From an uncultured Siphonobacter sp. (lineage in GTDB: Bacteria > Bacteroidota > Bacteroidia > Cytophagales > Spirosomataceae): 64,000 bases of DNA. Below the pieces are notes generated by a model that was not told the DNA's origin, did no database searches, and saw only the letters and a list, made by a program, of their open reading frames with translations. Position numbers and translations under genes: made by a program. Of this stretch, positions 1 to 64,000 are shown piece by piece; position 1 is the stretch's first letter; each line of letters begins with the position of its first letter. The stretch lies in the NCBI GenBank assembly GCA_913775095.1, contig CAJYIW010000024.1, positions 434,001 through 498,000 on the forward strand, read 5' to 3'.

Positions 1-916
1 TAACTTCGGGTCCTGAGGCGGCCTTCCGCATTTTAAATGCGGGTCCGGACGATAATGAAGCGAACTCTACGATGGAATTGGTATCAAACTCCAGTTCGGG
101 GAAGTCGGCGTTCCAGGTTTCTTCGCGAAGGTTCTGACCATTCGCTCCGATGCGTTGCCAGGTTTCATAATCGCGGGTATGCAGTAATTCCAGGCTTCGG
201 CTCAGGTACTCGGAAACCTCCGGATACATATCCCGGAAACCGGGCATGAAGCGTTTAAGTCCGTGCCAGAATACCTGGTATTCAATGTCCCGCTCATGGA
301 GAGGAACGGGGTTATTGCGATCAAACACCCGGTGATTGCCAAAGTGAATGTCAACGAAATCCAGGTTATTGGGGGCATTGAAAAAGAGTGTCGCCGGAGA
401 AGTTCCTCCGATTACGCCCGTTCCCTGCCGGCTTTGGTAATGCAGAATAAAGAGTTTCCGCAGACCCGTGAAGTTATAACTGGCGGCGTCTTCCCGCAGG
501 TACAGATCCAGGGCCGATCCCAGCCGCTGATGGTTCCGGGAACCACTTTGTAAGGTACGCAGGGCCTGCTCCCGATCCCAGGTAATGATGCGAAGCGGAC
601 CTTTGGGAGACTTGAATTTATCGAAATTGAAAAAGATTTCACCTACGTCAAAACAGGCCGAAACCAGTCGTTCGTCGTTGAGCGAGCCTTTCAGATTACT
701 GTATAAAATCAAATTTCGAAAAGCCGATTTTACTAAATCGAAACGGGCAAAGGGGCTGGGAATCGACGTGGGGTCTTTCTCCGTGTCACCTTTGGCTTTA
801 TCGTCGATGGCTTCGATTAAATCGGTAGTATAAGGTTGCGAAACGAACCAGTGACCATCGACAGAAGCCGAACGGTCGTGCAGGTTAAGTTCGCGTTTAA
901 GGGACTGATCAGCCAT
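1..916 (-). CDS. Unrecognised protein of the FtsZ-like/vWA cluster, partial
   Basis: An open frame of about 305 codons starts at an ATG at 916 and runs off the left edge, so the C-terminus is missing. It begins MADQSLKRELNLHDRSASV and is a soluble, mixed-charge protein with no signal peptide or membrane segment in the visible part. I do not recognise a domain. It lies 90 bp downstream of the FtsZ-like gene on the same strand, so it probably belongs to that operon. A perfect TAATTTTG box (complement of 925-932) sits only 9 nt before the ATG, so a second, nearly leaderless transcript is possible. The coding call rests on the long stop-free frame and typical codon use. Function unknown. Confidence 0.8.
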   Translation of the reverse strand, partial: MADQSLKRELNLHDRSASVDGHWFVSQPYTTDLIEAIDDKAKGDTEKDPTSIPSPFARFDLVKSAFRNLILYSNLKGSLNDERLVSACFDVGEIFFNFDKFKSPKGPLRIITWDREQALRTLQSGSRNHQRLGSALDLYLREDAASYNFTGLRKLFILHYQSRQGTGVIGGTSPATLFFNAPNNLDFVDIHFGNHRVFDRNNPVPLHERDIEYQVFWHGLKRFMPGFRDMYPEVSEYLSRSLELLHTRDYETWQRIGANGQNLREETWNADFPELEFDTNSIVEFASLSSGPAFKMRKAASGPEV

Positions 917-1006
917 GGATTCTTCAAAATTAGGGTATTAACCTCATTTCATTACCTGATGAACAGGATAGGCAGCACTCGGGAGTTACCCCGATTGAAC
1001 GGACTA

Positions 1007-2545
1007 TTACTGAGCCGCCAGCTGCGGGTATTCTTTCTGGATGAATTCCTCGGTACAGGTATTCATCAGATTCAGAAACTTATCCTCTGGGGTTACGTAG
1101 GTCTTGCCTTTGGACTCGGCGTTCAGGTATTCATCGAATTCGCCTTTGTTCATTTCGATTTCTACGTCAACTGTCTTGCCGAAAAAGTTCTTTTTGGTTC
1201 GCTCAAATCCCGGAATGAATTTCCCCAGATCTTCCGTAGCCAGATTGAACGGCCGAAACGTTCGCTTGTTGAAGATGTTTCGGTCGTGGTCATTCATTTC
1301 GGCTAACCAGCTCCGGTAGTTCTCATTAAAATCATGCAGATTCCGGTAGAATTTCGTCTGTTTGAAATCAGAGCCAATCCTGGGCGTTTCCTTGCTCGTC
1401 CAGGGAGCACTGTTGCTTCCCAGTATCCCATCGCGTTCGACACGGGTTTTCAGGTATTGACTCAGAATAGTCAGCTTGGTCAAGGGCTGGGCAAACACCT
1501 GACGGGTCCGGTCTACGAAGTCGGAGAAATTGAGTCGGGAATTGCTCGTACCCAAACCAAATTCTGCGTAACGGGGGTTCCGGGCAATGACCTGCCCATC
1601 CCGAACCGTGCATTCCATTTCACTGGTGTGCTCACAGAAATCAACAATCGACAGAGCCGATACCAGTTCCACGTAATGAGCATCGTTCTGCTGACCGCCC
1701 GCTCCCGGATCGTACTCATACGGACTGCGGTAACTCTCCGCGATGTAATACAAAGCGTTGAGTTTGGGATATTCCTTATTGGATAAACTGTTCTGGTAAT
1801 ACCCTAATGCGGCTTTCGTTTTGGAGATAAACGTTGCGTTATCAATGGCCTTATCCTGAGCTCCAGCCGAATAGACATCAAAATAGGGCTGCACGGAAAC
1901 TGCTCCAATGCGGGCTTCGCGGACGTCCTTGGCATCAGAGCCCCCGTAACCTCTGATGTTTTTCAGGATCAAAGGGAAACCTGAAGCTCCCGTTCCACCA
2001 AAGATGGAACTGATGATAAACACTTTGTCTTCTTTTTTATAGGAACTCACAAAGGCCTTGAATTCTTCCGATTCCCGAAACTGATTCAAAACGACGGAGC
2101 CGATGTTGGGGTTACCCACAAAGCCAATGTCCATTTTGGTATCCAGCTGTTCTTTCGAAAACAGTAAACCGGCCAGAGCTTCGTTGGCTTCGTCCAGCGA
2201 ATCGTGACCAATGTAGTTACCATACTTTTCGTCACTGACGCCCTTGAGTTCGTACTGAAACGAATCCGAAATAGCGGCACTGGGTAACTGACGTTTCAGC
2301 GTCTGTATATCCGTTCCGAACAGGCCCGAAGCCGGAGGATTTTGAAGCGAAGAACGAACATTCTGATAGTAATTCAGGATTTCTTTCGTCCGTTTCAGGT
2401 CTTTATTTTCAGCGTGTGGATCCATAAGAATAGGAACCACCTGCGTGGTATTACGGAGTTTTACGCCCGAAGCCAGCAGATAAGTCAGCGACTTTACCAC
2501 CCGGGCTCCGGTACCTCCAATCGCAAATAAAAAGAGTCGAGACAT
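1007..2545 (-). CDS. FtsZ/tubulin-like GTPase-superfamily protein
   Basis: A 512-aa protein with two nucleotide-binding signatures of the tubulin/FtsZ superfamily. There is a glycine-rich turn at the N-terminus (FAIGGTGARVVKSL, residues 7-20) after a single beta strand, and a tubulin-type G-box GGTGASG at residues 183-189 following FIISSIF. This fits the divergent tubulin-like family (Pfam Tubulin_2) rather than cell-division FtsZ, which is shorter and better conserved. That family has been predicted by genome context to act in membrane remodelling together with a vWA protein. Here a vWA-like lipoprotein and a three-helix membrane protein are encoded just upstream on the same strand. Polymerisation and GTP use are inferred. 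The 205-bp gap upstream contains degenerate TTTTGAG repeats. Confidence 0.8.
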   Translation of the reverse strand: MSRLFLFAIGGTGARVVKSLTYLLASGVKLRNTTQVVPILMDPHAENKDLKRTKEILNYYQNVRSSLQNPPASGLFGTDIQTLKRQLPSAAISDSFQYELKGVSDEKYGNYIGHDSLDEANEALAGLLFSKEQLDTKMDIGFVGNPNIGSVVLNQFRESEEFKAFVSSYKKEDKVFIISSIFGGTGASGFPLILKNIRGYGGSDAKDVREARIGAVSVQPYFDVYSAGAQDKAIDNATFISKTKAALGYYQNSLSNKEYPKLNALYYIAESYRSPYEYDPGAGGQQNDAHYVELVSALSIVDFCEHTSEMECTVRDGQVIARNPRYAEFGLGTSNSRLNFSDFVDRTRQVFAQPLTKLTILSQYLKTRVERDGILGSNSAPWTSKETPRIGSDFKQTKFYRNLHDFNENYRSWLAEMNDHDRNIFNKRTFRPFNLATEDLGKFIPGFERTKKNFFGKTVDVEIEMNKGEFDEYLNAESKGKTYVTPEDKFLNLMNTCTEEFIQKEYPQLAAQ

Positions 2546-2555
2546 AGGAGTTCTT

Positions 2556-2757
2556 TTGTCGTTTTGAGTTTGGAGTTTTGAGTTTTGAGTTAATTTACCT
2601 TAATACCCTTCGAACCAAACTCATTACTCGTTCCTGTTGTAGTTATTTTAGGTTTGTGTCAAGTTATCCCACAGGATAGTAGTTTTGGATTTGTCATTTG
2701 CTGAGTTAGAAAAACCCTAAACTCAAAACCCCAAACGCAAAACACTAAACTCTAAAA
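2556..2757. repeat. Degenerate CTCAAAA/TTTTGAG heptamer tracts
   Basis: The gap between the FtsZ-like gene and the small membrane protein gene carries TTTTGAG units near 2560-2590 and, at 2709-2757, the complementary series (CTAAACTCAAAACCCC, CACTAAACTCTAAA). The two tracts are inverted relative to each other and could pair. They match the perfect heptamer array at 41204-41294 and the decayed tract at 32728-32815, so this looks like a genome-wide intergenic repeat family. Confidence 0.6.
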
Positions 2758-3177
2758 TGGAATTTTCCGGTTATTGGTGCTTAGGTTTTTGATGATCAGG
2801 GATAATACCAAAAACAGCACAGCTGCCAGCAGTAACATTTCAAATCCGAAACCGAAGAAGACACTTCCTCCCTGATCGAAGTAACGTCCCAGTTCAGGAT
2901 GTCCTTTGCGACGGGGAATTTCCTGAGCCGCTTTTTGGGAACAGGTGACGATGGCGACAATCATGCTCAGCACGGAACTAGTGGCCAGCACCAAAAGCCA
3001 GGTGGAGGCTTTGGCGTATCGCACCTTATTCATGGCGAAGTAATACACTGCCACGCCTACGGCTACGAAAACCAGAAGCGTCAGGGTCAGGGAGGTCAAT
3101 AAGTGTTCATCGTATAAATCGTCCAGAAGTGAGCGTTCTGTGAAGAGGGCGTAGAAGTCGTAAAGCAGATTTTCCAT
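2752..3177 (-). CDS. Small three-helix membrane protein
   Basis: A 141-aa protein with three hydrophobic segments, around residues 27-50, 58-78 and 107-130, the last followed by a short basic tail (KNLSTNNRKIPF). Between helices 2 and 3 is a hydrophilic loop (SQKAAQEIPRRKGHPELGRYFDQ). No family is recognised. Its ATG overlaps the stop of the upstream vWA-like lipoprotein gene by one base (TAATG), so the two are translationally coupled and probably made in fixed proportion. The context suggests a membrane partner for the lipoprotein and the FtsZ-like protein; this is inference. Confidence 0.75.
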   Translation of the reverse strand: MENLLYDFYALFTERSLLDDLYDEHLLTSLTLTLLVFVAVGVAVYYFAMNKVRYAKASTWLLVLATSSVLSMIVAIVTCSQKAAQEIPRRKGHPELGRYFDQGGSVFFGFGFEMLLLAAVLFLVLSLIIKNLSTNNRKIPF

Positions 3178-4538
3178 TAGTTCAAATAAAGGCTGATCGT
3201 GAAATAGGTAAGGGCTTGCTGAGGATTATAGGCTTTCTCTATACCCCGGGTAAAATTCAGGATTCCAAAGGTTTTTTCCGAGAAATCTTCTGACTTTGGG
3301 TTGCTGTCATCCGCCGTAGTGGTTTGAGCAATCCAGGCCGGTGGGAATTTCCGTTTCAGTCGGATCGAAATTTCCCGTTTTCCCCCGCCCTGAGGTTCAG
3401 CAGTAGTTAGTAAAAATTTATGCGTGTAGCCTTCCGGTCCTCTTTCAGCCACGATTTTCTGAATTTTAAAGCCCTCATCCGACTCAATTTCGTACGATTT
3501 GGGATCAGTTTTATAAGAATCAGGTAAATAAAACCCACCCAGATCTACACCTACCGCCAGCGTCAGGCCTCGTGTTTTCCGGTCGGCCTCAATGTTTTCG
3601 AGGGTATGAATCGCTTCTTTGTTCGTTTTCCGCTCCTGGCGACTCTGCTCAAACTGACCCGCCTGATCCGCATCTTTTAATAATACGGTATAGAACGGCA
3701 CATTGTCGCTTGCACTGGTAAAGTAATGAAACGCTTCAAAACCGGGCAGGTCCGAAAAGCGGGAAAGAGACTCAAATTTTTCATCGGAGAGCAAGGCCTT
3801 CATCGTGGCGTTCGTTGCCATCAGAGCAATGTAATAAGGACGCGAACCATTATAGGGTTTGCCTCCCCCATTGTGCGGATAATACGTACCCTTGAAAGCC
3901 CCCTGCAATTTTATCAGTAATAAGGATTTGTCTTTGGTTTGAGACGCAAACGTGGTTTGCATCAGCGTCTCTACATCAGCCAGAATTTTAGCTGAAGACT
4001 GAGCAGACGTAGACTCCGTGGAATAAATCAAATCCGAAAACAGGACGCCGACTTCTCCCTCTTTTAAACCCGACAGGATGGTTTTAAAAATCAGACTGAA
4101 ATCCGTGTGACGTGAATCGCCTTTGTCTTTAGCCAGTGTGAATATGTTGGGCTGTTCGACCAACTGCTGGAAGCTAACGCCCATGGGATAGACGTTGTCA
4201 TTGACTACGAATAATTCCGTAGACCCGGGTTTCTGGGTTTCGAACGCAGTGAGCAGATTCTGTAAAGCTTCGTCAAATTCACCCGTACTGCCTGCCGCAT
4301 CGTAGGGAAACATACTGCCGCTGGCTTCCAGATATAATTTGGCTTTCAGGTTTTTAGGAGCGGCCTTAACCGACTGAGGTTCAGATACGGACTCTGCCGT
4401 TTCTGTGCTGGGTTCCGTAGCTTCCCCCTGATTACCCCGCTTGCGGTCACCTCCGCCACACTGGGTTAATAAAAGTGCCGAAGCGGTTAAGGCTGAAAAA
4501 TAGATGGTTCGTAACCAGAGAATACGCATAGATTTCAA
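3177..4538 (-). CDS. vWA-like domain lipoprotein
   Basis: A 453-aa protein with a hydrophobic N-terminal segment ending LLLTQC; Cys27 is the likely lipidated residue, though Gln at -1 is unusual. A low-complexity Thr/Glu/Ser linker (35-60) leads into a von Willebrand A-like domain. The MIDAS loop reads LYLEASGSM (E71, S73, S75), with Glu where canonical domains have Asp. The remaining MIDAS parts are plausible at T145/D146 (HTDFSLIF) and S168/D169 (VLFSDLI). The C-terminal half is beta-rich and unassigned. First gene of the cluster; the next gene overlaps its stop by one base. A start at residue 4 (MRILW) is equally possible. Probably periplasm-facing and membrane anchored. Confidence 0.78.
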   Translation of the reverse strand: MKSMRILWLRTIYFSALTASALLLTQCGGGDRKRGNQGEATEPSTETAESVSEPQSVKAAPKNLKAKLYLEASGSMFPYDAAGSTGEFDEALQNLLTAFETQKPGSTELFVVNDNVYPMGVSFQQLVEQPNIFTLAKDKGDSRHTDFSLIFKTILSGLKEGEVGVLFSDLIYSTESTSAQSSAKILADVETLMQTTFASQTKDKSLLLIKLQGAFKGTYYPHNGGGKPYNGSRPYYIALMATNATMKALLSDEKFESLSRFSDLPGFEAFHYFTSASDNVPFYTVLLKDADQAGQFEQSRQERKTNKEAIHTLENIEADRKTRGLTLAVGVDLGGFYLPDSYKTDPKSYEIESDEGFKIQKIVAERGPEGYTHKFLLTTAEPQGGGKREISIRLKRKFPPAWIAQTTTADDSNPKSEDFSEKTFGILNFTRGIEKAYNPQQALTYFTISLYLN

Positions 4539-4770
4539 AATGCTTGAGGAGCCTTTCCAAACTCCTGAACTAGAGAACGACGCAACTTGTCCTGAATTTT
4601 ACAAAAGTCCAACTGAATTGAGGCTTAAATGCCAGAAATCCCATTTAAGTGATCAAAAATGAAGATGGATGGCTGTGAAAAGTTAAACCTCCTCTGGCAA
4701 ACAGAGTTTTAAGAATGGTAAGATTTGTTGGCTATTTCTAACGAACGGCCCTGGCATTTGTAATAAAAAT

Positions 4771-4802
4771 AAAAAAAGCCCTCGCAGAACGAAGGCTTTT
4801 TC
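4771..4802 (-). terminator. Intrinsic terminator with no obvious gene
   Basis: The stem GCC-TTCG / CGA-GGGC has a T-rich tract (TTTTTTTATTTTTATT) when read leftward, which is much better than the rightward tail. No gene ends here: both flanking genes start outward. It therefore terminates a short unannotated leftward transcript or acts as an attenuator in the leader of the vWA operon. Confidence 0.65.
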
Positions 4803-4904
4803 CTAATAACAACGAGCAAAAAAACGATGGAGTGCTTAAGATGTAAAAGCTGTCCCCTAACCATTAGTCCATCTTAGACTCTACAAAGGAAGTACATTAT
4901 TTAG

Positions 4905-4954
4905 ATTCAATCCAAATAAATTTGAAATAATTTTTATTCAATCTAAATAATTTG
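4905..4954. promoter_or_regulatory. Tandem direct-repeat operator candidate
   Basis: Two direct copies of ATTCAATCYAAATAAWTTTG lie at 4905-4924 and 4936-4954, offset by 31 bp (three helical turns). The first copy is also half of an imperfect 10-bp inverted repeat, TTATTTAGAT (4897-4906) with ATCCAAATAA (4910-4919). The second copy runs into the TTTG -33 element of the promoter for the gene at 5019. This arrangement fits a DNA-binding dimer. A metal-responsive (DtxR/Fur-type) regulator is one guess, prompted by the ferritin downstream. Confidence 0.55.
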
Positions 4955-4983
4955 TTTGATAGCTCATTTGTAACCTATCTTTG
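4955..4983 (+). promoter_or_regulatory. Bacteroidota-type promoter for the gene at 5019
   Basis: TTTG at 4955-4958 and a perfect -7 element TATCTTTG at 4976-4983 are 17 bp apart. Transcription would start near 4990, giving a short leader before the ATG at 5019. Confidence 0.75.
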
Positions 4984-5018
4984 TGAAGGTTTTCACGCAA
5001 GATTAACTTAGTACTTCC

Positions 5019-5369
5019 TTGAAAGATTCTTTTACCCTTCATGAACTGTACCGTACAGCGAAAGGCTTTACGCAACAATGTGATTTGACGAACCGAATTA
5101 TTCTGAATTTTGGCGAGCAGGTCATTGCTTTCCGCTACCTGGATTTCGTTTCGTTCCGTCGCAAAGTAGATCGCGTGAATCTGCACGACATGATTTTCAA
5201 TCTGGACGATGCGTATGATTTTGAAGTAATTGAAGCTCCCAAATCCAATCAGCAGTTAGTGCTGACGCTCTGTGATTTAGTCCAGCTGCGGGACCTGCTT
5301 TCCGGTACCCAGTTTGCCCTGGATCTGAATTCCATGCTTCACGAAGCCCTTTACACATACGCCTACTAA
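5019..5369 (+). CDS. Small conserved-looking protein of unknown function
   Basis: A 116-aa soluble protein, MKDSFTLHELYRTAKGFTQ onward, without signal peptide or membrane segment. It has no motif I can assign. It is mixed alpha/beta in pattern with several hydrophobic strands (VIAFRYLDFVSF, DFEVIEAP) and a Leu-rich C-terminal helix. It is preceded by a perfect promoter with a tandem repeat operator and followed at once by its own terminator, so it is a single-gene, tightly regulated unit. The neighbour is a ferritin, which may hint at metal or stress control, but the sequence itself does not show that. Confidence 0.75.
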   Translation: MKDSFTLHELYRTAKGFTQQCDLTNRIILNFGEQVIAFRYLDFVSFRRKVDRVNLHDMIFNLDDAYDFEVIEAPKSNQQLVLTLCDLVQLRDLLSGTQFALDLNSMLHEALYTYAY

Positions 5370-5395
5370 ATCACACCCGATTTACTATAATTCAT

Positions 5396-5432
5396 AAGGC
5401 CCGACGGAAATAATCCGGTCGGGCCTTATTTA
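5396..5432 (+). terminator. Intrinsic terminator
   Basis: The arms AAGGCCCGAC (5396-5405) and GTCGGGCCTT (5418-5427) are perfect and are followed by ATTTAGTTTTG. It ends the unit beginning at 5019. Confidence 0.85.
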
Positions 5433-5481
5433 GTTTTGTAATGAGATTCTTTCCAAATTACTCTTTACCAGTCAGTTACTC

Positions 5482-5511
5482 TTGTTTTATGCCTGAGTAG
5501 AATTACTTTTG
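5482..5511 (+). promoter_or_regulatory. Promoter of the ferritin gene
   Basis: TTG at 5482-5484 and a perfect -7 element TACTTTTG at 5504-5511 are separated by 19 bp. The resulting leader to the ATG at 5610 is about 90 nt, longer than for most genes in this window. Confidence 0.6.
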
Positions 5512-5609
5512 TGATGTAGAAAGTCTTGCCCACTTTACATAAAAGTTCAGGACGATAGCAACGAGCACATTTTTTTGAACTATCTCATTAAAACATACCA
5601 TAAGTACCC

Positions 5610-6140
5610 ATGAAAGATTTGCAACGCCTCCGTACCTCACTAAAAGAGGAAGTTGAATTAGCTTTAAATGCACAGGTGAAAATGGAAGCCGAGGCTTCTT
5701 CAAAATATTTAGCCATGGCTTCATGGTGTGAAGTAAATGGTTACCTGTACTCTGCTAAATACTTTTTCAAACAAGCCGAAGAAGAGCGTGAGCACATGTT
5801 AAAAATCTTCCATTATCTGGCAGATCAGGGCGTTATGGCTTATGCTCCGGAAGTAGGACCCGTTCCTCACGATTACCCTTCCTTCCGCAGCATTTTCGAA
5901 GCTGCCCTGCAAAGCGAAATCAACGTGACGCATTCCATCAACCGTTTGGTAACTCTTTGCCGCCGGGTGGAAGACTACGCGACTGAAAACTTCCTGCAGT
6001 GGTTCGTGAAAGAGCAGGTAGAAGAAGAAATCAACGCTCGCCGTGCTCTGGAACTCTTTGATGTAATCGGCGAAGAAGGCACCGGCCGCTTCCAGATTGA
6101 CCGTCACGTATATAAAATTACCCAGCTGGACGTAGAATAG
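5610..6140 (+). CDS. ftnA: Ferritin (FtnA-type, non-haem)
   Basis: A 176-aa four-helix ferritin that oxidises Fe(II) and stores iron in a 24-subunit cytoplasmic shell. By alignment from memory with E. coli FtnA, the ferroxidase ligands correspond to E28, E59 and H62 (in EEEREHM), E103 (SEINVT), Q136 and a Glu of the EQVEEE block. The FLQWFVKEQ motif is typical of prokaryotic ferritins. Compared with FtnA there is a roughly ten-residue N-terminal extension. It has its own promoter and terminator, so it is a monocistronic unit. Gene symbol is by family; ftn would serve equally. Confidence 0.93.
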   Translation: MKDLQRLRTSLKEEVELALNAQVKMEAEASSKYLAMASWCEVNGYLYSAKYFFKQAEEEREHMLKIFHYLADQGVMAYAPEVGPVPHDYPSFRSIFEAALQSEINVTHSINRLVTLCRRVEDYATENFLQWFVKEQVEEEINARRALELFDVIGEEGTGRFQIDRHVYKITQLDVE

Positions 6141-6160
6141 TTTTATTCTATTCCCCTGAG

Positions 6161-6187
6161 AAAGCCCGCAATTGCGGGCTTTTTTTG
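6161..6187 (+). terminator. Terminator of the ferritin gene
   Basis: AAAGCCCGCA and TGCGGGCTTT form a tight hairpin followed by a run of T (6181-6187). Confidence 0.92.
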
Positions 6188-6288
6188 TATAAATGCTTCA
6201 AAAATCAGGTATTTTAAATGCAGGGTAATGCCATTTTGCCGCCTTTTCCTGAACTTAGTACCCGCATTATCATTTTTTGTAGCCTAGT

Positions 6289-7521
6289 ATGCTTTACTAT
6301 CTTTTTGACTATCTGGATAAAAACTTCAATTTCCCTGGAGCGGGAGTTTTTCAATTTTTAACCTTTCGGACGGCAGCGGCTACAGTCACGTCTTTAATTA
6401 TTGGAATTGTATTTGGAAAACGCATCATCTGGTACCTTCAGCGTTTGCAGATCGGAGAAACGATCCGTGATTTAGGGCTTGAAGGTCAGATGCAGAAAAA
6501 AGGAACGCCTACCATGGGTGGTTTCATCATTCTGCTGGCCATCGTTATTCCGGTTCTACTATTTGCCAAACTCGATAACATCTACGTAATCCTGCTGCTT
6601 ATTTCGGCAGTCTGGACCTGTCTCATTGGCTTTGTTGATGATTATATCAAAGTTTTCAGGAAAAATAAGGAAGGCTTACCGGGCCGTTTCAAAATTGTCG
6701 GCCAAATCGGGATTGGACTGCTCATTGGCCTGACCATGCACTATTCGCCCGATATCAAGATTCGGGTGTATGAAGAAGCCCGCATCAATACCCCTACCGG
6801 GTTTGCCGAGTTGCGGAAATTCACGGATTCGAAGGAATTTTTAACGAATGTTCCCTTTTTCAAGAATAACGAAATTGATTATTCAGAAATTCTGCCCGAC
6901 TGGCTCCTGCCCGACGAATACACCTGGATTCTCTACACTGTCATTGTGATCTTTATTGTAACGGCGGTTTCGAATGGAGCGAATATTACCGATGGAATCG
7001 ACGGCCTCGCTGCCGGTAACTCCATCATTATTGGTCTTACGCTGGGTATTCTGGCTTATTTGTCCGGTAATAAAATTTTCTCGCAGTACCTGAATATCTA
7101 TTATATCCCTCTCTCGGGCGAACTCGTAGTCTTCTGCGGGGCCTTTGTGGGGGCCTGTGTCGGGTTCCTCTGGTATAACACCTATCCCGCCCAGGTTTTC
7201 ATGGGAGATACCGGAAGTTTGATGCTGGGTAGTGTCATTGCAACCCTGGCCATTGTCCTGCGGAAAGAGTTACTGATTCCCATTTTATGCGGTGTTTTCC
7301 TGATCGAATCCATTTCCGTGATTCTTCAGGTGAGTTACTTCAAGTATCAGAAACGTCGACACGGGCTGGAATATGCCAAGCTGCATCGACTTTTCAAGAT
7401 GTCTCCTCTGCACCACCACTACCAGAAATCGAACATCCCGGAACCTAAGATTGTGATGCGTTTTCTGATCATCAGCATTATCCTGGCCGTATTTACGCTG
7501 GTTACGCTGAAACTCCGATAA
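6289..7521 (+). CDS. mraY: Phospho-N-acetylmuramoyl-pentapeptide-transferase
   Basis: A 410-aa polytopic membrane enzyme that transfers phospho-MurNAc-pentapeptide from UDP to undecaprenyl phosphate to make lipid I for peptidoglycan. Family hallmarks are present: GTPTMGG (72-78), the Asp pair D117/D118 in [20 protein letters not shown] (229-241), FMGDTGS (304-310) with D307, and the His triad H375-H377 in [10 protein letters not shown] hydrophilic stretch at about 155-210 is longer than in E. coli MraY (360 aa). Unusually, it stands alone between ferritin and a regulator instead of inside a division/cell-wall cluster. It shares a bidirectional terminator with the gene on its right. Confidence 0.95.
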
Positions 7522-7530
7522 GCTCACCTC

Positions 7531-7573
7531 AAAAAAAAAGCCTGGCGAAATACAATCGTCAGGCTTTTTTTTC
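7531..7573. terminator. Bidirectional terminator, mraY and PUL regulator
   Basis: An A-run followed by GCCTGgCGA, a short loop, TCGtCAGGC and a T-run. It works in both directions between the converging mraY and the regulator gene. Confidence 0.92.
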
Positions 7574-7574
7574 T

Positions 7575-10439
7575 TTAAATTTTAATCAGAAACTCATTCA
7601 GATTCTGTTCCGTCGGTAAATCCAGTTTCCCCCGGAGCCGGTATCGTTTCAGCTCCACACTCCTGACGGTAATGTTCAGTAACTGAGCGATTTCCTTGCT
7701 GGATAAATTCATTCGTAAGTAAGCCGCCAGCTTTAAATCCCCGGAAGTGAGATTGGGATACGACTCCAGGAGTTTTTTGAAGAAATAATCGTGAACATCG
7801 TTAAAGTTGGATTCGAAGATATCCCAGCTATGCTCGTCCGCCAGGTTTCGATCAATCAGCTGAACCAGCGATCGATACTGCTTCGTTCCTGAATCCGACC
7901 CCATTTCTTTCCTGAGCTTTTCCAGTTCTCCTTTAATGGTTTCCAGTAACTCATTTTTATGCAGCAGATTCATGGCCGAATTGGCCAGCTCTTCGGATTT
8001 CCGTTCTACGTCTTTGCGTAACTGCTCGTTTTTAAGTTTCGTGAGCGTTTGTTCATTGCGATGCTGCTCGTCTTCGAGTTGTTTTTGCATGCGGGACTGA
8101 ATGCGACGCTGATGCGTCTGAATTCTTTTCAGGTAAATCTGATACGTAATCCATACGCCCAGGGTAATCATCAACAAATAAAAGAGCTGGCTCCAGAGGT
8201 TCCAGTACCAGGGAGGACGAATTTCAAAGGGTAAAACGGTTTCTTCCGCCGAAACAGACGAACGGATTCGCAGTACGTAAGATCCCGGCTCCAGAGGACC
8301 CGTACTTAGCTCTTTCTCTTTAGTAAAGCCTGACCAATCTGACATTTTGCCATCAATTCTATACTGATACAAAAGGTCGGCTTCGTATTGGGTGGAAGCG
8401 AACGTGATGGAAAGGTTATTCTGCCAGTACCTGAATTTCAACTCTTCCGGCAACTGATTGGGGTATAAAGTCCGGGTAAAATTTTCCGTCGTGATCTGCC
8501 GGATATTAGGCCGGGCATAGGGTAATTTAATGCTTTGATTCATGTAAGAAACGGGTACGATCGAAAAGCCGTCGTCTCCACAAATGAGCAGAGTTTTAGC
8601 ATCCAGACTGACGATGTTTTCGTAACCTTCTACCCAGGGGACATGCTGAAGATTCAGCTCGGTGATCCGCTGACCCGGCACCCAGTACGCCAGCGATCCA
8701 CTGGACCGAAGCACTACGTAGGATTTATAGTTAACTGGAAAAATGTTCTTAACGCCCTGGTTTCCCAATAACGGAATGGATTTGAGCCGGAAGTCATTCA
8801 GGTAATAACTTTGCCTGCTAGTGGTAACGACAGGCTGTCCTTCCACTTCCGTCAACGATGCGTCCTGAAACCCTTTCACTACTACATTACTCGTAATCTT
8901 GCTAACATCCTCTGATAAGCGAATGGCCCGGATACCCCGGTATTTTTGTTTAATCCAGAGCGTTCCATTGCTGCGTTCCAGTATTTCATCGGTTAAGGCG
9001 AAATCACCGGATAAGGTATGGCTCAGTTTCCACTGCCCCTGGTCTTTCCGGTATACTCCCAGGGCCGTATAGGTGCCCTGAATCAGAATATCCGGCCGTT
9101 CAGACAGTTGGTGCAAGACCAGCCCACCGGTAAGGTTGGATATCTGTCGGAATCGCTGCCCTTCGAGGATAAATGTGCCTTCATTATGGCCACAGAATAG
9201 TTTACCATCGATTACCTCCAGATCCCACACCTGCCCCTGACTGCCCGAAACCATTCCGATGGTGGATCCTGATGGAGTACTTTCCACTTTAAAAACGCCG
9301 TGATTGGTCCCCACATACACCTGATTTTCAAAAACGACGGCGTCATACACGGTGCCCAGTAAGCCGGTCTGATCGCGGTAATGCCGTACGGGAGAACTCA
9401 TCAGCAGAGCGTCAATTCCGTTATCCGTTCCCGCCCAGACGTTTCCATCGACATCCAGATGCAGGGCCAGAATGGTATTATTCTGTAAACCTGATTTTTG
9501 ATTGAGATAGGAACGAATCTGTCCATACTCATCCGTAACAATGGCTCCGTTTAGTACGGAACCGTATACGTAAGTATGTTCGTCAACTTTGGTTGCCTTA
9601 TTCAACTGATTAACAGCCAGAAACCGACTGGCGGGCGTGTTCTGCCGGGTAAATCCTTCGTTGGTCAGGAGATACAAGGCCCGATCCGTGCCGACCTGAA
9701 GTTGCGTTGCATTGGCTTTCAGAATGCTTCGGACCCATTCTTTTCCCAGAAACTCACTGCCTTTTACGAACACAAACTGTTCATCTACCCATTCGTAAAG
9801 TCCTTTATCAAAAATCTGAACGAACAATCGCTGATCCACCTGAAACGCGAAAAAGACGTTTCCAGGAGTGCGTATGGTAGTAATCTGCTGATTGCGATAC
9901 CGGTAAAGAAAGGCAAACGAATGAAAGTAAACGCCATCCTGCATAGGCAGAATGTTCCATATCTCTTCCTGCCGAAAACGCTGGTCTTTGTGAAGGTGCG
10001 TCAGGGAGGAATACTTCAAAACGCCTGCCGAATCAGATTTCCAATAGCCAAATTCTCCGAGAGCTCCTGTGTAAATCCGATTGTCAGAGACGGCTACGGA
10101 GCGAATGATTTGTCGCTGAGGCAGAATGTAATTTTTCCAGGTATTTCCATCGTACTCCAGTAAGCCTTTGGAATTTCCTACGTAGAGAAACCGTGTTTCA
10201 GGATTCTGGGCAATACTCCAGTTCTGACGTTGAGCCTGATAATCAAGGGGTGAGAAATGAATGACTGCCGGAAGGCATAACTTTTGTAACTCTTCGGTAT
10301 ATCCCTGCCCAAAAACAGAAAAGCTTATTACTGAACAGAATACGCTGATTATTAGAACCGATGCCTGATGTACGTATTTTCTTATCCTAATCCACACTTT
10401 CACTTCCTTAATACTATTTAGGCCTGTTATTACTGACAA
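7575..10439 (-). CDS. Membrane-spanning Y_Y_Y / LuxR-type HTH regulator
   Basis: A 954-aa protein that joins an extracytoplasmic sensor directly to a DNA-binding domain. An N-terminal hydrophobic segment (about 25-45, ending VFGQG) is a signal sequence or anchor. Then come propeller-type repeats (LYVGNSKGLLEYDGNTWKNY; GNVWAGTDNGIDAL), a Y_Y_Y domain (YRIDGKMSDWSGF), a transmembrane helix at about 748-770, a long coiled coil (to about 850), and a LuxR-like HTH at about 895-950 (LSSKEIAQLLNITVRSVELKRYRLR). It has no kinase or receiver domain, so it is not a hybrid two-component system. It is divergent from susC and presumably controls that locus in response to a sugar. A later start near residue 14 (Val codon) is possible. 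Confidence 0.88.
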   Translation of the reverse strand: MSVITGLNSIKEVKVWIRIRKYVHQASVLIISVFCSVISFSVFGQGYTEELQKLCLPAVIHFSPLDYQAQRQNWSIAQNPETRFLYVGNSKGLLEYDGNTWKNYILPQRQIIRSVAVSDNRIYTGALGEFGYWKSDSAGVLKYSSLTHLHKDQRFRQEEIWNILPMQDGVYFHSFAFLYRYRNQQITTIRTPGNVFFAFQVDQRLFVQIFDKGLYEWVDEQFVFVKGSEFLGKEWVRSILKANATQLQVGTDRALYLLTNEGFTRQNTPASRFLAVNQLNKATKVDEHTYVYGSVLNGAIVTDEYGQIRSYLNQKSGLQNNTILALHLDVDGNVWAGTDNGIDALLMSSPVRHYRDQTGLLGTVYDAVVFENQVYVGTNHGVFKVESTPSGSTIGMVSGSQGQVWDLEVIDGKLFCGHNEGTFILEGQRFRQISNLTGGLVLHQLSERPDILIQGTYTALGVYRKDQGQWKLSHTLSGDFALTDEILERSNGTLWIKQKYRGIRAIRLSEDVSKITSNVVVKGFQDASLTEVEGQPVVTTSRQSYYLNDFRLKSIPLLGNQGVKNIFPVNYKSYVVLRSSGSLAYWVPGQRITELNLQHVPWVEGYENIVSLDAKTLLICGDDGFSIVPVSYMNQSIKLPYARPNIRQITTENFTRTLYPNQLPEELKFRYWQNNLSITFASTQYEADLLYQYRIDGKMSDWSGFTKEKELSTGPLEPGSYVLRIRSSVSAEETVLPFEIRPPWYWNLWSQLFYLLMITLGVWITYQIYLKRIQTHQRRIQSRMQKQLEDEQHRNEQTLTKLKNEQLRKDVERKSEELANSAMNLLHKNELLETIKGELEKLRKEMGSDSGTKQYRSLVQLIDRNLADEHSWDIFESNFNDVHDYFFKKLLESYPNLTSGDLKLAAYLRMNLSSKEIAQLLNITVRSVELKRYRLRGKLDLPTEQNLNEFLIKI

Positions 10440-10469
10440 TTTTCTCCATCAGTAATACAAATATGAAAG

Positions 10470-10523
10470 AATGATGTGGTCTTACCAAGCCATCTATTGA
10501 AAATGATGTGGTAATGATGTAGT
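10470..10523 (+). promoter_or_regulatory. Triple AATGATGTRGT direct repeat, operator candidate
   Basis: Three direct copies of AATGATGTRGT lie at 10470-10480, 10502-10512 and 10513-10523, offset by 32 and 11 bp (about three turns and one turn). They end six bases before the -33 element of the susC promoter, the position of an activator site. The divergent HTH regulator is the natural candidate to bind them. Confidence 0.65.
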
Positions 10524-10528
10524 ACTTT

Positions 10529-10561
10529 TTTGGGTGAACCTGCTTGGATATTTTAATTTTG
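10529..10561 (+). promoter_or_regulatory. susC operon promoter
   Basis: TTTG at 10529-10532 and the perfect -7 element TAATTTTG at 10554-10561 are 21 bp apart. This places the start of transcription downstream of 10561 and rules out the upstream in-frame ATG at 10534, fixing the susC start at 10588. Confidence 0.75.
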
Positions 10562-10587
10562 CTCACCAAATAATACAATTCCTTACC

Positions 10588-13584
10588 ATGAAGAAAGCTT
10601 ATTTTCTGTTGCTATCTATGCTTCTCTTAGTATTGACGCAAGGTCATGCTCAGGAAGCACGTCGCATCACTGGAAGGGTGACGAGTGCTGACGATAATCA
10701 GGCTCTGCCCGGTGCGACCATCGCCATAAAAGGTACTACGCGTGGTACCAACTCTGATGCCGAGGGACGCTTCTCTATTGAGGTCAATAGTGGAAGTGTT
10801 CTTGTGGTAAGTTTCGTAGGCATGAAGCCGAAAGAAGTAGCCGTGTCGGCTGCCATTACCGAAGTAACCGTTGCTTTGGAATCGGATGCTTCTACGTTGA
10901 ATGAGGTAGTAGCCATCGGTTATGGCACAGCCCGTAAAAAAGACTTAACGGGTGCGGTGGCCTCTTTGAAAACGGCCGACCTGGTCAATCAGCCGGTTGC
11001 TTCGGCAACGCAGGCCATGCAGGGTAAACTGGCCGGGGTTCAGGTAACGACTTCGGGTGAACCCGGTAGCGTTCCAACACTTCGGATTCGCGGTACGGGT
11101 ACCTTATTAGCGGGTGCAGATCCCCTGTATGTGGTGGATGGAGTCATCACGGATGACATTCGTAACATTAATCCTCAGGATATCACTTCGATGGATGTAC
11201 TGAAAGATGCATCCGCAACGGCTATTTACGGGATGCGGGCTGCCAACGGAGTAGTTCTGGTAACGACCAAACGTGGACAGTCTGGAGCTATCCGCGTCAG
11301 TTACGACGGATACGTAGGCGTGCGTCAGGCATCCCGCAAGGTAAAAATGGCTGGTTCGCAGCAGTACATTGATTTTTCAAATGAAGCTCTGATTCGTGCG
11401 GGACAGCAGCCCTCTTTCACCAGTGGAGATATTAAAGCCAATACCAACTGGTTTGACGCCATTACCCGTACGGCTCTGGTTCATAACCATAACATTTCCT
11501 TAGCCGGTGGTTCCGAGAAAAGCACATACTTCTTAAGTGGAGGTTATCTCTATGATGACGGTATTCTGAAAGGAAACGGTTACCGTCGTTTAAGTCTTCG
11601 GGCCAGCAATGATTATCAAATCAGCAAGTCTTTCAAAATCGGAGCTTCGCTGAACCTGGCTCAGGAAGAAAACGAGAACAAGCCTTACTCGGCCTTTACC
11701 AGTGCGTACAAGCAGGCTCCTATTGCTCCGGTGTACAATGAAGACGGTAGTTATGGTTTTACGCTTCGTAACAACGTAGCCAACCCCGTAGCCCAGCTCA
11801 ATTATACCAACGATCGCACCAACAGCTTACGTTTACAGGGGGTTTTATTCGCCGAGTGGAACATTATGAATGATCTGAAGTTCCGTTCCAACTTTGCCGT
11901 TGAAAACCGTTCGTTCAATAACCGCAAATACAATCCGGTTTACGTAGTTTCGGGTAACCAGCAAAATAATACCAGTCAGCTTACCCTTCGTAACGATGAC
12001 GCCAGCCGCTGGGTTTGGGATAATACCTTGACTTATACCAAGACGTTCGGTGAAAAACATAATTTCAACGCACTGGTAGGTTTCACGGGTGAACGCTATA
12101 AAACCAGCTTCTTCGGTGGCTCGCGTCTTAACGTTCCCAATGATCCCAACTACTGGGTTCTGAACCTGGGAACGCAGGCGACCGCTACCAACGAAAATGG
12201 CATGGGTCTGGAAAGACGTTTATCCTACTACGGTCGTTTGAATTATAACTATGATGATCGTTACCTGTTAACGGCTACTCTCCGTCAGGATGGTTCGAGC
12301 AAATTTCCTTCGAACAACCGTTCCAGCGTATTCCCGTCGGTAGGGGCTGCCTGGCAGATTGGTAACGAGCAGTTTATGAAAGGCCAGAATGTCTTTTCCA
12401 TGCTGAAACTGCGGGCCAGCTGGGGTCAGGTAGGAAATGACAAAATTGTTCCTAATGCCTTCCTTTATACGCTAACGTCAAACCTGGATTATCAGATTGA
12501 CGGTCAGTTAGCCTCGGGATACACCATTCAGGATATTAAAGATTTGAACCTGCGATGGGAAGTAACAACTGAGAAAGATTTAGGTCTGGAATTTGGCTTA
12601 CTGAACAATCGTCTGACGGGAGAAGTAAACTATTACGACAAACTCACACGTGATGCTCTGATTTATAAGCCTATTGATGCCATTTTCGGAGATAATGACT
12701 CACAATACCTGACGAACGCAGCCGATATCCGGAACCGTGGTATTGAATTTGGTGTCAACTGGAACGAGAAAAAAGGCGATTTCCGTTACAACGTAGGGGT
12801 AAACTTCACGATTAACAATAACAAAATCGAGCGGGTAAACGGTGGTCTTCCCATTCAGGCCGGTAGCCTGGGTAATGGCCAGATTACTACTCAAACAGCA
12901 GAAGGACAACCCATTGGTAGCTTCTATGTCTATCAAACAAACGGTATTTTCCAGTCTCAGGCTGACCTCGACGCGTATCCTCACATTTCATCCGCCAAGG
13001 TCGGTGATCTTCGCTACGTGGATACCAACGGTGATGGAATCATCAATGGGAATGACCGCGTCTACAAAGGTTCGTATCAGCCCAAGTATTACTTTGGTTT
13101 GACGGGTGGATTGAGCTACAAGAACTTCGATCTGAGCATTACTGCTGCCGGTAACCTGGGTAACCAGATTTACAACGGTAAGAAAGCCCAGCGTTTTGGT
13201 AATGAGAACATCGAGGCTTCGGTCACGAACTGGTGGTCACCTTCCAACACGACGTCGACTAACCCTCGTCCCTCGAATGACGTAGCCCTGGCTTCAGATT
13301 ACTACATTGAGTCAGGTTCTTACCTGCGACTGAATAACATTTCGTTAGGGTATACTTTACCTAAAACATTGACCGATAGCTGGAAAATGCAGGGAATTCG
13401 GGTGTACGCAACGGCTCAGAACCTGGTAACCTTCCAGAAATTCTCTGGCTTTACGCCTGAACTTCCCGGAAGAACGCTGGCCAATACCAGTGACCAGACT
13501 GCCGGCACTTTGTCTTCAGGTATTGAACTGGATGCATATCCTACGCCACGTACGTTCCTGTTGGGCTTAACTGTTAATTTTTAA
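10588..13584 (+). CDS. susC: SusC/RagA-type TonB-linked outer-membrane transporter
   Basis: A 998-aa outer-membrane importer for oligosaccharides, driven by TonB. After the signal peptide (MKKAYFLLLSMLLLVLTQGHAQ) come a CarboxypepD_reg-like beta domain (ITGRVTSADDNQALPGATI), the plug domain with the SusC signature (NPQDITSMDVLKDASATAIYG, then ANGVVLVTTKRG), and a 22-strand-type barrel ending in an aromatic residue (FLLGLTVNF). A start at 10534 in the same frame would lie upstream of the -7 element, so the ATG at 10588 is chosen. It forms the usual pair with the susD gene 70 bp downstream. Substrate is inferred from the glycosidases that follow, probably beta-1,2-glucan oligosaccharides. Confidence 0.95.
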   Translation: MKKAYFLLLSMLLLVLTQGHAQEARRITGRVTSADDNQALPGATIAIKGTTRGTNSDAEGRFSIEVNSGSVLVVSFVGMKPKEVAVSAAITEVTVALESDASTLNEVVAIGYGTARKKDLTGAVASLKTADLVNQPVASATQAMQGKLAGVQVTTSGEPGSVPTLRIRGTGTLLAGADPLYVVDGVITDDIRNINPQDITSMDVLKDASATAIYGMRAANGVVLVTTKRGQSGAIRVSYDGYVGVRQASRKVKMAGSQQYIDFSNEALIRAGQQPSFTSGDIKANTNWFDAITRTALVHNHNISLAGGSEKSTYFLSGGYLYDDGILKGNGYRRLSLRASNDYQISKSFKIGASLNLAQEENENKPYSAFTSAYKQAPIAPVYNEDGSYGFTLRNNVANPVAQLNYTNDRTNSLRLQGVLFAEWNIMNDLKFRSNFAVENRSFNNRKYNPVYVVSGNQQNNTSQLTLRNDDASRWVWDNTLTYTKTFGEKHNFNALVGFTGERYKTSFFGGSRLNVPNDPNYWVLNLGTQATATNENGMGLERRLSYYGRLNYNYDDRYLLTATLRQDGSSKFPSNNRSSVFPSVGAAWQIGNEQFMKGQNVFSMLKLRASWGQVGNDKIVPNAFLYTLTSNLDYQIDGQLASGYTIQDIKDLNLRWEVTTEKDLGLEFGLLNNRLTGEVNYYDKLTRDALIYKPIDAIFGDNDSQYLTNAADIRNRGIEFGVNWNEKKGDFRYNVGVNFTINNNKIERVNGGLPIQAGSLGNGQITTQTAEGQPIGSFYVYQTNGIFQSQADLDAYPHISSAKVGDLRYVDTNGDGIINGNDRVYKGSYQPKYYFGLTGGLSYKNFDLSITAAGNLGNQIYNGKKAQRFGNENIEASVTNWWSPSNTTSTNPRPSNDVALASDYYIESGSYLRLNNISLGYTLPKTLTDSWKMQGIRVYATAQNLVTFQKFSGFTPELPGRTLANTSDQTAGTLSSGIELDAYPTPRTFLLGLTVNF

Positions 13585-13595
13585 GGCATGATCCC

Positions 13596-13633
13596 GGAGT
13601 AATACACACCTCTTACCGGGCGTTTATTACTCC
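13596..13633 (+). other. Intercistronic hairpin between susC and susD
   Basis: GGAGTAATA (13596-13604) and TATTACTCC (13625-13633) form a perfect 9-bp stem with a 20-nt loop and no T-run. It could set the ratio of susC to susD mRNA by stabilising or trimming the transcript; that role is inferred. Confidence 0.4.
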
Positions 13634-13654
13634 TTCTATAAAAGATACGATACA

Positions 13655-15118
13655 ATGAAAATCAATAAATATATCTTAAGAGCCGGACTTTTCGCGGGCC
13701 TGAGCCTCAGCGGGATGGCTTGTAAGGATTTCCTGGAAGTGAAGCCTCAGGGTGAATTAACGCCCGATTACCTTTCCATTGATCCCGAAGCTTCCGAAGG
13801 AATCGTAACGGCGATTTATAACAAAATGCTGGACTGGAACATCCACTCTTTCTCGTGGATTGGTATTACCAGTATTGCTTCGGATGATGCCGACAAGGGT
13901 AGCGATCCAGGGGATTCAGGTTCGGATAAAAACGAGCTCGACGGCTTTACTTTCTCCGCCACAAGTGGTTCATTCAATGACATCTGGCAGGGAAACTATC
14001 AGGGCATTGCCCGGGCTAACCAGGCTCTTACCTACCTGCCTAACCTGACCATTGACGAGGCCACCAAAACTCGTCTGGTTGGAGAATCAAGCTTTTTACG
14101 GGCGTATTTCTACTTCAATCTGGTTCGTACGTTTGGCGGGGTTCCCCTGATTACCAAAGTGCCGGATCCCACGAGTGAAGCCGATCTGGCAGCGGGTCGC
14201 AAACGGGCCTCTGCCACGGAAATTTACGCTTTAATCGAAGCAGATTTAACTACCGCCGTCGCTAATCTTCCCGAAAAAGGAAATACGCCAGCGGGTCGGG
14301 CCACCAAAGGAGCTGCTCAGGCTCTTTTAGCCAAAGTTTCCATGTATCAGAAGAAATGGGATAAAGTGCTGGAGCTGACGAACACGATCATTGCGGGAGG
14401 TAAATATTCACTCGTGGAAGATTACTCAACCATCTGGCGTGAAGTAGGTGAAAACAATGCGGAGTCTATTTTTGAAGTTCAGGCTCAGGGCACTACGCCT
14501 AACAAAGGCATCAACAACTATTCGACCACCCAGGGCGTTCGCGGCCAATGGGGCTGGGGTTTCAATACGCCCTCTGCGGACCTGGAGAAAGCCTATGAAG
14601 CGGGCGATAAACGCAAAGATGCGACGTTTATGTATCCTGGTGAAGTATTATGGGATGGACAACGGGTGTCTCCAACCGCTCCTAACCGGGCCTACAACCA
14701 GAAAGCCTACGTGAGCCGTGTGGCTGAAACGTATAACGGAAACGATACGGAAACGAATAAAAACATGCGTATCCTGCGTTTTGCGGAAGTACTGTTAATG
14801 AATGCCGAAGCAGCCAATGAGCTGGGTCAACCAGCCAATGCCCTGATTTCCCTGAACAAAGTACGGGTTCGGGCGGGACTGGCGGCTTTAACGACTCTTC
14901 CTCAGACTGAATTACGGATGAAAATCTGGAACGAGCGTCGCGTCGAGTTAGCTTTTGAACACGATCGGATGTTTGATTTGCGTCGTCAGGGCCGGGCCGG
15001 TACCGTGCTGCGTGCTCTGGGCCTTCCTTACGTGGATGGTAAACATGATCTGTTTCCTATTCCTCAGGTTCAAATTGATCTGAGTGGCAAAGCTTTGACT
15101 CAGAATCCTGGCTATTAA
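13655..15118 (+). CDS. susD: SusD/RagB-type surface glycan-binding lipoprotein
   Basis: A 487-aa surface lipoprotein that caps the SusC barrel and binds the incoming glycan. The signal peptide ends in a lipobox (LSGMAC, Cys23) followed by KDFLEVKPQGELTPD, the standard start of SusD proteins. The helical TPR-like core and the C-terminal SusD signature (RFAEVLLMNAEAANELG, then ERRVELAFEHDRMFDLRR) are intact, and the protein ends with the usual LTQNPGY. It follows susC and precedes two glycosidases, so it belongs to the same utilisation locus. Confidence 0.95.
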   Translation: MKINKYILRAGLFAGLSLSGMACKDFLEVKPQGELTPDYLSIDPEASEGIVTAIYNKMLDWNIHSFSWIGITSIASDDADKGSDPGDSGSDKNELDGFTFSATSGSFNDIWQGNYQGIARANQALTYLPNLTIDEATKTRLVGESSFLRAYFYFNLVRTFGGVPLITKVPDPTSEADLAAGRKRASATEIYALIEADLTTAVANLPEKGNTPAGRATKGAAQALLAKVSMYQKKWDKVLELTNTIIAGGKYSLVEDYSTIWREVGENNAESIFEVQAQGTTPNKGINNYSTTQGVRGQWGWGFNTPSADLEKAYEAGDKRKDATFMYPGEVLWDGQRVSPTAPNRAYNQKAYVSRVAETYNGNDTETNKNMRILRFAEVLLMNAEAANELGQPANALISLNKVRVRAGLAALTTLPQTELRMKIWNERRVELAFEHDRMFDLRRQGRAGTVLRALGLPYVDGKHDLFPIPQVQIDLSGKALTQNPGY

Positions 15119-15131
15119 TTGCTGAATAACC

Positions 15132-15180
15132 GGACCGTAACTCCGTAACCTTTTCAGGGAGTTACGGTCCTTTTTCTTTC
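15132..15180 (+). terminator. Terminator between susD and the GH144 gene
   Basis: GGACCGTAACTCC (15132-15144) pairs with GGAGTTACGGTCC (15158-15170), followed by TTTTTCTTTC. Being a strong terminator inside the locus, it should limit expression of the enzymes relative to susCD unless they have their own promoter. Confidence 0.85.
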
Positions 15181-15206
15181 GTACTCCGCCCAATCATTCC
15201 TGCTTT

Positions 15207-16805
15207 ATGTCTCTGTTTAAAACTCTTTCCTGGGGAGTTCTGGCCCTGGCTTTGTCTACTGCTTCATGTACGAAGTCCATAACGCCTGGTTCCAACACTT
15301 CATCAACCACTCCCCCGACCGAAAAAAATGAATACATGAATGTAGTACAGAAAGCTACGTTCAGGTATTTCTGGGATTTTGCTCATCCGGTTTCCGGCAT
15401 GGCTCCCGAACGTACGGCAACGCCCAATATCGTTACGACCGGCGGTACCGGCTTTGGCCTCATGGGTATCGTAGTAGCCGCTGAACGCCAATGGATCACC
15501 CGCGAGCAGGCGGTAGCCCGGGTTCAGAAAATTGCTGATTTTCTGGAGAAGTCGGATCGTTTTCACGGAGCCTGGTCGCACTGGCTGGATGGTAACACGG
15601 GTAAAGTGGTGCCGTTCGGTCAGAAAGACAATGGAGGGGATCTGGTGGAAACCGCTTTTCTGACCAACGGCCTGTTAGTAGCCCGCGAATACTTCAACGG
15701 AACCACTGCTGCCGAAAAAAAACTCCGCAATCAAATCACTGCATTATACGAAGGCGTAGAGTGGGACTGGTACGTTCACGAGGGTAAGTTACGCTGGCAC
15801 TGGTCTAAACAATACGGATGGGAAATGAATATGCCCATCGAAGGGTATAATGAGTGTTTAGTTACTTACGTGCTGGCTCTGGGTTCACCAACGCACCCAA
15901 TCAAGCCAGAAGTCTACGAAAATACCTGGAAGCAATCCAACCATTTTACCAATGGCAACGAGTACATGGGCTATCAATTGAAGATTGGCTTTCCTTACGG
16001 CGGACCTCTCTTCTTTAGCCATTATTCATACCTGAGTCTGGATCCCCGCCAGATGGAGGACCAGCACACGAATTACTGGCAAATGAATCAGGCTCATACG
16101 CTCATGAACTGGGCGTATTGTGCCGAAAAAGCCCCCAAGGCTTACGGCTATTCCGAAGAAAACTGGGGACTGACGGCGAGTGACGATTATAACTTCTACG
16201 ACGCTCACTCCCCCACGAACGATAATGGCACCATTACGCCGACGGCGGCTCTTTCTGCCTTCCCTTATTCGCCTTACGAATCCTGGCAGGCTCTGCGGTA
16301 TTTCTACCTGAAACAGGGCAATCGTCTTTTCGGTGAATATGGTTTTTATGATGCTTTTAACGCTTCGAAAAACTGGGTTTCCAACCAGTACCTTGCCATT
16401 GATCAGGGACCCATCGTAGTGATGATGGAAAACTACCGTACGGGCCTGATCTGGAAAATCGGCGAACGTATTACGGAAATGAAGCAGGGATTGCAGAAAA
16501 TGGGGATTGAAAAGCCCTCCTACCCTACGGGTTTTTACGCCTATCAGCCCCACCCCAAAACGGGCGAATGGAGCCTGTTGAAGCATACCGATTCGGGGTT
16601 GTTTCCGCTGGACTTTGCGGTGAAAGGCAACGAACCCGTCACCCTGGAATTGAAGAATGCTTCCGGAACTGTTATCAAATTGCTGGATAACAAATCCCTG
16701 GCTGTGGGCACGCATACCCATTCGTTCGACGCTCCTTTCGGGAAATATACCGCTACGCTTACCCAGGGTTCGGTCAAAAAAACCCTTACGCTGGTGTTAC
16801 GATAA
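15207..16805 (+). CDS. GH144-type endo-beta-1,2-glucanase (glucoamylase-like), lipoprotein
   Basis: A 532-aa lipoprotein (lipobox STASC, Cys21) with an all-helical (alpha/alpha)6 domain of the Glycoamylase Pfam type. Recognisable stretches are TFRYFWDFAHPVSGMAPER, GGTGFGLMGIVVAAERQW, RFHGAWSHWLDGNTGKV and DNGGDLVETAFLTNGLL. Proteins of this family, once annotated glucoamylase, include GH144 endo-beta-1,2-glucanases of Chitinophaga and Bacteroides. The C-terminal 80 residues form a small beta domain. The adjacent GH3 gene gives the same pairing that degrades beta-1,2-glucan in Bacteroides. It would act at the cell surface or periplasm. Activity is inferred from family and context; catalytic residues were not assigned. 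Confidence 0.83.
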   Translation: MSLFKTLSWGVLALALSTASCTKSITPGSNTSSTTPPTEKNEYMNVVQKATFRYFWDFAHPVSGMAPERTATPNIVTTGGTGFGLMGIVVAAERQWITREQAVARVQKIADFLEKSDRFHGAWSHWLDGNTGKVVPFGQKDNGGDLVETAFLTNGLLVAREYFNGTTAAEKKLRNQITALYEGVEWDWYVHEGKLRWHWSKQYGWEMNMPIEGYNECLVTYVLALGSPTHPIKPEVYENTWKQSNHFTNGNEYMGYQLKIGFPYGGPLFFSHYSYLSLDPRQMEDQHTNYWQMNQAHTLMNWAYCAEKAPKAYGYSEENWGLTASDDYNFYDAHSPTNDNGTITPTAALSAFPYSPYESWQALRYFYLKQGNRLFGEYGFYDAFNASKNWVSNQYLAIDQGPIVVMMENYRTGLIWKIGERITEMKQGLQKMGIEKPSYPTGFYAYQPHPKTGEWSLLKHTDSGLFPLDFAVKGNEPVTLELKNASGTVIKLLDNKSLAVGTHTHSFDAPFGKYTATLTQGSVKKTLTLVLR

Positions 16806-16813
16806 CTTATGAA

Positions 16814-16851
16814 AAGACCGGGTTATGAATCAGAATCAGTGACCCGGTCTT
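16814..16851 (+). terminator. Hairpin between the GH144 and GH3 genes
   Basis: AAGACCGGGT (16814-16823) pairs with ACCCGGTCTT (16842-16851), followed by only CATATTATT. It is a weak terminator or an mRNA-processing hairpin. Confidence 0.5.
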
Positions 16852-16863
16852 CATATTATTCCT

Positions 16864-19137
16864 ATGAAAAAAACTTCCCTTTTGATACTGGCGGGATTCC
16901 TGAGCCTGCAGGTGCAGGCTCAGGACGCCAAAATGGATGCGTTCATTACCAAACTCATGGGCCGGATGACGATCGACGAGAAAATCGGTCAGTTGAACCT
17001 GGTTACGCCCGGAGGTTTCACGGCGACGGGAGCTACGGTTTCCCAGAACGTGGAAGAGAATATTAAATCCGGGAAAGTGGGGGGTCTGTTCGGTATTTAC
17101 GATCCGACACTGGTTCGTAAACCGCAGGAATTAGCCGTTAAGAATTCCCGCCTGCATATTCCACTGCTTTTCGGTCTGGATGTCATCCACGGCCACAAAA
17201 CCAGTTTTCCCATTCCACTCGCAATCTCGACGAGCTGGGATTTGGAACGGATTGAAAAAAGTGCCCGCATGGCCGCTACCGAAGCCACGGCTGACGGACT
17301 AAACTGGGTTTTCTCACCGATGGTCGATATCGCCCGCGATCCCCGCTGGGGCCGGATTTCGGAAAGCTCCGGTGAAGATCATTACCTCGGTTCGCTGATT
17401 GCCAAAGCCATGGTTCGGGGATATCAGGGAAAAGACTGGAAAGGTACCAACACGGTCCTGGCCTGCGTCAAACACTTTGCTCTGTACGGAGCCGCCGAAG
17501 CCGGACGTGATTACAACACGACCGACATGAGTCGCATCAAGATGTTTGAGTATTACCTGCCGCCTTACAAAGCAGCCATCGATGCAGGCGTGGCCAGCGT
17601 GATGACTTCATTTAACGAAATTGATGCCGTTCCTGCAACAGCCAACAAATGGCTGATGACGGACCTGCTTCGCAAACAGTGGGGCTTCAAAGGTCTGGTG
17701 GTAACTGATTATACGGCCATTAACGAGATGATGGCCCACGGGCTGGGCGATCTGCAACAGGTATCTGCGAAGGCTCTGAATGCCGGAACGGACATGGACA
17801 TGGTGGGTGAAGGCTATTTAACCACGCTAAAAAAATCCCTGAAAGAGGTCAAGGTTACGCAGAAAGAAATTGACCTGGCCTGCCGCCGGATTCTGGAAGC
17901 AAAGTACAAGCTGGGTTTGTTTGACGACCCCTATCGTTACCTCGACGAAAAACGTCCGGCCCGGGATATTTTCACGGCCGAAAACCGGGCCTTTGCCCGC
18001 GAACTGGCCGTGCGGAGCCAGGTATTACTGAAAAACGTAAATCAGACTTTACCCCTGAAAAAAGGGGGTTCTATTGCCCTGGTTGGCCCATTGGCCAATG
18101 ATCGTAAGAATATGCTGGGAACCTGGAATATCGCGGGCGACTGGAAAAAAGCCGTTACCGTAGCCGAAGGCATCAGGAATGTAGCGGGTGAACAGGTGAA
18201 GATCAACTACGCCAAAGGAGCCAATTTCACAACGGATACTTTATTAATCCAGCGGTTGAATGCTCAGAATGGTCTGGTAGACGTAGATCCCCGCTCGCCC
18301 GAAGCGATGATGGAAGAAGCGGTTCAGGCGGCTCAGAAGTCGGACATTATTGTAGCGGTTGTTGGGGAAGCCCAGGAAATGTCAGGCGAGGCATCCAGCC
18401 GTTCGGACATCGGCATTCCCGATACTCAGAAAGACTTACTGAAAGCTCTGAAAAAGACGGGTAAGCCTCTGGTGATCGTATTGATGAGTGGCCGTCCGTT
18501 GACCTTAACCTGGGAAAACGACAACGCAGATGCCATGCTGGAAGCCTGGTTTGGCGGAACGGAATCGGGTAATGCGGTCGCGGATGTGTTATTTGGCAAT
18601 TACAATCCTTCGGGAAAACTAACGACCACATTCCCCCGTAACGTCGGTCAGATTCCCATTTATTACAATCACAAAAACACGGGGCGTCCTTATGAGGGCG
18701 TGCTACTGGACAAGTTCAAGTCGCGTTACCTGGACGTTTCCAATGATCCGCTCTTTCCTTTTGGATACGGTTTGAGTTATACAACTTTCCATTACAGCGA
18801 CGTAAAGCTGAGTAAATCAACCCTGAAAGGTAACGAAACGCTGAAGGCTACGGTAACCATTGCTAATACAGGAAAATACGCTGGCGAAGAAGTGGTTCAG
18901 CTGTACCTCAGCGATCCCGTTGCGAGCGTGACCCGGGCCGTTAAGGATCTGAAAGGTTTTCAGAAAATCAGCTTAAAACCCGGCGAAAGCAAAGACGTAA
19001 CCTTTGACATTACCCCCGAACAGCTCAAATTCTACAACAGCGATTTGAAGTATGACTGGGAATCGGGTGAGTTTCACGTTCACGTTGGAACGAATTCCAG
19101 CGAAGTCAAAACGGCGAAAATCACCTGGAACAAATAG
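16864..19137 (+). CDS. GH3 beta-glucosidase (BglX-like)
   Basis: A 757-aa exported glycosidase (signal peptide MKKTSLLILAGFLSLQVQAQ). The GH3 N-terminal barrel carries KHFALYG and the nucleophile loop GLVVTDYTAI (D282 the likely nucleophile). The C-terminal domain has GEAQEMSGEASSRSD with E509 as probable acid/base, then LPFGYGLSYTTF and a fibronectin-III-like tail (about 660-757). It removes terminal glucose from beta-gluco-oligosaccharides. Lying beside a GH144 endo-beta-1,2-glucanase, its likely substrates are sophoro-oligosaccharides, as for the Bacteroides GH3 enzyme in the equivalent locus. Last gene of the locus; a terminator follows. Confidence 0.92.
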   Translation: MKKTSLLILAGFLSLQVQAQDAKMDAFITKLMGRMTIDEKIGQLNLVTPGGFTATGATVSQNVEENIKSGKVGGLFGIYDPTLVRKPQELAVKNSRLHIPLLFGLDVIHGHKTSFPIPLAISTSWDLERIEKSARMAATEATADGLNWVFSPMVDIARDPRWGRISESSGEDHYLGSLIAKAMVRGYQGKDWKGTNTVLACVKHFALYGAAEAGRDYNTTDMSRIKMFEYYLPPYKAAIDAGVASVMTSFNEIDAVPATANKWLMTDLLRKQWGFKGLVVTDYTAINEMMAHGLGDLQQVSAKALNAGTDMDMVGEGYLTTLKKSLKEVKVTQKEIDLACRRILEAKYKLGLFDDPYRYLDEKRPARDIFTAENRAFARELAVRSQVLLKNVNQTLPLKKGGSIALVGPLANDRKNMLGTWNIAGDWKKAVTVAEGIRNVAGEQVKINYAKGANFTTDTLLIQRLNAQNGLVDVDPRSPEAMMEEAVQAAQKSDIIVAVVGEAQEMSGEASSRSDIGIPDTQKDLLKALKKTGKPLVIVLMSGRPLTLTWENDNADAMLEAWFGGTESGNAVADVLFGNYNPSGKLTTTFPRNVGQIPIYYNHKNTGRPYEGVLLDKFKSRYLDVSNDPLFPFGYGLSYTTFHYSDVKLSKSTLKGNETLKATVTIANTGKYAGEEVVQLYLSDPVASVTRAVKDLKGFQKISLKPGESKDVTFDITPEQLKFYNSDLKYDWESGEFHVHVGTNSSEVKTAKITWNK

Positions 19138-19175
19138 TGTTTATATAGTTCATCACAGATGTGCCTGATTGTTTA

Positions 19176-19206
19176 GATGCCAGCTAGTTTTAGCTGGCAT
19201 CTTTTG
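19176..19206 (+). terminator. Terminator ending the glycan locus
   Basis: GATGCCAGCT and AGCTGGCATC (19176-19201) form a perfect stem with a six-base loop, followed by TTTTG. The rest of the gap up to 19385 shows no gene. Confidence 0.88.
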
Positions 19207-19386
19207 TTAGGTATTCCTCTTAACGCTGTTCTATCCACGGTTCCCGTAACCGCAGGTGCCGCCGCATCACCATTTATGGGTATTGTGCTTCCGGACTTTT
19301 GCTTTTTATTTTTGATTCTGTACTCGATTCAACGGGTACGCTTACCCTCCCCATCCATCACTTTACTGATCTAACCTGCGAGTGTT

Positions 19387-19430
19387 TACAAAAAAATCCA
19401 GCCGCTTGGTTAGTCAAACGGCTGGATTCA
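19387..19430 (-). terminator. Terminator of the M28 peptidase gene
   Basis: Read leftward, AATCCAGCCG and CGGCTGGATT form the stem, followed by TTTTTTTG. It lies just past the stop of the peptidase gene. Confidence 0.88.
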
Positions 19431-19451
19431 GTATTTCAAACGAAGCGTTTC

Positions 19452-21014
19452 TTAAGGTTTATTGGAATCGACTACAATGCGTTTATCGCGATTGACTAAA
19501 TCCCAGGCGGTGTAAAAGACCAATCGGGCCGTTTTTTCCGCTTTATCAAATTCAATTTTTTCTACGTCATCCGTCGGACGGTGGTAATCGTCGTGTACCC
19601 CGTTGAAGTAAAAGATAATAGGGATTTTTTTGGCTGCAAAGTTGTAGTGATCGGAACGGTAATAGAAGCGATTGACATCGTTAGGATCGTTGAAGGTATA
19701 ATCCAGATCCATTTTAATATACTTTTTATTGGCCTCTTCATTGATGGCATGCAGCTCCGATGAAAGCTTATCCGAGCCAATGACGTAAATGTAATCGGGC
19801 TTGCCTTCGTGAGCTTTATCAACCCGACCTACCATGTCAATGTTCAAATCAGCAATGGTATTTTCGAGGGGAATCAGAGGGTGATTCACGTAATATTCAG
19901 AACCTAAAAGTCCTTTTTCTTCACCCGTGACGGTCATGAACAGGATACTTCGACGAGGGCGGGCTCCCGATTTAGCAGCTTTGGAAAACGCTTCCGCCAG
20001 TTCCATGACACTTACCGTACCCGAACCGTCATCATTGGCTCCGTTATTGATTTTACCATCTTCCGAAATACCAATGTGATCGTAGTGAGCCGTGACAACG
20101 AGAACTTCGTTCTTTTTGTCCGTTCCTTCCAGAAAACCCACCACGTTAGAGGTTTCAATCGGGGTCTGTTTTTCAACGGCCTTCAGGGTAATTTTATGGT
20201 TAAGATCTCCCGGTTTGGTCTTACCCATCATTAAATCAGCCAGTTGCTGGTCGTTCAGGTTCATAATCTCCTTCGCTAACCCCTGCTTTAGCTGTACCGT
20301 AAGTAAGGTAGACGCGGGGCGTTCTTCATCCTTGAAAGTCAGACGATTCATCCGGGGCGAATACGCCCGCATCCGGGCGTATAACTTATCCGTTTGCTCA
20401 TCCGAACCCGCCGCGATCGTTACCACACAGCGAGCTCCTTTTTCCTGTAGCAAAGCCATTTTTTTACGCGAAGCTTCCGGATTTCTGGACCAGGAAGAAG
20501 CCTGTGAAGTCCCCGAAATCACGTAGGTGCCGTCTTCTTTTTTGGGTTCTCCAGGTAACATCAGAACGGCTTTACCCTTCAGATCCAATCCGTTAAGATC
20601 CGAGTATTTCTCGTCGTCAATGCCGTACCCCACAAATACAATGTCCAGGGTTTCTTCCTGAGAAAAATTACTGGTTCCGGTAACGTAAAAGTCCTTCAGC
20701 AGTTCTTTGGTTCCACTGGCGGTCTTCACATACACGTCTCCCCAGCCCAGTTCTATCAACTCAACGGGCTGTAGATAACTGCCGTTGGGGCCGATGCCTT
20801 TGAGCCCTAAACTCTTGAAATGATTGGCAATGTATTCAGCGGCTTTGTGCTGACCACGCGTTCCGGTTCCGCGACCTTCCAGCTCATCCGAGGCCAGATA
20901 ACTCAGGTGCTTTTTGAGATCAGCTGCCGTAATAGAGGCGGCATATTTTGTTGGATTCTGAGCCTGAGCAAAGGCCAGCGGACTCATGGCCAACAGGGTA
21001 AGGAGTTTTTTCAT
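19452..21014 (-). CDS. M28-family zinc aminopeptidase with PA domain
   Basis: A 520-aa exported peptidase (signal peptide MKKLLTLLAMSPLAFAQAQ). A PA-type insert at about 120-260 (DIVFVGYGIDDEKYSDLNGLDLKGKAVLM) precedes the M28 catalytic domain. The di-zinc motifs are visible: VTAHYDHIG, NGANDDGSGT, TGEEKGLLGS (catalytic and bridging Glu), NIDMVGR, and a C-terminal HDDYHRPTDD. It would release N-terminal amino acids in the periplasm or outside the cell. It starts 152 bp from the divergent aldo/keto reductase gene and has its own terminator. Confidence 0.92.
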   Translation of the reverse strand: MKKLLTLLAMSPLAFAQAQNPTKYAASITAADLKKHLSYLASDELEGRGTGTRGQHKAAEYIANHFKSLGLKGIGPNGSYLQPVELIELGWGDVYVKTASGTKELLKDFYVTGTSNFSQEETLDIVFVGYGIDDEKYSDLNGLDLKGKAVLMLPGEPKKEDGTYVISGTSQASSWSRNPEASRKKMALLQEKGARCVVTIAAGSDEQTDKLYARMRAYSPRMNRLTFKDEERPASTLLTVQLKQGLAKEIMNLNDQQLADLMMGKTKPGDLNHKITLKAVEKQTPIETSNVVGFLEGTDKKNEVLVVTAHYDHIGISEDGKINNGANDDGSGTVSVMELAEAFSKAAKSGARPRRSILFMTVTGEEKGLLGSEYYVNHPLIPLENTIADLNIDMVGRVDKAHEGKPDYIYVIGSDKLSSELHAINEEANKKYIKMDLDYTFNDPNDVNRFYYRSDHYNFAAKKIPIIFYFNGVHDDYHRPTDDVEKIEFDKAEKTARLVFYTAWDLVNRDKRIVVDSNKP

Positions 21015-21166
21015 GAAGTGAATCTATGGAAATCGAATTTTTAAAAATAAACGGTTTCGGGCACTTCCCCTATATAATTGAGACAAAAGGTTTCTTTTCG
21101 GGCCTGAAGGTGAGACCTGGGCGATTCGGCACGCTATTTTTTCAGATTCCGGTTCATCTTATTACC

Positions 21167-22024
21167 ATGAAAATTATGAACTCCGAAAATCTTTCTTCGA
21201 CCTTCAAAATTGGGGGTGAATTTGAAGTCAACCGCCTGGGTTACGGCGGCATGCAGTTAACCGGCTACGGGGTCTGGGGCGATGCTCCCGACCGTGAAAA
21301 AGCCAAAAAAGTATTACGAACCGCCGTTGAATCTGGACTCAACTTCATTGATACTGCTGATTCGTACGGACCACATACCAACGAAGTTCTCATTGCCGAA
21401 GCCTTACATCCCTATAAAGAGGGTTTAGTGATTGCTACCAAAGGGGGGCTTGAACGAACCGGCCCAAACCAGTGGCCCGTTAATGGTCACCCCGATCACA
21501 TTCGTGAAGCCATTGAAGACAGTTTGAAACGTCTGAAACTGGACGTAATCGACCTCTGGCAACTGCACCGCTTCGATCCTAAAGTTCCCGTAGAGGAGAC
21601 GCTCGGGCCCGTAGCGGAGGCCGTAAAGGCCGGCAAAATCAAACACGTCGGGTTGTCAGAAGTAGGCATCGAACAAATTAAGCAGGCTGAGAAAGTGATT
21701 CCGATTGTATCGGTTCAAAACCTTTATAACCTTGGTGATCGTCACTGGGAAGAAGTACTGGATTATACTACTGAACGCAACATGGCTTTCATCCCCTGGT
21801 TCCCGCTGGCCTCAGGACCCGACAAAATGAAGGAGAAAATCCAGGAAATTGCCCAGAAACACGACGCTACGACGGCTCAAATTGCACTGGCGTGGTTACT
21901 GAAACGGGCTCCCAACATTTTATTGATTCCCGGTACCAGTTCAGTAGAACACTTGCTGGAAAACCTGAAAGCTTCGGAAATTGAATTAACCGACGAAGAA
22001 TTCCAGACGCTTTCTGCGTCTTAA
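21167..22024 (+). CDS. Aldo/keto reductase
   Basis: A 285-aa cytoplasmic NAD(P)H-dependent oxidoreductase with a TIM barrel. The catalytic tetrad is recognisable: D and Y in FIDTADSYG, K in VIATKGG, and H in LWQLHRFDP. It resembles the group near E. coli YdbC/PdxI-like proteins, but substrate cannot be deduced. The frame is open upstream to 21026, but the extra 47 residues are unlike the family, so the start is placed at 21167 (or 21176, MNSENL). It is divergent from the M28 peptidase and followed by a hairpin. Confidence 0.88.
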   Translation: MKIMNSENLSSTFKIGGEFEVNRLGYGGMQLTGYGVWGDAPDREKAKKVLRTAVESGLNFIDTADSYGPHTNEVLIAEALHPYKEGLVIATKGGLERTGPNQWPVNGHPDHIREAIEDSLKRLKLDVIDLWQLHRFDPKVPVEETLGPVAEAVKAGKIKHVGLSEVGIEQIKQAEKVIPIVSVQNLYNLGDRHWEEVLDYTTERNMAFIPWFPLASGPDKMKEKIQEIAQKHDATTAQIALAWLLKRAPNILLIPGTSSVEHLLENLKASEIELTDEEFQTLSAS

Positions 22025-22030
22025 CAAACC

Positions 22031-22065
22031 AACCGGAAGAGGCAAGGATTCTGCCTCTTCCGGTT
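22031..22065 (+). terminator. Hairpin downstream of the aldo/keto reductase gene
   Basis: AACCGGAAGAGGCA and TGCCTCTTCCGGTT form a perfect 14-bp stem, but only CATACC follows, so termination may be factor-assisted. Confidence 0.65.
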
Positions 22066-22349
22066 CATACCTGACAAACGCAGAAATGCCCCCTGATGGA
22101 GTCTCTATCCCGCATTTTAGTAATTGCTCAGGATGGATCACGTGTCAATCGGACAATCGTGTGAACCGGAAAGCAGAGACGCCAGCGAGGGACGTTTCCA
22201 GGTATAACCAAGCCTCCCGGCTGCTAAACATTACCTCATGTAATCAGTTGAATTTATAGATAAGAACTTCTTCCTGCCTTACCCATTCAGAGCCCGAAAA
22301 TGAATCTCTTCCCGCACTGAAGATAATAGTATGACATAATTCCTTTTTT
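22066..22349. other. Gap upstream of the paoABC-type operon
   Basis: No gene is seen in this stretch. It contains fragments (ATGGAGTCTC near 22096; GAGACGCCA near 22182) resembling the GAGACG...CGTCTC palindromes at 26223 and 40785. No perfect TAnnTTTG box was found before the ATG at 22350. Confidence 0.4.
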
Positions 22350-22964
22350 ATGAAAACGAGTAAAAAAAAGGTTAAAAACGAAGCACGGCGTGATTTTCTA
22401 AAGCAATCTTCCGTGCTTTCTGCGTTAGTTCTTTCGCCGGGACAGGCCGTAAAAGATCCCGACTGGGATGAAAAAGTAGCGGCCCCCTTTGAAAAAGTAG
22501 CATTGAAACTGGAGGTGAACGGCGTAAAACATACCCTTCAGGTAGAACCCCGCACGACCCTTCTTGATTTACTACGCGAACAGTTACACCTGACCGGCAC
22601 TAAAAAGGGCTGCGACTTTGGTCAGTGCGGAGCCTGCACGGTTCATTCGAACGGCGAGCGAATTAACTCCTGTCTGACCTTAGCCCTTACTGAAGACGGC
22701 AGAAAAATCACAACCATTGAGGGAATCGCTAAAGGGGATGACCTGCATCCCATGCAGGAAGCTTTCATCAAGCACGACGGCTTTCAATGCGGTTATTGCA
22801 CGCCCGGTCAGATCATGTCCGGCATTGCCTGCATTCGTGAAGGTCATGCTGATACGGAGGATGAAATCCGGGAATACATGAGCGGGAATATCTGTCGCTG
22901 CGGAGCTTATCCTACTATTGTTGATGCCATTATGGAAGTAAAGAAAGGAGGCCAAACGGTATGA
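22350..22964 (+). CDS. paoA: Aldehyde oxidoreductase 2Fe-2S subunit, Tat-exported (PaoA-type)
   Basis: A 204-aa iron-sulfur subunit of a xanthine-oxidase-family enzyme. The N-terminus has a twin-arginine motif (RRDFLKQSSVLSALVLSPGQA), so the assembled complex is probably exported folded. Two [2Fe-2S] motifs follow: plant-ferredoxin type CDFGQCGACTVHSNGERINSC and the helical-domain type CGYCTPGQ...NICRCGAY. It would pass electrons from the molybdenum site towards FAD. Its stop overlaps the next start (ATGA), so the three subunits form one operon. Symbol given by similarity to E. coli PaoA/YagT. Confidence 0.9.
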   Translation: MKTSKKKVKNEARRDFLKQSSVLSALVLSPGQAVKDPDWDEKVAAPFEKVALKLEVNGVKHTLQVEPRTTLLDLLREQLHLTGTKKGCDFGQCGACTVHSNGERINSCLTLALTEDGRKITTIEGIAKGDDLHPMQEAFIKHDGFQCGYCTPGQIMSGIACIREGHADTEDEIREYMSGNICRCGAYPTIVDAIMEVKKGGQTV

Positions 22965-23947
22965 AAGCCTTTCAATACGTCCGCAGCACGACGGCGAAAT
23001 CAGCTATTGAAGCTGTCGTGAAAGATCCTTCAGCCATGTTTCTGGCAGGAGGCACGAATCTGGTCGATTTAATGAAACGCGGGGTTACGGAACCCGATAA
23101 ACTCATCGACATCAGTCGCTTACCTTACAATAAAATTGAAAAGGAAGGCTCGGGTGTTCGGATTGGGGCCATGGCTCTGAACAGTCAGGTGGCCGATGAT
23201 AAACTGATTCAGGAAAAATGGCCCTTACTTTCCTTAGCCCTGAACGCCGGAGCTTCGGCTCAGTTGCGAAACAAGGCAACCGTGGGGGGCAACATGTTAC
23301 AGCGAACCCGTTGCGGCTATTTCTATGATACCGCGATGGACTGTAACAAACGGGAACCCGGCTCGGGTTGCGGAGCGAAGGAAGGATATAACCGCATGCA
23401 CGCCATTTTCGGTACCAGCGAACATTGCATTGCGGTCCACCCCAGCGATATGTGCATTGCCCTGGTGGCCCTGGATGCCACCGTTAGAGTGCAGGGTCCT
23501 AAAGGGGAACGTACCATTCCCTTCGCTGATTTTCATCGCCTGCCCGGCGATCATCCCGAAAAAGATAATACGCTCGAAAAAGGAGAGCTGATCACTGCCG
23601 TTACCATTCCCGATTCTCCTTATACCAAAAACGTTCATTACCTGAAAGTTCGCGACCGCAGCTCGTATGCGTTTGCCCTGGTATCCGTGGCCGCGGCATT
23701 AGAATTGGATGGAAAAACAATTAAATCGGCCCGACTGGCGATGGGGGGCGTGGCTCACAAACCCTGGCGTTTACTGGAAGCAGAAAAAAGTCTGGTGGGT
23801 CAATCCGTATCGGAAGCTGCCTTTCAGAAAGCGGCCGAAGTCGCTATGACTGGAGCCAAAGGCTATGAGTACAATGCATTCAAGCTGAAACTGGCCCCGA
23901 ACTCCATCGTGGAAGCTCTCAAAATCGCCGCTGGCTTAACCGCATGA
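22961..23947 (+). CDS. paoB: Aldehyde oxidoreductase FAD-binding subunit (PaoB-type)
   Basis: A 328-aa FAD-binding subunit. The FAD loop FLAGGTNLVDLMKRG and the second motif ASAQLRNKATVGGNM are present. A Cys-rich insertion (TRCGYFYDTAMDCNKREPGSGC, then EHC) matches the extra [4Fe-4S] cluster-binding loop known in E. coli PaoB/YagS and absent from ordinary xanthine dehydrogenases. It overlaps the preceding gene by four bases and is followed by the large subunit after four bases. It would transfer electrons to an acceptor during aldehyde oxidation. Confidence 0.92.
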   Translation: MKAFQYVRSTTAKSAIEAVVKDPSAMFLAGGTNLVDLMKRGVTEPDKLIDISRLPYNKIEKEGSGVRIGAMALNSQVADDKLIQEKWPLLSLALNAGASAQLRNKATVGGNMLQRTRCGYFYDTAMDCNKREPGSGCGAKEGYNRMHAIFGTSEHCIAVHPSDMCIALVALDATVRVQGPKGERTIPFADFHRLPGDHPEKDNTLEKGELITAVTIPDSPYTKNVHYLKVRDRSSYAFALVSVAAALELDGKTIKSARLAMGGVAHKPWRLLEAEKSLVGQSVSEAAFQKAAEVAMTGAKGYEYNAFKLKLAPNSIVEALKIAAGLTA

Positions 23948-23951
23948 TCGT

Positions 23952-26168
23952 ATGAAAAATAAAGACGAAATGATCGGCGGGCGGATGAGTCGCGTCGATG
24001 CTGTGCTGAAAGTAACGGGTGGAGCCACTTACTTCGCCGAATACGAGGTGCCTAATCTGGTGTATGGCGTACTGGTTCCCAGTACCATTACCAAAGGTCG
24101 CATTAAGAATATCGATACCAAGAAAGCCGAAAATGCTCCCGGTGTATTAGCAGTACTGACGCACCTGAATGCACCCAAAGTTCCTGCGTACGAAGCCAAA
24201 GAAGCCAGCAAAACCAGCTCGGGACGTGGTCCGGGACTAATGGCTTTTCATAATGCTGACGTTCATTTCAATGGTCAGCCCATCGCCCTGGTGGTGGCGG
24301 ATACTTTTGAGCGGGCTACCTACGCAGCCTCACTGGTGAAAGCTGACTATCAGGAAGAAAAGCATCAGACGGAATTAAAGGCCAACCTTGCCAAAGGAAA
24401 CGTCCCCAGTACCAATAAGTCTTTGCAGGATTACCAGCGGGGTGAAAAAGATGCCTATAAAACGGCTCCGGTAAACCTTGAGGAAGAATACGTTCTGCCC
24501 ACGGAAGTTCATAACCCCATGGAGCTGCATGGCATTCTGGCCCAGTGGGATGGTCCGGACCGAATCACGGTCTACGCCAAAACGCAGGGCGTCAAGATGA
24601 CCCAGCAGGTGATTGCGGATACCTTCAAGTTACCCAAAGAAAACGTGCAGGTGCATTCCCAGTTTGTCGGCGGAGCCTTTGGCATGTCGTTGCGGGTCTG
24701 GCCTCACGAAATTGCTACCATTCTGGCCGCGAAGAAGGTGAACCGCCCGGTGAAACTGGTCATCACGCGTAACGAAATGTTTACCATTGCCGGATACCGA
24801 CCACACACGCATCAGAAAGTGGGGATTGGAGCGACTAAGGAGGGGAAGATTCTGGGAATTTCTCACTGGGCTCATGTGCAGAACAGCAACTACGAGGAAT
24901 TCACGGAAGCGACGGTTGCCATGACCAAGTTCATGTATCAGATTCCGAACGTCAATACCACCTATCGGGTGGTTCCGCTGGATATTTGTTCGCCGGTTCC
25001 CATGCGGGGGCCCGGCGAAGCGACGGGAGCCTTTGCTCTGGAATCGGCCATTGATGAATTGTCCTACGCTCTGAATATGGATCCGATTGAGTTACGGCTT
25101 CTGAACTACCCGGAAAAAGATCCCGAGCGGGACCTGCCCTGGTCGAGTAACTACGTTCGGGATGCCTATCAAATGGGAGCGGATAAAATTGGCTGGTCCA
25201 GCCGAAGCAATACTCCTAAAAGTAAAATGGAAGACGGCATGTGGGTAGGCTACGGCATGGCTACGGGAACCTTCGGAGCCCACCGTCGCCCGGCCACGGC
25301 CCGGGCCTGCATGAATGGTGATGGAACCTTACTCGTGCAGAGTGCGGCCAGCGATATCGGCCCCGGAACAGGGACGGCCATCGTACAGATTGCGGCGGAA
25401 GTCATGGGAATCCCGGCGGCTAAAATCAGGTTTGATCTGGGTGAGTCCAATCTGCCCGATGCCCCGATTCAGGGCGGTTCAGCGACGGTGGCCTCTGTAG
25501 GTTCAGCCGTGCATGACGCCTGTTTGGAGTTACGGCAGAAACTGGTAGAACTTTCGGGTAATGCTCTGAAAAACGCGAAGGTAGAAACGCTGGTGTACGA
25601 AGACGGAAAAATCAGCTCTCCTAAAGACCGCTCGGCCAGTATTTCGTATGCCGAAGTATTGAAGCGAAACAACCTACCCAAACTGGAGGTAACGAAAGAA
25701 TCCAAACTGGAGGAAGAGCAGCAGAAAAAGTTTGCCATGTATTCGTTCTCCGTGCATTTCGTGAAGGTCCACGTGCATCCGGCTACGGGTGTCGTGAAAG
25801 TCAAACACGCCGTTGCTCTGGCCGATGCAGGCACCATTGTTAACCGGAAGACGGCGAGCAGTCAGATGATGGGCGGAGCTGTCGGCGGCATTGGTATGGC
25901 CCTGACGGAAGAAGCCATTATCGATCACCGTTTTGGTCGTTACGTCAACAATAATTTCGCGGATTACCACGTCCCGGTCAATGCGGACGTACCTGACATT
26001 GATGTCTTGTTCGTCGATAAGAAAGATCCCTACACCAATCCGATGGGGTCGAAAGGTCTGGGTGAAATTGCGATCATCGGCATGGCCCCGGCCATCGCCA
26101 ATGCCGTCTATAACGCGACCGGAAAACGCGTTCGGGAGTTACCAATCACACCGGATAAGTTGATTTAG
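23952..26168 (+). CDS. paoC: Aldehyde oxidoreductase molybdopterin subunit (PaoC-type)
   Basis: A 738-aa large subunit that binds the molybdenum cofactor and the aldehyde substrate. Family features are GRMSRVDAVLKVTGGATYFAEY at the N-terminus, QFVGGAFGMSLRVWPHE, PMRGPGEATGAFALESAIDEL, QSAASDIGPGTGTAIVQIAAE, and the C-terminal GSKGLGEIAIIG, whose Glu is the usual catalytic base. No separate signal peptide is present, consistent with export as a passenger of the Tat signal on the small subunit. Substrate range (probably aromatic or other toxic aldehydes) is inferred from PaoABC. No maturation factor is encoded next to it. Confidence 0.92.
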   Translation: MKNKDEMIGGRMSRVDAVLKVTGGATYFAEYEVPNLVYGVLVPSTITKGRIKNIDTKKAENAPGVLAVLTHLNAPKVPAYEAKEASKTSSGRGPGLMAFHNADVHFNGQPIALVVADTFERATYAASLVKADYQEEKHQTELKANLAKGNVPSTNKSLQDYQRGEKDAYKTAPVNLEEEYVLPTEVHNPMELHGILAQWDGPDRITVYAKTQGVKMTQQVIADTFKLPKENVQVHSQFVGGAFGMSLRVWPHEIATILAAKKVNRPVKLVITRNEMFTIAGYRPHTHQKVGIGATKEGKILGISHWAHVQNSNYEEFTEATVAMTKFMYQIPNVNTTYRVVPLDICSPVPMRGPGEATGAFALESAIDELSYALNMDPIELRLLNYPEKDPERDLPWSSNYVRDAYQMGADKIGWSSRSNTPKSKMEDGMWVGYGMATGTFGAHRRPATARACMNGDGTLLVQSAASDIGPGTGTAIVQIAAEVMGIPAAKIRFDLGESNLPDAPIQGGSATVASVGSAVHDACLELRQKLVELSGNALKNAKVETLVYEDGKISSPKDRSASISYAEVLKRNNLPKLEVTKESKLEEEQQKKFAMYSFSVHFVKVHVHPATGVVKVKHAVALADAGTIVNRKTASSQMMGGAVGGIGMALTEEAIIDHRFGRYVNNNFADYHVPVNADVPDIDVLFVDKKDPYTNPMGSKGLGEIAIIGMAPAIANAVYNATGKRVRELPITPDKLI

Positions 26169-26179
26169 TTGTTATTACT

Positions 26180-26219
26180 AAAAAAGGGTACAGCATTAGA
26201 AATGCTGTACCCTTTTTTA
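26180..26219 (+). terminator. Terminator of the paoABC-type operon
   Basis: AAAAAAGGGTACAGCATT and AATGCTGTACCCTTTTTT form a long perfect stem with a three-base loop, which could serve both strands. Confidence 0.92.
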
Positions 26220-26222
26220 GTC

Positions 26223-26245
26223 GAGACGTCCATTGATGGCGTCTC
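26223..26245. repeat. GAGACG...CGTCTC palindrome
   Basis: GAGACGTCCA, TTGA, TGGCGTCTC make an almost perfect hairpin (one bulged base). A close relative lies at 40785-40805 and fragments near 22096 and 22182. It has no T-run, so it looks like a small dispersed repeat and not a terminator. Confidence 0.5.
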
Positions 26246-26341
26246 AGCCGGGGAATGATCATCACAGGCAGGTAACCGAAAACCGCCTCCTACCCCAGAC
26301 GTGATCAATCGACATCTCTGCCAACAACCAGTAACCAACCA

Positions 26342-27595
26342 CTACTTCATAGCCATATCGCCGGAACGGATCTTCGCTCCTACCTTCTGCACATCCTTCA
26401 TAACCCGGAAGAAATTATCTCCCCAGATTTTCTTCAGATCTTTCTCCGTATACCCCCGGCGAACCATTTCAATGGTCAGGTTAGGATATTCCGCAATATC
26501 GTAGCAATCGGCCAGGTAACCCCCACCGTCGTAATCGCCACCGATACCCACGTGATCCACACCCATGATTTTCACGAAATGATCCAAATGGTCAATGGCG
26601 TCTTTTACTGTCGCCAAAGGCACCGGATACTTTTTGTTCAGTTCTTTCATTTCGGTACGCATGGCCTTCATCTGATCTTCTGACATAGCTCCGCCGGAAG
26701 TGTACTTCTTCCGAATATCCGCTACGGCTGCTTCGCGTTCGGGATTTTTGGGGCCTGCTTTAATATAGCTGCTTAATAAATTCAGTTGCACCACGCCCCC
26801 TTTTTTAGCGATGGCCCGCAGTAAGTCGTCATTCAGATTCCGGGGATGATCCAGCACGGCGTAGGCATCCGAGTGCGTGGCTACGATGGGAGCTTTGGAT
26901 AATTTAATCAAATCCCAGACGGTGCTGTCGGACAAGTGTGAAATGTCAATCATCATGCCCAGGCGATTCATTTCAGCCACTACTTTTTCTCCGAAAGGAC
27001 TCAATCCATTAAATTCCGGTCCTTTGGGGTCAGTAGACGAATCGCAAATGTCATTATTGGAAGAATGGCAGAGGGTCATGTAGCGGGCTCCGCGATCGTA
27101 GAATTTCTGGATATACGAAAGATCATTCCCAATCTGATACCCGTTTTCAACGCCGATGAAAATGGAGCTTTTTCCCGCTTTCTCCAAAGCCAGAGCCTCC
27201 TCCTGCGTCGTTACAATTTTACCCATTTCCGGATGACGGTTAATCTGGGCGTACATGGAATCCAGAATCGTCAGGGCCATCTTCTGAACTCTTGCATTCG
27301 CCTCCGGCGTGCGGGGCCCCTGTCCCTGATAGACGGCGAAGAAAATACCATCCACGCTGCCTTTCTTCATCCGGGGAAAATCAATTTTGGAATCCGGCAG
27401 TTTCCCGTCTTTGCTATTATCCTTTGAAATATCAAAGTCCTTACCCACCATTCGCATGGGTGTATCCGCGTGGGTGTCAAGCGTGAAAACCTTACTATGA
27501 ATCTTCCTGGCTTTTTCAACGAGTTTGGCGTCGTCCTGAGCCCATAAGGCTGGGCTGAGGTATAGGAGCGGCAGGGCAAGGAAAATCTTCTTCAT
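26342..27595 (-). CDS. M19 membrane-type dipeptidase
   Basis: A 417-aa exported zinc dipeptidase (signal peptide MKKIFLALPLLYLSPALWAQ). M19 metal-binding motifs are recognisable: FTLDTHADTP near the N-terminus, the bridging Glu in GVENGYQIG, MTLCHSSNND, MIDISHLSDSTVWD and PIVATHSDAY, and VGIGGDYDGGG near the C-terminus. Such enzymes cleave dipeptides, often including D-residues, in the periplasm. The gene is convergent with the paoC-type gene and transcribed away from the sucA region. Confidence 0.92.
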   Translation of the reverse strand: MKKIFLALPLLYLSPALWAQDDAKLVEKARKIHSKVFTLDTHADTPMRMVGKDFDISKDNSKDGKLPDSKIDFPRMKKGSVDGIFFAVYQGQGPRTPEANARVQKMALTILDSMYAQINRHPEMGKIVTTQEEALALEKAGKSSIFIGVENGYQIGNDLSYIQKFYDRGARYMTLCHSSNNDICDSSTDPKGPEFNGLSPFGEKVVAEMNRLGMMIDISHLSDSTVWDLIKLSKAPIVATHSDAYAVLDHPRNLNDDLLRAIAKKGGVVQLNLLSSYIKAGPKNPEREAAVADIRKKYTSGGAMSEDQMKAMRTEMKELNKKYPVPLATVKDAIDHLDHFVKIMGVDHVGIGGDYDGGGYLADCYDIAEYPNLTIEMVRRGYTEKDLKKIWGDNFFRVMKDVQKVGAKIRSGDMAMK

Positions 27596-28203
27596 ATCTA
27601 TTGGGAAAAAAGTGTATAACTATATGGTAAATTCTATCAGCAATATAATATTATTCTGCAGTTAATAGAATAAGCCATATAACCATAGCGATCATTTCCG
27701 AAAGTGTGAAGATAAGTTCCTGAAGTGAAGCGATTCCATTTTTCGGATAGGGACACTCCCGGTAAGGTCGTCTATCTGGTAAGGCTTTCCATTTTTTGGA
27801 CGATTCGTTGACAGGCTTTTTTATTTCCTGCGTTAAAAGAGTACGGCCTGCCGGGAGCAGTATAGCTGCACTGACGGAATACTGCACGAATCTTCTTTCA
27901 GGCTTTGCCGTCCTTTCGATAAAAGCAGCTTAAGGAATCCAACAAATAATGAACAAAACTCAGGCCATAACGTTAGAACATCAACTGATTCATTTTGCTG
28001 AAAATGACCCGGTAAATCTATCCAAACCCGTTCTCTATTCATCCAACCAGCCATTCATCATGCATTACCCTTAGCCCGTTGAGCCAGCACTTTTCAGGCC
28101 CTTTTTCCTGCAACGGAAAACCGCTTTTTCCAGAGCTATACTTTTTTGGCGGAAATTTTCAGGAAAATTCAGAAAATTTTCCGTCTCAGTCTGTTGCAAC
28201 CCC
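27596..28203. other. Gene-poor gap between dipeptidase and sucA
   Basis: About 600 bp without a gene I can support. Two short overlapping leftward frames exist (27651-27887 and 27833-28054) but neither looks like a known protein and neither has a promoter. The region could hold decayed coding sequence, leader DNA for both flanking genes, or a small RNA. Confidence 0.4.
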
Positions 28204-28211
28204 TAACTTTG
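28204..28211 (+). promoter_or_regulatory. -7 element of the sucA promoter
   Basis: A perfect TAACTTTG box lies 28 bp before the ATG at 28239. It supports that start over the in-frame ATG at 28146, which is upstream of the box. Confidence 0.65.
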
Positions 28212-28238
28212 CCCAATTATTCGAGCAGTTTTTCTGAT

Positions 28239-31019
28239 ATGGACCAATATTCTTATATCGCCAATGCGGACGTGGATTACATTTCCGACTTGTACGATAA
28301 ATACCAACAAGACCCGGCTAGTGTAGACGCTAGCTGGCAAAACTTCTTCAAAGGCTACGATTTCTCTGTTCTTTACGGTGAAAAAGGTGATTCTGCTGCA
28401 GTAGCCTCTACTTCAAACGGCAACGGCCAGGCCAAACCAGCCGATGCTGGTATTATTGCGAAAGAAGGCTCTGTGTTAAGTCTGATTAAGGCTTATCGTT
28501 CTCGCGGTCATTTACTGGCTAAAACGAACCCGCTCGGTTACGAGCGTGATCTGGAAGCCCGCCTGACCTTAGAAGATTACAAACTTTCGGAGAAAGATCT
28601 GGATACGGTGTTTGAAGCCGGTCATTTTCTGTTAGGTCGTTCGGCAACGCTTCGCGAGATTATGGCTGCCCTCGAGAAAATCTACGCGGGTAACATTGGT
28701 TTCGAGTACATGTACGTTCGGAACATGGTTGAAAAAGAGTGGCTGCGTAACAAAATCGAGAAAGCAGCTCTGATTTTTGACCCTACAAAAGAAGAAAAAG
28801 AACGCATTTTAAAGAAATTGAACGAAGCCGTTACCTTCGAACAATTCCTTCATACCAAGTTTTTAGGTCAGAAACGTTTCTCACTCGAAGGGGGTGAAGC
28901 AACGATTCCTTCCCTCGACACGATCATTAATACCTCGGCCGACCTGGGCGTGGAAGAAGTAATGATCGGTATGGCTCACCGGGGCCGTCTAAACGTACTG
29001 GTGAACATCATGCATAAGTCGTACGATGAAATCATCAGTGGTTTCGTGGGACACGTGCCTGAGCTGGAAGACAATCTACCCAATGACATTAACTTCGGTG
29101 GTGACGTAAAATATCACCTGGGTTATTCCAGCACGCACAAAACGCCATCGGGCAAGGACGTAAGCCTGAAACTGGCTCCTAACCCTTCTCACTTAGAGAC
29201 GGTTAACCCTGTTGTGGAAGGATTCGTGCGTAGCCGTGCCGATGGAATTTTTGAAGGCGATTACGATAAGGTAATGCCGATTCTGATTCACGGCGATGCA
29301 GCCGTTGCCGGACAGGGTATCGTTTACGAAGTAACGCAGATGGCGAAACTTCCCGCGTATAAAACGGGTGGTACCATTCACTTTGTCATCAACAACCAGA
29401 TTGGCTTTACGACGGATTCAGCGGAAGGACGTTCTTCTATTTACTGTACGGACATCGCAAAGATTATCGATGCTCCCGTATTCCACGTGAATGGTGATGA
29501 TCCCGAAGCCGTGATGTTCGTTTCGAAAATGGCCGTTGAATACCGTCAGGAATTCAACCAGGACGTGTTTATCAACATGCTTTGCTACCGTCGCTGGGGT
29601 CACAATGAGTCGGACGAACCTTCGTTCACGCAGCCTACGATGTACTCTCAGATCAAACTGCACAAGAACGTTCTGGAGTTATACAACGAGCAACTCGTAA
29701 GCCGGGGGAAAGTAGACGCGAAGCTGGCCAAGAGCATGGAAGCGGAATTCAAGCAATTCCTGCAGGATCGTCTCGATGGCGTGAAGCAGGCGGAAGCTCC
29801 CGTGTTCCACCCGCTGAAACTCGACGAAGAATGGAAGAAACTTCGCTACGGTTCAGCGGAAGATTTCGAGAAATCGCCCGTGACGGCTATTTCCCGCGAA
29901 ACGGTTGACAAAATTTTCACGGCACTGACTACCCTTCCCGAAGGATTCAAGCCGCTGAAACAGATTGATAAACTCATTACCGACCGCAAAAAACTGTTAC
30001 AGGAAAACGGTCAGGTGAACTGGGCTACGGCTGAATTGATGGCTTATGGCTCCTTATTAATGGAAGGCAAAAACGTTCGGATGACGGGTCAGGATGTGCA
30101 ACGCGGTACGTTTAGTCACCGCCACGCCGTTCTGCACGACGCTGAAACGAATAAGACCTATACCCAGATTAACAATATTCAGGAAGGTCAGGAGCAGATG
30201 GACATCTATAACTCCCTCCTTTCCGAGTACGGTGTTTTAGGGTTTGAGTTTGGCTATTCCATGGCTAACGCTCACGCTCTGGTGATCTGGGAAGCCCAGT
30301 TTGGTGATTTCGCCAATGGTGCCCAGATTATCATTGACCAGTTTGTCAGTTCCTGCGAATCGAAATGGGGTCTGCAAAACGGTCTGGTGATGTTGTTACC
30401 TCACGGCTACGAAGGTCAGGGTCCTGAGCACTCGAATGCCCGCCCCGAACGCTTCCTGCAATTGTGCGGTGATTACAACATGGTGGTAGCGAACGTAACC
30501 ACGCCCGCGAACATCTTCCACCTGATGCGGAGACAATTAACCTGGGACTTCCGTAAGCCTCTGGTGATTATGTCGCCCAAGTCCATGCTGCGTCATCCGC
30601 TGAATGTTTCTCCAGTGGAAGACCTCATGACAGGTGGTTTCAAAGAAGTCATTGGTGATACCTTTGTAGATCCCAAGAAAGTGAAAAAGGTATTACTCTG
30701 TACGGGTAAAATCTATTACGATCTGCTGGATAAACAACAGAAGGATGGTCGCAACGATGTTGCCATCATTCGGGTAGAACAACTGCACCCGCTGCCATTG
30801 AAACAAATTCAGCAGGAGCTGGCGAAGTTCTCGAAAGCCAAGATTTACTGGGTTCAGGAAGAGCCTAAAAACATGGGCTACTGGACTTATATTTTACGTG
30901 AATTTGGTTGCGGTCAGCTGGAAGTCATTTCGCGTAAAACTTCGGCATCTCCGGCTACGGGTTTCTTAAAAACCCACAGCGAGGAACAGGCCGCTTTGAT
31001 TCAGGAAGCTTTTGCTTAA
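28239..31019 (+). CDS. sucA: 2-oxoglutarate dehydrogenase E1 component
   Basis: A 926-aa thiamine-diphosphate enzyme that decarboxylates 2-oxoglutarate and succinylates the lipoyl arm of SucB, in the TCA cycle. The N-terminal E1o segment (YISDLYDKYQQDPASVDASWQ) binds E2. Cofactor-site motifs include GMAHRGRLNVLVN, HGDAAVAGQG and FVINNQIGFTT; the C-terminal half has ATAELMAYGSLL, GQDVQRGTFSHRHA and EEPKNMGYW. The frame is open to an ATG at 28146, but the promoter box at 28204 and the conserved N-terminus place the start at 28239. The sucB gene follows after 94 bp and a hairpin. Confidence 0.96.
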   Translation: MDQYSYIANADVDYISDLYDKYQQDPASVDASWQNFFKGYDFSVLYGEKGDSAAVASTSNGNGQAKPADAGIIAKEGSVLSLIKAYRSRGHLLAKTNPLGYERDLEARLTLEDYKLSEKDLDTVFEAGHFLLGRSATLREIMAALEKIYAGNIGFEYMYVRNMVEKEWLRNKIEKAALIFDPTKEEKERILKKLNEAVTFEQFLHTKFLGQKRFSLEGGEATIPSLDTIINTSADLGVEEVMIGMAHRGRLNVLVNIMHKSYDEIISGFVGHVPELEDNLPNDINFGGDVKYHLGYSSTHKTPSGKDVSLKLAPNPSHLETVNPVVEGFVRSRADGIFEGDYDKVMPILIHGDAAVAGQGIVYEVTQMAKLPAYKTGGTIHFVINNQIGFTTDSAEGRSSIYCTDIAKIIDAPVFHVNGDDPEAVMFVSKMAVEYRQEFNQDVFINMLCYRRWGHNESDEPSFTQPTMYSQIKLHKNVLELYNEQLVSRGKVDAKLAKSMEAEFKQFLQDRLDGVKQAEAPVFHPLKLDEEWKKLRYGSAEDFEKSPVTAISRETVDKIFTALTTLPEGFKPLKQIDKLITDRKKLLQENGQVNWATAELMAYGSLLMEGKNVRMTGQDVQRGTFSHRHAVLHDAETNKTYTQINNIQEGQEQMDIYNSLLSEYGVLGFEFGYSMANAHALVIWEAQFGDFANGAQIIIDQFVSSCESKWGLQNGLVMLLPHGYEGQGPEHSNARPERFLQLCGDYNMVVANVTTPANIFHLMRRQLTWDFRKPLVIMSPKSMLRHPLNVSPVEDLMTGGFKEVIGDTFVDPKKVKKVLLCTGKIYYDLLDKQQKDGRNDVAIIRVEQLHPLPLKQIQQELAKFSKAKIYWVQEEPKNMGYWTYILREFGCGQLEVISRKTSASPATGFLKTHSEEQAALIQEAFA

Positions 31020-31030
31020 GTAACTACCAA

Positions 31031-31068
31031 GCCGGATTCAGGGATTACTCCTGAATCCGGCCATTTTG
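31031..31068 (+). terminator. Hairpin between sucA and sucB
   Basis: GCCGGATTCAGG and CCTGAATCCGGC form a perfect 12-bp stem followed by CATTTTG. It may be a partial terminator or processing site that uncouples sucB from sucA levels. Confidence 0.65.
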
Positions 31069-31113
31069 ATTATAAAATAAGAACGAATCCTCCCTTCGGG
31101 GAAGTACCTAATC

Positions 31114-32664
31114 ATGGCAATCATCGAAATGAAAGTCCCCGTTGTCGGGGAATCCGTCACTGAGGTTACCATCGCTACCTGGAATAAAAAAGACGGCGAT
31201 ACGGTAGCAATGGATGAGGTATTATGTGAATTAGAGTCCGATAAAGCTACGTTTGAGCTTCCAGCTGAAGCCGCAGGCGTTCTGCGTATTCTGGCCAAAG
31301 AAGGCGATACGCTGGCCATCGGAGCACCTATTTGCTCGATCTCAACGGATGGCGACGCGGGTTCTGCTCCCGCAGCTGCGGAAGCTCCTCAGGCGGAAGC
31401 CGCTCCTGCCACTGAAGCCGCTCCTCAGGCAGCTCCTGCCGCAGAAGCCAAGTCGGAAGAAACGAAAACCATTGAAGTGAAAATTCCGGTCATGGGCGAG
31501 TCGGTCACCGAAGCAACCATTGCTACCTGGAATAAAAAAGAAGGTGACGTCGTGAAAATGGACGAAATCCTTTGCGAACTGGAGTCAGACAAAGCTACCT
31601 TCGAGTTACCTGCGGAAGCAGCCGGAACCCTGCACATCATTGCGGAACCCGGTTCTACGCTGGAAATTGGTGCCGTTATTGCTACGATCACAGTAGGTGC
31701 TGGTGCGGCGACTCCTGCCTCCACTCCTGCTCCTGCCCCCGCGGCTACTTCATCGGCTCCCGTTGCGGATAAAGCCAGTGGCGTTACGCCCGTAGCTGCC
31801 GCCATTTTAGCGGATAAAGGCATTAACCCTAAAGATATTCAGGGCTCAGGCGAAGGTGGCAAAATCATGAAAGCCGACGCTCTGAAAGCCTCTACGGCTC
31901 CTGCCAAAGCGGAAGCTCCTAAAGCAGCCGCAGCTCCTGCCGCCAAACCCGCTTCGACGGAAGAACGTGGCGTGCGTCGTCAACGCATGACTTCGCTTCG
32001 TAAAACGATTGCCCGTCGTCTGGTAGCCGTGAAAAACGAAACGGCCATGCTGACTACTTTCAACGAAGTAGACATGCAGCCGATCATGGATCTGCGTTCG
32101 AAATACAAGGATCGCTTCAAAGAGAAACACGGCGTGGGCTTAGGCTTCATGTCCTTCTTTGCGAAAGCCGTGACGGTAGCTCTGAAAGAGTTCGAAGCCG
32201 TGAACGCCTCGATTGATGGCGATGAAATCGTTTACCACGACTACGTAGATATCTCCGTAGCCGTTTCTACGCCCCGCGGTTTAGTAGTTCCCGTACTGCG
32301 TAATGTAGGTGACCTGACTTTTGCGGGTATCGAAAAAGGCATTGTTGATCTGGCCGTTAAAGCCCGTGACAACAAGCTGACCATCGAAGACATGAACGGC
32401 GGAACCTTTACCATTACGAATGGTGGAGTATTCGGTTCGATGATGTCTACGCCAATTATCAACGCTCCGCAGGTGGCTATTCTGGGTATGCACAACATCA
32501 TTGAGCGTCCCGTAGTCGTAAACAAGGAAATCGTGATTCGCCCCATGATGTACATCGCTCTGAGCTATGACCACCGCATCATTGACGGTAAAGAATCCGT
32601 AAGCTTCCTCGTTCGCGTGAAGCAGTTATTAGAAGAGCCTACTCGTTTATTATTAGACGTGTAG
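31114..32664 (+). CDS. sucB: Dihydrolipoamide succinyltransferase (E2), two lipoyl domains
   Basis: A 516-aa core subunit of 2-oxoglutarate dehydrogenase. Two lipoyl domains stand in tandem (about 1-78 and 119-194), each with the ESDKA lipoylation site (K44 and K160), joined by Ala/Pro-rich linkers. Then come an E3-binding domain ([19 protein letters not shown]) and the catalytic acyltransferase domain with [12 protein letters not shown] (H487, D491). Many SucB proteins have a single lipoyl domain; the second is very similar to the first and suggests an internal duplication. A long hairpin terminator follows. Confidence 0.95.
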
Positions 32665-32681
32665 TTCTCCATACTATAATC

Positions 32682-32730
32682 AAGAACAAATCCCCGACTC
32701 TGGCAACACTGGAGCGGGGATTTGTTCTTT
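32682..32730 (+). terminator. Terminator of sucB
   Basis: AAGAACAAATCCCCG (32682-32696) and CGGGGATTTGTTCTT (32715-32729) form a perfect 15-bp outer stem with further pairing inside. Confidence 0.82.
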
Positions 32731-32815
32731 AGTTTAGAGTTTAGGATTTGTAGTTGAGAGTTCATGATTTATACTCAAAACTTCGAACCCTAAACACCAA
32801 ACTCTAAACATTCAA
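32728..32815. repeat. Degenerate TTTAGAGTTT / AAACTCTAAA tract
   Basis: The gap before the phosphodiesterase gene holds TTTAGAGTTTAGGATTTG and, further on, CCTAAACACCAAACTCTAAA in inverted orientation. It resembles the tracts at 2556-2757 and the perfect CTCAAAA array at 41204-41294. Confidence 0.5.
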
Positions 32816-32822
32816 ACCTCAT

Positions 32823-33695
32823 ATGCTTAAACGTCTCGGCTTGTTAAGCCTTTGCCTGGCCTTTTTAGCGGGCTGTAGTACTTCTAAAACGTACCTGCGT
32901 GTTCCGAAGAATGGATTGTCGGAATTTTTGAAGCCCGAAACCGGGAAACCGGCCCTGATCAGTGCTCACCGGGGCGGTGGCGATTATGCAGGATATCCCG
33001 AAAACTGTATCGAGTCTTTTGCGTATCTGGCTAACAAAGCCGCCATGATTATTGAGTGTGACATTGGACTGACCAAAGACAGCGTATTAGTCATGTTGCA
33101 TGACGATGTTCTGGATCGCACCACAACCGGGAAGGGTAAACTCAATACGGTTACGTACGATTACACCCGAAGTCTTTTTCTGAAAGACAATGCCGGAACG
33201 GTTACGAAATTCCAGATGCCCACGCTGGAAAAAGTTCTGCGTTGGGGCAAAGCCAAAGTAGTATATACCCTGGATGTAAAACGCAGCGTTCCCTTCGAGA
33301 AAGTAGTTGATATGGTACATAAAACCCATACGGAGGACGTTAGTGTCATCATTACCTACAATGCTCAGGATGCGGCAAAAGTACATAAGCTGGACCCTAA
33401 CCTGATGATTTCGGTAACGATTCGAAATGAGGCCGAGTACCAGCGTCACCGGGAGTTAGGTATTCCCGATAATCGGATGGTAGCGTTCGTGGGAACCCGG
33501 GAGCCTTCGAAAGAGCATTATCAGTTTTTACACCAGAAGGGCATTCCCTGCATTTTAGGTACCTTAGGTAACCTGGATAAAATGGCCCAGGCCAAAGGCG
33601 ATCAGGTATATACTAATTTTGTTAACAATGGTGCCGACATCATGTCTACGGATCGTCCCCTGGAAATGGCGGAAGCGTTGAAGAAGAAGAAGTAA
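32823..33695 (+). CDS. Glycerophosphodiester phosphodiesterase-family lipoprotein
   Basis: A 290-aa lipoprotein (lipobox LAGC, Cys18) with a GDPD TIM barrel. The signature ISAHRGGGDYAGYPENCIESF carries the catalytic His-Arg and the Glu of PEN; IIECDIGLTKDSVLVMLHDDVLDRTT supplies the second metal ligands and catalytic His. Such enzymes split glycerophosphodiesters into glycerol-3-phosphate and an alcohol, but GDPD-fold lipoproteins in this phylum may act on other phosphodiesters. It stands alone between sucB and an MBL hydrolase. Confidence 0.9.
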   Translation: MLKRLGLLSLCLAFLAGCSTSKTYLRVPKNGLSEFLKPETGKPALISAHRGGGDYAGYPENCIESFAYLANKAAMIIECDIGLTKDSVLVMLHDDVLDRTTTGKGKLNTVTYDYTRSLFLKDNAGTVTKFQMPTLEKVLRWGKAKVVYTLDVKRSVPFEKVVDMVHKTHTEDVSVIITYNAQDAAKVHKLDPNLMISVTIRNEAEYQRHRELGIPDNRMVAFVGTREPSKEHYQFLHQKGIPCILGTLGNLDKMAQAKGDQVYTNFVNNGADIMSTDRPLEMAEALKKKK

Positions 33696-33848
33696 TACTC
33701 TGATTTTTAATTAATAAGGAATAAAAGTCGGCGGTTTGTAGTGGATCATCCCCATATCAGACCACCGACTTTCCTATTTATAGAATCAATGGATTCACAG
33801 ATTGGAATGGAACAGCTTTTTCAGGCCTCATCCCTAAATATCCAACCT

Positions 33849-34802
33849 ATGGAACAAGAACTGATTGAAAAACAAAGTCTTACGATGTCGTCGGAGTACG
33901 ATGTCTCGGAAGATGTAGCTGGCCTGAAGTTTGCCTTCGTCAACATCTACATGATTGGCAAGCAGGAGGAAGGTAGTCCATGGGTGCTGGTGGATGCAGC
34001 CATTCCAAATTCAGCGGATCGTATCATCAAAGAAGCCGAAGCTCGTTTCGGAAAAGATAATCCACCACAGGCAATCGTGCTGACACACGGTCACTTCGAC
34101 CACCGGGGTTCTCTGGAAGATTTGCTGAAGATATGGAACGTTCCGGTCTATGCTCATCCGCTGGAAATGCCCTTCCTCACCGGAAAGTCGCATTATCCAC
34201 CACCAGATCCAACGGCGGGTAACGGAGCGATGTCGGCATTTTCGTTTCTTTTTCCGACCAGTCCTCTCAACCTGAAGGATAAGGTTAAACCCATTCCCCA
34301 CAATGGATTCATCGATGAACTGCCCGACTGGCGGTTCATCCACACTCCGGGTCACTCTCCCGGACACGTATCGTTGTTTCGGGATAAAGATAAAGTCCTG
34401 ATTGCGGGCGATGCTTTTGTAACCACGGACCAAAATTCGGCCATAAGTGTGATGACCCAGAAGCTTACTCTGCACGGGCCACCAACCTATTTTACCTGCG
34501 ACTGGCGGGCCGCTAAGAAATCAGTTCGGAAGCTGGCGGAACTGAAACCCAGTGCCGTCGGAACGGGACACGGTAAGGCTTTACGCGGTAAAGAATGGCG
34601 AGCTAAAATTCAGGAATTATCCGATGAGTTTGATACCCGGGCTTTACCCTGGAGAAGTCGATACATCAATAACCCCGCTCATACGGACGAAAACGGCATC
34701 GTTTCCATGCCTAAGCCCGTTTCTTACTGGGTTGCCAAAGGTCTGCTGTATGGAGCCGCGGCAGGGTTAGCACTTTTCGCCTGGAATAAGGCTCGTAAGT
34801 AG
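33849..34802 (+). CDS. MBL-fold metallo-hydrolase with C-terminal membrane helix
   Basis: A 317-aa metallo-beta-lactamase-fold protein. The metal motif LTHGHFDHRG (HxHxDH), the later His in HTPGHSPGHVSLF, the bridging Asp in IAGDAF, and the final His in GTGHGKAL are all present. A C-terminal hydrophobic stretch (VAKGLLYGAAAGLALFAW) before a basic tail suggests membrane anchoring. The frame is open to 33741, but the preceding residues do not look conserved, so 33849 (MEQELIEK) is preferred; 33789 and 33807 are alternatives. Substrate unknown. A strong terminator follows. Confidence 0.82.
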   Translation: MEQELIEKQSLTMSSEYDVSEDVAGLKFAFVNIYMIGKQEEGSPWVLVDAAIPNSADRIIKEAEARFGKDNPPQAIVLTHGHFDHRGSLEDLLKIWNVPVYAHPLEMPFLTGKSHYPPPDPTAGNGAMSAFSFLFPTSPLNLKDKVKPIPHNGFIDELPDWRFIHTPGHSPGHVSLFRDKDKVLIAGDAFVTTDQNSAISVMTQKLTLHGPPTYFTCDWRAAKKSVRKLAELKPSAVGTGHGKALRGKEWRAKIQELSDEFDTRALPWRSRYINNPAHTDENGIVSMPKPVSYWVAKGLLYGAAAGLALFAWNKARK

Positions 34803-34831
34803 AATATCGTGCTTATCTGTATGCAAGTATT

Positions 34832-34868
34832 GCTGCCAGCTTTTTCGCTGGCAGCTTTTTTATTATAA
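34832..34868 (+). terminator. Terminator and left hairpin flanking the transposase remnant
   Basis: GCTGCCAGC, TTTTTC, GCTGGCAGC, then TTTTTTATTAT. It ends the MBL gene. The same GCTGCCAGC/GCTGGCAGC stem recurs on the other side of the transposase remnant (35382-35405) with the loop in inverted orientation. Confidence 0.85.
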
Positions 34869-34876
34869 TAATCTTA

Positions 34877-35368
34877 CTAATCAAGTATCCAATCAGGCCA
34901 GCCTTCAGTAGGGATATATTGATTATGACATTTCAAATATTCCTGATTCCCTCCAAACCACTTTAACACATATTCTTTCTGTAACGAAGTTTTAGCTGTT
35001 TCAAGAATTTTAAGATAAGAGCTATATCTGTAGGTTTTAAAATCAAAGCAAAATCCGTGTTTTTGAGGGTTAGCGTGGATATAATATACTAATTCAGTAA
35101 AATACCGATCTGCTAGCACAACTCTTCTTTTAAAGTTTTTCTGAAACAGACTTCCCTGTCTGCCTTCCTGTTTATTAATCTTTTCGGCATAGTTCGCAAA
35201 AAGGCTTCTGAACTTCCCTGACAAACCAGCAGGCGAATACTCTTCCACATCTTTGACCTGTATTAAGAAATGAAAGTGATTCGGTAGTAAGCAATAGGCA
35301 TAAGTGCCCACGTAATCAGTTAGATATTGCTGCCATTTTTCCAGAAAATACCGATAGTTCTCATGGAG
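34877..35368 (-). pseudogene. 5'-truncated Y1 transposase (REP-associated/RAYT type)
   Basis: A leftward frame encodes a Y1 (IS200/RAYT-type) transposase from ENYRYFLEKWQQYL (about 35362) to WPDWILD. The HUH motif NHFHFLI, GRQGSLFQKNF and the catalytic-tyrosine region YYIHANPQKHGF are intact. The usual N-terminal strand (of the type YHIYNRG) is missing: upstream of about 35362 the frame enters a 66-bp perfect palindrome duplicating the mutS end and then mutS itself. The first in-frame start codon is a GTG at 35311, which would give 144 aa with more of the N-terminus lost. Such enzymes mobilise REP hairpins. Probably inactive. Confidence 0.75.
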
Positions 35369-35426
35369 TAATAGAGATTTCGCTGCCAGCAGAAAAGCTG
35401 GCAGCGAAATCTCTATTACTCCATGA
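35361..35426. repeat. Perfect 30-bp inverted repeat spanning the mutS stop codon
   Basis: Arms at 35361-35390 and 35397-35426 are exact reverse complements, separated by AGAAAA. The right arm contains the last codons and stop of mutS; the left arm is an inverted copy of them and abuts the first homologous codon of the transposase remnant. The inner nine bases (GCTGCCAGC/GCTGGCAGC) match the hairpin at 34832-34855. In RNA it would form a very stable hairpin at the mutS 3' end. Confidence 0.9.
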
Positions 35427-38055
35427 TCCTCTTGATCTCGTTCAGTTTCAGCAGAGCCTCAATCGGAGTCAAGGCATTGATATCCACCCGAGACAATAAT
35501 TCTTCGATCTTCTCAAAACGCGGATCTTTCTCTGCTCCAAACAGACTCATCTGATACGCCGGAATGGCCTTGGGCACATCCCGAATCAATTCTTTATTTT
35601 TTTCTTTGATATGATCCTGCTCCAAGTGAGCCAGAATTTCATTGGCCCGATGAACCACGGCTCCTGGCATACCCGCCATTTGAGCTACGTGGATTCCGAA
35701 GCTATGCTCAGAGCCACCGGGTTTTAGTTTTCGAAGAAAAATCACCTTCGTGCCCGATTCCTTTACCGAAACATTGAAGTTCTTGATTCTTGGGAAGTCT
35801 TCCGCCAGTTGATTTAGTTCGTGGTAATGCGTGGCAAACAGCGTTTTGGGTCGGGCATTGGGTAAGTTATGCAGGTATTCCGTAATTCCCCAGGCGATAC
35901 TTACGCCGTCATAAGTACTGGTTCCCCGACCAATTTCATCCATTAACACCAGACTCTTATCGCTGAGGTTATTCAGGATACTGGCCGTTTCAGTCATCTC
36001 GACCATAAAGGTACTTTCGCCCCGACTCAGGTTATCTGACGCTCCAACCCGGGTAAATACTTTATCAACCAAACCAATTTCGGCGGCCGTAGCCGGAACG
36101 TAACTCCCCATTTGAGCCATAAGTACGATCAGGGCCGTTTGCCGGAGTAAAGCTGATTTACCGGCCATGTTCGGTCCCGTAATCATGATGATCTGCTGTT
36201 CCTCATCGTCCAGCCGCACATCGTTAGGAACATAGCTCTCGCCCAGGGGCAATTGCTGTTCAATCACGGGGTGGCGGCCTGCCGTAATCTGAATGATGTT
36301 CCCGTCATTGACCGACGGTTTGACGTAAGTATTCTTTCGGGCCGTCTTGGAGAAACTCAGCAGGGCATCCAGTACGGCCAGCACCTGAGCATTCTGCTGG
36401 ATGGGCCCTACGTATTCGCTAGCCGTTTGAATCAATTCGTTAAAAATTCGCTGTTCAATCACGAAAATCTTATCCTCCGCGTTGAGAATCTGATCTTCGT
36501 ATTCTTTAAGTTCGGGCGTAATGTATCGTTCGGCGTTGACCAAAGTTTGCTTCCGGATCCACTCCGCCGGTACCCGGTTTTTATGCGAATTCGTAACTTC
36601 CAGGTAATACCCGAAAACCTTATTGTAGGCAATTTTCAGCGAAGTAATGCCCGTATTGACGATCTCCCGATTCTGAATACTAATCAGAAAATCTTTTCCG
36701 GCATACGCAATCTGATGTAACTCGTCCAGCTTTTCATCAATGCCGGATTTGATCATATTACCCAGATTCGTTACCAGCGGCGGCTCTTCGCGTAGCTCTT
36801 TCTCGATCTTATCCAGTAAAAACTCGCAGGGGTTGAGTTGCTCGGCGTATTTTTTCAGGAGTGGTTGGTTTGCACTTTGTTGCAATAACCAGTTCCGAAT
36901 GGGTGCAATGTGCGTCAGGGCCCGCTTGAGAGCCTGCATCTCACGGGGATTGATCCGGCGAACGGCTACTTTTGAAATCAGCCGCTCCAGGTCACCGATC
37001 TGTTTTAAATGGATGTCCAGAGTTTCGGCCAGTTCCGTATCGTTCAGTAACAACTCCACCGTATTCAGACGTTCCTGAATGGGTTTTAAATCCTTGAGTG
37101 GTAACACCAGCCACTTTCGTAGCATCCGGGCTCCCATGGGCGTGAGCGTCTGGTCGAGGATATTAATCAGCGGAACCCCATTTTCCTGCTGGGCCGAAAC
37201 CAGCTCCAGATTGCGAATGGTAAAGCGATCCAGCCAGACAAATTTCTCTTCCTCTAATCGATTTAGCTTCGTAATGTGGCTGATTTCACGATGCTCGGTT
37301 TCGGCCAAGTAATGCAGAATTACCCCCGCCGCTACAATGCCTTCGGACAGATTTTCCACTCCAAAGCCCTTCAACGTAGTTGTCTTGAAGTGCCCAGTCA
37401 ATAAGGGATAGGCAAAGTCGTGGGTAAAGGCCCAGTCTTCCAGTTGATAGGTATTAAACTGATCACCGAAATTCCCCTGGAAATCAGCTTTATTTTTCTT
37501 ACAAAACAGGACTTCGGCCGGGCTAAAACTTTGCAGGAGCTTTTCAATGTAGGCTGAATTTCCCTGGGTCGTCAGAAACTCTCCCGTCGATACGTCCAGA
37601 AAAGCGATGCCAATGTTATCCTTCTGAAAATGAACGGCCGCCAAGTAATTATTCCGGCGAACATCCAGTACGTTGTCGTTGAAAGAAACCCCAGGTGTAA
37701 CCAGCTCCGTGACGCCCCGCTTGACAATTCCTTTGACCGTAGCCGGGTCCTCCAGCTGATCGCAGATCGCGACCCGTTGACCGGCTCTTACCAGTTTTGG
37801 TAAATAAGTATCCAGCGAATGATGTGGAAATCCGGCCAGTGGGGTTTCGCCGGAACCACCGTTATTGCGTTTGGTCAGGGTAATGCCCAGAATTTTACTG
37901 GCCCGCACGGCATCTTCCCCAAACGTTTCGTAAAAATCTCCCACCCGGAACAGCAGGATTGCTCCCGGATACTGGGCTTTAATTTGATTATACTGACGAT
38001 TCAGAGGGGTTTCCTTCTCCTGCTTCACGGTGCCTTCCTTCGCTGGACGAGCCAT
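35416..38055 (-). CDS. mutS: DNA mismatch repair protein MutS
   Basis: An 879-aa MutS1. The mismatch-recognition motif is GDFYETF (F41 and E43), followed by GFPHHSLDTYL. The C-terminal ATPase has Walker A GPNMAGKSALLRQTALI, a Walker B-type DEIGRGTSTYDG, and the helix-turn-helix tail. Length and all domains are normal, so it is expected to be active. It binds mispaired DNA and recruits MutL. The terminal codons and stop lie in a perfect inverted repeat shared with a transposase remnant, which may affect mRNA stability. Confidence 0.97.
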   Translation of the reverse strand: MARPAKEGTVKQEKETPLNRQYNQIKAQYPGAILLFRVGDFYETFGEDAVRASKILGITLTKRNNGGSGETPLAGFPHHSLDTYLPKLVRAGQRVAICDQLEDPATVKGIVKRGVTELVTPGVSFNDNVLDVRRNNYLAAVHFQKDNIGIAFLDVSTGEFLTTQGNSAYIEKLLQSFSPAEVLFCKKNKADFQGNFGDQFNTYQLEDWAFTHDFAYPLLTGHFKTTTLKGFGVENLSEGIVAAGVILHYLAETEHREISHITKLNRLEEEKFVWLDRFTIRNLELVSAQQENGVPLINILDQTLTPMGARMLRKWLVLPLKDLKPIQERLNTVELLLNDTELAETLDIHLKQIGDLERLISKVAVRRINPREMQALKRALTHIAPIRNWLLQQSANQPLLKKYAEQLNPCEFLLDKIEKELREEPPLVTNLGNMIKSGIDEKLDELHQIAYAGKDFLISIQNREIVNTGITSLKIAYNKVFGYYLEVTNSHKNRVPAEWIRKQTLVNAERYITPELKEYEDQILNAEDKIFVIEQRIFNELIQTASEYVGPIQQNAQVLAVLDALLSFSKTARKNTYVKPSVNDGNIIQITAGRHPVIEQQLPLGESYVPNDVRLDDEEQQIIMITGPNMAGKSALLRQTALIVLMAQMGSYVPATAAEIGLVDKVFTRVGASDNLSRGESTFMVEMTETASILNNLSDKSLVLMDEIGRGTSTYDGVSIAWGITEYLHNLPNARPKTLFATHYHELNQLAEDFPRIKNFNVSVKESGTKVIFLRKLKPGGSEHSFGIHVAQMAGMPGAVVHRANEILAHLEQDHIKEKNKELIRDVPKAIPAYQMSLFGAEKDPRFEKIEELLSRVDINALTPIEALLKLNEIKRIME

Positions 38056-38261
38056 AATGATGGGTAATTAAGAGCGTTTGGCCCGCTTTACTTTTCCTGT
38101 GAAACGGAAGTACGGGCTAAAAAAATGGGATTAAAAACAAAGATAAGTCCTGAAAGACTGGCTTTACAAGGCCTTTTCTCCGTTTTCCATGCAAAATTTC
38201 CCCATAAATACTCTTCCTGCCTACTGCGGCATTCGTCTGATTTTTTTAGGAAAAAGGGAAC

Positions 38262-38301
38262 TTGTTCCTGAATATTATTGTAATTTTGCAACCAAGTTGC
38301 A
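38262..38301 (+). promoter_or_regulatory. Promoter with overlapping palindromic operator
   Basis: TTG at 38262-38264 and a perfect -7 element TAATTTTG at 38281-38288. The perfect palindrome TGCAACcaaGTTGCA at 38287-38301 overlaps the end of the -7 box and the start site, the position of a repressor operator. It has the look of a Fur-family (Zur-type) site. The ATG follows seven bases later. Confidence 0.65.
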
Positions 38302-38307
38302 GAAGCT

Positions 38308-38865
38308 ATGAAATCGATTGTATATGCGTCCACGTCTTTAATCACGATTATTGCTCACTGGTTGTGCTGTCTCCTGCCTTTGATGGCGGCAGTGATGGGC
38401 CTGGGCGGTTCTTCGTCGATTTTAAAGTGGGCTTCAGATTATCGCTGGTATCTCGTAGGGGGTCAGGTCATTTTAATGAGCTGGTCTTTTTACCATTTAT
38501 ATTTTCAGCATAAAGCAGATAGCCGTCTGAAATGGGAAAAGGCTACGTTTTGGATGCTGCTTGCTTTTTCAGTAGCGGCCTGGAGCATTCCTCATGAGTG
38601 GTTAATGTCCAGCGACCAGAAAATGGCTACGGCTCAGGTCCAACGGGTATTTAATGCCCGTAAGCTGACGCTGGCTCTGGACGACGAAACCACTCCACAA
38701 ATGGTTGAGAAAAGCCTGGAAAATGTAGATGGCGTTTTGCAAACGAAACCTCTTGAGGAAGGCGTCGTTTCCGTCCGTTATGATTTTCGTCAAATCAGTA
38801 AAGATGAATTACTGCAACAACTTCGCCGCCAAGGCCTGCAGTTATCCGAAATAAGTTACCAGTAA
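38308..38865 (+). CDS. MerC/MerT-like membrane protein with HMA-like tail
   Basis: A 185-aa protein with four hydrophobic segments in the first 100 residues. The first contains HWLCCLLP (H17, C20, C21), recalling the Cys-containing first helix of MerC/MerT-type metal transporters. The C-terminal 70 residues (FNARKLTLALDDETTPQMVEKSLENVDGV...) follow a heavy-metal-associated (HMA) domain pattern but lack the CxxC pair. A palindrome overlapping the promoter suggests metal-dependent repression, and a His-rich lipoprotein is encoded 66 bp downstream. A role in zinc or related metal handling is inferred. Confidence 0.72.
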   Translation: MKSIVYASTSLITIIAHWLCCLLPLMAAVMGLGGSSSILKWASDYRWYLVGGQVILMSWSFYHLYFQHKADSRLKWEKATFWMLLAFSVAAWSIPHEWLMSSDQKMATAQVQRVFNARKLTLALDDETTPQMVEKSLENVDGVLQTKPLEEGVVSVRYDFRQISKDELLQQLRRQGLQLSEISYQ

Positions 38866-38879
38866 TTACGATTGCTGTG

Positions 38880-38887
38880 TAGTTTTG
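38880..38887 (+). promoter_or_regulatory. -7 element before the His-rich lipoprotein gene
   Basis: A perfect TAGTTTTG box lies 45 bp before the ATG at 38932, so this gene may also have its own promoter in addition to readthrough. No clear -33 element was found. Confidence 0.4.
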
Positions 38888-38931
38888 ATTTTCGTTGATC
38901 TTACATCGTTCATTCATCCGAAATTCTGCTC

Positions 38932-39417
38932 ATGCGTAAAGTTCTCCTCCCCCTTTCAGCCCTGATGGTTGGACTTATTATGGCTTCCTGTCAGGAAAAA
39001 GAAAACCCTCAACTCAAAGAAGCAGCGGCTATTCACAATGAAGCCCATGAAATCATGGAAAGTATTGAGCCTGAAATGGCCTCTCTGGACAGTCTTCAAT
39101 CGCAGTTAGCCAATAAGAAAATTGCCGTTACGGACACTGCCGCCGTGGCTTCCGCCATTGCTGATCTGGGTAAAGTGAAAACAGATTTTAAAGCATGGGA
39201 AGAAAATCTGGTGACGGTTCCCGGCGTAGAGCATGAACACGAACATGAGCATAAAGAGGGGGATCATGAACATCACCACCACGAGCACAAAAAAGCTCCC
39301 GATGTTGCCCCTGAACAACACCTGGAAATCCAGAAAGAAATCAAGAAAAACATTGAGCAGATTCAAAGCGAACTGAAATCGGCTAAAAGTCAGGCCGAAT
39401 CATTGCTGAAACAATAG
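38932..39417 (+). CDS. His-rich metal-binding lipoprotein
   Basis: A 161-aa lipoprotein (lipobox MASC, Cys20). The body is predicted to be a long helical hairpin or coiled coil (22-97 and 128-161) interrupted by a His/Glu cluster at 101-119 (HEHEHEHKEGDHEHHHHEHK), with ten His in nineteen residues. Such segments bind Zn, Ni, Co or Cu. It follows a MerC/HMA-like membrane protein under a palindromic operator, so it could be a periplasmic metal buffer or chaperone for the same system. No family name is known to me. Confidence 0.78.
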   Translation: MRKVLLPLSALMVGLIMASCQEKENPQLKEAAAIHNEAHEIMESIEPEMASLDSLQSQLANKKIAVTDTAAVASAIADLGKVKTDFKAWEENLVTVPGVEHEHEHEHKEGDHEHHHHEHKKAPDVAPEQHLEIQKEIKKNIEQIQSELKSAKSQAESLLKQ

Positions 39418-39432
39418 TCTGAGAGTGGTAAT

Positions 39433-39458
39433 ATTGTTTGATTGTTTGATTGTTTGAT
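39433..39458 (+). repeat. Short tandem repeat ATTGTTTG x3
   Basis: Three perfect copies of the 8-mer ATTGTTTG at 39433-39456, just downstream of the lipoprotein gene. Each copy contains a TTTG, but no -7 element is suitably placed. Confidence 0.6.
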
Positions 39459-39518
39459 TTGAAATAAACTTTATCAAATTTTTCAGACTCAATCAAAACA
39501 GCTTTAACTCATTAATAC

Positions 39519-39558
39519 AAACGCTGATTCTATGGTTTTGCCATTGATTCAGCGTTTT
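39519..39558 (+). terminator. Terminator before ribD
   Basis: AACGCTGA...TATGG and CCAT...TCAGCGTT form an interrupted stem followed by TTTTTTC. It ends the metal operon transcript. Confidence 0.75.
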
Positions 39559-39604
39559 TTCATTACATATCTTAGCTTCGCGGGAGCTATTTACTACTAA
39601 CCGG

Positions 39605-40630
39605 ATGGACGAGTTATATATGCAGCGAGCCCTGGAGCTGGCTCAGTTGGGACAAGGCTCCGTATCACCTAACCCGATGGTCGGTTGCGTGGTCGTTCAT
39701 AAGGGCCGGATCATTGGAGAAGGATGGCATCAGAAATACGGACAGGCTCATGCGGAGGTAAATGCCCTGAATAGCGTTACCGAGCGTGAGTTATTACCAG
39801 AATCCACGGTTTATGTAACCCTGGAACCCTGCTCGCATTACGGCAAAACGCCCCCCTGTGCGGATCGGCTGATTCACGAAGGAGTTAAACGGGTAGTGAT
39901 TTGTAATGATGATCCTAATCCACTGGTGGCGGGGCGGGGTATTCAGAAATTACGGGATGCCGGCATTGGGGTAACGACGGGTGTTCTGGCGTCGAAAGGA
40001 CGATTCGTTAACCGACGATTTTTTACGTATTTTGAGCAAAACCGGCCTTATGTTATTCTGAAATGGGCGGAAACCTTCGATGGCTTTCTCGCCGGACCGG
40101 ATTACCAGCCTCTACACATTTCCAATGCCCTGTCCAGAAGATTACTGCACAAATGGCGAACGCAGGAAGATGCCTTTCTGGTGGGCACGAACACAGTTCG
40201 TTATGACGATCCTCAACTGAATGTTCGACTCTGGAAAGGGAAAAACCCGGTTCGGGTTACGCTCGACCGAGCGTTGAGTTTACCTCCCACTGCTCAGTTT
40301 TTCGACGATTCTCAATCCACGCTCATTTACAGCACTTCCGAACGACAAGCCACGTCTGCTACGGAGTGGATTGTGCCCGAAGAATGGACTATTTCCTCGA
40401 TCATAAAGGATCTTCGAACGCGTTCGATTCAAAGCCTGGTCGTGGAAGGGGGAACCCGATTACTTAACTCCTTCATCGCTGAAAATCTCTGGGATGAAAT
40501 ACGGGTTTTCCGCAGTTCCAATCGCATTCACGAAGGAATTCCGGCTCCCCTTTTTCCCGCCCAACCCGTCAGTCAGGAACTGTTACTGAAAGACGAGCTA
40601 AGGATTTATTTACAGGATTCTTTCAGGTAA
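39605..40630 (+). CDS. ribD: Riboflavin biosynthesis deaminase/reductase RibD
   Basis: A 341-aa bifunctional enzyme for the second and third steps of riboflavin synthesis: deamination of diaminohydroxy-phosphoribosylaminopyrimidine and reduction of the ribosyl chain. The N-terminal deaminase has the zinc motif HAEVNAL (H49, E51) and PCSHYGKTPPC (C76, C85). The C-terminal reductase begins near RPYVILKWAETFDGFLAG and ends with LVVEGGTRLLNSFI. It stands alone; no other rib genes are near and no FMN riboswitch was seen upstream. Confidence 0.95.
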   Translation: MDELYMQRALELAQLGQGSVSPNPMVGCVVVHKGRIIGEGWHQKYGQAHAEVNALNSVTERELLPESTVYVTLEPCSHYGKTPPCADRLIHEGVKRVVICNDDPNPLVAGRGIQKLRDAGIGVTTGVLASKGRFVNRRFFTYFEQNRPYVILKWAETFDGFLAGPDYQPLHISNALSRRLLHKWRTQEDAFLVGTNTVRYDDPQLNVRLWKGKNPVRVTLDRALSLPPTAQFFDDSQSTLIYSTSERQATSATEWIVPEEWTISSIIKDLRTRSIQSLVVEGGTRLLNSFIAENLWDEIRVFRSSNRIHEGIPAPLFPAQPVSQELLLKDELRIYLQDSFR

Positions 40631-41203
40631 TGACTTTATAAAAAACCGGGATTAGCAGGCAGGATTTTCATTTTCCATCCGCCTAGATTGGTGTCCTCTC
40701 CAACTTCTTCCTTTAAAACTGGCTGGTCAGACATCAGATCAGGCGGGAGTTTCACTGCCTCCCAGCTATCTTTATTTCGAGCCAAGACGCCATAAATGGA
40801 CGTCTCTACGTGAAAAGGAAAGAAGGAATTGACGGCACAGCACCCATCCCCGGGGTTGGTGTGCTCACTAACCCCTTTACAACTGGCTGGTCAGATAAGG
40901 CACAGAAAATGTGAACCCGGTTATTACCCCGGGTTATCACCCGGAGCTACGCAGATTGAACCCCGCTGGGGTTCTTACGCTCAGTTCCAAACAGCTTCCC
41001 CATCCCCGGAGTTGGTGTCCTCACCAACCCCTTGCTTTACAGCTGGCTGGTGAGACACCAGCCAGGGCGGGAAGGTAACCCGGTTATCACCCCGGATTAG
41101 CCTCCGGGGCTATCCAGCCGGGGACTACCCAGATTGAACCCCGCTGGGTTATAACTTTCATTTCCAAACAGCTTCCTTACCTTTATTGGTTTTGACTTTC
41201 AAA
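40631..41203. repeat. Repeat-rich intergenic block with REP-like palindromes
   Basis: This gap contains a tandemly repeated unit of about 160-175 bp (copies near 40842-40998 and 41000-41177, plus a partial copy from 40671). Each unit carries a palindrome related to GTTGGTGTCCTCACCAAC (40687-40704, 40852-40875, 41008-41031), then an ACTGGCTGGT-like segment, and ends with CAGATTGAACCCCGCTGGG and CCAAACAGCTTCC. At 41043-41065 CTGGCTGGTG/CACCAGCCAG forms a second perfect hairpin. A GAGACG-type palindrome lies at 40785-40805. No protein-coding frame is supported. Confidence 0.75.
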
Positions 41204-41316
41204 CTCAAAACTCAAAACTCAAAACTCAAAACTCAAAACTCAAAACTCAAAACTCAAAACTCAAAACTCAAAACTCAAAACTCAAAACTCAAAACAGCAG
41301 CGGCGGCCGCTCAAAA
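41204..41316. repeat. Perfect CTCAAAA heptamer array (13 units)
   Basis: Thirteen uninterrupted copies of CTCAAAA fill 41204-41294. A GC-rich interruption follows (CAGCAGCGGCGGCCG), then one more unit at 41310-41316, directly next to the aroE stop codon. The array is a short-sequence repeat with no spacers. Its length probably varies by slippage. Confidence 0.95.
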
Positions 41317-41318
41317 CT

Positions 41319-42065
41319 CTAACTATTCCAGATCTCCCAGGACTTCTCGGCCTGTAGTTCCAGCATTCGGTAGCCGTTGTGCGTGGCGGCACCCTGTTCG
41401 GCTCCTTTTTTCATGAATAAAGTTTGTTCCGGATTATACACCAGATCGTATAATAGATTTCGATCAGTCAGCCTTTCGTAGGGCAAATCCGGGCAGGCGT
41501 CTACGTTAGGGTATGTTCCCAGCGGTGTTGAATTAATGATCAGCTGATACTCTGACAACAGACCTTCATTTAAATCCGCATAAGTCATAAATTCCACGGA
41601 GTCCTTACGGGAAACGGTTTTATACACAATACCTAAATCTTCCAGGACTACCCGAACGGCTTTAGTGGCTCCTCCATCACCCAGAATCAGAGCTTTGTGA
41701 GGCTGCAAGCGTTGAAATGGCTCCCACTGCTCCAGAGATTGACGGAACCCCCAGTAATCAGAGTTATAGCCTTTCAAATCGCCATTAGGCAATACCTTGA
41801 TTACATTCACGGCACCAATTCGCTCCGCCAGCGGGTCCAGTTCAGACAGAAAAGGTAATACAGCCTTTTTATGGGGAATGGTTACGTTTAATCCCTTCAG
41901 TTCAGGCCATTGGGCTAGTAACGCGGGCAGTCCATCGGCTTCGGGTAACTCGAAAAGCTCGTAAACGTGTGTTTCTGACAGCCCTTCCCGCTGAAATTTT
42001 TCAGTAAAATACCGTTTTGAAAACGAATGTCCCAGCGGATATCCGATCAGTGCGTAGAGGTTCAT
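41319..42065 (-). CDS. aroE: Shikimate dehydrogenase
   Basis: A 248-aa NADPH-dependent enzyme of the shikimate pathway for aromatic amino acids. The substrate-binding N-terminus (IGYPLGHSFSKRYF; GLNVTIPHKKAVLPFL with catalytic Lys) and the Rossmann motif LGDGGATKAV are clear; NSTPLG and the C-terminal NGYRMLELQAEKSWEIW complete the family pattern. An upstream in-frame ATG at 42146 would add 27 unconserved residues overlapping the dedA terminator, so 42065 is chosen. The stop codon lies three bases from a CTCAAAA repeat array. Confidence 0.95.
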   Translation of the reverse strand: MNLYALIGYPLGHSFSKRYFTEKFQREGLSETHVYELFELPEADGLPALLAQWPELKGLNVTIPHKKAVLPFLSELDPLAERIGAVNVIKVLPNGDLKGYNSDYWGFRQSLEQWEPFQRLQPHKALILGDGGATKAVRVVLEDLGIVYKTVSRKDSVEFMTYADLNEGLLSEYQLIINSTPLGTYPNVDACPDLPYERLTDRNLLYDLVYNPEQTLFMKKGAEQGAATHNGYRMLELQAEKSWEIWNS

Positions 42066-42096
42066 GATTCGTATAGGTTTGTAATTTCCGGCTAAT

Positions 42097-42138
42097 AAAA
42101 AAGCGTAAAGACGAATGAAACATCCGGCCTTTACGCTT
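42097..42138 (-). terminator. Terminator of the DedA-family gene
   Basis: Read leftward, AAGCGTAAAG and CTTTACGCTT pair and are followed by TTTTTTATTAG, just past the DedA-family stop codon. Confidence 0.85.
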
Positions 42139-42153
42139 GAAATCAATGAATAC

Positions 42154-42810
42154 TTAGGCAGCTTTCTTCGTCAGGAATTTTTCTTTCACGATACCCCAGA
42201 GAATGGGTAATACGGAAAGTCCAATGATTCCAAAAACTACAATTTCAAAGTTTTTCTTTACAAACTCCAGATTACCAAAGAAGTAGCCCAGCAGACTGAT
42301 GCTGGTTACCCAAAGAACGGCTCCGGCTACACAGAAGAAAATATAACGACCGTACGTCATGCTACCGGCTCCGGCTACAAAGGGAGCAATGGTACGAACG
42401 ATGGGTACGAAACGAGCAATGATGACGGTTTGTCCGCCGTATTTTGCATAATACTCTTCCGTTTTATAGAGATACTCCCGCTTGAAGAACAGAATCCGTT
42501 CGCGAGAACGAATGATACCCGAGAAATACTTTCCAATGAAGTAATTGACGTTGTCTCCCATCAGGGCGGCCACAATCAAGAGTGGAATAATGACCCAGAC
42601 AGAGAGATCATTGGTATCGCGGGCCGCCAGGGCTCCGGCTGCAAAAAGCAGGGAGTCGCCGGGTAATAAAGGCATTACAATGAGGCCCGTTTCCACAAAC
42701 ACGATCAGGAATAGAATTCCATAAACCAATAATCCGTATTCCTGAATCCATACATCCAGGTAACGATCCAGGTGTAAAAGGAAGTCTATTAGTCCTTTAA
42801 TAATTTCCAT
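42154..42810 (-). CDS. DedA-family membrane protein
   Basis: A 218-aa polytopic inner-membrane protein of the DedA/SNARE-associated (VTT) family. Recognisable are VFVETGLIVMPLLPGDSLLFAAGALA, the GDNVNYFIGKYFG-type motif, and the YGGQTVIIARFVPIVRTIAPFVAGAGSM block with the conserved Arg residues. Members are implicated in lipid-carrier recycling or flipping and membrane homeostasis, driven by the proton gradient. The phosphosulfolactate synthase homologue is encoded 34 bp upstream on the same strand, so the two may be cotranscribed. Confidence 0.92.
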   Translation of the reverse strand: MEIIKGLIDFLLHLDRYLDVWIQEYGLLVYGILFLIVFVETGLIVMPLLPGDSLLFAAGALAARDTNDLSVWVIIPLLIVAALMGDNVNYFIGKYFSGIIRSRERILFFKREYLYKTEEYYAKYGGQTVIIARFVPIVRTIAPFVAGAGSMTYGRYIFFCVAGAVLWVTSISLLGYFFGNLEFVKKNFEIVVFGIIGLSVLPILWGIVKEKFLTKKAA

Positions 42811-42844
42811 AAAGTTGAAAGACAGATGGTTGTAAAGTGTAGAT

Positions 42845-43618
42845 TTAACAGTCTTTATCCAGATTGAGAAAATGGGAGAAGGTATCCCCGCGTAGGCCCA
42901 GACGGATCGTTTCTACGGAGATTACTTCATTGGGAGCAATGTTACCCAGGTTAACGTTGGCTCCCAGGAGTTGCACGAACCAGACCTGCTGAGCCTTTTG
43001 AGGAGCTTCCCAGATGACTTTTTCAGCGGGAACCTGCGTCAGAATTTCTTCTACCAGCCCCTGACGAACCTCACCCGAAGAACGGAATAAACCTACGTTA
43101 CCGCCTTCCCGGGCTTCGCCAATGACCTTCCAGGCACCGGCGTCCAGTTCAGCGTTCATCAGCTGAATCCACTTATAAGGAGGAATGATTTTAGCTTCAT
43201 CCTTCGATCCTACTTCCGAAAGCACCGTTACCTGTTTGGCCAGAGTGGCGATATACTGCAGTTTATCATCCTGATGCATATCAATGGAGCCATCCGAAAC
43301 TTCCGCGTGTGACAAATCAAATTCGTCCAGCAGGCGACGGTAATCTTCAAACTGTCCCCGAATCACGAAGGCTTCAAACAAAGTTCCTCCAAAATAGACG
43401 GGAATTCCGGCCTCCTTGTAAACTTTCAATTTTTCTTTAAGCTTCGGAGTAACATATGAAGTAGCCCAGCCCAGCTTTACAATGTCTACATGGTCGGCAG
43501 CTATATCCAGAAAATCTTCTGCTTGTCTGATACTTAACCCTTTATCCATAGCCATAGTCAGGCCATGCGTGCGGGGCTTTTGGGTGCGGTCAGGAATTTG
43601 ATTCAAATGGTAATTCAT
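42845..43618 (-). CDS. comA: Phosphosulfolactate synthase (ComA-like)
   Basis: A 257-aa TIM-barrel protein of the phosphosulfolactate synthase family, which adds sulfite to phosphoenolpyruvate. Family-like stretches are RTHGLTMAMDKGLS, VDIVKLGWATSYV, YFGGTLFEAFVI, EVSDGSI, VLSEVGSKD, VIGEAREGGNVGLF and VIWEAPQKAQQVWFVQ. In methanogens the product leads to coenzyme M; in Bacteroidota a role in sulfolactate or sulfonolipid precursors is conceivable but unproven. The start at 43618 is preferred over 43666 because the promoter -7 box lies between them. The DedA-family gene follows. Confidence 0.88.
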   Translation of the reverse strand: MNYHLNQIPDRTQKPRTHGLTMAMDKGLSIRQAEDFLDIAADHVDIVKLGWATSYVTPKLKEKLKVYKEAGIPVYFGGTLFEAFVIRGQFEDYRRLLDEFDLSHAEVSDGSIDMHQDDKLQYIATLAKQVTVLSEVGSKDEAKIIPPYKWIQLMNAELDAGAWKVIGEAREGGNVGLFRSSGEVRQGLVEEILTQVPAEKVIWEAPQKAQQVWFVQLLGANVNLGNIAPNEVISVETIRLGLRGDTFSHFLNLDKDC

Positions 43619-43647
43619 ACGGCAAAGATTGCTTTCACGAGAAAGTG

Positions 43648-43677
43648 CAAAAGTAGCCTTGTCCAAGGGATTGACAA
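43648..43677 (-). promoter_or_regulatory. Promoter of the phosphosulfolactate synthase gene
   Basis: Read leftward, TTG (43677-43675) and a perfect -7 element TACTTTTG (43655-43648) are 19 bp apart, giving a leader of about 25 nt to the ATG at 43618. Confidence 0.7.
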
Positions 43678-44053
43678 GTAAACATGAATAAATCTGTAGA
43701 AATGTTTTTCGGGTTGTCCCTGTACTTAACCCCGAATGGGCCTTAGAGTTTCAGAAAAGTTATTCTTTAACATTCCTACGGATGCGGATATATTAAAGAA
43801 ATTCAAAGACCAGTTTTTGATGGAATCACTGGCAACCCATCCAATCTTCCGCCTGAAAACTCTTACTAAAGGTTACGGTATTCAGCCTTATTCTGAAGGC
43901 TAAAGCAAAGGGCTGTTATTAATCATCTGGTAATCAATAGGCTTTGAGGATAAAATCTACTCAACACTTCTCCCTTTTTTCCTCAAACCTCCCCATTTGT
44001 ACGATTGGAATATTCTTTTCTCTACGAAATGTACAACTCACGTAAAAATAGTC
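43678..44053. other. Divergent gap without recognised features
   Basis: About 375 bp between the leftward phosphosulfolactate synthase gene and the rightward lipoprotein gene. I see no gene, terminator or strong repeat; it presumably holds the upstream control region of the lipoprotein gene. Confidence 0.4.
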
Positions 44054-44842
44054 ATGAAAAAGAACATAATTGTACTCTCAACTGCCCTGGCATTAGCCGG
44101 ACTTAGTGCCTGTCAAAGCACCCGTTCTACTCCTTCCGGAGATCGTCGGATGGACTCATTATCCACTGCTTCCACGCAGATGAATAATAGTAGTAATTAC
44201 AGTACCCAGCCCGGTTCCAGCACTGCCGCGACCATGAATACGGGAGTAGTGGAACAAACGGGTATGACTCCAAACAACTCCTTTGCTCGTTCAGACAATC
44301 GGGATCGTAATACTACTACGGCTCAGCCGAATGTAAATAGTCCAAGCACTTCAGCGGCGGCGAACACGGTTTCCGGTAAACCCGAAATGAGTCCGCAGAG
44401 CGTAGTGGCTAAAGAATCTGCCCCAACGGTGAACAGCTACCTGAGCCAATCTTCACGATCGGGCAATACTTCCGGTAAATCTCTGCCCAACAATCCTGAA
44501 AATAGTGTAGCTATGCCTGTAGCGGACTCCTTACAGCGAGAACAGGCCATGACTACACCAGGTCAGCGAAACGGAGTAAACGCGACGGAAGCCATGACGG
44601 CTACGAACATTAATACGGAAAAATCAATCGTTAATTCCGCGGGTAACTCCAAGGACTTAATGAATCGGGTGAGTATGCAGCTGGATATGGTGGATCGGGA
44701 ATTGAAAAACTCGCCTTCTCAGGCTAAAAAAACCGAGTTAAATAAAAAACGCCAGACCCTGGTAAGTGCTCTCAATAAGCTTCAGGAAGTAGAGAAAACA
44801 CTCTCGGAAATGGAAACTCGTCCGATGACCACGAAAGAGTAG
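44054..44842 (+). CDS. Ser/Thr/Asn-rich lipoprotein with C-terminal coiled coil
   Basis: A 262-aa lipoprotein (lipobox LSAC, Cys20). Residues 22-190 are low complexity, rich in Ser, Thr, Asn and Pro, and probably disordered. The last 60 residues (MNRVSMQLDMVDRELKNSPSQ onward) form a charged coiled coil. The frame is open to 43997, but the signal peptide begins at MKKNIIVL, so the start is 44054. No family is recognised. The disordered part may be a periplasmic or surface spacer. Confidence 0.75.
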   Translation: MKKNIIVLSTALALAGLSACQSTRSTPSGDRRMDSLSTASTQMNNSSNYSTQPGSSTAATMNTGVVEQTGMTPNNSFARSDNRDRNTTTAQPNVNSPSTSAAANTVSGKPEMSPQSVVAKESAPTVNSYLSQSSRSGNTSGKSLPNNPENSVAMPVADSLQREQAMTTPGQRNGVNATEAMTATNINTEKSIVNSAGNSKDLMNRVSMQLDMVDRELKNSPSQAKKTELNKKRQTLVSALNKLQEVEKTLSEMETRPMTTKE

Positions 44843-45105
44843 AGGTATCTTTTGAATACTTAAGGCTTTCATCGACGGATTCATCTTGGATGTAAGTCTT
44901 AAGTATTTGTCCATTTAATAAAAGAATTTTTATTATTCATAATCGCAATTATTATCTTTTTATCAGAAAATAATCCCTTTATACGAAATAAAATTCTTTT
45001 AAAACATATTTTATCATTATATTATTTTGATAATTAACATATATTTAAAATAACTACCATTATTCTATTGAGTAGAATAGTGAGGAATATTTAATGAAAT
45101 TTATC
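44843..45105. other. Very AT-rich intergenic stretch
   Basis: From about 44920 to 45110 the DNA is strikingly A+T rich compared with its surroundings, with runs such as TTTTTATTATT and ATATATTTAAAATAA. No gene is seen. It may be a curved upstream region for the candidate RNA at about 45119. Confidence 0.5.
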
Positions 45106-45113
45106 TATTTTTG
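45106..45113 (+). promoter_or_regulatory. -7 element upstream of a candidate small RNA
   Basis: A perfect TATTTTTG box at the end of an AT-rich stretch. A -33 element is not obvious. Confidence 0.4.
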
Positions 45114-45118
45114 TATTG

Positions 45119-45247
45119 TTCGGACGTTTAACGGCGTCTGAATGTCTGGTTGGATTTGAGAGTGATCTCAATTCAATCCAAAACAGACAAAGGTTGAAGG
45201 TTGAACGTTATTGGGCAGTGGCTTTGCAACTGCCCAATTTTTTTAAT
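45119..45247 (+). ncRNA. Candidate structured small RNA or leader
   Basis: Between the -7 box at 45106 and a perfect terminator (TTGGGCAGT...ACTGCCCAA then T-run, 45211-45247) lies a non-coding stretch of about 130 nt that can fold. TGTCTGgTTGGATT pairs with AATCCAaaaCAGACA around a GAGA/TCTC inner stem, and a small GACG/CGTC hairpin precedes it. It could be a free small RNA or an attenuated leader for the gene at 45280. No known RNA family was recognised. Confidence 0.45.
45211..45247 (+). terminator. Intrinsic terminator with no upstream protein gene
   Basis: TTGGGCAGT and ACTGCCCAA form a perfect 9-bp stem followed by TTTTTTT. The nearest rightward protein gene ended about 370 bp earlier. 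Confidence 0.9.
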
Positions 45248-45279
45248 CTAAAATCTCAATTATCAGTTATTGCACCGTT

Positions 45280-45699
45280 ATGAAGATTTTGTTGATTCTG
45301 AGTCACTTACTTACGCTTGGCTTTACTAATCCGCCCAAACAGGAACCACTCGCCATCACTGTTACCAGCCTGAAAAACACCCGTGCTCCACTCATGATTG
45401 CGGTTTTTCGCAAGGGCGACGCGTTTTTGAAGACGCCTTTCAAGAGTTATACTCTGGAACCCAACGGTGGCTCTTCTCCTACTCTTTTCGCCGACGACCT
45501 GCCTTACGGTGAATACGCGGTAGCCATTTTTCAGGATGAAAATCAGGATGGCAAGCTGAATACCAATTTTCTGGGGATTCCCAAAGAGCCTTACTGCTTT
45601 TCAAAAAATTACCGGCCTCGGGTCAAATCACCCAAATACGAGGACTGCAGGTTTACCTACTCTGCTCAGGAGAATCATTTGTATCTGCAGCTCTTATAG
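45280..45699 (+). CDS. DUF2141-type exported protein
   Basis: A 139-aa protein with an N-terminal hydrophobic segment (MKILLILSHLLTLGFTNP), probably secreted or periplasmic. The C-terminal half has the DUF2141 pattern: YGEYAVAIFQDENQDGKLNTNFLGIPKEPYCFS, containing a DxNxDGxxD-type calcium-loop-like motif. The function of the family is unknown. It starts 33 bp after a terminator hairpin and 63 bp before prmA. Confidence 0.8.
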   Translation: MKILLILSHLLTLGFTNPPKQEPLAITVTSLKNTRAPLMIAVFRKGDAFLKTPFKSYTLEPNGGSSPTLFADDLPYGEYAVAIFQDENQDGKLNTNFLGIPKEPYCFSKNYRPRVKSPKYEDCRFTYSAQENHLYLQLL

Positions 45700-45762
45700 G
45701 GATCAGCCTTTTTCCGTTGACTCCCGCGGGCCATCATTCTTCTTTTGTGTACCTTCGTTACT

Positions 45763-46602
45763 ATGAACTACTACGAACTACAGCTCCACGTTTCACCCGG
45801 CTTTACGGACATTTTCGTGGCTGAATTGTCAGAAATTGGTTTCGATTCTTTTGTGGAAGAAGAGAATTATCTACTCGCCTATATTCCCGAAGAAGGCTTT
45901 CACCCCGAACCGATTCAGGAAATTCTTCAGCGGTACGAAGCCATCACCGGAACGCTGGACTATTCGATCAAATTCATTGAAAAAGAAAACTGGAACGCCG
46001 AGTGGGAAAAAAATTATCCTCCCATCGACGTTGAGGGCCGCGTATTGGTGCGGGCCAGCTTCCACGAAATGGATGCCTCCAGCTACGAATATGAGATTGT
46101 GATTAACCCTAAGATGTCCTTCGGGACCGGGCACCACGAAACGACCTGGATGATGCTGGCCCACCAGCTGGAAATCGGGCAGGAAGATAAACACGTACTT
46201 GATGTAGGATCGGGTACGGGCATTCTGGCGATCATGGCGGGTTTACGCGGGGCCTCTTACGTATCGGCCTTTGATATTGAAGACTGGGCTACTGAAAATG
46301 CCATTGAGAACGTAGGCCTTAATCACCTCAACGACATTGTCAAGGTACGGCAGGGTACGATTGAAGACGAACCGGCGGCTTTGTACGACGTGGTGCTGGC
46401 GAATATCAACCGCAATATTCTTCTGCGGGAAATTCCCATGTATAAAGAATTCATGAAACCCGGCGGTTTGCTGGTAGTGAGTGGATTTTATGAGCAGGAT
46501 TTGCCCGAAATTGAAACAGTAGCTCAATCTGCCGGACTGGAACTGATCGTTACTAAAACGCGGAATGGCTGGGCTGCCGCCCGTTTTTCGTACGCGATCT
46601 AA
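45763..46602 (+). CDS. prmA: Ribosomal protein L11 methyltransferase
   Basis: A 279-aa SAM-dependent methyltransferase that methylates ribosomal protein L11. The N-terminal L11-recognition domain (YYELQLHVSPGFTDIFVAEL) is followed by the catalytic domain: MSFGTGHHETTWMML, the SAM-binding VLDVGSGTGILAIMA, the acidic loop FDIEDWATENA, and the LANINRNIL catalytic motif. The start at 45763 (MNYYELQ) is preferred over 45745. A compact terminator follows. Confidence 0.95.
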   Translation: MNYYELQLHVSPGFTDIFVAELSEIGFDSFVEEENYLLAYIPEEGFHPEPIQEILQRYEAITGTLDYSIKFIEKENWNAEWEKNYPPIDVEGRVLVRASFHEMDASSYEYEIVINPKMSFGTGHHETTWMMLAHQLEIGQEDKHVLDVGSGTGILAIMAGLRGASYVSAFDIEDWATENAIENVGLNHLNDIVKVRQGTIEDEPAALYDVVLANINRNILLREIPMYKEFMKPGGLLVVSGFYEQDLPEIETVAQSAGLELIVTKTRNGWAAARFSYAI

Positions 46603-46630
46603 CCGGATCAACTACGCATGAATAGGTATG

Positions 46631-46665
46631 AAAAGCTTCAATGATCAGAATTGAAGCTTTTTTTA
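46631..46665 (+). terminator. Terminator of prmA
   Basis: AAAGCTTCAAT and ATTGAAGCTTT with a short loop and a T-run; symmetrical enough to work on both strands. Confidence 0.9.
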
Positions 46666-46778
46666 TGCATTTTCTGGCGAAAACCCTCCCCTTTCTCGTT
46701 TAACAAAAGAATAGGATTCCGGAACAGAAAAGTAGTTTTACTGTTCCTACTCATATTGGTAGCCAACCCTTTAGTCTT

Positions 46779-49700
46779 ATGCGATTAGCACTACTTTTTG
46801 TTTTTTGTCTGACTCTGCAAGTGACGTTTGCCCAGCAGATCAAGTTTTCAGATCAGCCCGAATCCTTTGCTCAGGAAGTCCAAACCGTAACCACTGGTTT
46901 TGGACAAACGCAGCTGGGGGCCGATTTCAATGCGGTCTGGGCTAACCTGGCTTCTGATCAGAAAACCCAGGTCATGGCGATCACCAGGGCCATGATTGCA
47001 AAAAACATGAAGCAACCGCCCTATTTGTTACCCTGGTTTCAGGCTCTGACGGGAGCGGTACAAACGCAGGGAATGAAAGGAACAGATTTGACTAATTTCC
47101 TGACGGTCACTGAAAAAACTTTTAAATCCAGCGACAGCAAAGGATATCTTAATTATCTGAATTTCAGCCGCCTGTTCTTAACGTCCAGGCAGCTTTTCAC
47201 TTCAAATTTTAGTAAGCTCTATACTTCCGGCGGTACGTTCAGCTTCCGCTTCATTGATCAGCCTCTGGACTACCGGACTTCCAAAACGGAAGAAGCCAAA
47301 TCCATAACCGCTCCCGATCATAAATCCGCCGACGAACCTACCGATGATGGATGGGGAAATAATTCCAGCTGGGATGATTCCAGCTGGGACACGCCCGTGG
47401 CCGTTACCGAAACAGTGAAGGCCCTTCCTCAGCCCCAGACGCTGGCGGCCGGTCCTTTGCTGGATTTACAGGACGCTTCCTTTTCGATGGTTACGGCTCA
47501 GGATTCGTTCGTGGTTGATAAGGCTACCCTGACGTTAGGTATCAAAGAAGGCTTGTTATACGGAAAATCAGGGAGTTACACCTGGAATCTCGGAGAACTA
47601 CAGCAGGCTTCAGTTGATCTGAAGTCTTATAAAATGCTGGTGAAGACTCCGCGATTATTTGCGGATGAAGCTACCCTTACGTATAAAGAACGGCTCAATA
47701 CTCCGGTGAAAGGAAACTTCCGTTTTGAAAGCCGTAAACGCCCCGCCAATGCTCCGGTTACGCAACCTCAGTTTCAGTCAGAAGACGCGGACGTAGAAAT
47801 CAAAAACTTAGGAAAAGACCTGAGTTATCGCGGCGGCTTTGCTCTCATTGGGCCGAAAGCGTACGGAGCGGCTGCTAATGGCAAGCGGGCCGTGATCACC
47901 GTTCAGCAGGATGGTCAGGTAGCTTTCAGAGCTCAGAGTAAGGGGTTTGAACTCAGCGATTCCCTCATTTACAGCCCGGCGGTTCAATTCACGGGTTATT
48001 ACCCCACCGGCGATACGCTGACGCACCCGTCCATTCGCATGACGTACAACACGCAGACCAAGCAACTGCGGCTGGCTCGTCAGGAACGCGGCGGGTATCG
48101 CAGTGCCTCTTTTAGCGATGGTTACCACGGCTTTGCCATCCGGGCCGATGCCGCTAAATGGAGCCTGCCCAGTAAACACCTGGAATTTGATATCGTTTCG
48201 GGTCAGAATGCTGTCCCTGCCCGCTTTGAATCCGTTGATTATTATGAATCGACGCAATACGAAAAACTAACCAGCCCGCAGGGTTTTCACCCGGTTACGA
48301 TTCTGGCCAACTGTCTCAAACAGAAAGGGGTTTCAGCCATTACGGTGGATGAGCTGGCCGCTCACTACAGACGCGACGGGAAACTCATGCGGGATGCCCT
48401 GATTCCTCCCATTGAGCAGGGCTTTATTGATTACAATCCCGACACGGATCAGGTACGGTTAAGCTCAAAAGGGCAGCATTACCTGCAAGTGGCCCTGGCG
48501 AAGAAGGATTTTGATAACCTGGCTATTCTTTCCATTCAGGCGGGTTCGGATCGCGACAGCCTGGCCAATGCTTCCATCAATTTTAAGGATAACTATCTGA
48601 CTATCCGCGGCGTAGCTCCCTTCAAAGTGAGCGATTCGCTGAAAATATACATTCGGCCCGCGGATAAAGTCGTTCGGGTGGGTAAGAATCGTTCGTTTCT
48701 GTTCAACGGAGAAATGAAGCTGGATAACTTCCGTTTCAAGGGCCGTGACCTGAATTTCAACTACGAGCAATTTTACGTTAACCTGGACAAGCTGGACACG
48801 GTTACCTTCATTCCCCAGCAAATGAAGGGCAAGAAAAACTCGAAAGAAATCGGACAGGATCTGAAATACGGTTCGGGGAAGCTGTACCTCGGTAAGCCTA
48901 ACAATAAATCCGGCAAGAAGCCCAGTGCTCCGCGACTGGTGGTGCAGGATGGAGTCAATATTTATTTCGATGATACTACCCGGCTCGCCGGAGCCTACAA
49001 CCGTAAGGTGTACTTTAAGATTCCAAAAATTGATCAGGATAGTCTGACCAGTAAAGACATTGAATTTCTGGGCACCTTCTATTCCGACGGCGTACTTCCC
49101 CCGATTCAGACCAAGCTCATTACGATGCCCGACAATTCCCTCGGCTTCACGTATAAAGTCCCCGAAGCGGGCCTGAAACTGTACGAAGGCAAAGGCAACC
49201 TGAAAGTAACCGGAACGCTGACGATGGATAATGAGGGCCTGAAAGCAGATGGGGTATTAAGCACCTTAACTACCTCCCTCGAAGCCAAACAGATCATTTT
49301 AACGCCCGATTCGGTCGTGAGTATGAACGGAACTTCGGGACGAATCAAAGAAGGAATTGTTGGAAAAGCGTACTTCCCGGAAGTCGCCTTTAAATCCTAC
49401 GAAGTAAAGTGGTTACCCAAAAAAGATAGTCTGATTATTAAGGACAAAGAAAGCTCACTGGACTTCTACAGTGGCAGTTCGCAACTGAAAGGAAGTCTGC
49501 TGGTCCGTTCAACGGGATTGTACGGCGAAGGTGTCATGAAGCGGAAAGATTCAGAAATCAGTTCGAAGGATTTCTCATTCAACAAAAACCAGTTCATTGC
49601 CCAGCGTTCACAAATTCAGATTGGCAGTGCAGACAAGCCGGCTCTGTTGGGTCGCATGGTCGATGTCACCTTCAATACGGCGGCTCAGAATGCAATCATC

Positions 49701-51776
49701 CAGACGCCCAAAAACGCCACCCTGGAAGATTCTTCGAGCCTATTCTTCCCCTATGCGGCCTATACCACCACCATTAACCGGGCCGACTGGGACATTGCCA
49801 AGAAGACGATTTCGATGAAAGGTAATGTCCGTAACTCCACCTTTATTTCTACGAATCCCTCTCAGGAAGGGCTGGCCTTTAATGGAGCCGAAGCCCTCTA
49901 CGAGATTGATAAAATGACGCTCAATATCAAAGGCGTGCCTTACATCAAATCGGCGGATGCGAAAATTATTCCTAATAAGGGGCTGGTGTCCATCAAGCAG
50001 GATGCCGAAATGATTCCGCTGAAAAAAGCCCGCGTTGTGGCGGATACCGTCAATGAATACCACCAGTTGTCCGACGGTAACATTCAGATTCTTTCGGTCA
50101 AGAAATTTGAAGGAGATGCGATTTACCAGTATGTCCGTTCAAAGGGTGATACCACGAAACTGAAAATTGATGCGTTTGAATTCCGGGAAACTACCCTGGG
50201 TCAGGCCGTAGCTTCTACTAAATCGAGCCGTAAGAATAAGAGTGAAAACGCCAGCCCGAACATTAGCTACGGAACGGTTGCCCGGTCGGGCGTTAGTGAG
50301 GATAATAACTTTTTATTAACCCCGCGTCTGGCTTATAAAGGCGACATTACCATGGTAGCTGCCAACCCGGGCCTCACGTTCAAAGGGGCCATTCAAACGC
50401 GGTTGAAGAGTAAAATAGCCGAGCCTGCCTGGATTCCCTTCGAAGGCTCAACAGGCGACAGTCTGAGTTTAAGTGTGGATGGCCTGAAAGCAGAAGATGG
50501 CCAGACTCCCCTGTTTACGGGTCTGCACTTTGGTGGCGAAGGCTTGTACCTGAGTTTTCTCTCCCCCAAAGTCAATCCACAGGATGCTGATCTTTTCACG
50601 GCCAGCGGACGTTTGCGGGATGATGTAAAAACCAATCAGTTAACTGTTGCCAGCGATGCCAGAGCTCACGACGAAACCCTAGAAGGTCCAAAATATGTAC
50701 TGGACGACCGTAAAAAAGTCATCACGTTTGAAGGGCCCATTCAGCTCTTTTCTCCGGCTTCGGTCGCTCAGTCGGCGGGGTATGCCCGACTCGTTCCTGA
50801 CTCGGCGAAATACCTCTTCAATACCCTATTCGTGCTGAACACTTCCGTTCCGACGGCAGTGATGAACATTGCGGGCGATAAGATCGTCAAAACCAATCTG
50901 GACGAGAAAGTCAGCGAAGAAGCCGCAGAGCCGGATTTTGATCGTCTGTTATTAAAAATTGCCAACGTTGCCGGAGGAAAAGTAGCGGAACAATTCAGTC
51001 AGAAATCGACCAATGGAGCCAATGTTCCCCTGCCTTCCGTATCGCCCAAGTTTGCCACTACGGCCGTATTATCAAATCTGAGCATGCGGTATAACCCCGA
51101 AAATCAGGCCTTTCACAGCGTTGGTAAAATAGGGGTTTCCAACCTGGGAACTACGGACATCAACGGCCAGTTTGACGGAGCCCTGGAAATCCGGAAAAAT
51201 CCCGGTGGGCCTGATGATCTGTTCTTTTATCTGGAAGTAACTCCCGATGTCTGGTATTACCTGGCTTCCGTACAGGGAAGCACGGAAATCTTCAGCTCCG
51301 ATCAGGATTTTAACGGACAATTACAGGCGAAAACGGGTAAGGATAATAAAGTCAGAATGGCATCGGAAGAGGATAAAAACAATTTCGTGGACCGTTTCAG
51401 TACGATGTATCGTCCCCGTTCGAGTAATCAGCCCCGCAAACCAAAGCCAGTGGTAGCTGTTCAGCCCAAAGAAGAAAAAGCAACTCCTGCCGAAGTAACG
51501 GAACAGGTTACCAAAGAGAAACCCGGAACTGCCGCCAAAGAAACAAGCCGTGAAGAAACACTGGCGGAAGAATCGGCCGATCAGCCCCTGGAAGAGATTC
51601 TGGACGATTCGAAGAGTAAAAAGTCCAAATCAAAAGATAAAAAGACAGTGGTGAAAGCTCCGGTGAAGAAGCCCGTTGCCAGTGATTCAACCAAAACGAA
51701 AAAAATCACTTCGTTATCGGAAACGGAAGAGGTGGCTCCCGTGAAAAAACCAGCCGAAAAGAAAACAGGATTCTAA
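46779..51776 (+). CDS. Very large exported protein of unknown function
   Basis: A 1665-aa protein with a signal peptide (MRLALLFVFCLTLQVTFAQ). Residues 20-160 are helical; around 188-208 is an odd Trp/Asp/Asn/Ser segment (DDGWGNNSSWDDSSWDTP) containing a 15-bp near-repeat in the DNA. From about 220 to 1500 the protein is a long series of short beta strands with recurring patterns (e.g. VDVEIKNLGKDLSYRG; LQVSAKGFELSDSLIYSP-like strands), suggesting an extended beta solenoid or beta-jellyroll repeats. The last 140 residues are Lys/Glu-rich and probably disordered (KKSKSKDKKTVV). It has no recognised enzyme motif. Its size and position suggest a periplasmic bridge or cell-envelope scaffold, a speculation. 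Confidence 0.8.
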   Translation: MRLALLFVFCLTLQVTFAQQIKFSDQPESFAQEVQTVTTGFGQTQLGADFNAVWANLASDQKTQVMAITRAMIAKNMKQPPYLLPWFQALTGAVQTQGMKGTDLTNFLTVTEKTFKSSDSKGYLNYLNFSRLFLTSRQLFTSNFSKLYTSGGTFSFRFIDQPLDYRTSKTEEAKSITAPDHKSADEPTDDGWGNNSSWDDSSWDTPVAVTETVKALPQPQTLAAGPLLDLQDASFSMVTAQDSFVVDKATLTLGIKEGLLYGKSGSYTWNLGELQQASVDLKSYKMLVKTPRLFADEATLTYKERLNTPVKGNFRFESRKRPANAPVTQPQFQSEDADVEIKNLGKDLSYRGGFALIGPKAYGAAANGKRAVITVQQDGQVAFRAQSKGFELSDSLIYSPAVQFTGYYPTGDTLTHPSIRMTYNTQTKQLRLARQERGGYRSASFSDGYHGFAIRADAAKWSLPSKHLEFDIVSGQNAVPARFESVDYYESTQYEKLTSPQGFHPVTILANCLKQKGVSAITVDELAAHYRRDGKLMRDALIPPIEQGFIDYNPDTDQVRLSSKGQHYLQVALAKKDFDNLAILSIQAGSDRDSLANASINFKDNYLTIRGVAPFKVSDSLKIYIRPADKVVRVGKNRSFLFNGEMKLDNFRFKGRDLNFNYEQFYVNLDKLDTVTFIPQQMKGKKNSKEIGQDLKYGSGKLYLGKPNNKSGKKPSAPRLVVQDGVNIYFDDTTRLAGAYNRKVYFKIPKIDQDSLTSKDIEFLGTFYSDGVLPPIQTKLITMPDNSLGFTYKVPEAGLKLYEGKGNLKVTGTLTMDNEGLKADGVLSTLTTSLEAKQIILTPDSVVSMNGTSGRIKEGIVGKAYFPEVAFKSYEVKWLPKKDSLIIKDKESSLDFYSGSSQLKGSLLVRSTGLYGEGVMKRKDSEISSKDFSFNKNQFIAQRSQIQIGSADKPALLGRMVDVTFNTAAQNAIIQTPKNATLEDSSSLFFPYAAYTTTINRADWDIAKKTISMKGNVRNSTFISTNPSQEGLAFNGAEALYEIDKMTLNIKGVPYIKSADAKIIPNKGLVSIKQDAEMIPLKKARVVADTVNEYHQLSDGNIQILSVKKFEGDAIYQYVRSKGDTTKLKIDAFEFRETTLGQAVASTKSSRKNKSENASPNISYGTVARSGVSEDNNFLLTPRLAYKGDITMVAANPGLTFKGAIQTRLKSKIAEPAWIPFEGSTGDSLSLSVDGLKAEDGQTPLFTGLHFGGEGLYLSFLSPKVNPQDADLFTASGRLRDDVKTNQLTVASDARAHDETLEGPKYVLDDRKKVITFEGPIQLFSPASVAQSAGYARLVPDSAKYLFNTLFVLNTSVPTAVMNIAGDKIVKTNLDEKVSEEAAEPDFDRLLLKIANVAGGKVAEQFSQKSTNGANVPLPSVSPKFATTAVLSNLSMRYNPENQAFHSVGKIGVSNLGTTDINGQFDGALEIRKNPGGPDDLFFYLEVTPDVWYYLASVQGSTEIFSSDQDFNGQLQAKTGKDNKVRMASEEDKNNFVDRFSTMYRPRSSNQPRKPKPVVAVQPKEEKATPAEVTEQVTKEKPGTAAKETSREETLAEESADQPLEEILDDSKSKKSKSKDKKTVVKAPVKKPVASDSTKTKKITSLSETEEVAPVKKPAEKKTGF

Positions 51777-51785
51777 TTCAAAATT

Positions 51786-51816
51786 GAAAAGACGGGCAAA
51801 ACCCGTCTTTTCTTAT
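51786..51816 (+). terminator. Terminator of the giant exported protein gene
   Basis: AAAAGACGGG and CCCGTCTTTT with a five-base loop, then CTTATAG. Confidence 0.85.
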
Positions 51817-51873
51817 AGTTAAATAGTAAACGGTTCGTTTCTATATTTACAGGCTTCAAATCCTCTTTACCTT

Positions 51874-52617
51874 ATGAATGTTATTGTTACCGGAGCCGCT
51901 CAGGGAATTGGTTTCGAAATTTGTCGCCAAATGGCCCTTCGCGGAGCGTCCGTTCTGCTGAATGACCTTGATGAAGAGCAGGCTCAGCAGGCAGCCGACC
52001 GGATTCAGGCTGAAGGTGGACGTTGCCAAGCCCTGGCCGGGGACGCGGCCAACGTAGATTTTATTAAAACGATGGTTCAAACGGCGGTCTCCTGGTTTGG
52101 TTCGCTGGATGTGCTCGTTGCCAACGCGGGTATTACCACGTTTGGCGATTTTTTCGACTATCAACCGGAATCGCTTCAGAAACTACTGGATCTCAACATC
52201 CGGGGTAATTTTTTTCTGACGCAACAGGCCGCTATACAAATGCGAAAACAGGGACAGGGCGGACGAATTCTCCTGATGTCTTCCGTTACGGGTCAGCAGG
52301 CTCATGCTTATCTGGCGGCGTATGGCATGACCAAGGCCGCTCTGCAAATGCTGGCCAAGTCGCTGGTAGCCGAGCTATCTCCGCATCGCATTACCATTAA
52401 CTGCGTAGCTCCCGGAGCTACCTTAACCGAGCGAACGCTCGACGATCCGGACTATACCTCCACCTGGTCCCGGATTACCCCGCTGGGAAAACCCGCCACG
52501 GTTGCTGACATCGCTGCTGCCGTACGGTTTCTGACCTCCCCCGAAGCCGGGCACATTACGGGCCAGACCCTCGTGGTGGATGGGGGCTGGACCAGTCTTA
52601 GCCCCTCTCCGTACTAA
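51874..52617 (+). CDS. SDR-family oxidoreductase (3-oxoacyl-ACP-reductase-like)
   Basis: A 247-aa classical short-chain dehydrogenase. The NAD(P)-binding TGAAQGIG (6-13), NAG at 84-86, Ser136/137 in LMSSVTG, and the catalytic YGMTK (Y150, K154) are in place. The C-terminal GHITGQTLVVDGGW is typical of FabG-like sugar or fatty-acyl reductases. Substrate is not deducible. It is a stand-alone gene between the giant protein gene and an acetyltransferase gene. Confidence 0.9.
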   Translation: MNVIVTGAAQGIGFEICRQMALRGASVLLNDLDEEQAQQAADRIQAEGGRCQALAGDAANVDFIKTMVQTAVSWFGSLDVLVANAGITTFGDFFDYQPESLQKLLDLNIRGNFFLTQQAAIQMRKQGQGGRILLMSSVTGQQAHAYLAAYGMTKAALQMLAKSLVAELSPHRITINCVAPGATLTERTLDDPDYTSTWSRITPLGKPATVADIAAAVRFLTSPEAGHITGQTLVVDGGWTSLSPSPY

Positions 52618-52673
52618 CACGCTTCGGCATTGTCTTTTTAGAATCGCTTATCATTAACGTATCTATTTAATCT

Positions 52674-53141
52674 ATGCAATTTGTCTTAAAGCAATTTCAC
52701 GACCTCACTGTCCAGGAATTATATGAAATTTTAGCACTTCGGTCCGAAGTGTTCGTAGTAGAACAAAACTGCCCTTATCAGGACATCGATGGGAACGATC
52801 CCCAGGCCTGGCATTGCATGGGTAAGGATGACGAAACCGGAAAACTCATTGCTTACACCCGCCTGTTTGACCGGGATGTCTGCTTTAAAGGCTATACGGC
52901 GATTGGCCGGGTGGTTACTTCGCCCGCCGTTCGCAGCTCAGGATTAGGAAAGCGACTGATGGAAGCCTCCATTGCCTACTGCCGCCGGCTTTTTGGACCG
53001 CACATGATTAAAATCGGAGCTCAGACTCATTTATTGAAATTCTACAATTCCCTCGGTTTTCTTTCTACCGGAACGGAATACATGGAAGACGGCATTCCGC
53101 ATACGTACATGACGTATCAGCACCATTCGAAGATTTCGTAA
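52674..53141 (+). CDS. elaA: ElaA-type GNAT acetyltransferase
   Basis: A 155-aa N-acetyltransferase of the ElaA family. The N-terminus LTVQELYEILALRSEVFVVEQNCPYQDIDG is the ElaA hallmark; the acetyl-CoA loop is VRSSGLGKRLME and the C-terminus is IGAQTHLLKFYNSLGF. The natural substrate is unknown. It lies 56 bp after the SDR gene and ends at a strong hairpin shared with the convergent gene. Confidence 0.9.
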   Translation: MQFVLKQFHDLTVQELYEILALRSEVFVVEQNCPYQDIDGNDPQAWHCMGKDDETGKLIAYTRLFDRDVCFKGYTAIGRVVTSPAVRSSGLGKRLMEASIAYCRRLFGPHMIKIGAQTHLLKFYNSLGFLSTGTEYMEDGIPHTYMTYQHHSKIS

Positions 53142-53151
53142 GTAACTGATT

Positions 53152-53189
53152 AGTAACCGTAACCTGATTAAGTTCAGGTTACGGTTACT
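53152..53189. terminator. Bidirectional terminator
   Basis: AGTAACCGTAACCTGA and TCAGGTTACGGTTACT form a perfect 16-bp stem between converging genes. Confidence 0.82.
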
Positions 53190-53197
53190 AACTGTTC

Positions 53198-53980
53198 CTA
53201 TAAAAAGTTAATACTTAAAAAACTGGGATTATCTTCCTCTTCTTTATAGCGATACATTCCTATAATCCATTCGATTTTCTGAGGAGTCCACTTTTCACCG
53301 TAGCGTTCTACGACTTTCCACGAAGAGCGGGTTTTCAGGAGCGTTACCAGCTGATCATCGAGTTCTTTTGTAAAACCAGAGATTACCTCCACCTTTTCTA
53401 CGTCCTGCTTTTCGTTTAAAATCAGCTTATACAGGCCATAATCCTGATCTATCGGTAAGCCCCTGAACGCTTTTAAGGAATCATACAGCATTCCTGCTTC
53501 ATGAACCGTAGCGGTGTAGTGAGAAGCGATGCTTACCTTAGCTAACGTCCTGAGCACTTCAAGTTCTATGGCCACTGAGGTTCGGTACTTAGTGGCTGCC
53601 CGGTCGTTTCCCCAGTTTTCGGAAGGTTCTGCTGCCCGGGAGCCTGAACACGGTTCCACAAAATAATTTCCTTCTTCATTCTTCGAAGCAAAGATTATCC
53701 ATACGGAGCCCTCTTCTATGTCCATATCACAACTGGTTCTGAACTTCCGCCCGTTGTTTCCCCAGATATCGATTTCGTTTAGTGGGGTTCCCTTGAATAG
53801 TTCCAACACCTGAACAGTCATCGGATACGTGCTGGCGGAATCATTCCGGTGAGGCTTTTTCTTCACCATCTGCACTTTAGCTACCAAATCGAAGTATTGA
53901 AATCCTTCTGTAGGACCAGGAGTCGCACAATCGCAGGAAAAGGCCGGAATACTTAAGAGCAGAAAGAGTATAATTTTCAT
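53198..53980 (-). CDS. Exported TIMP/NTR-like protein
   Basis: A 260-aa protein whose signal peptide (MKIILFLLLSIPAFS) is followed at once by CDCATPGPTEGFQYFDLVAKVQM. A Cys-x-Cys at the mature N-terminus and a following beta-barrel pattern resemble the NTR/TIMP-like domain found in some bacterial secreted proteins. Cys residues at CDM and EPCSGS could pair with them. The C-terminal 90 residues look like a small alpha/beta domain reminiscent of TonB C-terminal folds, without certainty. Function unknown. Confidence 0.72.
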   Translation of the reverse strand: MKIILFLLLSIPAFSCDCATPGPTEGFQYFDLVAKVQMVKKKPHRNDSASTYPMTVQVLELFKGTPLNEIDIWGNNGRKFRTSCDMDIEEGSVWIIFASKNEEGNYFVEPCSGSRAAEPSENWGNDRAATKYRTSVAIELEVLRTLAKVSIASHYTATVHEAGMLYDSLKAFRGLPIDQDYGLYKLILNEKQDVEKVEVISGFTKELDDQLVTLLKTRSSWKVVERYGEKWTPQKIEWIIGMYRYKEEEDNPSFLSINFL

Positions 53981-54018
53981 AGGTTCAGGCAGGTTTGATT
54001 GGTTTAGCTATAAATCAA

Positions 54019-54053
54019 CAAAAAAATCCCGAAAGCAGAGCTTCCGGGATTCC
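54019..54053 (-). terminator. Terminator of the phosphoesterase gene
   Basis: Read leftward, AATCCCGGAAG and CTTTCGGGATT form a stem with one mismatch followed by TTTTTTGTTG. Confidence 0.82.
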
Positions 54054-54073
54054 GGTTTGCACACAAAATATGC

Positions 54074-55642
54074 TTATTCAGCAGAGGCAGTAACCTGAAT
54101 TTTTTGTGTATTCGTAAACGTACGGCCGTAGGCATCCTTAGCCCGTACTTCAATGGTATGATCTCCTTCCGCCATATTGCCGGGCAAAGCAGCCTTCCAT
54201 AAGTGCGTGCAGGGAACGGGATTAGACGGACGCGTGCCCTTCAGAGGTTCGGTGGCCTCATCCCAGCGTAAACGGGTTTTCAACATGGCTGGATCGGGTT
54301 CAGCTACCTGATTCATGGCTTTCCAGCTTCCATTATCCAGACGGTATTCCAGCTGATCTTTTTCGCTTCCCTGGAAGAAATTGGCATAAACTTCCCCCCT
54401 GGCCGACTGACGACGGGCAATCACTTTCGGAGCGTGAATGCCTATCTTGTACGTTTCCGGCTGACCCGCTACCCGGTAATCAAAGGCATATTCGTTCCCT
54501 TTGAAAGACAAAAAGACATAGCCTTTCGGAGTGCCATCCCGCATCATCGAAACGGGTACGCCCTGCTCGTTCATCTCGCCGGAATACCAGTCACCCGAAG
54601 TCGTTCCTACGTTATACTCGTGGTGTGGCGTTTCGCGGCTGAATCCTTCTTCCTTACCAAAGAAATGGTGCAGCTGGAAGTGCGTGTGAGCCGACAGAGA
54701 CAGCGTATGCGGAAAGTCCTTCAGAGCATTGAACATCCGCTGACGATCCTCCTGGCGGAATTCTTCGAACGGAGGAATGTGGTAACAGAAAACAATCAGC
54801 TTCTCCCTGGGTACCAGTTTCAGATCATTTTCAATGAAATCCAGCTGATCGGGACGCAAACCTCCCTGGTATCCTTTTCCGTCACGGGGATCGGGATAGA
54901 GAATGTTATCCAGAACCACGAAATGAACATCCCCGCTGTTGAAAGCGAAGTTGTTCGGCCCAAACGCGGCTTCGAAACTTTCGTCGGACAGGCTATCCGC
55001 TTCTACATCGTAATTCATGTCATGGTTACCCATCACATGAAACCAGGGCAGGCCCAGCTGCTGAATGGCTTTTTTATAGGAAGGGTACAGGTCGGGATTA
55101 TCCCCCACTTCGTCACCCATGCTTATCCCGAATCGGACGCCATCTGTTTTGGTCTTTACCTCGTCAATGATCCCTTTCCGGAAAAAGCTTACCTGCTCTT
55201 CGGAATACACCTGAGGATCTCCGAACACCAGAATTTTAAACTCCGCAGGCTCTGCCTGTTTGATTAACGCAAAATCTACCGACTTTGGAATTTCTCCCGT
55301 TGCGGCCACCCCGGCAAACTTGGTTTTGGGTGATCCCTGGGGCTTATGATGGCGGTAGAACTGCGGCAGATTAAACTCATTCAGGGGAAGGCGATATCCG
55401 GAGGGCTTGATGACAAAAATCGTCTGATCCTGCCCCAATGGTAACTCGTATCTGCCCTGAGCATCCGTTAGTACTACTTCTCGGCCATTAGAAACGGCCA
55501 CTTTCGCCAGCCCAGCCTCTTTTTTATCTTTTTTACCATTGCCATTGAGGTCTTCATAGACCAAGCCTTTTACCTGGCCCTGGCCCAGCACTGAACCACA
55601 TAACAGCGTACCGATTCCGCACGCAATCAGTCGATTTAACAT
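54074..55642 (-). CDS. Exported calcineurin-like phosphoesterase
   Basis: A 522-aa exported protein (signal peptide ending LCGSVLGQG). An N-terminal SdrD-B/Cna-B-like domain with an EF-like loop (YEDLNGNGKKDKKEAG) precedes the metallophosphoesterase domain: FGDPQVYSEEQ, SMGDEVGDN, VMGNHDMNYD, FCYHIPPFEEF and LSAHTHFQLHH (Ala replaces the usual Gly of GHxH). A C-terminal beta domain follows (about 410-520). The overall architecture is that of calcineurin-like phosphoesterases with N- and C-terminal accessory domains, common in Bacteroidota. Substrate unknown; it may be a surface or periplasmic phosphodiesterase. Confidence 0.9.
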   Translation of the reverse strand: MLNRLIACGIGTLLCGSVLGQGQVKGLVYEDLNGNGKKDKKEAGLAKVAVSNGREVVLTDAQGRYELPLGQDQTIFVIKPSGYRLPLNEFNLPQFYRHHKPQGSPKTKFAGVAATGEIPKSVDFALIKQAEPAEFKILVFGDPQVYSEEQVSFFRKGIIDEVKTKTDGVRFGISMGDEVGDNPDLYPSYKKAIQQLGLPWFHVMGNHDMNYDVEADSLSDESFEAAFGPNNFAFNSGDVHFVVLDNILYPDPRDGKGYQGGLRPDQLDFIENDLKLVPREKLIVFCYHIPPFEEFRQEDRQRMFNALKDFPHTLSLSAHTHFQLHHFFGKEEGFSRETPHHEYNVGTTSGDWYSGEMNEQGVPVSMMRDGTPKGYVFLSFKGNEYAFDYRVAGQPETYKIGIHAPKVIARRQSARGEVYANFFQGSEKDQLEYRLDNGSWKAMNQVAEPDPAMLKTRLRWDEATEPLKGTRPSNPVPCTHLWKAALPGNMAEGDHTIEVRAKDAYGRTFTNTQKIQVTASAE

Positions 55643-55672
55643 AAAATTTTATTCAGAATTCAGAGGAAATGA

Positions 55673-55930
55673 TTATTCAATCCAGTCTTCTTCATCAGCG
55701 ATGAAGTCATATTCTTCGAGCAGAAATTCCATCATTTCTTCGAAAATAGCGTCCAGAACGCCCGACTGGGCGGGCCTGGAATCATACCAGCGAATGATTG
55801 ATTTTTCGGAAAGTACCGGCTGATCTTCATCGTTTTTCTCAACACGAATCAGAAAGGAGGGCTGATCTGTATGCAGAACGAAATCTTCGTCTGAGTCAGC
55901 AGGCATGGATAAAAGAAACTTGGGAAGCAT
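55673..55930 (-). CDS. Small acidic protein of unknown function
   Basis: An 85-aa strongly acidic protein starting MLPKFLLSMPADSDEDFVLHTDQPSF and ending FIADEEDWIE. No motif is recognised. A start at 55960 (MPCKHMHSYA) is possible, but the added residues look unlike coding sequence. It ends 30 bp before the phosphoesterase gene start on the same strand and may be cotranscribed with it. Confidence 0.65.
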   Translation of the reverse strand: MLPKFLLSMPADSDEDFVLHTDQPSFLIRVEKNDEDQPVLSEKSIIRWYDSRPAQSGVLDAIFEEMMEFLLEEYDFIADEEDWIE

Positions 55931-56054
55931 GGCGTAAGAATGCATGTGTTTACACGGCAAAGTTGAAGCTTTCTACCAGGCTTAACCAAGTTATTTTTTC
56001 GTTAAGCGGCTTCATAATCTGTTAATATCGAATTACTTCCAGAACAGGTACACC

Positions 56055-56084
56055 CAAAAAAATACCCCGGTTTATGGTCCGGGG
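56055..56084 (-). terminator. Terminator for the beta-barrel gene
   Basis: Read leftward, CCCCGG and CCGGGG with an 8-nt loop, followed by TATTTTTTTGGG. It lies past the repeat block at 56127-56186, downstream of the gene ending at 56236. Confidence 0.6.
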
Positions 56085-56126
56085 CGATGAATTATCATCT
56101 TCTGAAATCTTCACAACGCTCCCGCC

Positions 56127-56186
56127 GTGGTTGGTGTCCTCTCCAACCACTTCACTGCCACCGTGGTTGGTGTCCTCACCAACCAC
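56127..56186. repeat. Two REP-like GGTTGGTG...CACCAACC palindromes
   Basis: Palindromes at 56127-56150 (GTGGTTGG/CCAACCAC) and 56163-56186 (GTGGTTGGTG/CACCAACCAC around TCCT, perfect). An ACAGGTAATGGCTGGTAAGC tail follows, as in the repeat block at 40.7-41.1 kb. Same family, second locus. Confidence 0.8.
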
Positions 56187-56235
56187 TTTACAGGTAATGG
56201 CTGGTAAGCCCGAACGGTAGAAAGGTATGAAACCT

Positions 56236-56970
56236 TTAAAACTCCACGACGATCCCTACCGAAGCATAATTAATCCAGTTGAAGGTGTAGACCCGATCAA
56301 CGTCTGCCCCGCCTTCTACCATACGATAGCCCAGCTTCAGATTGGCCTGTTCGCCTAAGGCATAGGTAATGCCCGCAAAAATATCTTCGGCCCGTCCCTG
56401 TTTTGACCCTAAGGCGTCGCCTTCCACCAGCAGTCCCCAGCGTTCCGTGGGTTTCCAGCCGGCGTAGAAGTTAATGAGTGGCACAAAGCCAAAATTGTCG
56501 AAATAGGTATCCTGGCTTTCGTTGGTAAACTGAATTTTGGCATCCCGGATTTTTGCGGTAACCCCCGCTCCAACCCGCCAATGCTCATTCGCTACAAAAT
56601 CATACCGATACGTTAGTCGATAGGAGTTGAATTTATAGTCAACGGTAGTCGGCGTATTGGCCGCAAAAACCACGTTATTAAAGCGGACATCCTGAGCGAA
56701 ATTTCCATTGTACCGAATGGTCAAGGGGGCGTACAGGGCCGAAATATGATGCCGGTTGTTGATGATATAGTCCGCCCGTAAACGGAAAAAGACTTTGGGT
56801 TTTACCGACAGTTCCTGGGCAAGATCCACCAATGTTCCTCCCTGATTGGGAATGCGAACTTTGTTATAACTGGTTCCTAAAACCAGTCCGGATTCCACAT
56901 CCAGACGAATCTGGGCCTGTGCTTTTCCCAGCCCTAAAGCAAGCAGAGCGAGCAAATAGATTTTTTTCAT
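56236..56970 (-). CDS. Outer-membrane beta-barrel protein
   Basis: A 244-aa protein with a signal peptide (MKKIYLLALLALGLGKAQAQ) and about eight to ten alternating amphipathic strands (e.g. VFFRLRADYIINNRHHISALYAP; SYRLTYRYDFVANEHWRVGAGV; FVPLINFYAGWKPTERWGLLVEG). It ends with a Phe (YASVGIVVEF), as expected of an outer-membrane porin-like barrel. No specific family or function can be assigned. Confidence 0.82.
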   Translation of the reverse strand: MKKIYLLALLALGLGKAQAQIRLDVESGLVLGTSYNKVRIPNQGGTLVDLAQELSVKPKVFFRLRADYIINNRHHISALYAPLTIRYNGNFAQDVRFNNVVFAANTPTTVDYKFNSYRLTYRYDFVANEHWRVGAGVTAKIRDAKIQFTNESQDTYFDNFGFVPLINFYAGWKPTERWGLLVEGDALGSKQGRAEDIFAGITYALGEQANLKLGYRMVEGGADVDRVYTFNWINYASVGIVVEF

Positions 56971-57151
56971 GACTTGAAGTATTGACAGGTGAATCGATAC
57001 CTTCGCTTTCTAAAAAACTTTAGCCAGCTCATATTTCATAGCCTCGCAGAACGAATCAGCCCTGAAAATGATTGATATGGTTTAAAAAGAAGAAAGTGGA
57101 AACCTCTCCCCAAAGGTTTTCGTACATTATTATCTGACCGTTCCCAACAAT

Positions 57152-58033
57152 ATGCAGTACTCGGATGTGCTTTATGGTTCTTATGAAATTGATGGCGTTT
57201 GCGAAAGTATTATTCAGAGCAACCTCTTTCAAAGACTACGAACCATTCATCAGGGCGGAGCTAATTTCCTGATCGACCAACGCCTGCATCATACCCGACT
57301 GGAACATTCCATCGGCGTCATGCTGCTGGTCAAACGATTGGGAGGAGATGAACGGGAACAGGTAGCGGCCCTTTTGCACGATATTTCTCATACGGCTTTT
57401 TCGCACATCGTTGATTATGTACTGGACATCAGGGAAGAAAATTTCCATGAACAGTGGTACGAAACCTTTGTCCGGTATCCCGAAATCTCCTCCATTCTCG
57501 AAGCTCACGGATACACTTCGCAGCAATTCATTGATGGATCTTTCCCCTTGCTGGAACAACCTCTTCCGCAGTTATGTGCTGACCGCGTTGACTACACGTT
57601 ACGGGATCTTTTCCACGCGGAGTTGATTACCCTCGCTGAAATTCAGTTCTTTCTGTCTCATCTGACTGTTCATAAAGGTCGAATGGTGGCTACCTCCCGC
57701 CAGGCCGCTCTGTGGATTCAAAATCAGTATCAAGTTCTGAATGATGCCTATTTTCACAAAAAGGAATATCTTTTTGCAAACCAGAAATTTGCTGAATTAT
57801 TAAAAGAAGGCCTGAGCCGTAAATTACTCCTGGAAAGCGATTTCTTTCAGGATGACCGTCACATCATCAACCTCATTGAGTTTGATATGTACGCCAAGTT
57901 AAAACTGGAAAGAATCAGAAACATGAGCGATTTCGATCCGGCGGTACCCAGCACCATTATTATTAAAAAGAGAACGCTGGATCCGGAAGTATGGCAAAAG
58001 AATAAAGCCATTCCTCTCAGTCTGCTCAAGTAA
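57152..58033 (+). CDS. HD-domain phosphohydrolase
   Basis: A 293-aa cytoplasmic HD-family protein. The HD signature comprises TRLEHSIGVMLLVKRL, VAALLHDISHTAFSH (His-Asp pair) and a later Asp in QLCADRVDYTLRD, which together bind the metals. It resembles the dNTP triphosphohydrolase/SAMHD1-like group of small HD proteins; substrate is not deducible. Its stop is five bases from the stop of the convergent subunit gene, with no terminator hairpin between. Confidence 0.88.
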   Translation: MQYSDVLYGSYEIDGVCESIIQSNLFQRLRTIHQGGANFLIDQRLHHTRLEHSIGVMLLVKRLGGDEREQVAALLHDISHTAFSHIVDYVLDIREENFHEQWYETFVRYPEISSILEAHGYTSQQFIDGSFPLLEQPLPQLCADRVDYTLRDLFHAELITLAEIQFFLSHLTVHKGRMVATSRQAALWIQNQYQVLNDAYFHKKEYLFANQKFAELLKEGLSRKLLLESDFFQDDRHIINLIEFDMYAKLKLERIRNMSDFDPAVPSTIIIKKRTLDPEVWQKNKAIPLSLLK

Positions 58034-58038
58034 GGGTC

Positions 58039-58563
58039 TTATAGTCCGGTAGTAGTGAAAGTTAACGTAGTCGTATAATTTCCGGCGGGTTCGAGAAAGT
58101 CTACCCCACCCGAAGCCCGATAGGTCAAATTAGCGACTATATTCAGATTTAACAGGGACAGTGCCCCGGAAATCAGGGTCTGATTGGCCGTGCTTAATAC
58201 CAGATTCGTGCTTCCCGTCAGCAGGTTCACTCCTGTCCCCGTAAAAGAAGTAGCCCCCAGCGATATTCTTCCGATGGGGATGGTAAAGCTTCCATTTTGT
58301 AAGTTACCCGCGGCCCTTACCTGGATCGTCCAGAGCACGCCCGCTATGCCAGATATCGTAAGGGTCGGGTGAGTAATCGTCACGCCATTTCTGTAATGCT
58401 CAACGGTAAGAAATTCAAGGGCTTGAGGAGGCGTGACGATGATGGCAAGAGCAAATCTGCTTTCTTCGTTCCGGACGGGTTCCCGGGCATCGGCCCAAAG
58501 CTCCTGGGCGACCGCTGAAAAGCTACCTAACCATAAAAGTACCCACAGGAAATGCTTTTTCAT
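58039..58563 (-). CDS. Secreted fibre-subunit-like protein (minor subunit)
   Basis: A 174-aa exported beta-rich protein (signal peptide MKKHFLWVLLWLGSFSAVAQ). The C-terminus, AGNYTTTLTFTTTGL, closely matches that of the 184-aa protein encoded at 59458 (AGTYTTTLTYTATVP), and both follow a DUF4402/spore-coat-U-like pattern of pilin-type beta sandwiches. Its start codon overlaps the stop of the chaperone-like gene by one base (TAATG). Read together, it is a likely minor subunit or tip of a surface fibre handled by that chaperone. Confidence 0.72.
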   Translation of the reverse strand: MKKHFLWVLLWLGSFSAVAQELWADAREPVRNEESRFALAIIVTPPQALEFLTVEHYRNGVTITHPTLTISGIAGVLWTIQVRAAGNLQNGSFTIPIGRISLGATSFTGTGVNLLTGSTNLVLSTANQTLISGALSLLNLNIVANLTYRASGGVDFLEPAGNYTTTLTFTTTGL

Positions 58564-59363
58564 TAGTCGATTTTCATTTCAATTTCCACCACCTGTAACG
58601 ATAAGTCGGGCCCATTATCGGCAATGGCTGAGATCAGGTATTTGCCGGGCTTCAGTTGTTCAGGAAGGTCCGCCGCTACCCAATACGCTTCACCCGGCAG
58701 GGAATTGAAAGGGACGGCCTCCAGCTTGATTTCCTCATCCGTATCCGTATTCATTAATTCCAGCCTCAGAAAGCTCTCCATGGGTAGTTCCCCGTCATTT
58801 TTAATCCAGACTCTTACTTTACGTTTGCCTTCTTTTTTAAGGTACGATATATCGGTAAGCTGAATGGATCTTTTCTGTAACGCAGTAGGTATAATATACG
58901 CATGAACCCCCAGCTGAATCCTGATAATAAATCCTGATTTTTGTAAGGCCTGAGCGGCCAGCTCCTGCTCATTGGTCTGTGTCAGAAAGATCATGGCATT
59001 TCTGAGCCTATTCTGATCGCCCTGCGGCATTTTAAGAGTCGTTAATACCTGGCCTTCCTGTTTAGGGAGTAAGGTAATAAACTCAGGATTAAAACTTAAA
59101 TAAGGGCAGGCTGAATTCTCTCGCGTAGCCGCTTTATAGTATTGTTTTTCTCCCAGCGTATCTCTTTTCCAGTCGGCACAACTCAGTTGCATGACAATCG
59201 TTTTCTCTGAGGGATTACCTACCCGAATGAGAGCCGTTTGCGTACTCCCCTCGCGTTCCGGAAAGAACAATCGTACCGGACTTACCTGCATTCCAGTCTG
59301 AGCTTTAGCGATACCAACAGCACTTAATAGTAAGACATACACCAGTGCATACCTCGTAATCAT
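58563..59363 (-). CDS. PapD-like periplasmic chaperone
   Basis: A 266-aa exported protein (signal peptide ending GIAKA) with two Ig-like domains in the manner of pilus chaperones. The first domain begins MQVSPVRLFFPEREGSTQTALIRVGNPSEKTI, a typical PapD-family N-terminus, with the downstream KQEGQVLTTLKMP and FIIRIQLGVHAYIIP. The second domain includes RVWIKNDGELPMESFLRLEL and ends YLISAIADNGPDLSLQVVEIEM. It would fold and protect subunits in the periplasm. It lies between two subunit-like genes on the same strand and faces the divergent barrel gene. Confidence 0.8.
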   Translation of the reverse strand: MITRYALVYVLLLSAVGIAKAQTGMQVSPVRLFFPEREGSTQTALIRVGNPSEKTIVMQLSCADWKRDTLGEKQYYKAATRENSACPYLSFNPEFITLLPKQEGQVLTTLKMPQGDQNRLRNAMIFLTQTNEQELAAQALQKSGFIIRIQLGVHAYIIPTALQKRSIQLTDISYLKKEGKRKVRVWIKNDGELPMESFLRLELMNTDTDEEIKLEAVPFNSLPGEAYWVAADLPEQLKPGKYLISAIADNGPDLSLQVVEIEMKID

Positions 59364-59457
59364 ATCCCTTAGTTATTAGCGGATTCTATAAAGATAAAAG
59401 GGCCCACTGGAAACCAATGAACCCGTCGATACCTGGCAGGTGGGTAGTTATATTTGA

Positions 59458-60012
59458 TTAAGGTACAGTTGCTGTATACGTCAATGTGGTGGTATAAGTT
59501 CCGGCTGCCTTTGCAAAATCCGAGTCGTTTGCAGCAGTTGAATACAGCATATTAAAACTCTTCGCAATTCCGGCGGGTGCGGCAGCTATTAAATTCTGAT
59601 CAGTACTGGATAAAGCAACCGTATTGGCAGTTCCTCCAATAGCCGCGGCATTAGCGACTGAAACAGAAATCTTATTCACGGGAATAACGTCCGTATTCCC
59701 CGACTCAGAACTGGTCAGGTTCGTACCTCCGGCTCTTACCTTAAGTGTAAACGCACGGTTACTGGTGACCGTTAACTGGGCAGGCAAGGTTGCGGATACT
59801 CCTGTCTGGTAAGAAGCCGCATCCGTGAAATTAAGATTAACTACAGTCGTGTTAACCGTTAGCAATAATACGTCAACGATTCTGACATTTAATGTAGCAG
59901 TTCCCGTCGAGTTCGCCTGAGCCTGGGCTTTGGAAGCAAAGAAAACCGAAAACAAGAAGGTAGTACAAAATACGCATACTACTTTCCAATGGCGGTTAGA
60001 AAAGTTTTTCAT
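59458..60012 (-). CDS. Secreted fibre-subunit-like protein (major subunit candidate)
   Basis: A 184-aa exported protein (signal segment to ASKAQAQ) with a Thr/Ala/Ser/Asn-rich beta sandwich and almost no charged side chains. It follows the DUF4402-like pattern: ATLNVRIVDVLLLTVNTTVVNLNF at the start and AGTYTTTLTYTATVP at the end. It is first in its transcription unit, 94 bp before the chaperone-like gene, so it would be the most abundant product, as expected of a major subunit. Fibre assembly is inferred. Confidence 0.75.
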   Translation of the reverse strand: MKNFSNRHWKVVCVFCTTFLFSVFFASKAQAQANSTGTATLNVRIVDVLLLTVNTTVVNLNFTDAASYQTGVSATLPAQLTVTSNRAFTLKVRAGGTNLTSSESGNTDVIPVNKISVSVANAAAIGGTANTVALSSTDQNLIAAAPAGIAKSFNMLYSTAANDSDFAKAAGTYTTTLTYTATVP

Positions 60013-60098
60013 CTGTGGTGGATTTTTTTGTTAAAGTATTTTACTTTGGTACCAGGTATTGACTCCGTAAGAATAAATAATAAATCCAACTCCGCCTA

Positions 60099-62852
60099 AT
60101 GATTTATCGAATTTTTTACTTGATACTCATCGGTTTACCTGTTTTCGGCCAGCAGCGTTCGGCAGAAATACTTAAGGCCAGATTGACAAAAGATAGCCTG
60201 ATTTGCGAATTGGGAAGCACTTTTTCAAACCGACTACTAATCCAGAATACCACTAACCATGCCATATATACGCATATTGAGTTTAAACACTCAAAAGATC
60301 TTCACCCGATCAGTTCCTTACCTTCACGTGTTCAAATTAATGCCCGAGAAATAGCCAGTATCCCCGTCAAATTTCTTGTCCAGTCTACGGCCACCCAGCG
60401 TGTTGTAAAGGTAGACGTACGTATAACTATGAAAGGAGATTCTTTGAAGCAGTCTACTAATACTACTAGTTTGATTTATTTAAAAAATAGAAACGACTAC
60501 TGGCAGATTACCACAGATCAAGACCAGCCTCAGTTTACTTCCGAATCGGAGGGATTAAAAGTACCAGTACGTATCAAAAATCCTTCTTTTAATACAGAAC
60601 AGGTAAAACTGGATCTGGCATCTTTTCCAGAAGGGTTTGAGATGGATAATAGAAACCAGATTATATCCTTATCACCCCGGGCAGATACTACTATTTTCGT
60701 TCAATGTCGTGCCAATAACCGGCTAAACCGGAACGCTAATTATAACCTTACCCTCTGGCTTAAAGATCAGAAGGATCAGATCATGAGTACTCTATTAGTA
60801 AGGCCTGTTTTTCTCAGCCATACCAGACGTTATATTCATGTTGACAAAATGGGATTATACCCAAATATGATTCAGCTTTCATACGCTCGACTGGGCCCTG
60901 CTATATCCACCTATGAAAGTTTAGTAGCAGGCGAAGAAGAAATTAAAAATGGACGACTTAGATACGCTGCCCATTATCTCAATTATCAACCCATTCAAAA
61001 ACATGAATTAAGAAATACTTTTATAGAGCTTCAACGGAATAATTTCTCTACCCGGATTGGAAATATTAATGAGTACCATGAACTCGCCATGATTGGCAGA
61101 GGTATCGCTGTGAAGCAGGGATTTAATAAGCACCGATTAAATGCCTGGGCTTACCGTGAAGGCTGGAATCTGGTAGGGCCCTATAGTCAGGATAGCTTAC
61201 AGAGTTCTGTCATTTCCGTATTATCAGAAGGTCTGGTTAATGGCCAGGGAAATATGGCTTATAATGCTTCCCTGAATTACATCCAGGGGTATAAATATCA
61301 CACGGGTCTGGCCTTTGGCAGTTTATCTTTTCAACCTACGCCAACACATTATTTTCGCCTGCTGCTGGGAGCCAATCGTACGGAAGTAAATAATGAACAA
61401 CGATACGGCGGGGCGGCGGGTCTCGACTACAACTACATCTCCCGAAGGCTGGAGTTCAAAAATCGACTGTACTTCAGTACCCCTACTTACGCGGGTTTTC
61501 AGAAAGGTAGTCGGAACGTGGATAGCTGGCTGGTTCGAAAATCCAACTCTCCTCATCGCTACGCCCTGCATGCCTATACCTTTCAATACAAGGAGAAGCC
61601 TCTTCTGCCGGGCCGCCCGGTGTACGAGTATGGCATGACTACCCTGGAGGGAATGTACACCTGGTCCGCCCATCGTTTTTTCCTGATGCTTAAACCTTAT
61701 TACCTCGCCCAGTCCCTGCGAGACAGCACCTTTAATCGTTCGCAATCCTATCGATTATCGGCCACGACAGCCCTGCAACTGAACCGGGTACGAGTGGAAG
61801 GCACGTATGATGCTGGTTTTTTCGAAGCCACGGCCCACGAACGCACCTACGACCTTACGTACAGCCAGCGAGCTATTTTTGCTTTCTCTTCTCCTTACTT
61901 CAACCTGTATTCCCTTTATCAGAAGGGAGGGTATTTCATTACGGATCTGCTGATGGCTCCCATAAAGCCTGAAAAATTTGAAATGCTCAGCACTACTCCC
62001 AGCATTACCCTGAATTTCAGGAAGATCAGAGGATATGTAGGCGTTAATATTTTTTACCTCAGCCCGCAGGACCTCTGGAATGCTCAGGTAGTGGGTTCGC
62101 TCAGTACGACGATCATGCGTTCCTGGACGATTCGGGCCGAAGCCGTATCGTTCACCAATGAACCTACCCGCGTTTTTCAGCCTGAAACGTACACGCAGGG
62201 GATGCAGCAATACCGTTTTGACCTGATTAAGAATCTGGGCAGTTTGACGAAAAGCCAGCATCATCAGCTTCGGCTCCGTTTCTTCGAAGATGTGAATCAA
62301 AATGGGAAGCATGACAAGGACGAGCCCTGGATGCCTAATCTGTTTGTCAAACTGAAAGGCTCTACGCTTATTACCGACGACGAGGGCACTATCGTTTATA
62401 AGGATATTCCCTCGGGTTCCTGCGAGGTACAGGCCTATGGGTCATTCCAGTCGGGTAACCCGGCTTTGTTCACGGAGACCTTACAACTGACGAAGAACAT
62501 CCGTCGTGACATTCCGCTGCAACGCATCTTTCAGGTGAGCGGAGTGCTGCGATTTCCCAGCAAACGTTACGTCGTTGATAAAGTCGACATGACCCAGTAT
62601 AAGCTGGAAGCTCGCTCCGGGGATGGAAAAAGCTACGCGGGTTACCCCGACGCAGAGGGAAAATTCAACCTGTACGTTCCCAGGGGTAACTATCAGATTT
62701 TCGTACTGGACCTTACTAAGCCCCAGGCCGAAAATGTAATTCAGACGATGTCTTATCTGGTTTCTAACACGGCTCCCACCGAGCTTTTGCAGATCATGCT
62801 GCAACAAAAGCAGCGGAGCGTGGAGGTGCGGCGACTTCAAAGCAGGCTTTAA
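60099..62852 (+). CDS. Usher-like outer-membrane barrel protein
   Basis: A 917-aa exported protein (signal peptide MIYRIFYLILIGLPVFGQ). Residues 20-250 are two Ig-like beta domains (LLIQNTTNHAIYTHIEF; VRIKNPSFNTEQVKLDL). Residues 260-730 are a long series of aromatic amphipathic strands fitting a large outer-membrane barrel (FNKHRLNAWAYREGWNLVG; YHTGLAFGSLSFQ; RLSATTALQLNRVRVEGTYD). The C-terminus has a SdrD-B-like domain (RFFEDVNQNGKHDKDEPWMPNLF) and a CarboxypepD_reg-like domain. It is divergent from the chaperone and subunit genes, so a secretion/assembly channel is likely. It is not a recognisable classical FimD usher. The first 1.2 kb of the gene is more AT-rich than the rest. Confidence 0.75.
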   Translation: MIYRIFYLILIGLPVFGQQRSAEILKARLTKDSLICELGSTFSNRLLIQNTTNHAIYTHIEFKHSKDLHPISSLPSRVQINAREIASIPVKFLVQSTATQRVVKVDVRITMKGDSLKQSTNTTSLIYLKNRNDYWQITTDQDQPQFTSESEGLKVPVRIKNPSFNTEQVKLDLASFPEGFEMDNRNQIISLSPRADTTIFVQCRANNRLNRNANYNLTLWLKDQKDQIMSTLLVRPVFLSHTRRYIHVDKMGLYPNMIQLSYARLGPAISTYESLVAGEEEIKNGRLRYAAHYLNYQPIQKHELRNTFIELQRNNFSTRIGNINEYHELAMIGRGIAVKQGFNKHRLNAWAYREGWNLVGPYSQDSLQSSVISVLSEGLVNGQGNMAYNASLNYIQGYKYHTGLAFGSLSFQPTPTHYFRLLLGANRTEVNNEQRYGGAAGLDYNYISRRLEFKNRLYFSTPTYAGFQKGSRNVDSWLVRKSNSPHRYALHAYTFQYKEKPLLPGRPVYEYGMTTLEGMYTWSAHRFFLMLKPYYLAQSLRDSTFNRSQSYRLSATTALQLNRVRVEGTYDAGFFEATAHERTYDLTYSQRAIFAFSSPYFNLYSLYQKGGYFITDLLMAPIKPEKFEMLSTTPSITLNFRKIRGYVGVNIFYLSPQDLWNAQVVGSLSTTIMRSWTIRAEAVSFTNEPTRVFQPETYTQGMQQYRFDLIKNLGSLTKSQHHQLRLRFFEDVNQNGKHDKDEPWMPNLFVKLKGSTLITDDEGTIVYKDIPSGSCEVQAYGSFQSGNPALFTETLQLTKNIRRDIPLQRIFQVSGVLRFPSKRYVVDKVDMTQYKLEARSGDGKSYAGYPDAEGKFNLYVPRGNYQIFVLDLTKPQAENVIQTMSYLVSNTAPTELLQIMLQQKQRSVEVRRLQSRL

Positions 62853-63307
62853 GGCAAATTTTGCAGCGAAGAAAGGTGAGGTTTCAATACCGAATCTGTC
62901 GCCATTTGGGTTTTAATGATTTCGATCAACTCCGGGGCAGGCTGAGGAGTTCGGCTGATGATGTCCACGCCTGCGGGGGTAACTAAGGTTTTTGAAAAGT
63001 AGATAACGGCCCACTGCCCTTCGGGATCCATCAGGCGAATCTGCCATTTACTCTTCAGCAATCCCAAAATGCCCTTTCCCCGCCAGATGAAGCCCTGTGA
63101 TTTACTGTCGTCGGGATAATCATAGCCGGCAATGACTTTTTCTTTCCCTTTTTTCTGATACTTCACTTCATCGAGCAGCACGCCGGGCTTTTCGGCAAGA
63201 GGGGTATACGTAAAGGTAGGGCTTTGTTTATCCCCTTTCAGCCACATGGGGAAATTGCTGCTACAGATGAACCAGGTTCCCGCAATAACTTTCATAGGTG
63301 TTTCCAT
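62849..63307 (-). CDS. Lipocalin-like protein
   Basis: A 152-aa beta-barrel protein with a lipocalin pattern: an N-terminal GTWF motif followed by YTPLAEKPGVLLDEVKYQKKGKEKVIAGYDYP, FIWRGKGILGLLKSKWQIRLMD, WAVIYFSKTLVTPAGVDIISRTP. Close to Blc-type bacterial lipocalins, but no signal peptide or lipobox is present from this start. The frame is open to 63397; 63307 (METPMKV) or 63295 (MKVIAGTW) fit the family better. Its stop overlaps the stop of the convergent barrel gene by two bases. Confidence 0.78.
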   Translation of the reverse strand: METPMKVIAGTWFICSSNFPMWLKGDKQSPTFTYTPLAEKPGVLLDEVKYQKKGKEKVIAGYDYPDDSKSQGFIWRGKGILGLLKSKWQIRLMDPEGQWAVIYFSKTLVTPAGVDIISRTPQPAPELIEIIKTQMATDSVLKPHLSSLQNLP

Positions 63308-63407
63308 GCTATTCAGTAAAAGCAAGTGGATTCCCGGAAAACGAAGTCCAAATGCAGGGCCAAATGGATTTAGATTGTAGATTCGCTCATCATTCAAACT
63401 TCCCTTT

Positions 63408-64000
63408 ATGAAAAAAAGATACCTGGCCCTTCTCCTCCTCGGTTCAATTTTTACGGGTAAAGCTCAGAGCTTGTATCAGCCTGCAGTATTTACCGACGAA
63501 AATCGCCTTACCAAGATCAAAAGTGCCTTGCCCGCCATTGAAAAACTGGTGGAGGAAGAATTCAGGAAAAACAATTTCCCCGGCTTGAGCTACGGCATTG
63601 TGGTGGACGGACAGCTCATCGATACCCATAGCTTTGGCTTCACTAACCTGGCTCAAAAGACGGCCGTCAGCTCACAATCACTCTTTCGGATTGCCTCCAT
63701 GACCAAAAGCATCACGGCCATGGCCATTCTGAAACTTCGGGACGAAGGGAAACTCCACCTCGATGATCCGGTCCAGCAATACATTCCCGAACTCCGGAGA
63801 ACCCCGGCCCTGACCGTCGATGCTCCCCTGATTACCATCCGGCACTTACTCACTCACGCCGCGGGCTTCCCCGAAGATAACCCCTGGGGTGACCGACAAT
63901 TAGCCATTGCGGATGCCCATTTTCTGAAAATGCTGGGCAAGGGCATCTCTTTTTCCAATACGCCGGGGCTTACGTACGAATACAGCAATATGGGCTTTGC
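63408..64000 (+). CDS. Exported serine hydrolase (beta-lactamase class C-like), partial
   Basis: The gene begins at 63408 (signal peptide MKKRYLALLLLGSIFTGKAQ) and runs off the right edge after about 197 codons. The serine-hydrolase motif SMTK (in FRIASMTKSITAMAIL) and the YSN motif (YEYSNMGFA) mark the class C beta-lactamase/D-Ala peptidase fold; IRHLLTHAAGF is also typical. The substrate is not deducible. The C-terminal part is missing. Near-consensus TAGATTCG lies about 30 bp before the ATG. Confidence 0.88.
   Translation, partial: MKKRYLALLLLGSIFTGKAQSLYQPAVFTDENRLTKIKSALPAIEKLVEEEFRKNNFPGLSYGIVVDGQLIDTHSFGFTNLAQKTAVSSQSLFRIASMTKSITAMAILKLRDEGKLHLDDPVQQYIPELRRTPALTVDAPLITIRHLLTHAAGFPEDNPWGDRQLAIADAHFLKMLGKGISFSNTPGLTYEYSNMGF

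Follow-up and report, generated by a model that had tools for sequence, protein, structure and literature searches.

Pairs of actin- and tubulin-family proteins are known in bacteria mainly from FtsA and FtsZ. A second group of tubulin relatives, the FtsZl1 or Tubulin_2 (PF13809) family, was placed in characteristic gene neighbourhoods by Makarova and Koonin in 2010 (PMC2875224). According to the cited portion of that paper, most FtsZl1 members are long proteins with a coiled coil and a helical C-terminal domain, and their neighbourhoods frequently, not universally, include a P-loop GTPase or kinase and in several genomes an OmpA-family gene. MreB, Hsp70, MotB and TolQ have no occurrence in its main text, and actin and motor partners of FtsZl1/Tubulin_2-type systems are not reported in the literature searched. 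Three further types of system share components with the locus described here. ZorAB of Zorya, MotAB and TolQR are 5:2 motors in the account excerpted from PMC11890865. The GAP1-N2 conflict systems, as outlined in part of Kaur et al. 2020 (PMC7159879), are centred on a GTPase, with tubulin and HSP70 as separate themes in other phyla. Finally, the vWA force transducers are bound to a motor via a TM helix of the vWA protein, as described in the excerpted section of PMC12204202, a text in which the word "tubulin" has no occurrence.

The locus lies at the left edge of the window, a stretch of 64,000 nucleotides from an uncultured Siphonobacter sp., and combines features of all these systems. It resembles the FtsZl1 neighbourhoods, as far as the cited portion of PMC2875224 covers them, in the T1/T4 loops of its FtsZ-like protein, a probable partner of vWA type, an OmpA-family gene and several membrane proteins; it differs in that its tubulin-superfamily protein (TUB) has only 512 aa and scores 0.1 bit below the Tubulin_2 cut-off, and in the absence of a GTPase/kinase match from the cluster. 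As in FtsZ–FtsA, tubulin-family and actin-family genes are adjacent, and the C-terminal half of the actin-superfamily protein (ACT) aligns with FtsA over 423 columns; unlike FtsZ–FtsA, the cluster is separate from the canonical pair of the genome and is found in a minority of genomes, and ACT, at 1184 aa, has a large extra N-terminal part that FtsA lacks. Conserved Asp and pore Thr residues, and a MotA-like protein with three hydrophobic segments and a predicted helical tail, are shared with ZorAB, MotAB and TolQR as presented in the excerpt of PMC11890865, whereas ZorC, D, E, F and G are unmatched and the motor is joined to TUB, ACT and a putative vWA-like lipoprotein. The GAP1-N2 systems, in the part of PMC7159879 referred to, bring together, as is probable here, tubulin-domain and vWA genes in a predicted membrane-near assembly, but the present cluster has no GTPase match and has an actin-type protein and a motor. 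The force transducers of PMC12204202, proposed in the excerpted section to transmit force across the envelope, also have a motor gene of TolQ type in the vicinity of a vWA gene, which in the present cluster is putative; here, in contrast, the vWA-like protein looks lipid-anchored, the motor partner is of MotB type, and TUB and ACT are added.

Organization and conservation of the cluster

Four co-directional reading frames had been reported in the window, including a three-helix membrane protein overlapping its neighbour by one base, and both points are borne out by the open reading frame coordinates, all on the minus strand (Table 1). The 141-aa protein contains three hydrophobic 19-mers, at 24, 57 and 103, and its gene shares one base with the lipoprotein gene, as read directly. 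In the flanking sequence, the cluster continues to the left of position 1, in the order vWA-like lipoprotein, 3-TM protein, TUB, ACT, TM/coiled-coil protein (CC), MotA-like, MotB-like and tiny lipoprotein. The MotA/MotB-type motor genes lie beyond the window edge and were thus invisible to the preliminary description, whose "unrecognised protein leaving the window" is ACT, a protein that could not be recognised there as actin-like. It had proposed to look for a GTPase and OmpA-family genes further left: an OmpA-family gene is indeed there, encoding a MotB-type stator protein, but a GTPase was not found. No GTPase/kinase family matched in the seven cluster proteins and the N-terminal part of ACT that were scanned, and no credible Walker A occurs in the cluster proteins, the sole pattern, GSGHFGKS, falling inside the OmpA-like domain; a GTPase in the cluster was rejected on these grounds.

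Table 1. Genes of the cluster; window position = L032 position minus 16000.
Gene product	Position	Strand	Remark
vWA-like lipoprotein (putative), 453 aa	3177..4538	-	First gene of cluster
3-TM protein, 141 aa	2752..3177	-	Three hydrophobic segments
TUB, probable tubulin-superfamily protein, 512 aa	1007..2545	-	T4 loop GGTGASG, residues 183-189
ACT, 5' part	1..916	-	305 codons inside window; ORF exits left
ACT, whole gene, 1184 aa	Extends left of window to L032:13362 (window position -2638)	-	
CC (TM/coiled-coil protein)	L032:11920-13269	-	Left of window
MotA-like (MotA/TolQ/ZorA-like)	L032:10227-11822	-	Left of window
MotB-like (MotB/OmpA/ZorB-like)	L032:9551-10195	-	Left of window
Lipoprotein, 39 aa	L032:9435-9554	-	Last of cluster, left of window

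Conservation of the genes together in relatives had been set beforehand as a refutation test. The five-gene order is held in 62 of the 64 relatives' loci with enough flank, in a comparison whose CC assignments may take in unrelated coiled coils; the underlying 80 loci are biased to near relatives, being the best 80 of at least 575. The 3-TM gene sits between the vWA-like and TUB genes in relatives too, as seen in part in a scan whose E-values come from profiles containing the very sequences scored. TUB and ACT are inherited together with the 3-TM protein, CC and the exported vWA-like lipoprotein, and the arrangement is not due to chance, since it recurs in other genera and families. The cluster can be regarded with high confidence as one functional unit. 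The motor accompanies it in 18 of the 64 loci with enough flank and was not seen in 46, and so cannot belong to a common core; the motor-less labels in the tree also include short-contig loci unable to show a motor. As the MotB profile also had no match in 9 of 13 hand-picked TUB-bearing genomes, the motor as an invariable part was rejected.

Among 99 genomes, TUB is present in 37 (E ≤ 0.001, single protein) and ACT in 33 (E ≤ 1e-12, profile), the cut-offs thus differing, and all 33 are inside those 37. The genomes with TUB and without ACT at the cut-off (G061, G083, G084 and G098) hold the most divergent TUBs; in G083, an ACT-like neighbour was recruited by the ACT profile built here. In a draw of 247 genomes from the phylum, TUB and ACT occur in the same 6, short FtsA-like ACT matches being excluded: the ACT profile matched 167 of the 247, and 161 were set aside (best E 2.6e-6 to 9.4e-4), the excluded matches listed covering 25-89 profile positions around the phosphate-2 motif, mostly in FtsA-sized frames. 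A system found in such a minority (6/247) does not answer a general envelope need. In G064 the genes are scattered yet all retained, with TUB at 3.36, ACT at 3.60 and MotB at 1.71 Mb.

The probable tubulin- and actin-superfamily proteins

The earlier assignment of TUB to the tubulin superfamily agrees with its GGTGASG motif and with the fold comparison, in which tubulins come first, but the scores are weak. Pfam Tubulin_2 matches the window protein at E 3.6e-6 and 26.9 bits (cut-off 27), and Pfam Tubulin at E 3.3e-4. Among the aligned TUB relatives (n = 49, window included), Tubulin matches 49 and Tubulin_2 matches 48 at E ≤ 0.1, and the glycines of T1 (GGTG) and T4 (GGTG..G) are invariant in all 49. 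The predicted structure (pLDDT 86.3, pTM 0.91) has no long coiled coil. The other refutation test set beforehand, a predicted structure lacking a tubulin fold, did not go against the assignment, weak as the matches are. FtsZ, CetZ, TubZ and tubulins rank first in the Foldseek search with this model (probability mostly 0.9-1.0, E from 1.1e-3), with no match at E ≤ 0.001, and among the 50 matches listed, those with probability ≥ 0.9 are each FtsZ, TubZ, CetZ, tubulin or a tubulin-containing entry.

Could GGTGASG instead be a chance glycine loop in some other Rossmann-like protein, unrelated to tubulins? Such an origin would fit the TM to target of at most 0.42 among the 50 matches listed, the aldolase and nucleoside hydrolases also found there, the score just below the Tubulin_2 cut-off, and a profile-profile comparison with FtsZ that is not significant (hhalign 0.8%; N-terminal half 1.1%). 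It is nevertheless very improbable in view of the family-wide Pfam matches and invariant glycines, the tubulin-type identity of the high-probability structural matches, and the T4 loop of TUB, which stands in register with that of FtsZ even in the weak alignment. TUB very probably has a tubulin fold, the similarity being remote; its profile reaches at best E 0.69 against PDB sequences. With 512 aa and no long coiled coil in its model, TUB is related to FtsZl1 and is not a classical member. A 1013-aa classical Tubulin_2 gene lies elsewhere in the same genome, and its product and TUB compare at 0.8-0.9% in hhalign.

ACT almost certainly has an actin fold. The fold occupies its C-terminal half and is seen on the model of a relative (locus L052), which matches MreB at E 2.1e-8 and has 382 Foldseek matches at E ≤ 0.001. 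Its nearest structures are MreB, ParM and actin. In profile-profile comparison, the C-terminal half aligns with FtsA at 96.2% and E 2.5e-9, and the nucleotide-site residues (phosphate-1, phosphate-2 and adenosine motifs) are invariant in 40/40 members. Since this half has an actin fold, tubulin-family and actin-family proteins are neighbours in one cluster. An identity with SrfB was rejected, as 3 of the 40 members match, at best with E 0.032.

Neither protein need form filaments: TUB and ACT may act as regulatory nucleotide-binding subunits of an NTP-dependent switch or chaperone-like complex that gates membrane proteins. Several features are compatible with such a switch, namely that no invariant equivalent of the T7 hydrolysis loop is assignable in the TUB alignment, that the C-terminal part of TUB shows no resemblance to any known tubulin C-domain in these comparisons (hhalign 0.7%), that the N-terminal ~600 residues of ACT are unlike MreB or FtsA (0.1%), and that Hsp70 DnaK is among the structural matches of ACT, first at rank 44. 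However, the structures nearest to ACT are polymer-forming actins, and its partner TUB belongs to another polymer-forming superfamily, and we consider a filament-free switch rather unlikely.

Envelope proteins and the motor pair

The lipoprotein reading frame opens at TTG, with an ATG three codons in, so that the probable start is at 4529. LLTQC occurs near the start of the protein, and a simple lipobox-like expression is found within the first 70 residues in 50 of 73 relatives; as previously suggested for the vWA partner, the protein appears lipid-anchored. Its naming as a vWA protein is consistent with conserved residues and has no support from Pfam. The classical MIDAS motif has Asp where this family carries Glu (DxSxS versus ExSxS). 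In the alignment, a MIDAS-like set of ExSxS, Thr or Ser, and Asp is present in 38/38 members; an intact DxSxS would be expected of the vWA partner in an FtsZl1 system. The family aligns in register with VWA_2 proteins (hhalign 12.3%, E 0.0024; controls E 0.15-0.57), while the vWA Pfam family is absent from the matches of the window protein and of the 38 members, and the family profile has no match among PDB sequences. Judged from these sequence comparisons, the lipoprotein is probably a vWA domain protein. A link of the 3-TM protein to T6SS was rejected, TssN (E 0.22) being among eleven weak membrane-protein matches.

The MotB-like protein matches Pfam OmpA at E 0.003 and is nearest to ZorB (PADLOC 5e-10; ZorB chain 8vvn at 2.2e-11), and its ion-carrying Asp15 is conserved in 16/16 of the family. 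In the MotA-like family, the pore Thr residues are present in 16/18 (Thr197) and 17/18 (Thr243), and the predicted helical tail is long. Pfam MotA_ExbB is matched by 10 of the 18, the cluster's own protein reaching E 0.058, and some relatives match ZorA2 (best 8.2e-6). Against PDB, the MotA-like profile scores best with unrelated helical proteins; TolQ reaches E 0.36 and ZorA E 0.55.

These affinities to ZorA and ZorB bear on the main rival to the envelope machine favoured here, a Zorya-like defence or conflict system in which the motor or the vWA lipoprotein would sense phage damage to the envelope and TUB/ACT would serve as an NTP-dependent threshold switch or effector. The patchy spread among genomes is in keeping with defence, as are the TerD genes alongside a divergent relative in G278 (TerD E 1.4e-70 for the one tested) and the inclusion of vWA proteins and tubulins among the components of conflict systems predicted in part of Kaur et al. 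2020 (PMC7159879). On the other hand, the Zorya effectors ZorC, D, E, F and G are unmatched in the eight cluster proteins scanned, so that Zorya membership was rejected, and the cluster has no recognisable effector domain. Most loci are without the motor, and the position within the genus is stable (ispE side kept in 3/3 relatives compared, other side in 2/3), unlike a mobile defence island. A role in defence is therefore unlikely.

Proposed role of the cluster

The conserved cluster suggests an undescribed cell-envelope machine in which tubulin-like and actin-like proteins are combined, in some species together with an ion-driven motor. TUB, binding GTP, and ACT, binding ATP, would undergo nucleotide-controlled assembly on the inner membrane, comparable to FtsZ and FtsA. 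The 3-TM and CC proteins may anchor this assembly and relay its state across the membrane; the motor, where present, would turn ion flow into a pull or twist against peptidoglycan via the OmpA-like domain; and the vWA lipoprotein could serve as the contact in the periplasm or at the outer membrane and bind in a metal-dependent way. In this manner the envelope would be locally remodelled, tethered or kept under controlled tension. We give an even chance to a trans-envelope assembly under nucleotide control that resembles FtsZ/FtsA on the inside and Mot/Zor where it crosses the envelope, and a mechanical role in the envelope is judged equally balanced. The most specific version can be put forward only tentatively: a trans-envelope cytoskeletal force generator in which actin and tubulin polymers are paired on the inner membrane outside division and, in part of the lineages, are coupled to an ion-driven motor that grips peptidoglycan and to an exported vWA protein for adhesion or sensing.

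The proposed role would be distinct from division because canonical FtsZ and FtsA are retained in this genome, their genes adjoining each other elsewhere. TUB–ACT would be a second conserved actin/tubulin pair that is separate from division and in some cases linked to a motor. It offers a concrete object for the question, raised in 2010, of what divergent FtsZ-like families do, and makes a direct coupling of cytoskeletal polymers to ion-driven envelope motors testable in bacteria. The named relatives include the cultivable genera Spirosoma, Siphonobacter and Pedobacter.

In the non-coding parts of the locus, promoter and terminator patterns upstream are not above shuffle level, and a structural RNA was rejected, no Rfam family reaching its gathering score within the window. 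Ahead of TUB lies a 206-base gap that folds better than its shuffled versions (z -3.1); because both halves consist of heptamer-type repeats found again in the window, it is taken for a generic intergenic palindrome.

Gene layout of the cluster

The preliminary description claimed a cluster of four genes, encoding a vWA-like lipoprotein, a three-helix protein, a tubulin-like protein (TUB) and an unrecognised protein (ACT), and all four are present as open reading frames in the window sequence. Further genes follow to the left, for a TM/coiled-coil protein (CC), for MotA-like and MotB-like proteins, referred to as the motor, and for a short lipoprotein-like ORF. In coordinates of the source genome (G000), the window is C24:434001-498000 and region L032 is C24:418001-438000; subtracting 16000 from an L032 position gives the window position.

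Genes of the cluster and genes in the place of the motor in relatives (L032, region reaching left of the window; other L numbers, loci of relatives)
Feature	Coordinates	Strand	Remarks
vWA-like lipoprotein	window 4538-3177	minus	first in transcription order
Three-helix protein, 141 aa	window 3177-2752	minus	second
TUB, tubulin-like, 512 aa	window 2545-1007	minus	third
ACT, 1184 aa	window 916 to L032:13362	minus	fourth
CC, 449 aa	L032:13269-11920	minus	hydrophobic start, one TM segment, charged coiled-coil-like stretch
MotA/TolQ-like, 531 aa	L032:11822-10227	minus	sixth
MotB/OmpA-like, 214 aa	L032:10195-9551	minus	seventh
Lipoprotein-like ORF, 39 aa	L032:9554-9435	minus	eighth; contains CAGCSKTGNHRH
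Gene replacing motor	L035:16205-18357		aspartyl-protease-like lipoprotein, E 1.8e-17
Gene replacing motor	L057:16480-18588		
Gene replacing motor	L110:15779-18352		
Gene replacing motor	L093:15846-16682		

The lipoprotein and three-helix genes overlap by one base and the MotB-like gene and the 39-aa ORF by four, and the remaining gaps measure 206 (three-helix to TUB), 90 (TUB to ACT), 92 (ACT to CC), 97 (CC to MotA-like) and 31 bases (MotA-like to MotB-like). ORFs resembling the 39-aa ORF lie at the same place in three relatives within the genus (L033, L049 and L052); its CxGCS start is similar to that of the protease-like lipoprotein in motor-less relatives. The flanking genes, named from sequence, are common to all three relatives on the ispE side and to L033 and L052 on the ferritin–mraY side. 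An intergenic palindrome built of heptamer-type repeats (GTTTTGA / AAACTCA) lies ahead of TUB (window 2546-2751), similar palindromes can be read in other intergenic gaps of the cluster, and 13.6 perfect AAACTCA copies occur at window 41201-41295.

Actin-like and tubulin-like proteins

The actin-like nature of ACT is the main new result of this analysis. Its C-terminal ~570 residues contain DFGTTNT, the Glu of an ES.AP motif, DIGGGT.D and GTGSK, and the key residues do not vary among the 40 members compared; we take DFGTTNT, DIGGGT.D and GTGSK to be the phosphate-1, phosphate-2 and adenosine motifs, respectively. In profile-profile comparison, this half matched FtsA with a probability of 96.2% (E 2.5e-9, 423 columns); four other comparisons of ACT halves in the same set gave at most 0.3% and one further comparison 0.6%. 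At E ≤ 0.1, 24 of the 40 members match the Pfam FtsA model, the best E being 6.6e-5. With the structure model of the L052 relative (pLDDT 84.4, pTM 0.74), Foldseek returned 382 matches with E ≤ 0.001, MreB being first (E 2.1e-8), followed by ParM and actins, and DnaK not appearing before rank 44. The N-terminal ~600 residues had no match to anything tested.

TUB is concluded to be a remote member of the tubulin superfamily. It matches Pfam Tubulin_2 (E 3.6e-6, 26.9 bits against a cut-off of 27) and Tubulin (E 3.3e-4); at E ≤ 0.1, Tubulin is matched by all 49 aligned sequences and Tubulin_2 by 48, and the T1 GGTG, Asp42 and T4 GGTG..G residues are invariant (49/49). In the structure model built from this alignment (pLDDT 86.3, pTM 0.91), the first ~310 residues appear, by our reading, to have strands and helices in tubulin order. 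Foldseek with the model placed FtsZ, CetZ, TubZ and tubulins at the top ranks with probabilities mostly of 0.9-1.0, the best E being 1.1e-3 and the TM to target at most 0.42 among the 50 matches listed. Profile-profile comparison of TUB with FtsZ gave no significant match, though T4 was in register, and no T7 loop was assignable in TUB.

Canonical FtsZ is also encoded in the source genome, on contig C2, apart from the cluster. Outside the window, contig C1 (G000:C1:165273-168314; L137:9273-12314) carries a gene for a classical Tubulin_2 protein of 1013 aa (E 3.7e-56), in one run with genes for a caspase-domain and a papain-family protein, and contig C27 (L138:6296-7300) encodes a 334-aa FtsZ-family protein (Tubulin/FtsZ domain, 75.9 bits) distinct from canonical FtsZ and TUB, adjoining a gene assigned as RecQ-like.

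Motor proteins and lipoprotein

The MotB-like profile matched the ZorB cryo-EM chains 8vvn (2.2e-11), which is type I ZorAB according to PMC11890865, and 8qyd (1.2e-6) in the PDB, and the MotB-like protein of the source genome matched PADLOC ZorB models at 5e-10. The MotA-like protein, with hydrophobic segments at 1, 184 and 224, is weak when taken alone (Pfam E 0.058); among its relatives, 10 of 18 match MotA_ExbB (best 1.7e-6) and some match ZorA2 (best 8.2e-6), and the PDB search gave TolQ only at E 0.36 and ZorA only at E 0.55. The ion-carrying Asp is kept in 16 of 16 sequences; of the two pore Thr, one is present in 16 of 18 sequences and the other in 17. The closeness of the motor to ZorAB speaks for the main rival explanation, a Zorya-like defence role for the cluster.

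The lipoprotein had no vWA match in Pfam and no match in the PDB. Aligned by hhalign to a profile of relatives' VWA_2 proteins, it reached 12.3% and E 0.0024, against E 0.15-0.57 for control comparisons, and the alignment brings the MIDAS strands into register. Its ExSxS, Thr/Ser and Asp are conserved in 38 of 38 sequences, and, judged by sequence, it is here called vWA-like.

Joint inheritance and proposed mechanism

A species-genome scan with TUB found at least 575 relatives, the best 80 of which were taken for locus comparison. By title, these 80 are Bacteroidota, save one Leptospiraceae MAG in which all seven genes are present and contamination is possible; the nearest named relative among them is Siphonobacter sp. 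BAB-5405 (TUB 92% identity), and the source organism is probably a Siphonobacter. In 64 loci the flanks reach 2.6 kb or more ahead of TUB and 6.5 kb or more behind it. Of these, 62 keep the order of the five-gene core, vWA-TM-TUB-ACT-CC, on a single strand, frames being split in two of them, and the exceptions are L081 (vWA-TM-TUB only) and L102 (without a CC call). The core is followed by a MotA-like gene in 18 of the 64 and by a MotB-like gene as well in 15. In the motor-less loci looked at, the place of the motor after CC is taken by an aspartyl-protease-like lipoprotein, by a TM protein with WG repeats or by a TM protein with a weak zinc-ribbon match. A TUB tree with 102 rows, built by a quick method and including some motor-less rows that lie on short contigs, requires nine changes of the motor label, at least seven by starred branches.

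The five genes are present in 16 of 20 fetched neighbourhoods, the source genome included. Across 99 genomes, again including the source, TUB occurs in 37 and ACT in 33, all among the 37, and no ACT was found at the cut-off used in the 62 genomes without TUB. In a phylum draw of 247 genomes, TUB was found in six, and ACT matches better than E 1e-8 in exactly the same six. ACT matches in 161 other genomes of this draw were set aside as short FtsA-like matches. In genome G064, the genes are scattered, yet all are kept (TUB at 3.36 Mb, ACT at 3.60 Mb, MotB at 1.71 Mb), which favours shared function over shared location.

A divergent cluster in genome G278 (L142:3171-14106) has genes for a lipoprotein-like protein, a small TM protein, TUB and an ACT-like protein, after which come TerD-type genes; a single one of these was tested and matched TerD at 1.4e-70. 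These adjoining TerD genes also speak for Zorya-like defence, against which stand the stable position of the cluster within the genus and its lack of effector matches. The analysis shows the parts of the cluster, their folds to the degree stated for each protein and their joint inheritance; we infer the task, polymerisation, contacts and direction of force. TUB and ACT would form a cytoplasmic assembly at the inner membrane under GTP/ATP control, with the 3-TM and CC proteins as its anchors; the assembly would be coupled outward to the vWA-like lipoprotein and, in loci having the motor, to this putatively peptidoglycan-gripping device.

Makarova and Koonin 2010 (PMC2875224) described FtsZl1 together with genes for vWA, GTPase and OmpA proteins, and their main text does not mention MreB, Hsp70, MotB or TolQ. 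Kaur et al. 2020 (PMC7159879) assign tubulins and vWA to GTPase-centred conflict systems, and HSP70 too, though as a theme apart. Motor-driven vWA force transducers are proposed in PMC12204202, Tubulin_2 proteins serve to root a tree in PMC9871819, and PMC12505986 treats MotAB diversity, with no mention of tubulin in the text searched. No paper that unites MotAB-like genes with tubulin-like and actin-like ones in a single cluster was found in the literature searched, to which most subscription journals do not belong, so absence is not proven.

In some relatives, frames are broken in the ACT, TUB or lipoprotein gene, by sequencing error or decay: genome G058 has one inner TAG (G058:C10:69095-72532), and split frames occur in L067, L070 and L090.
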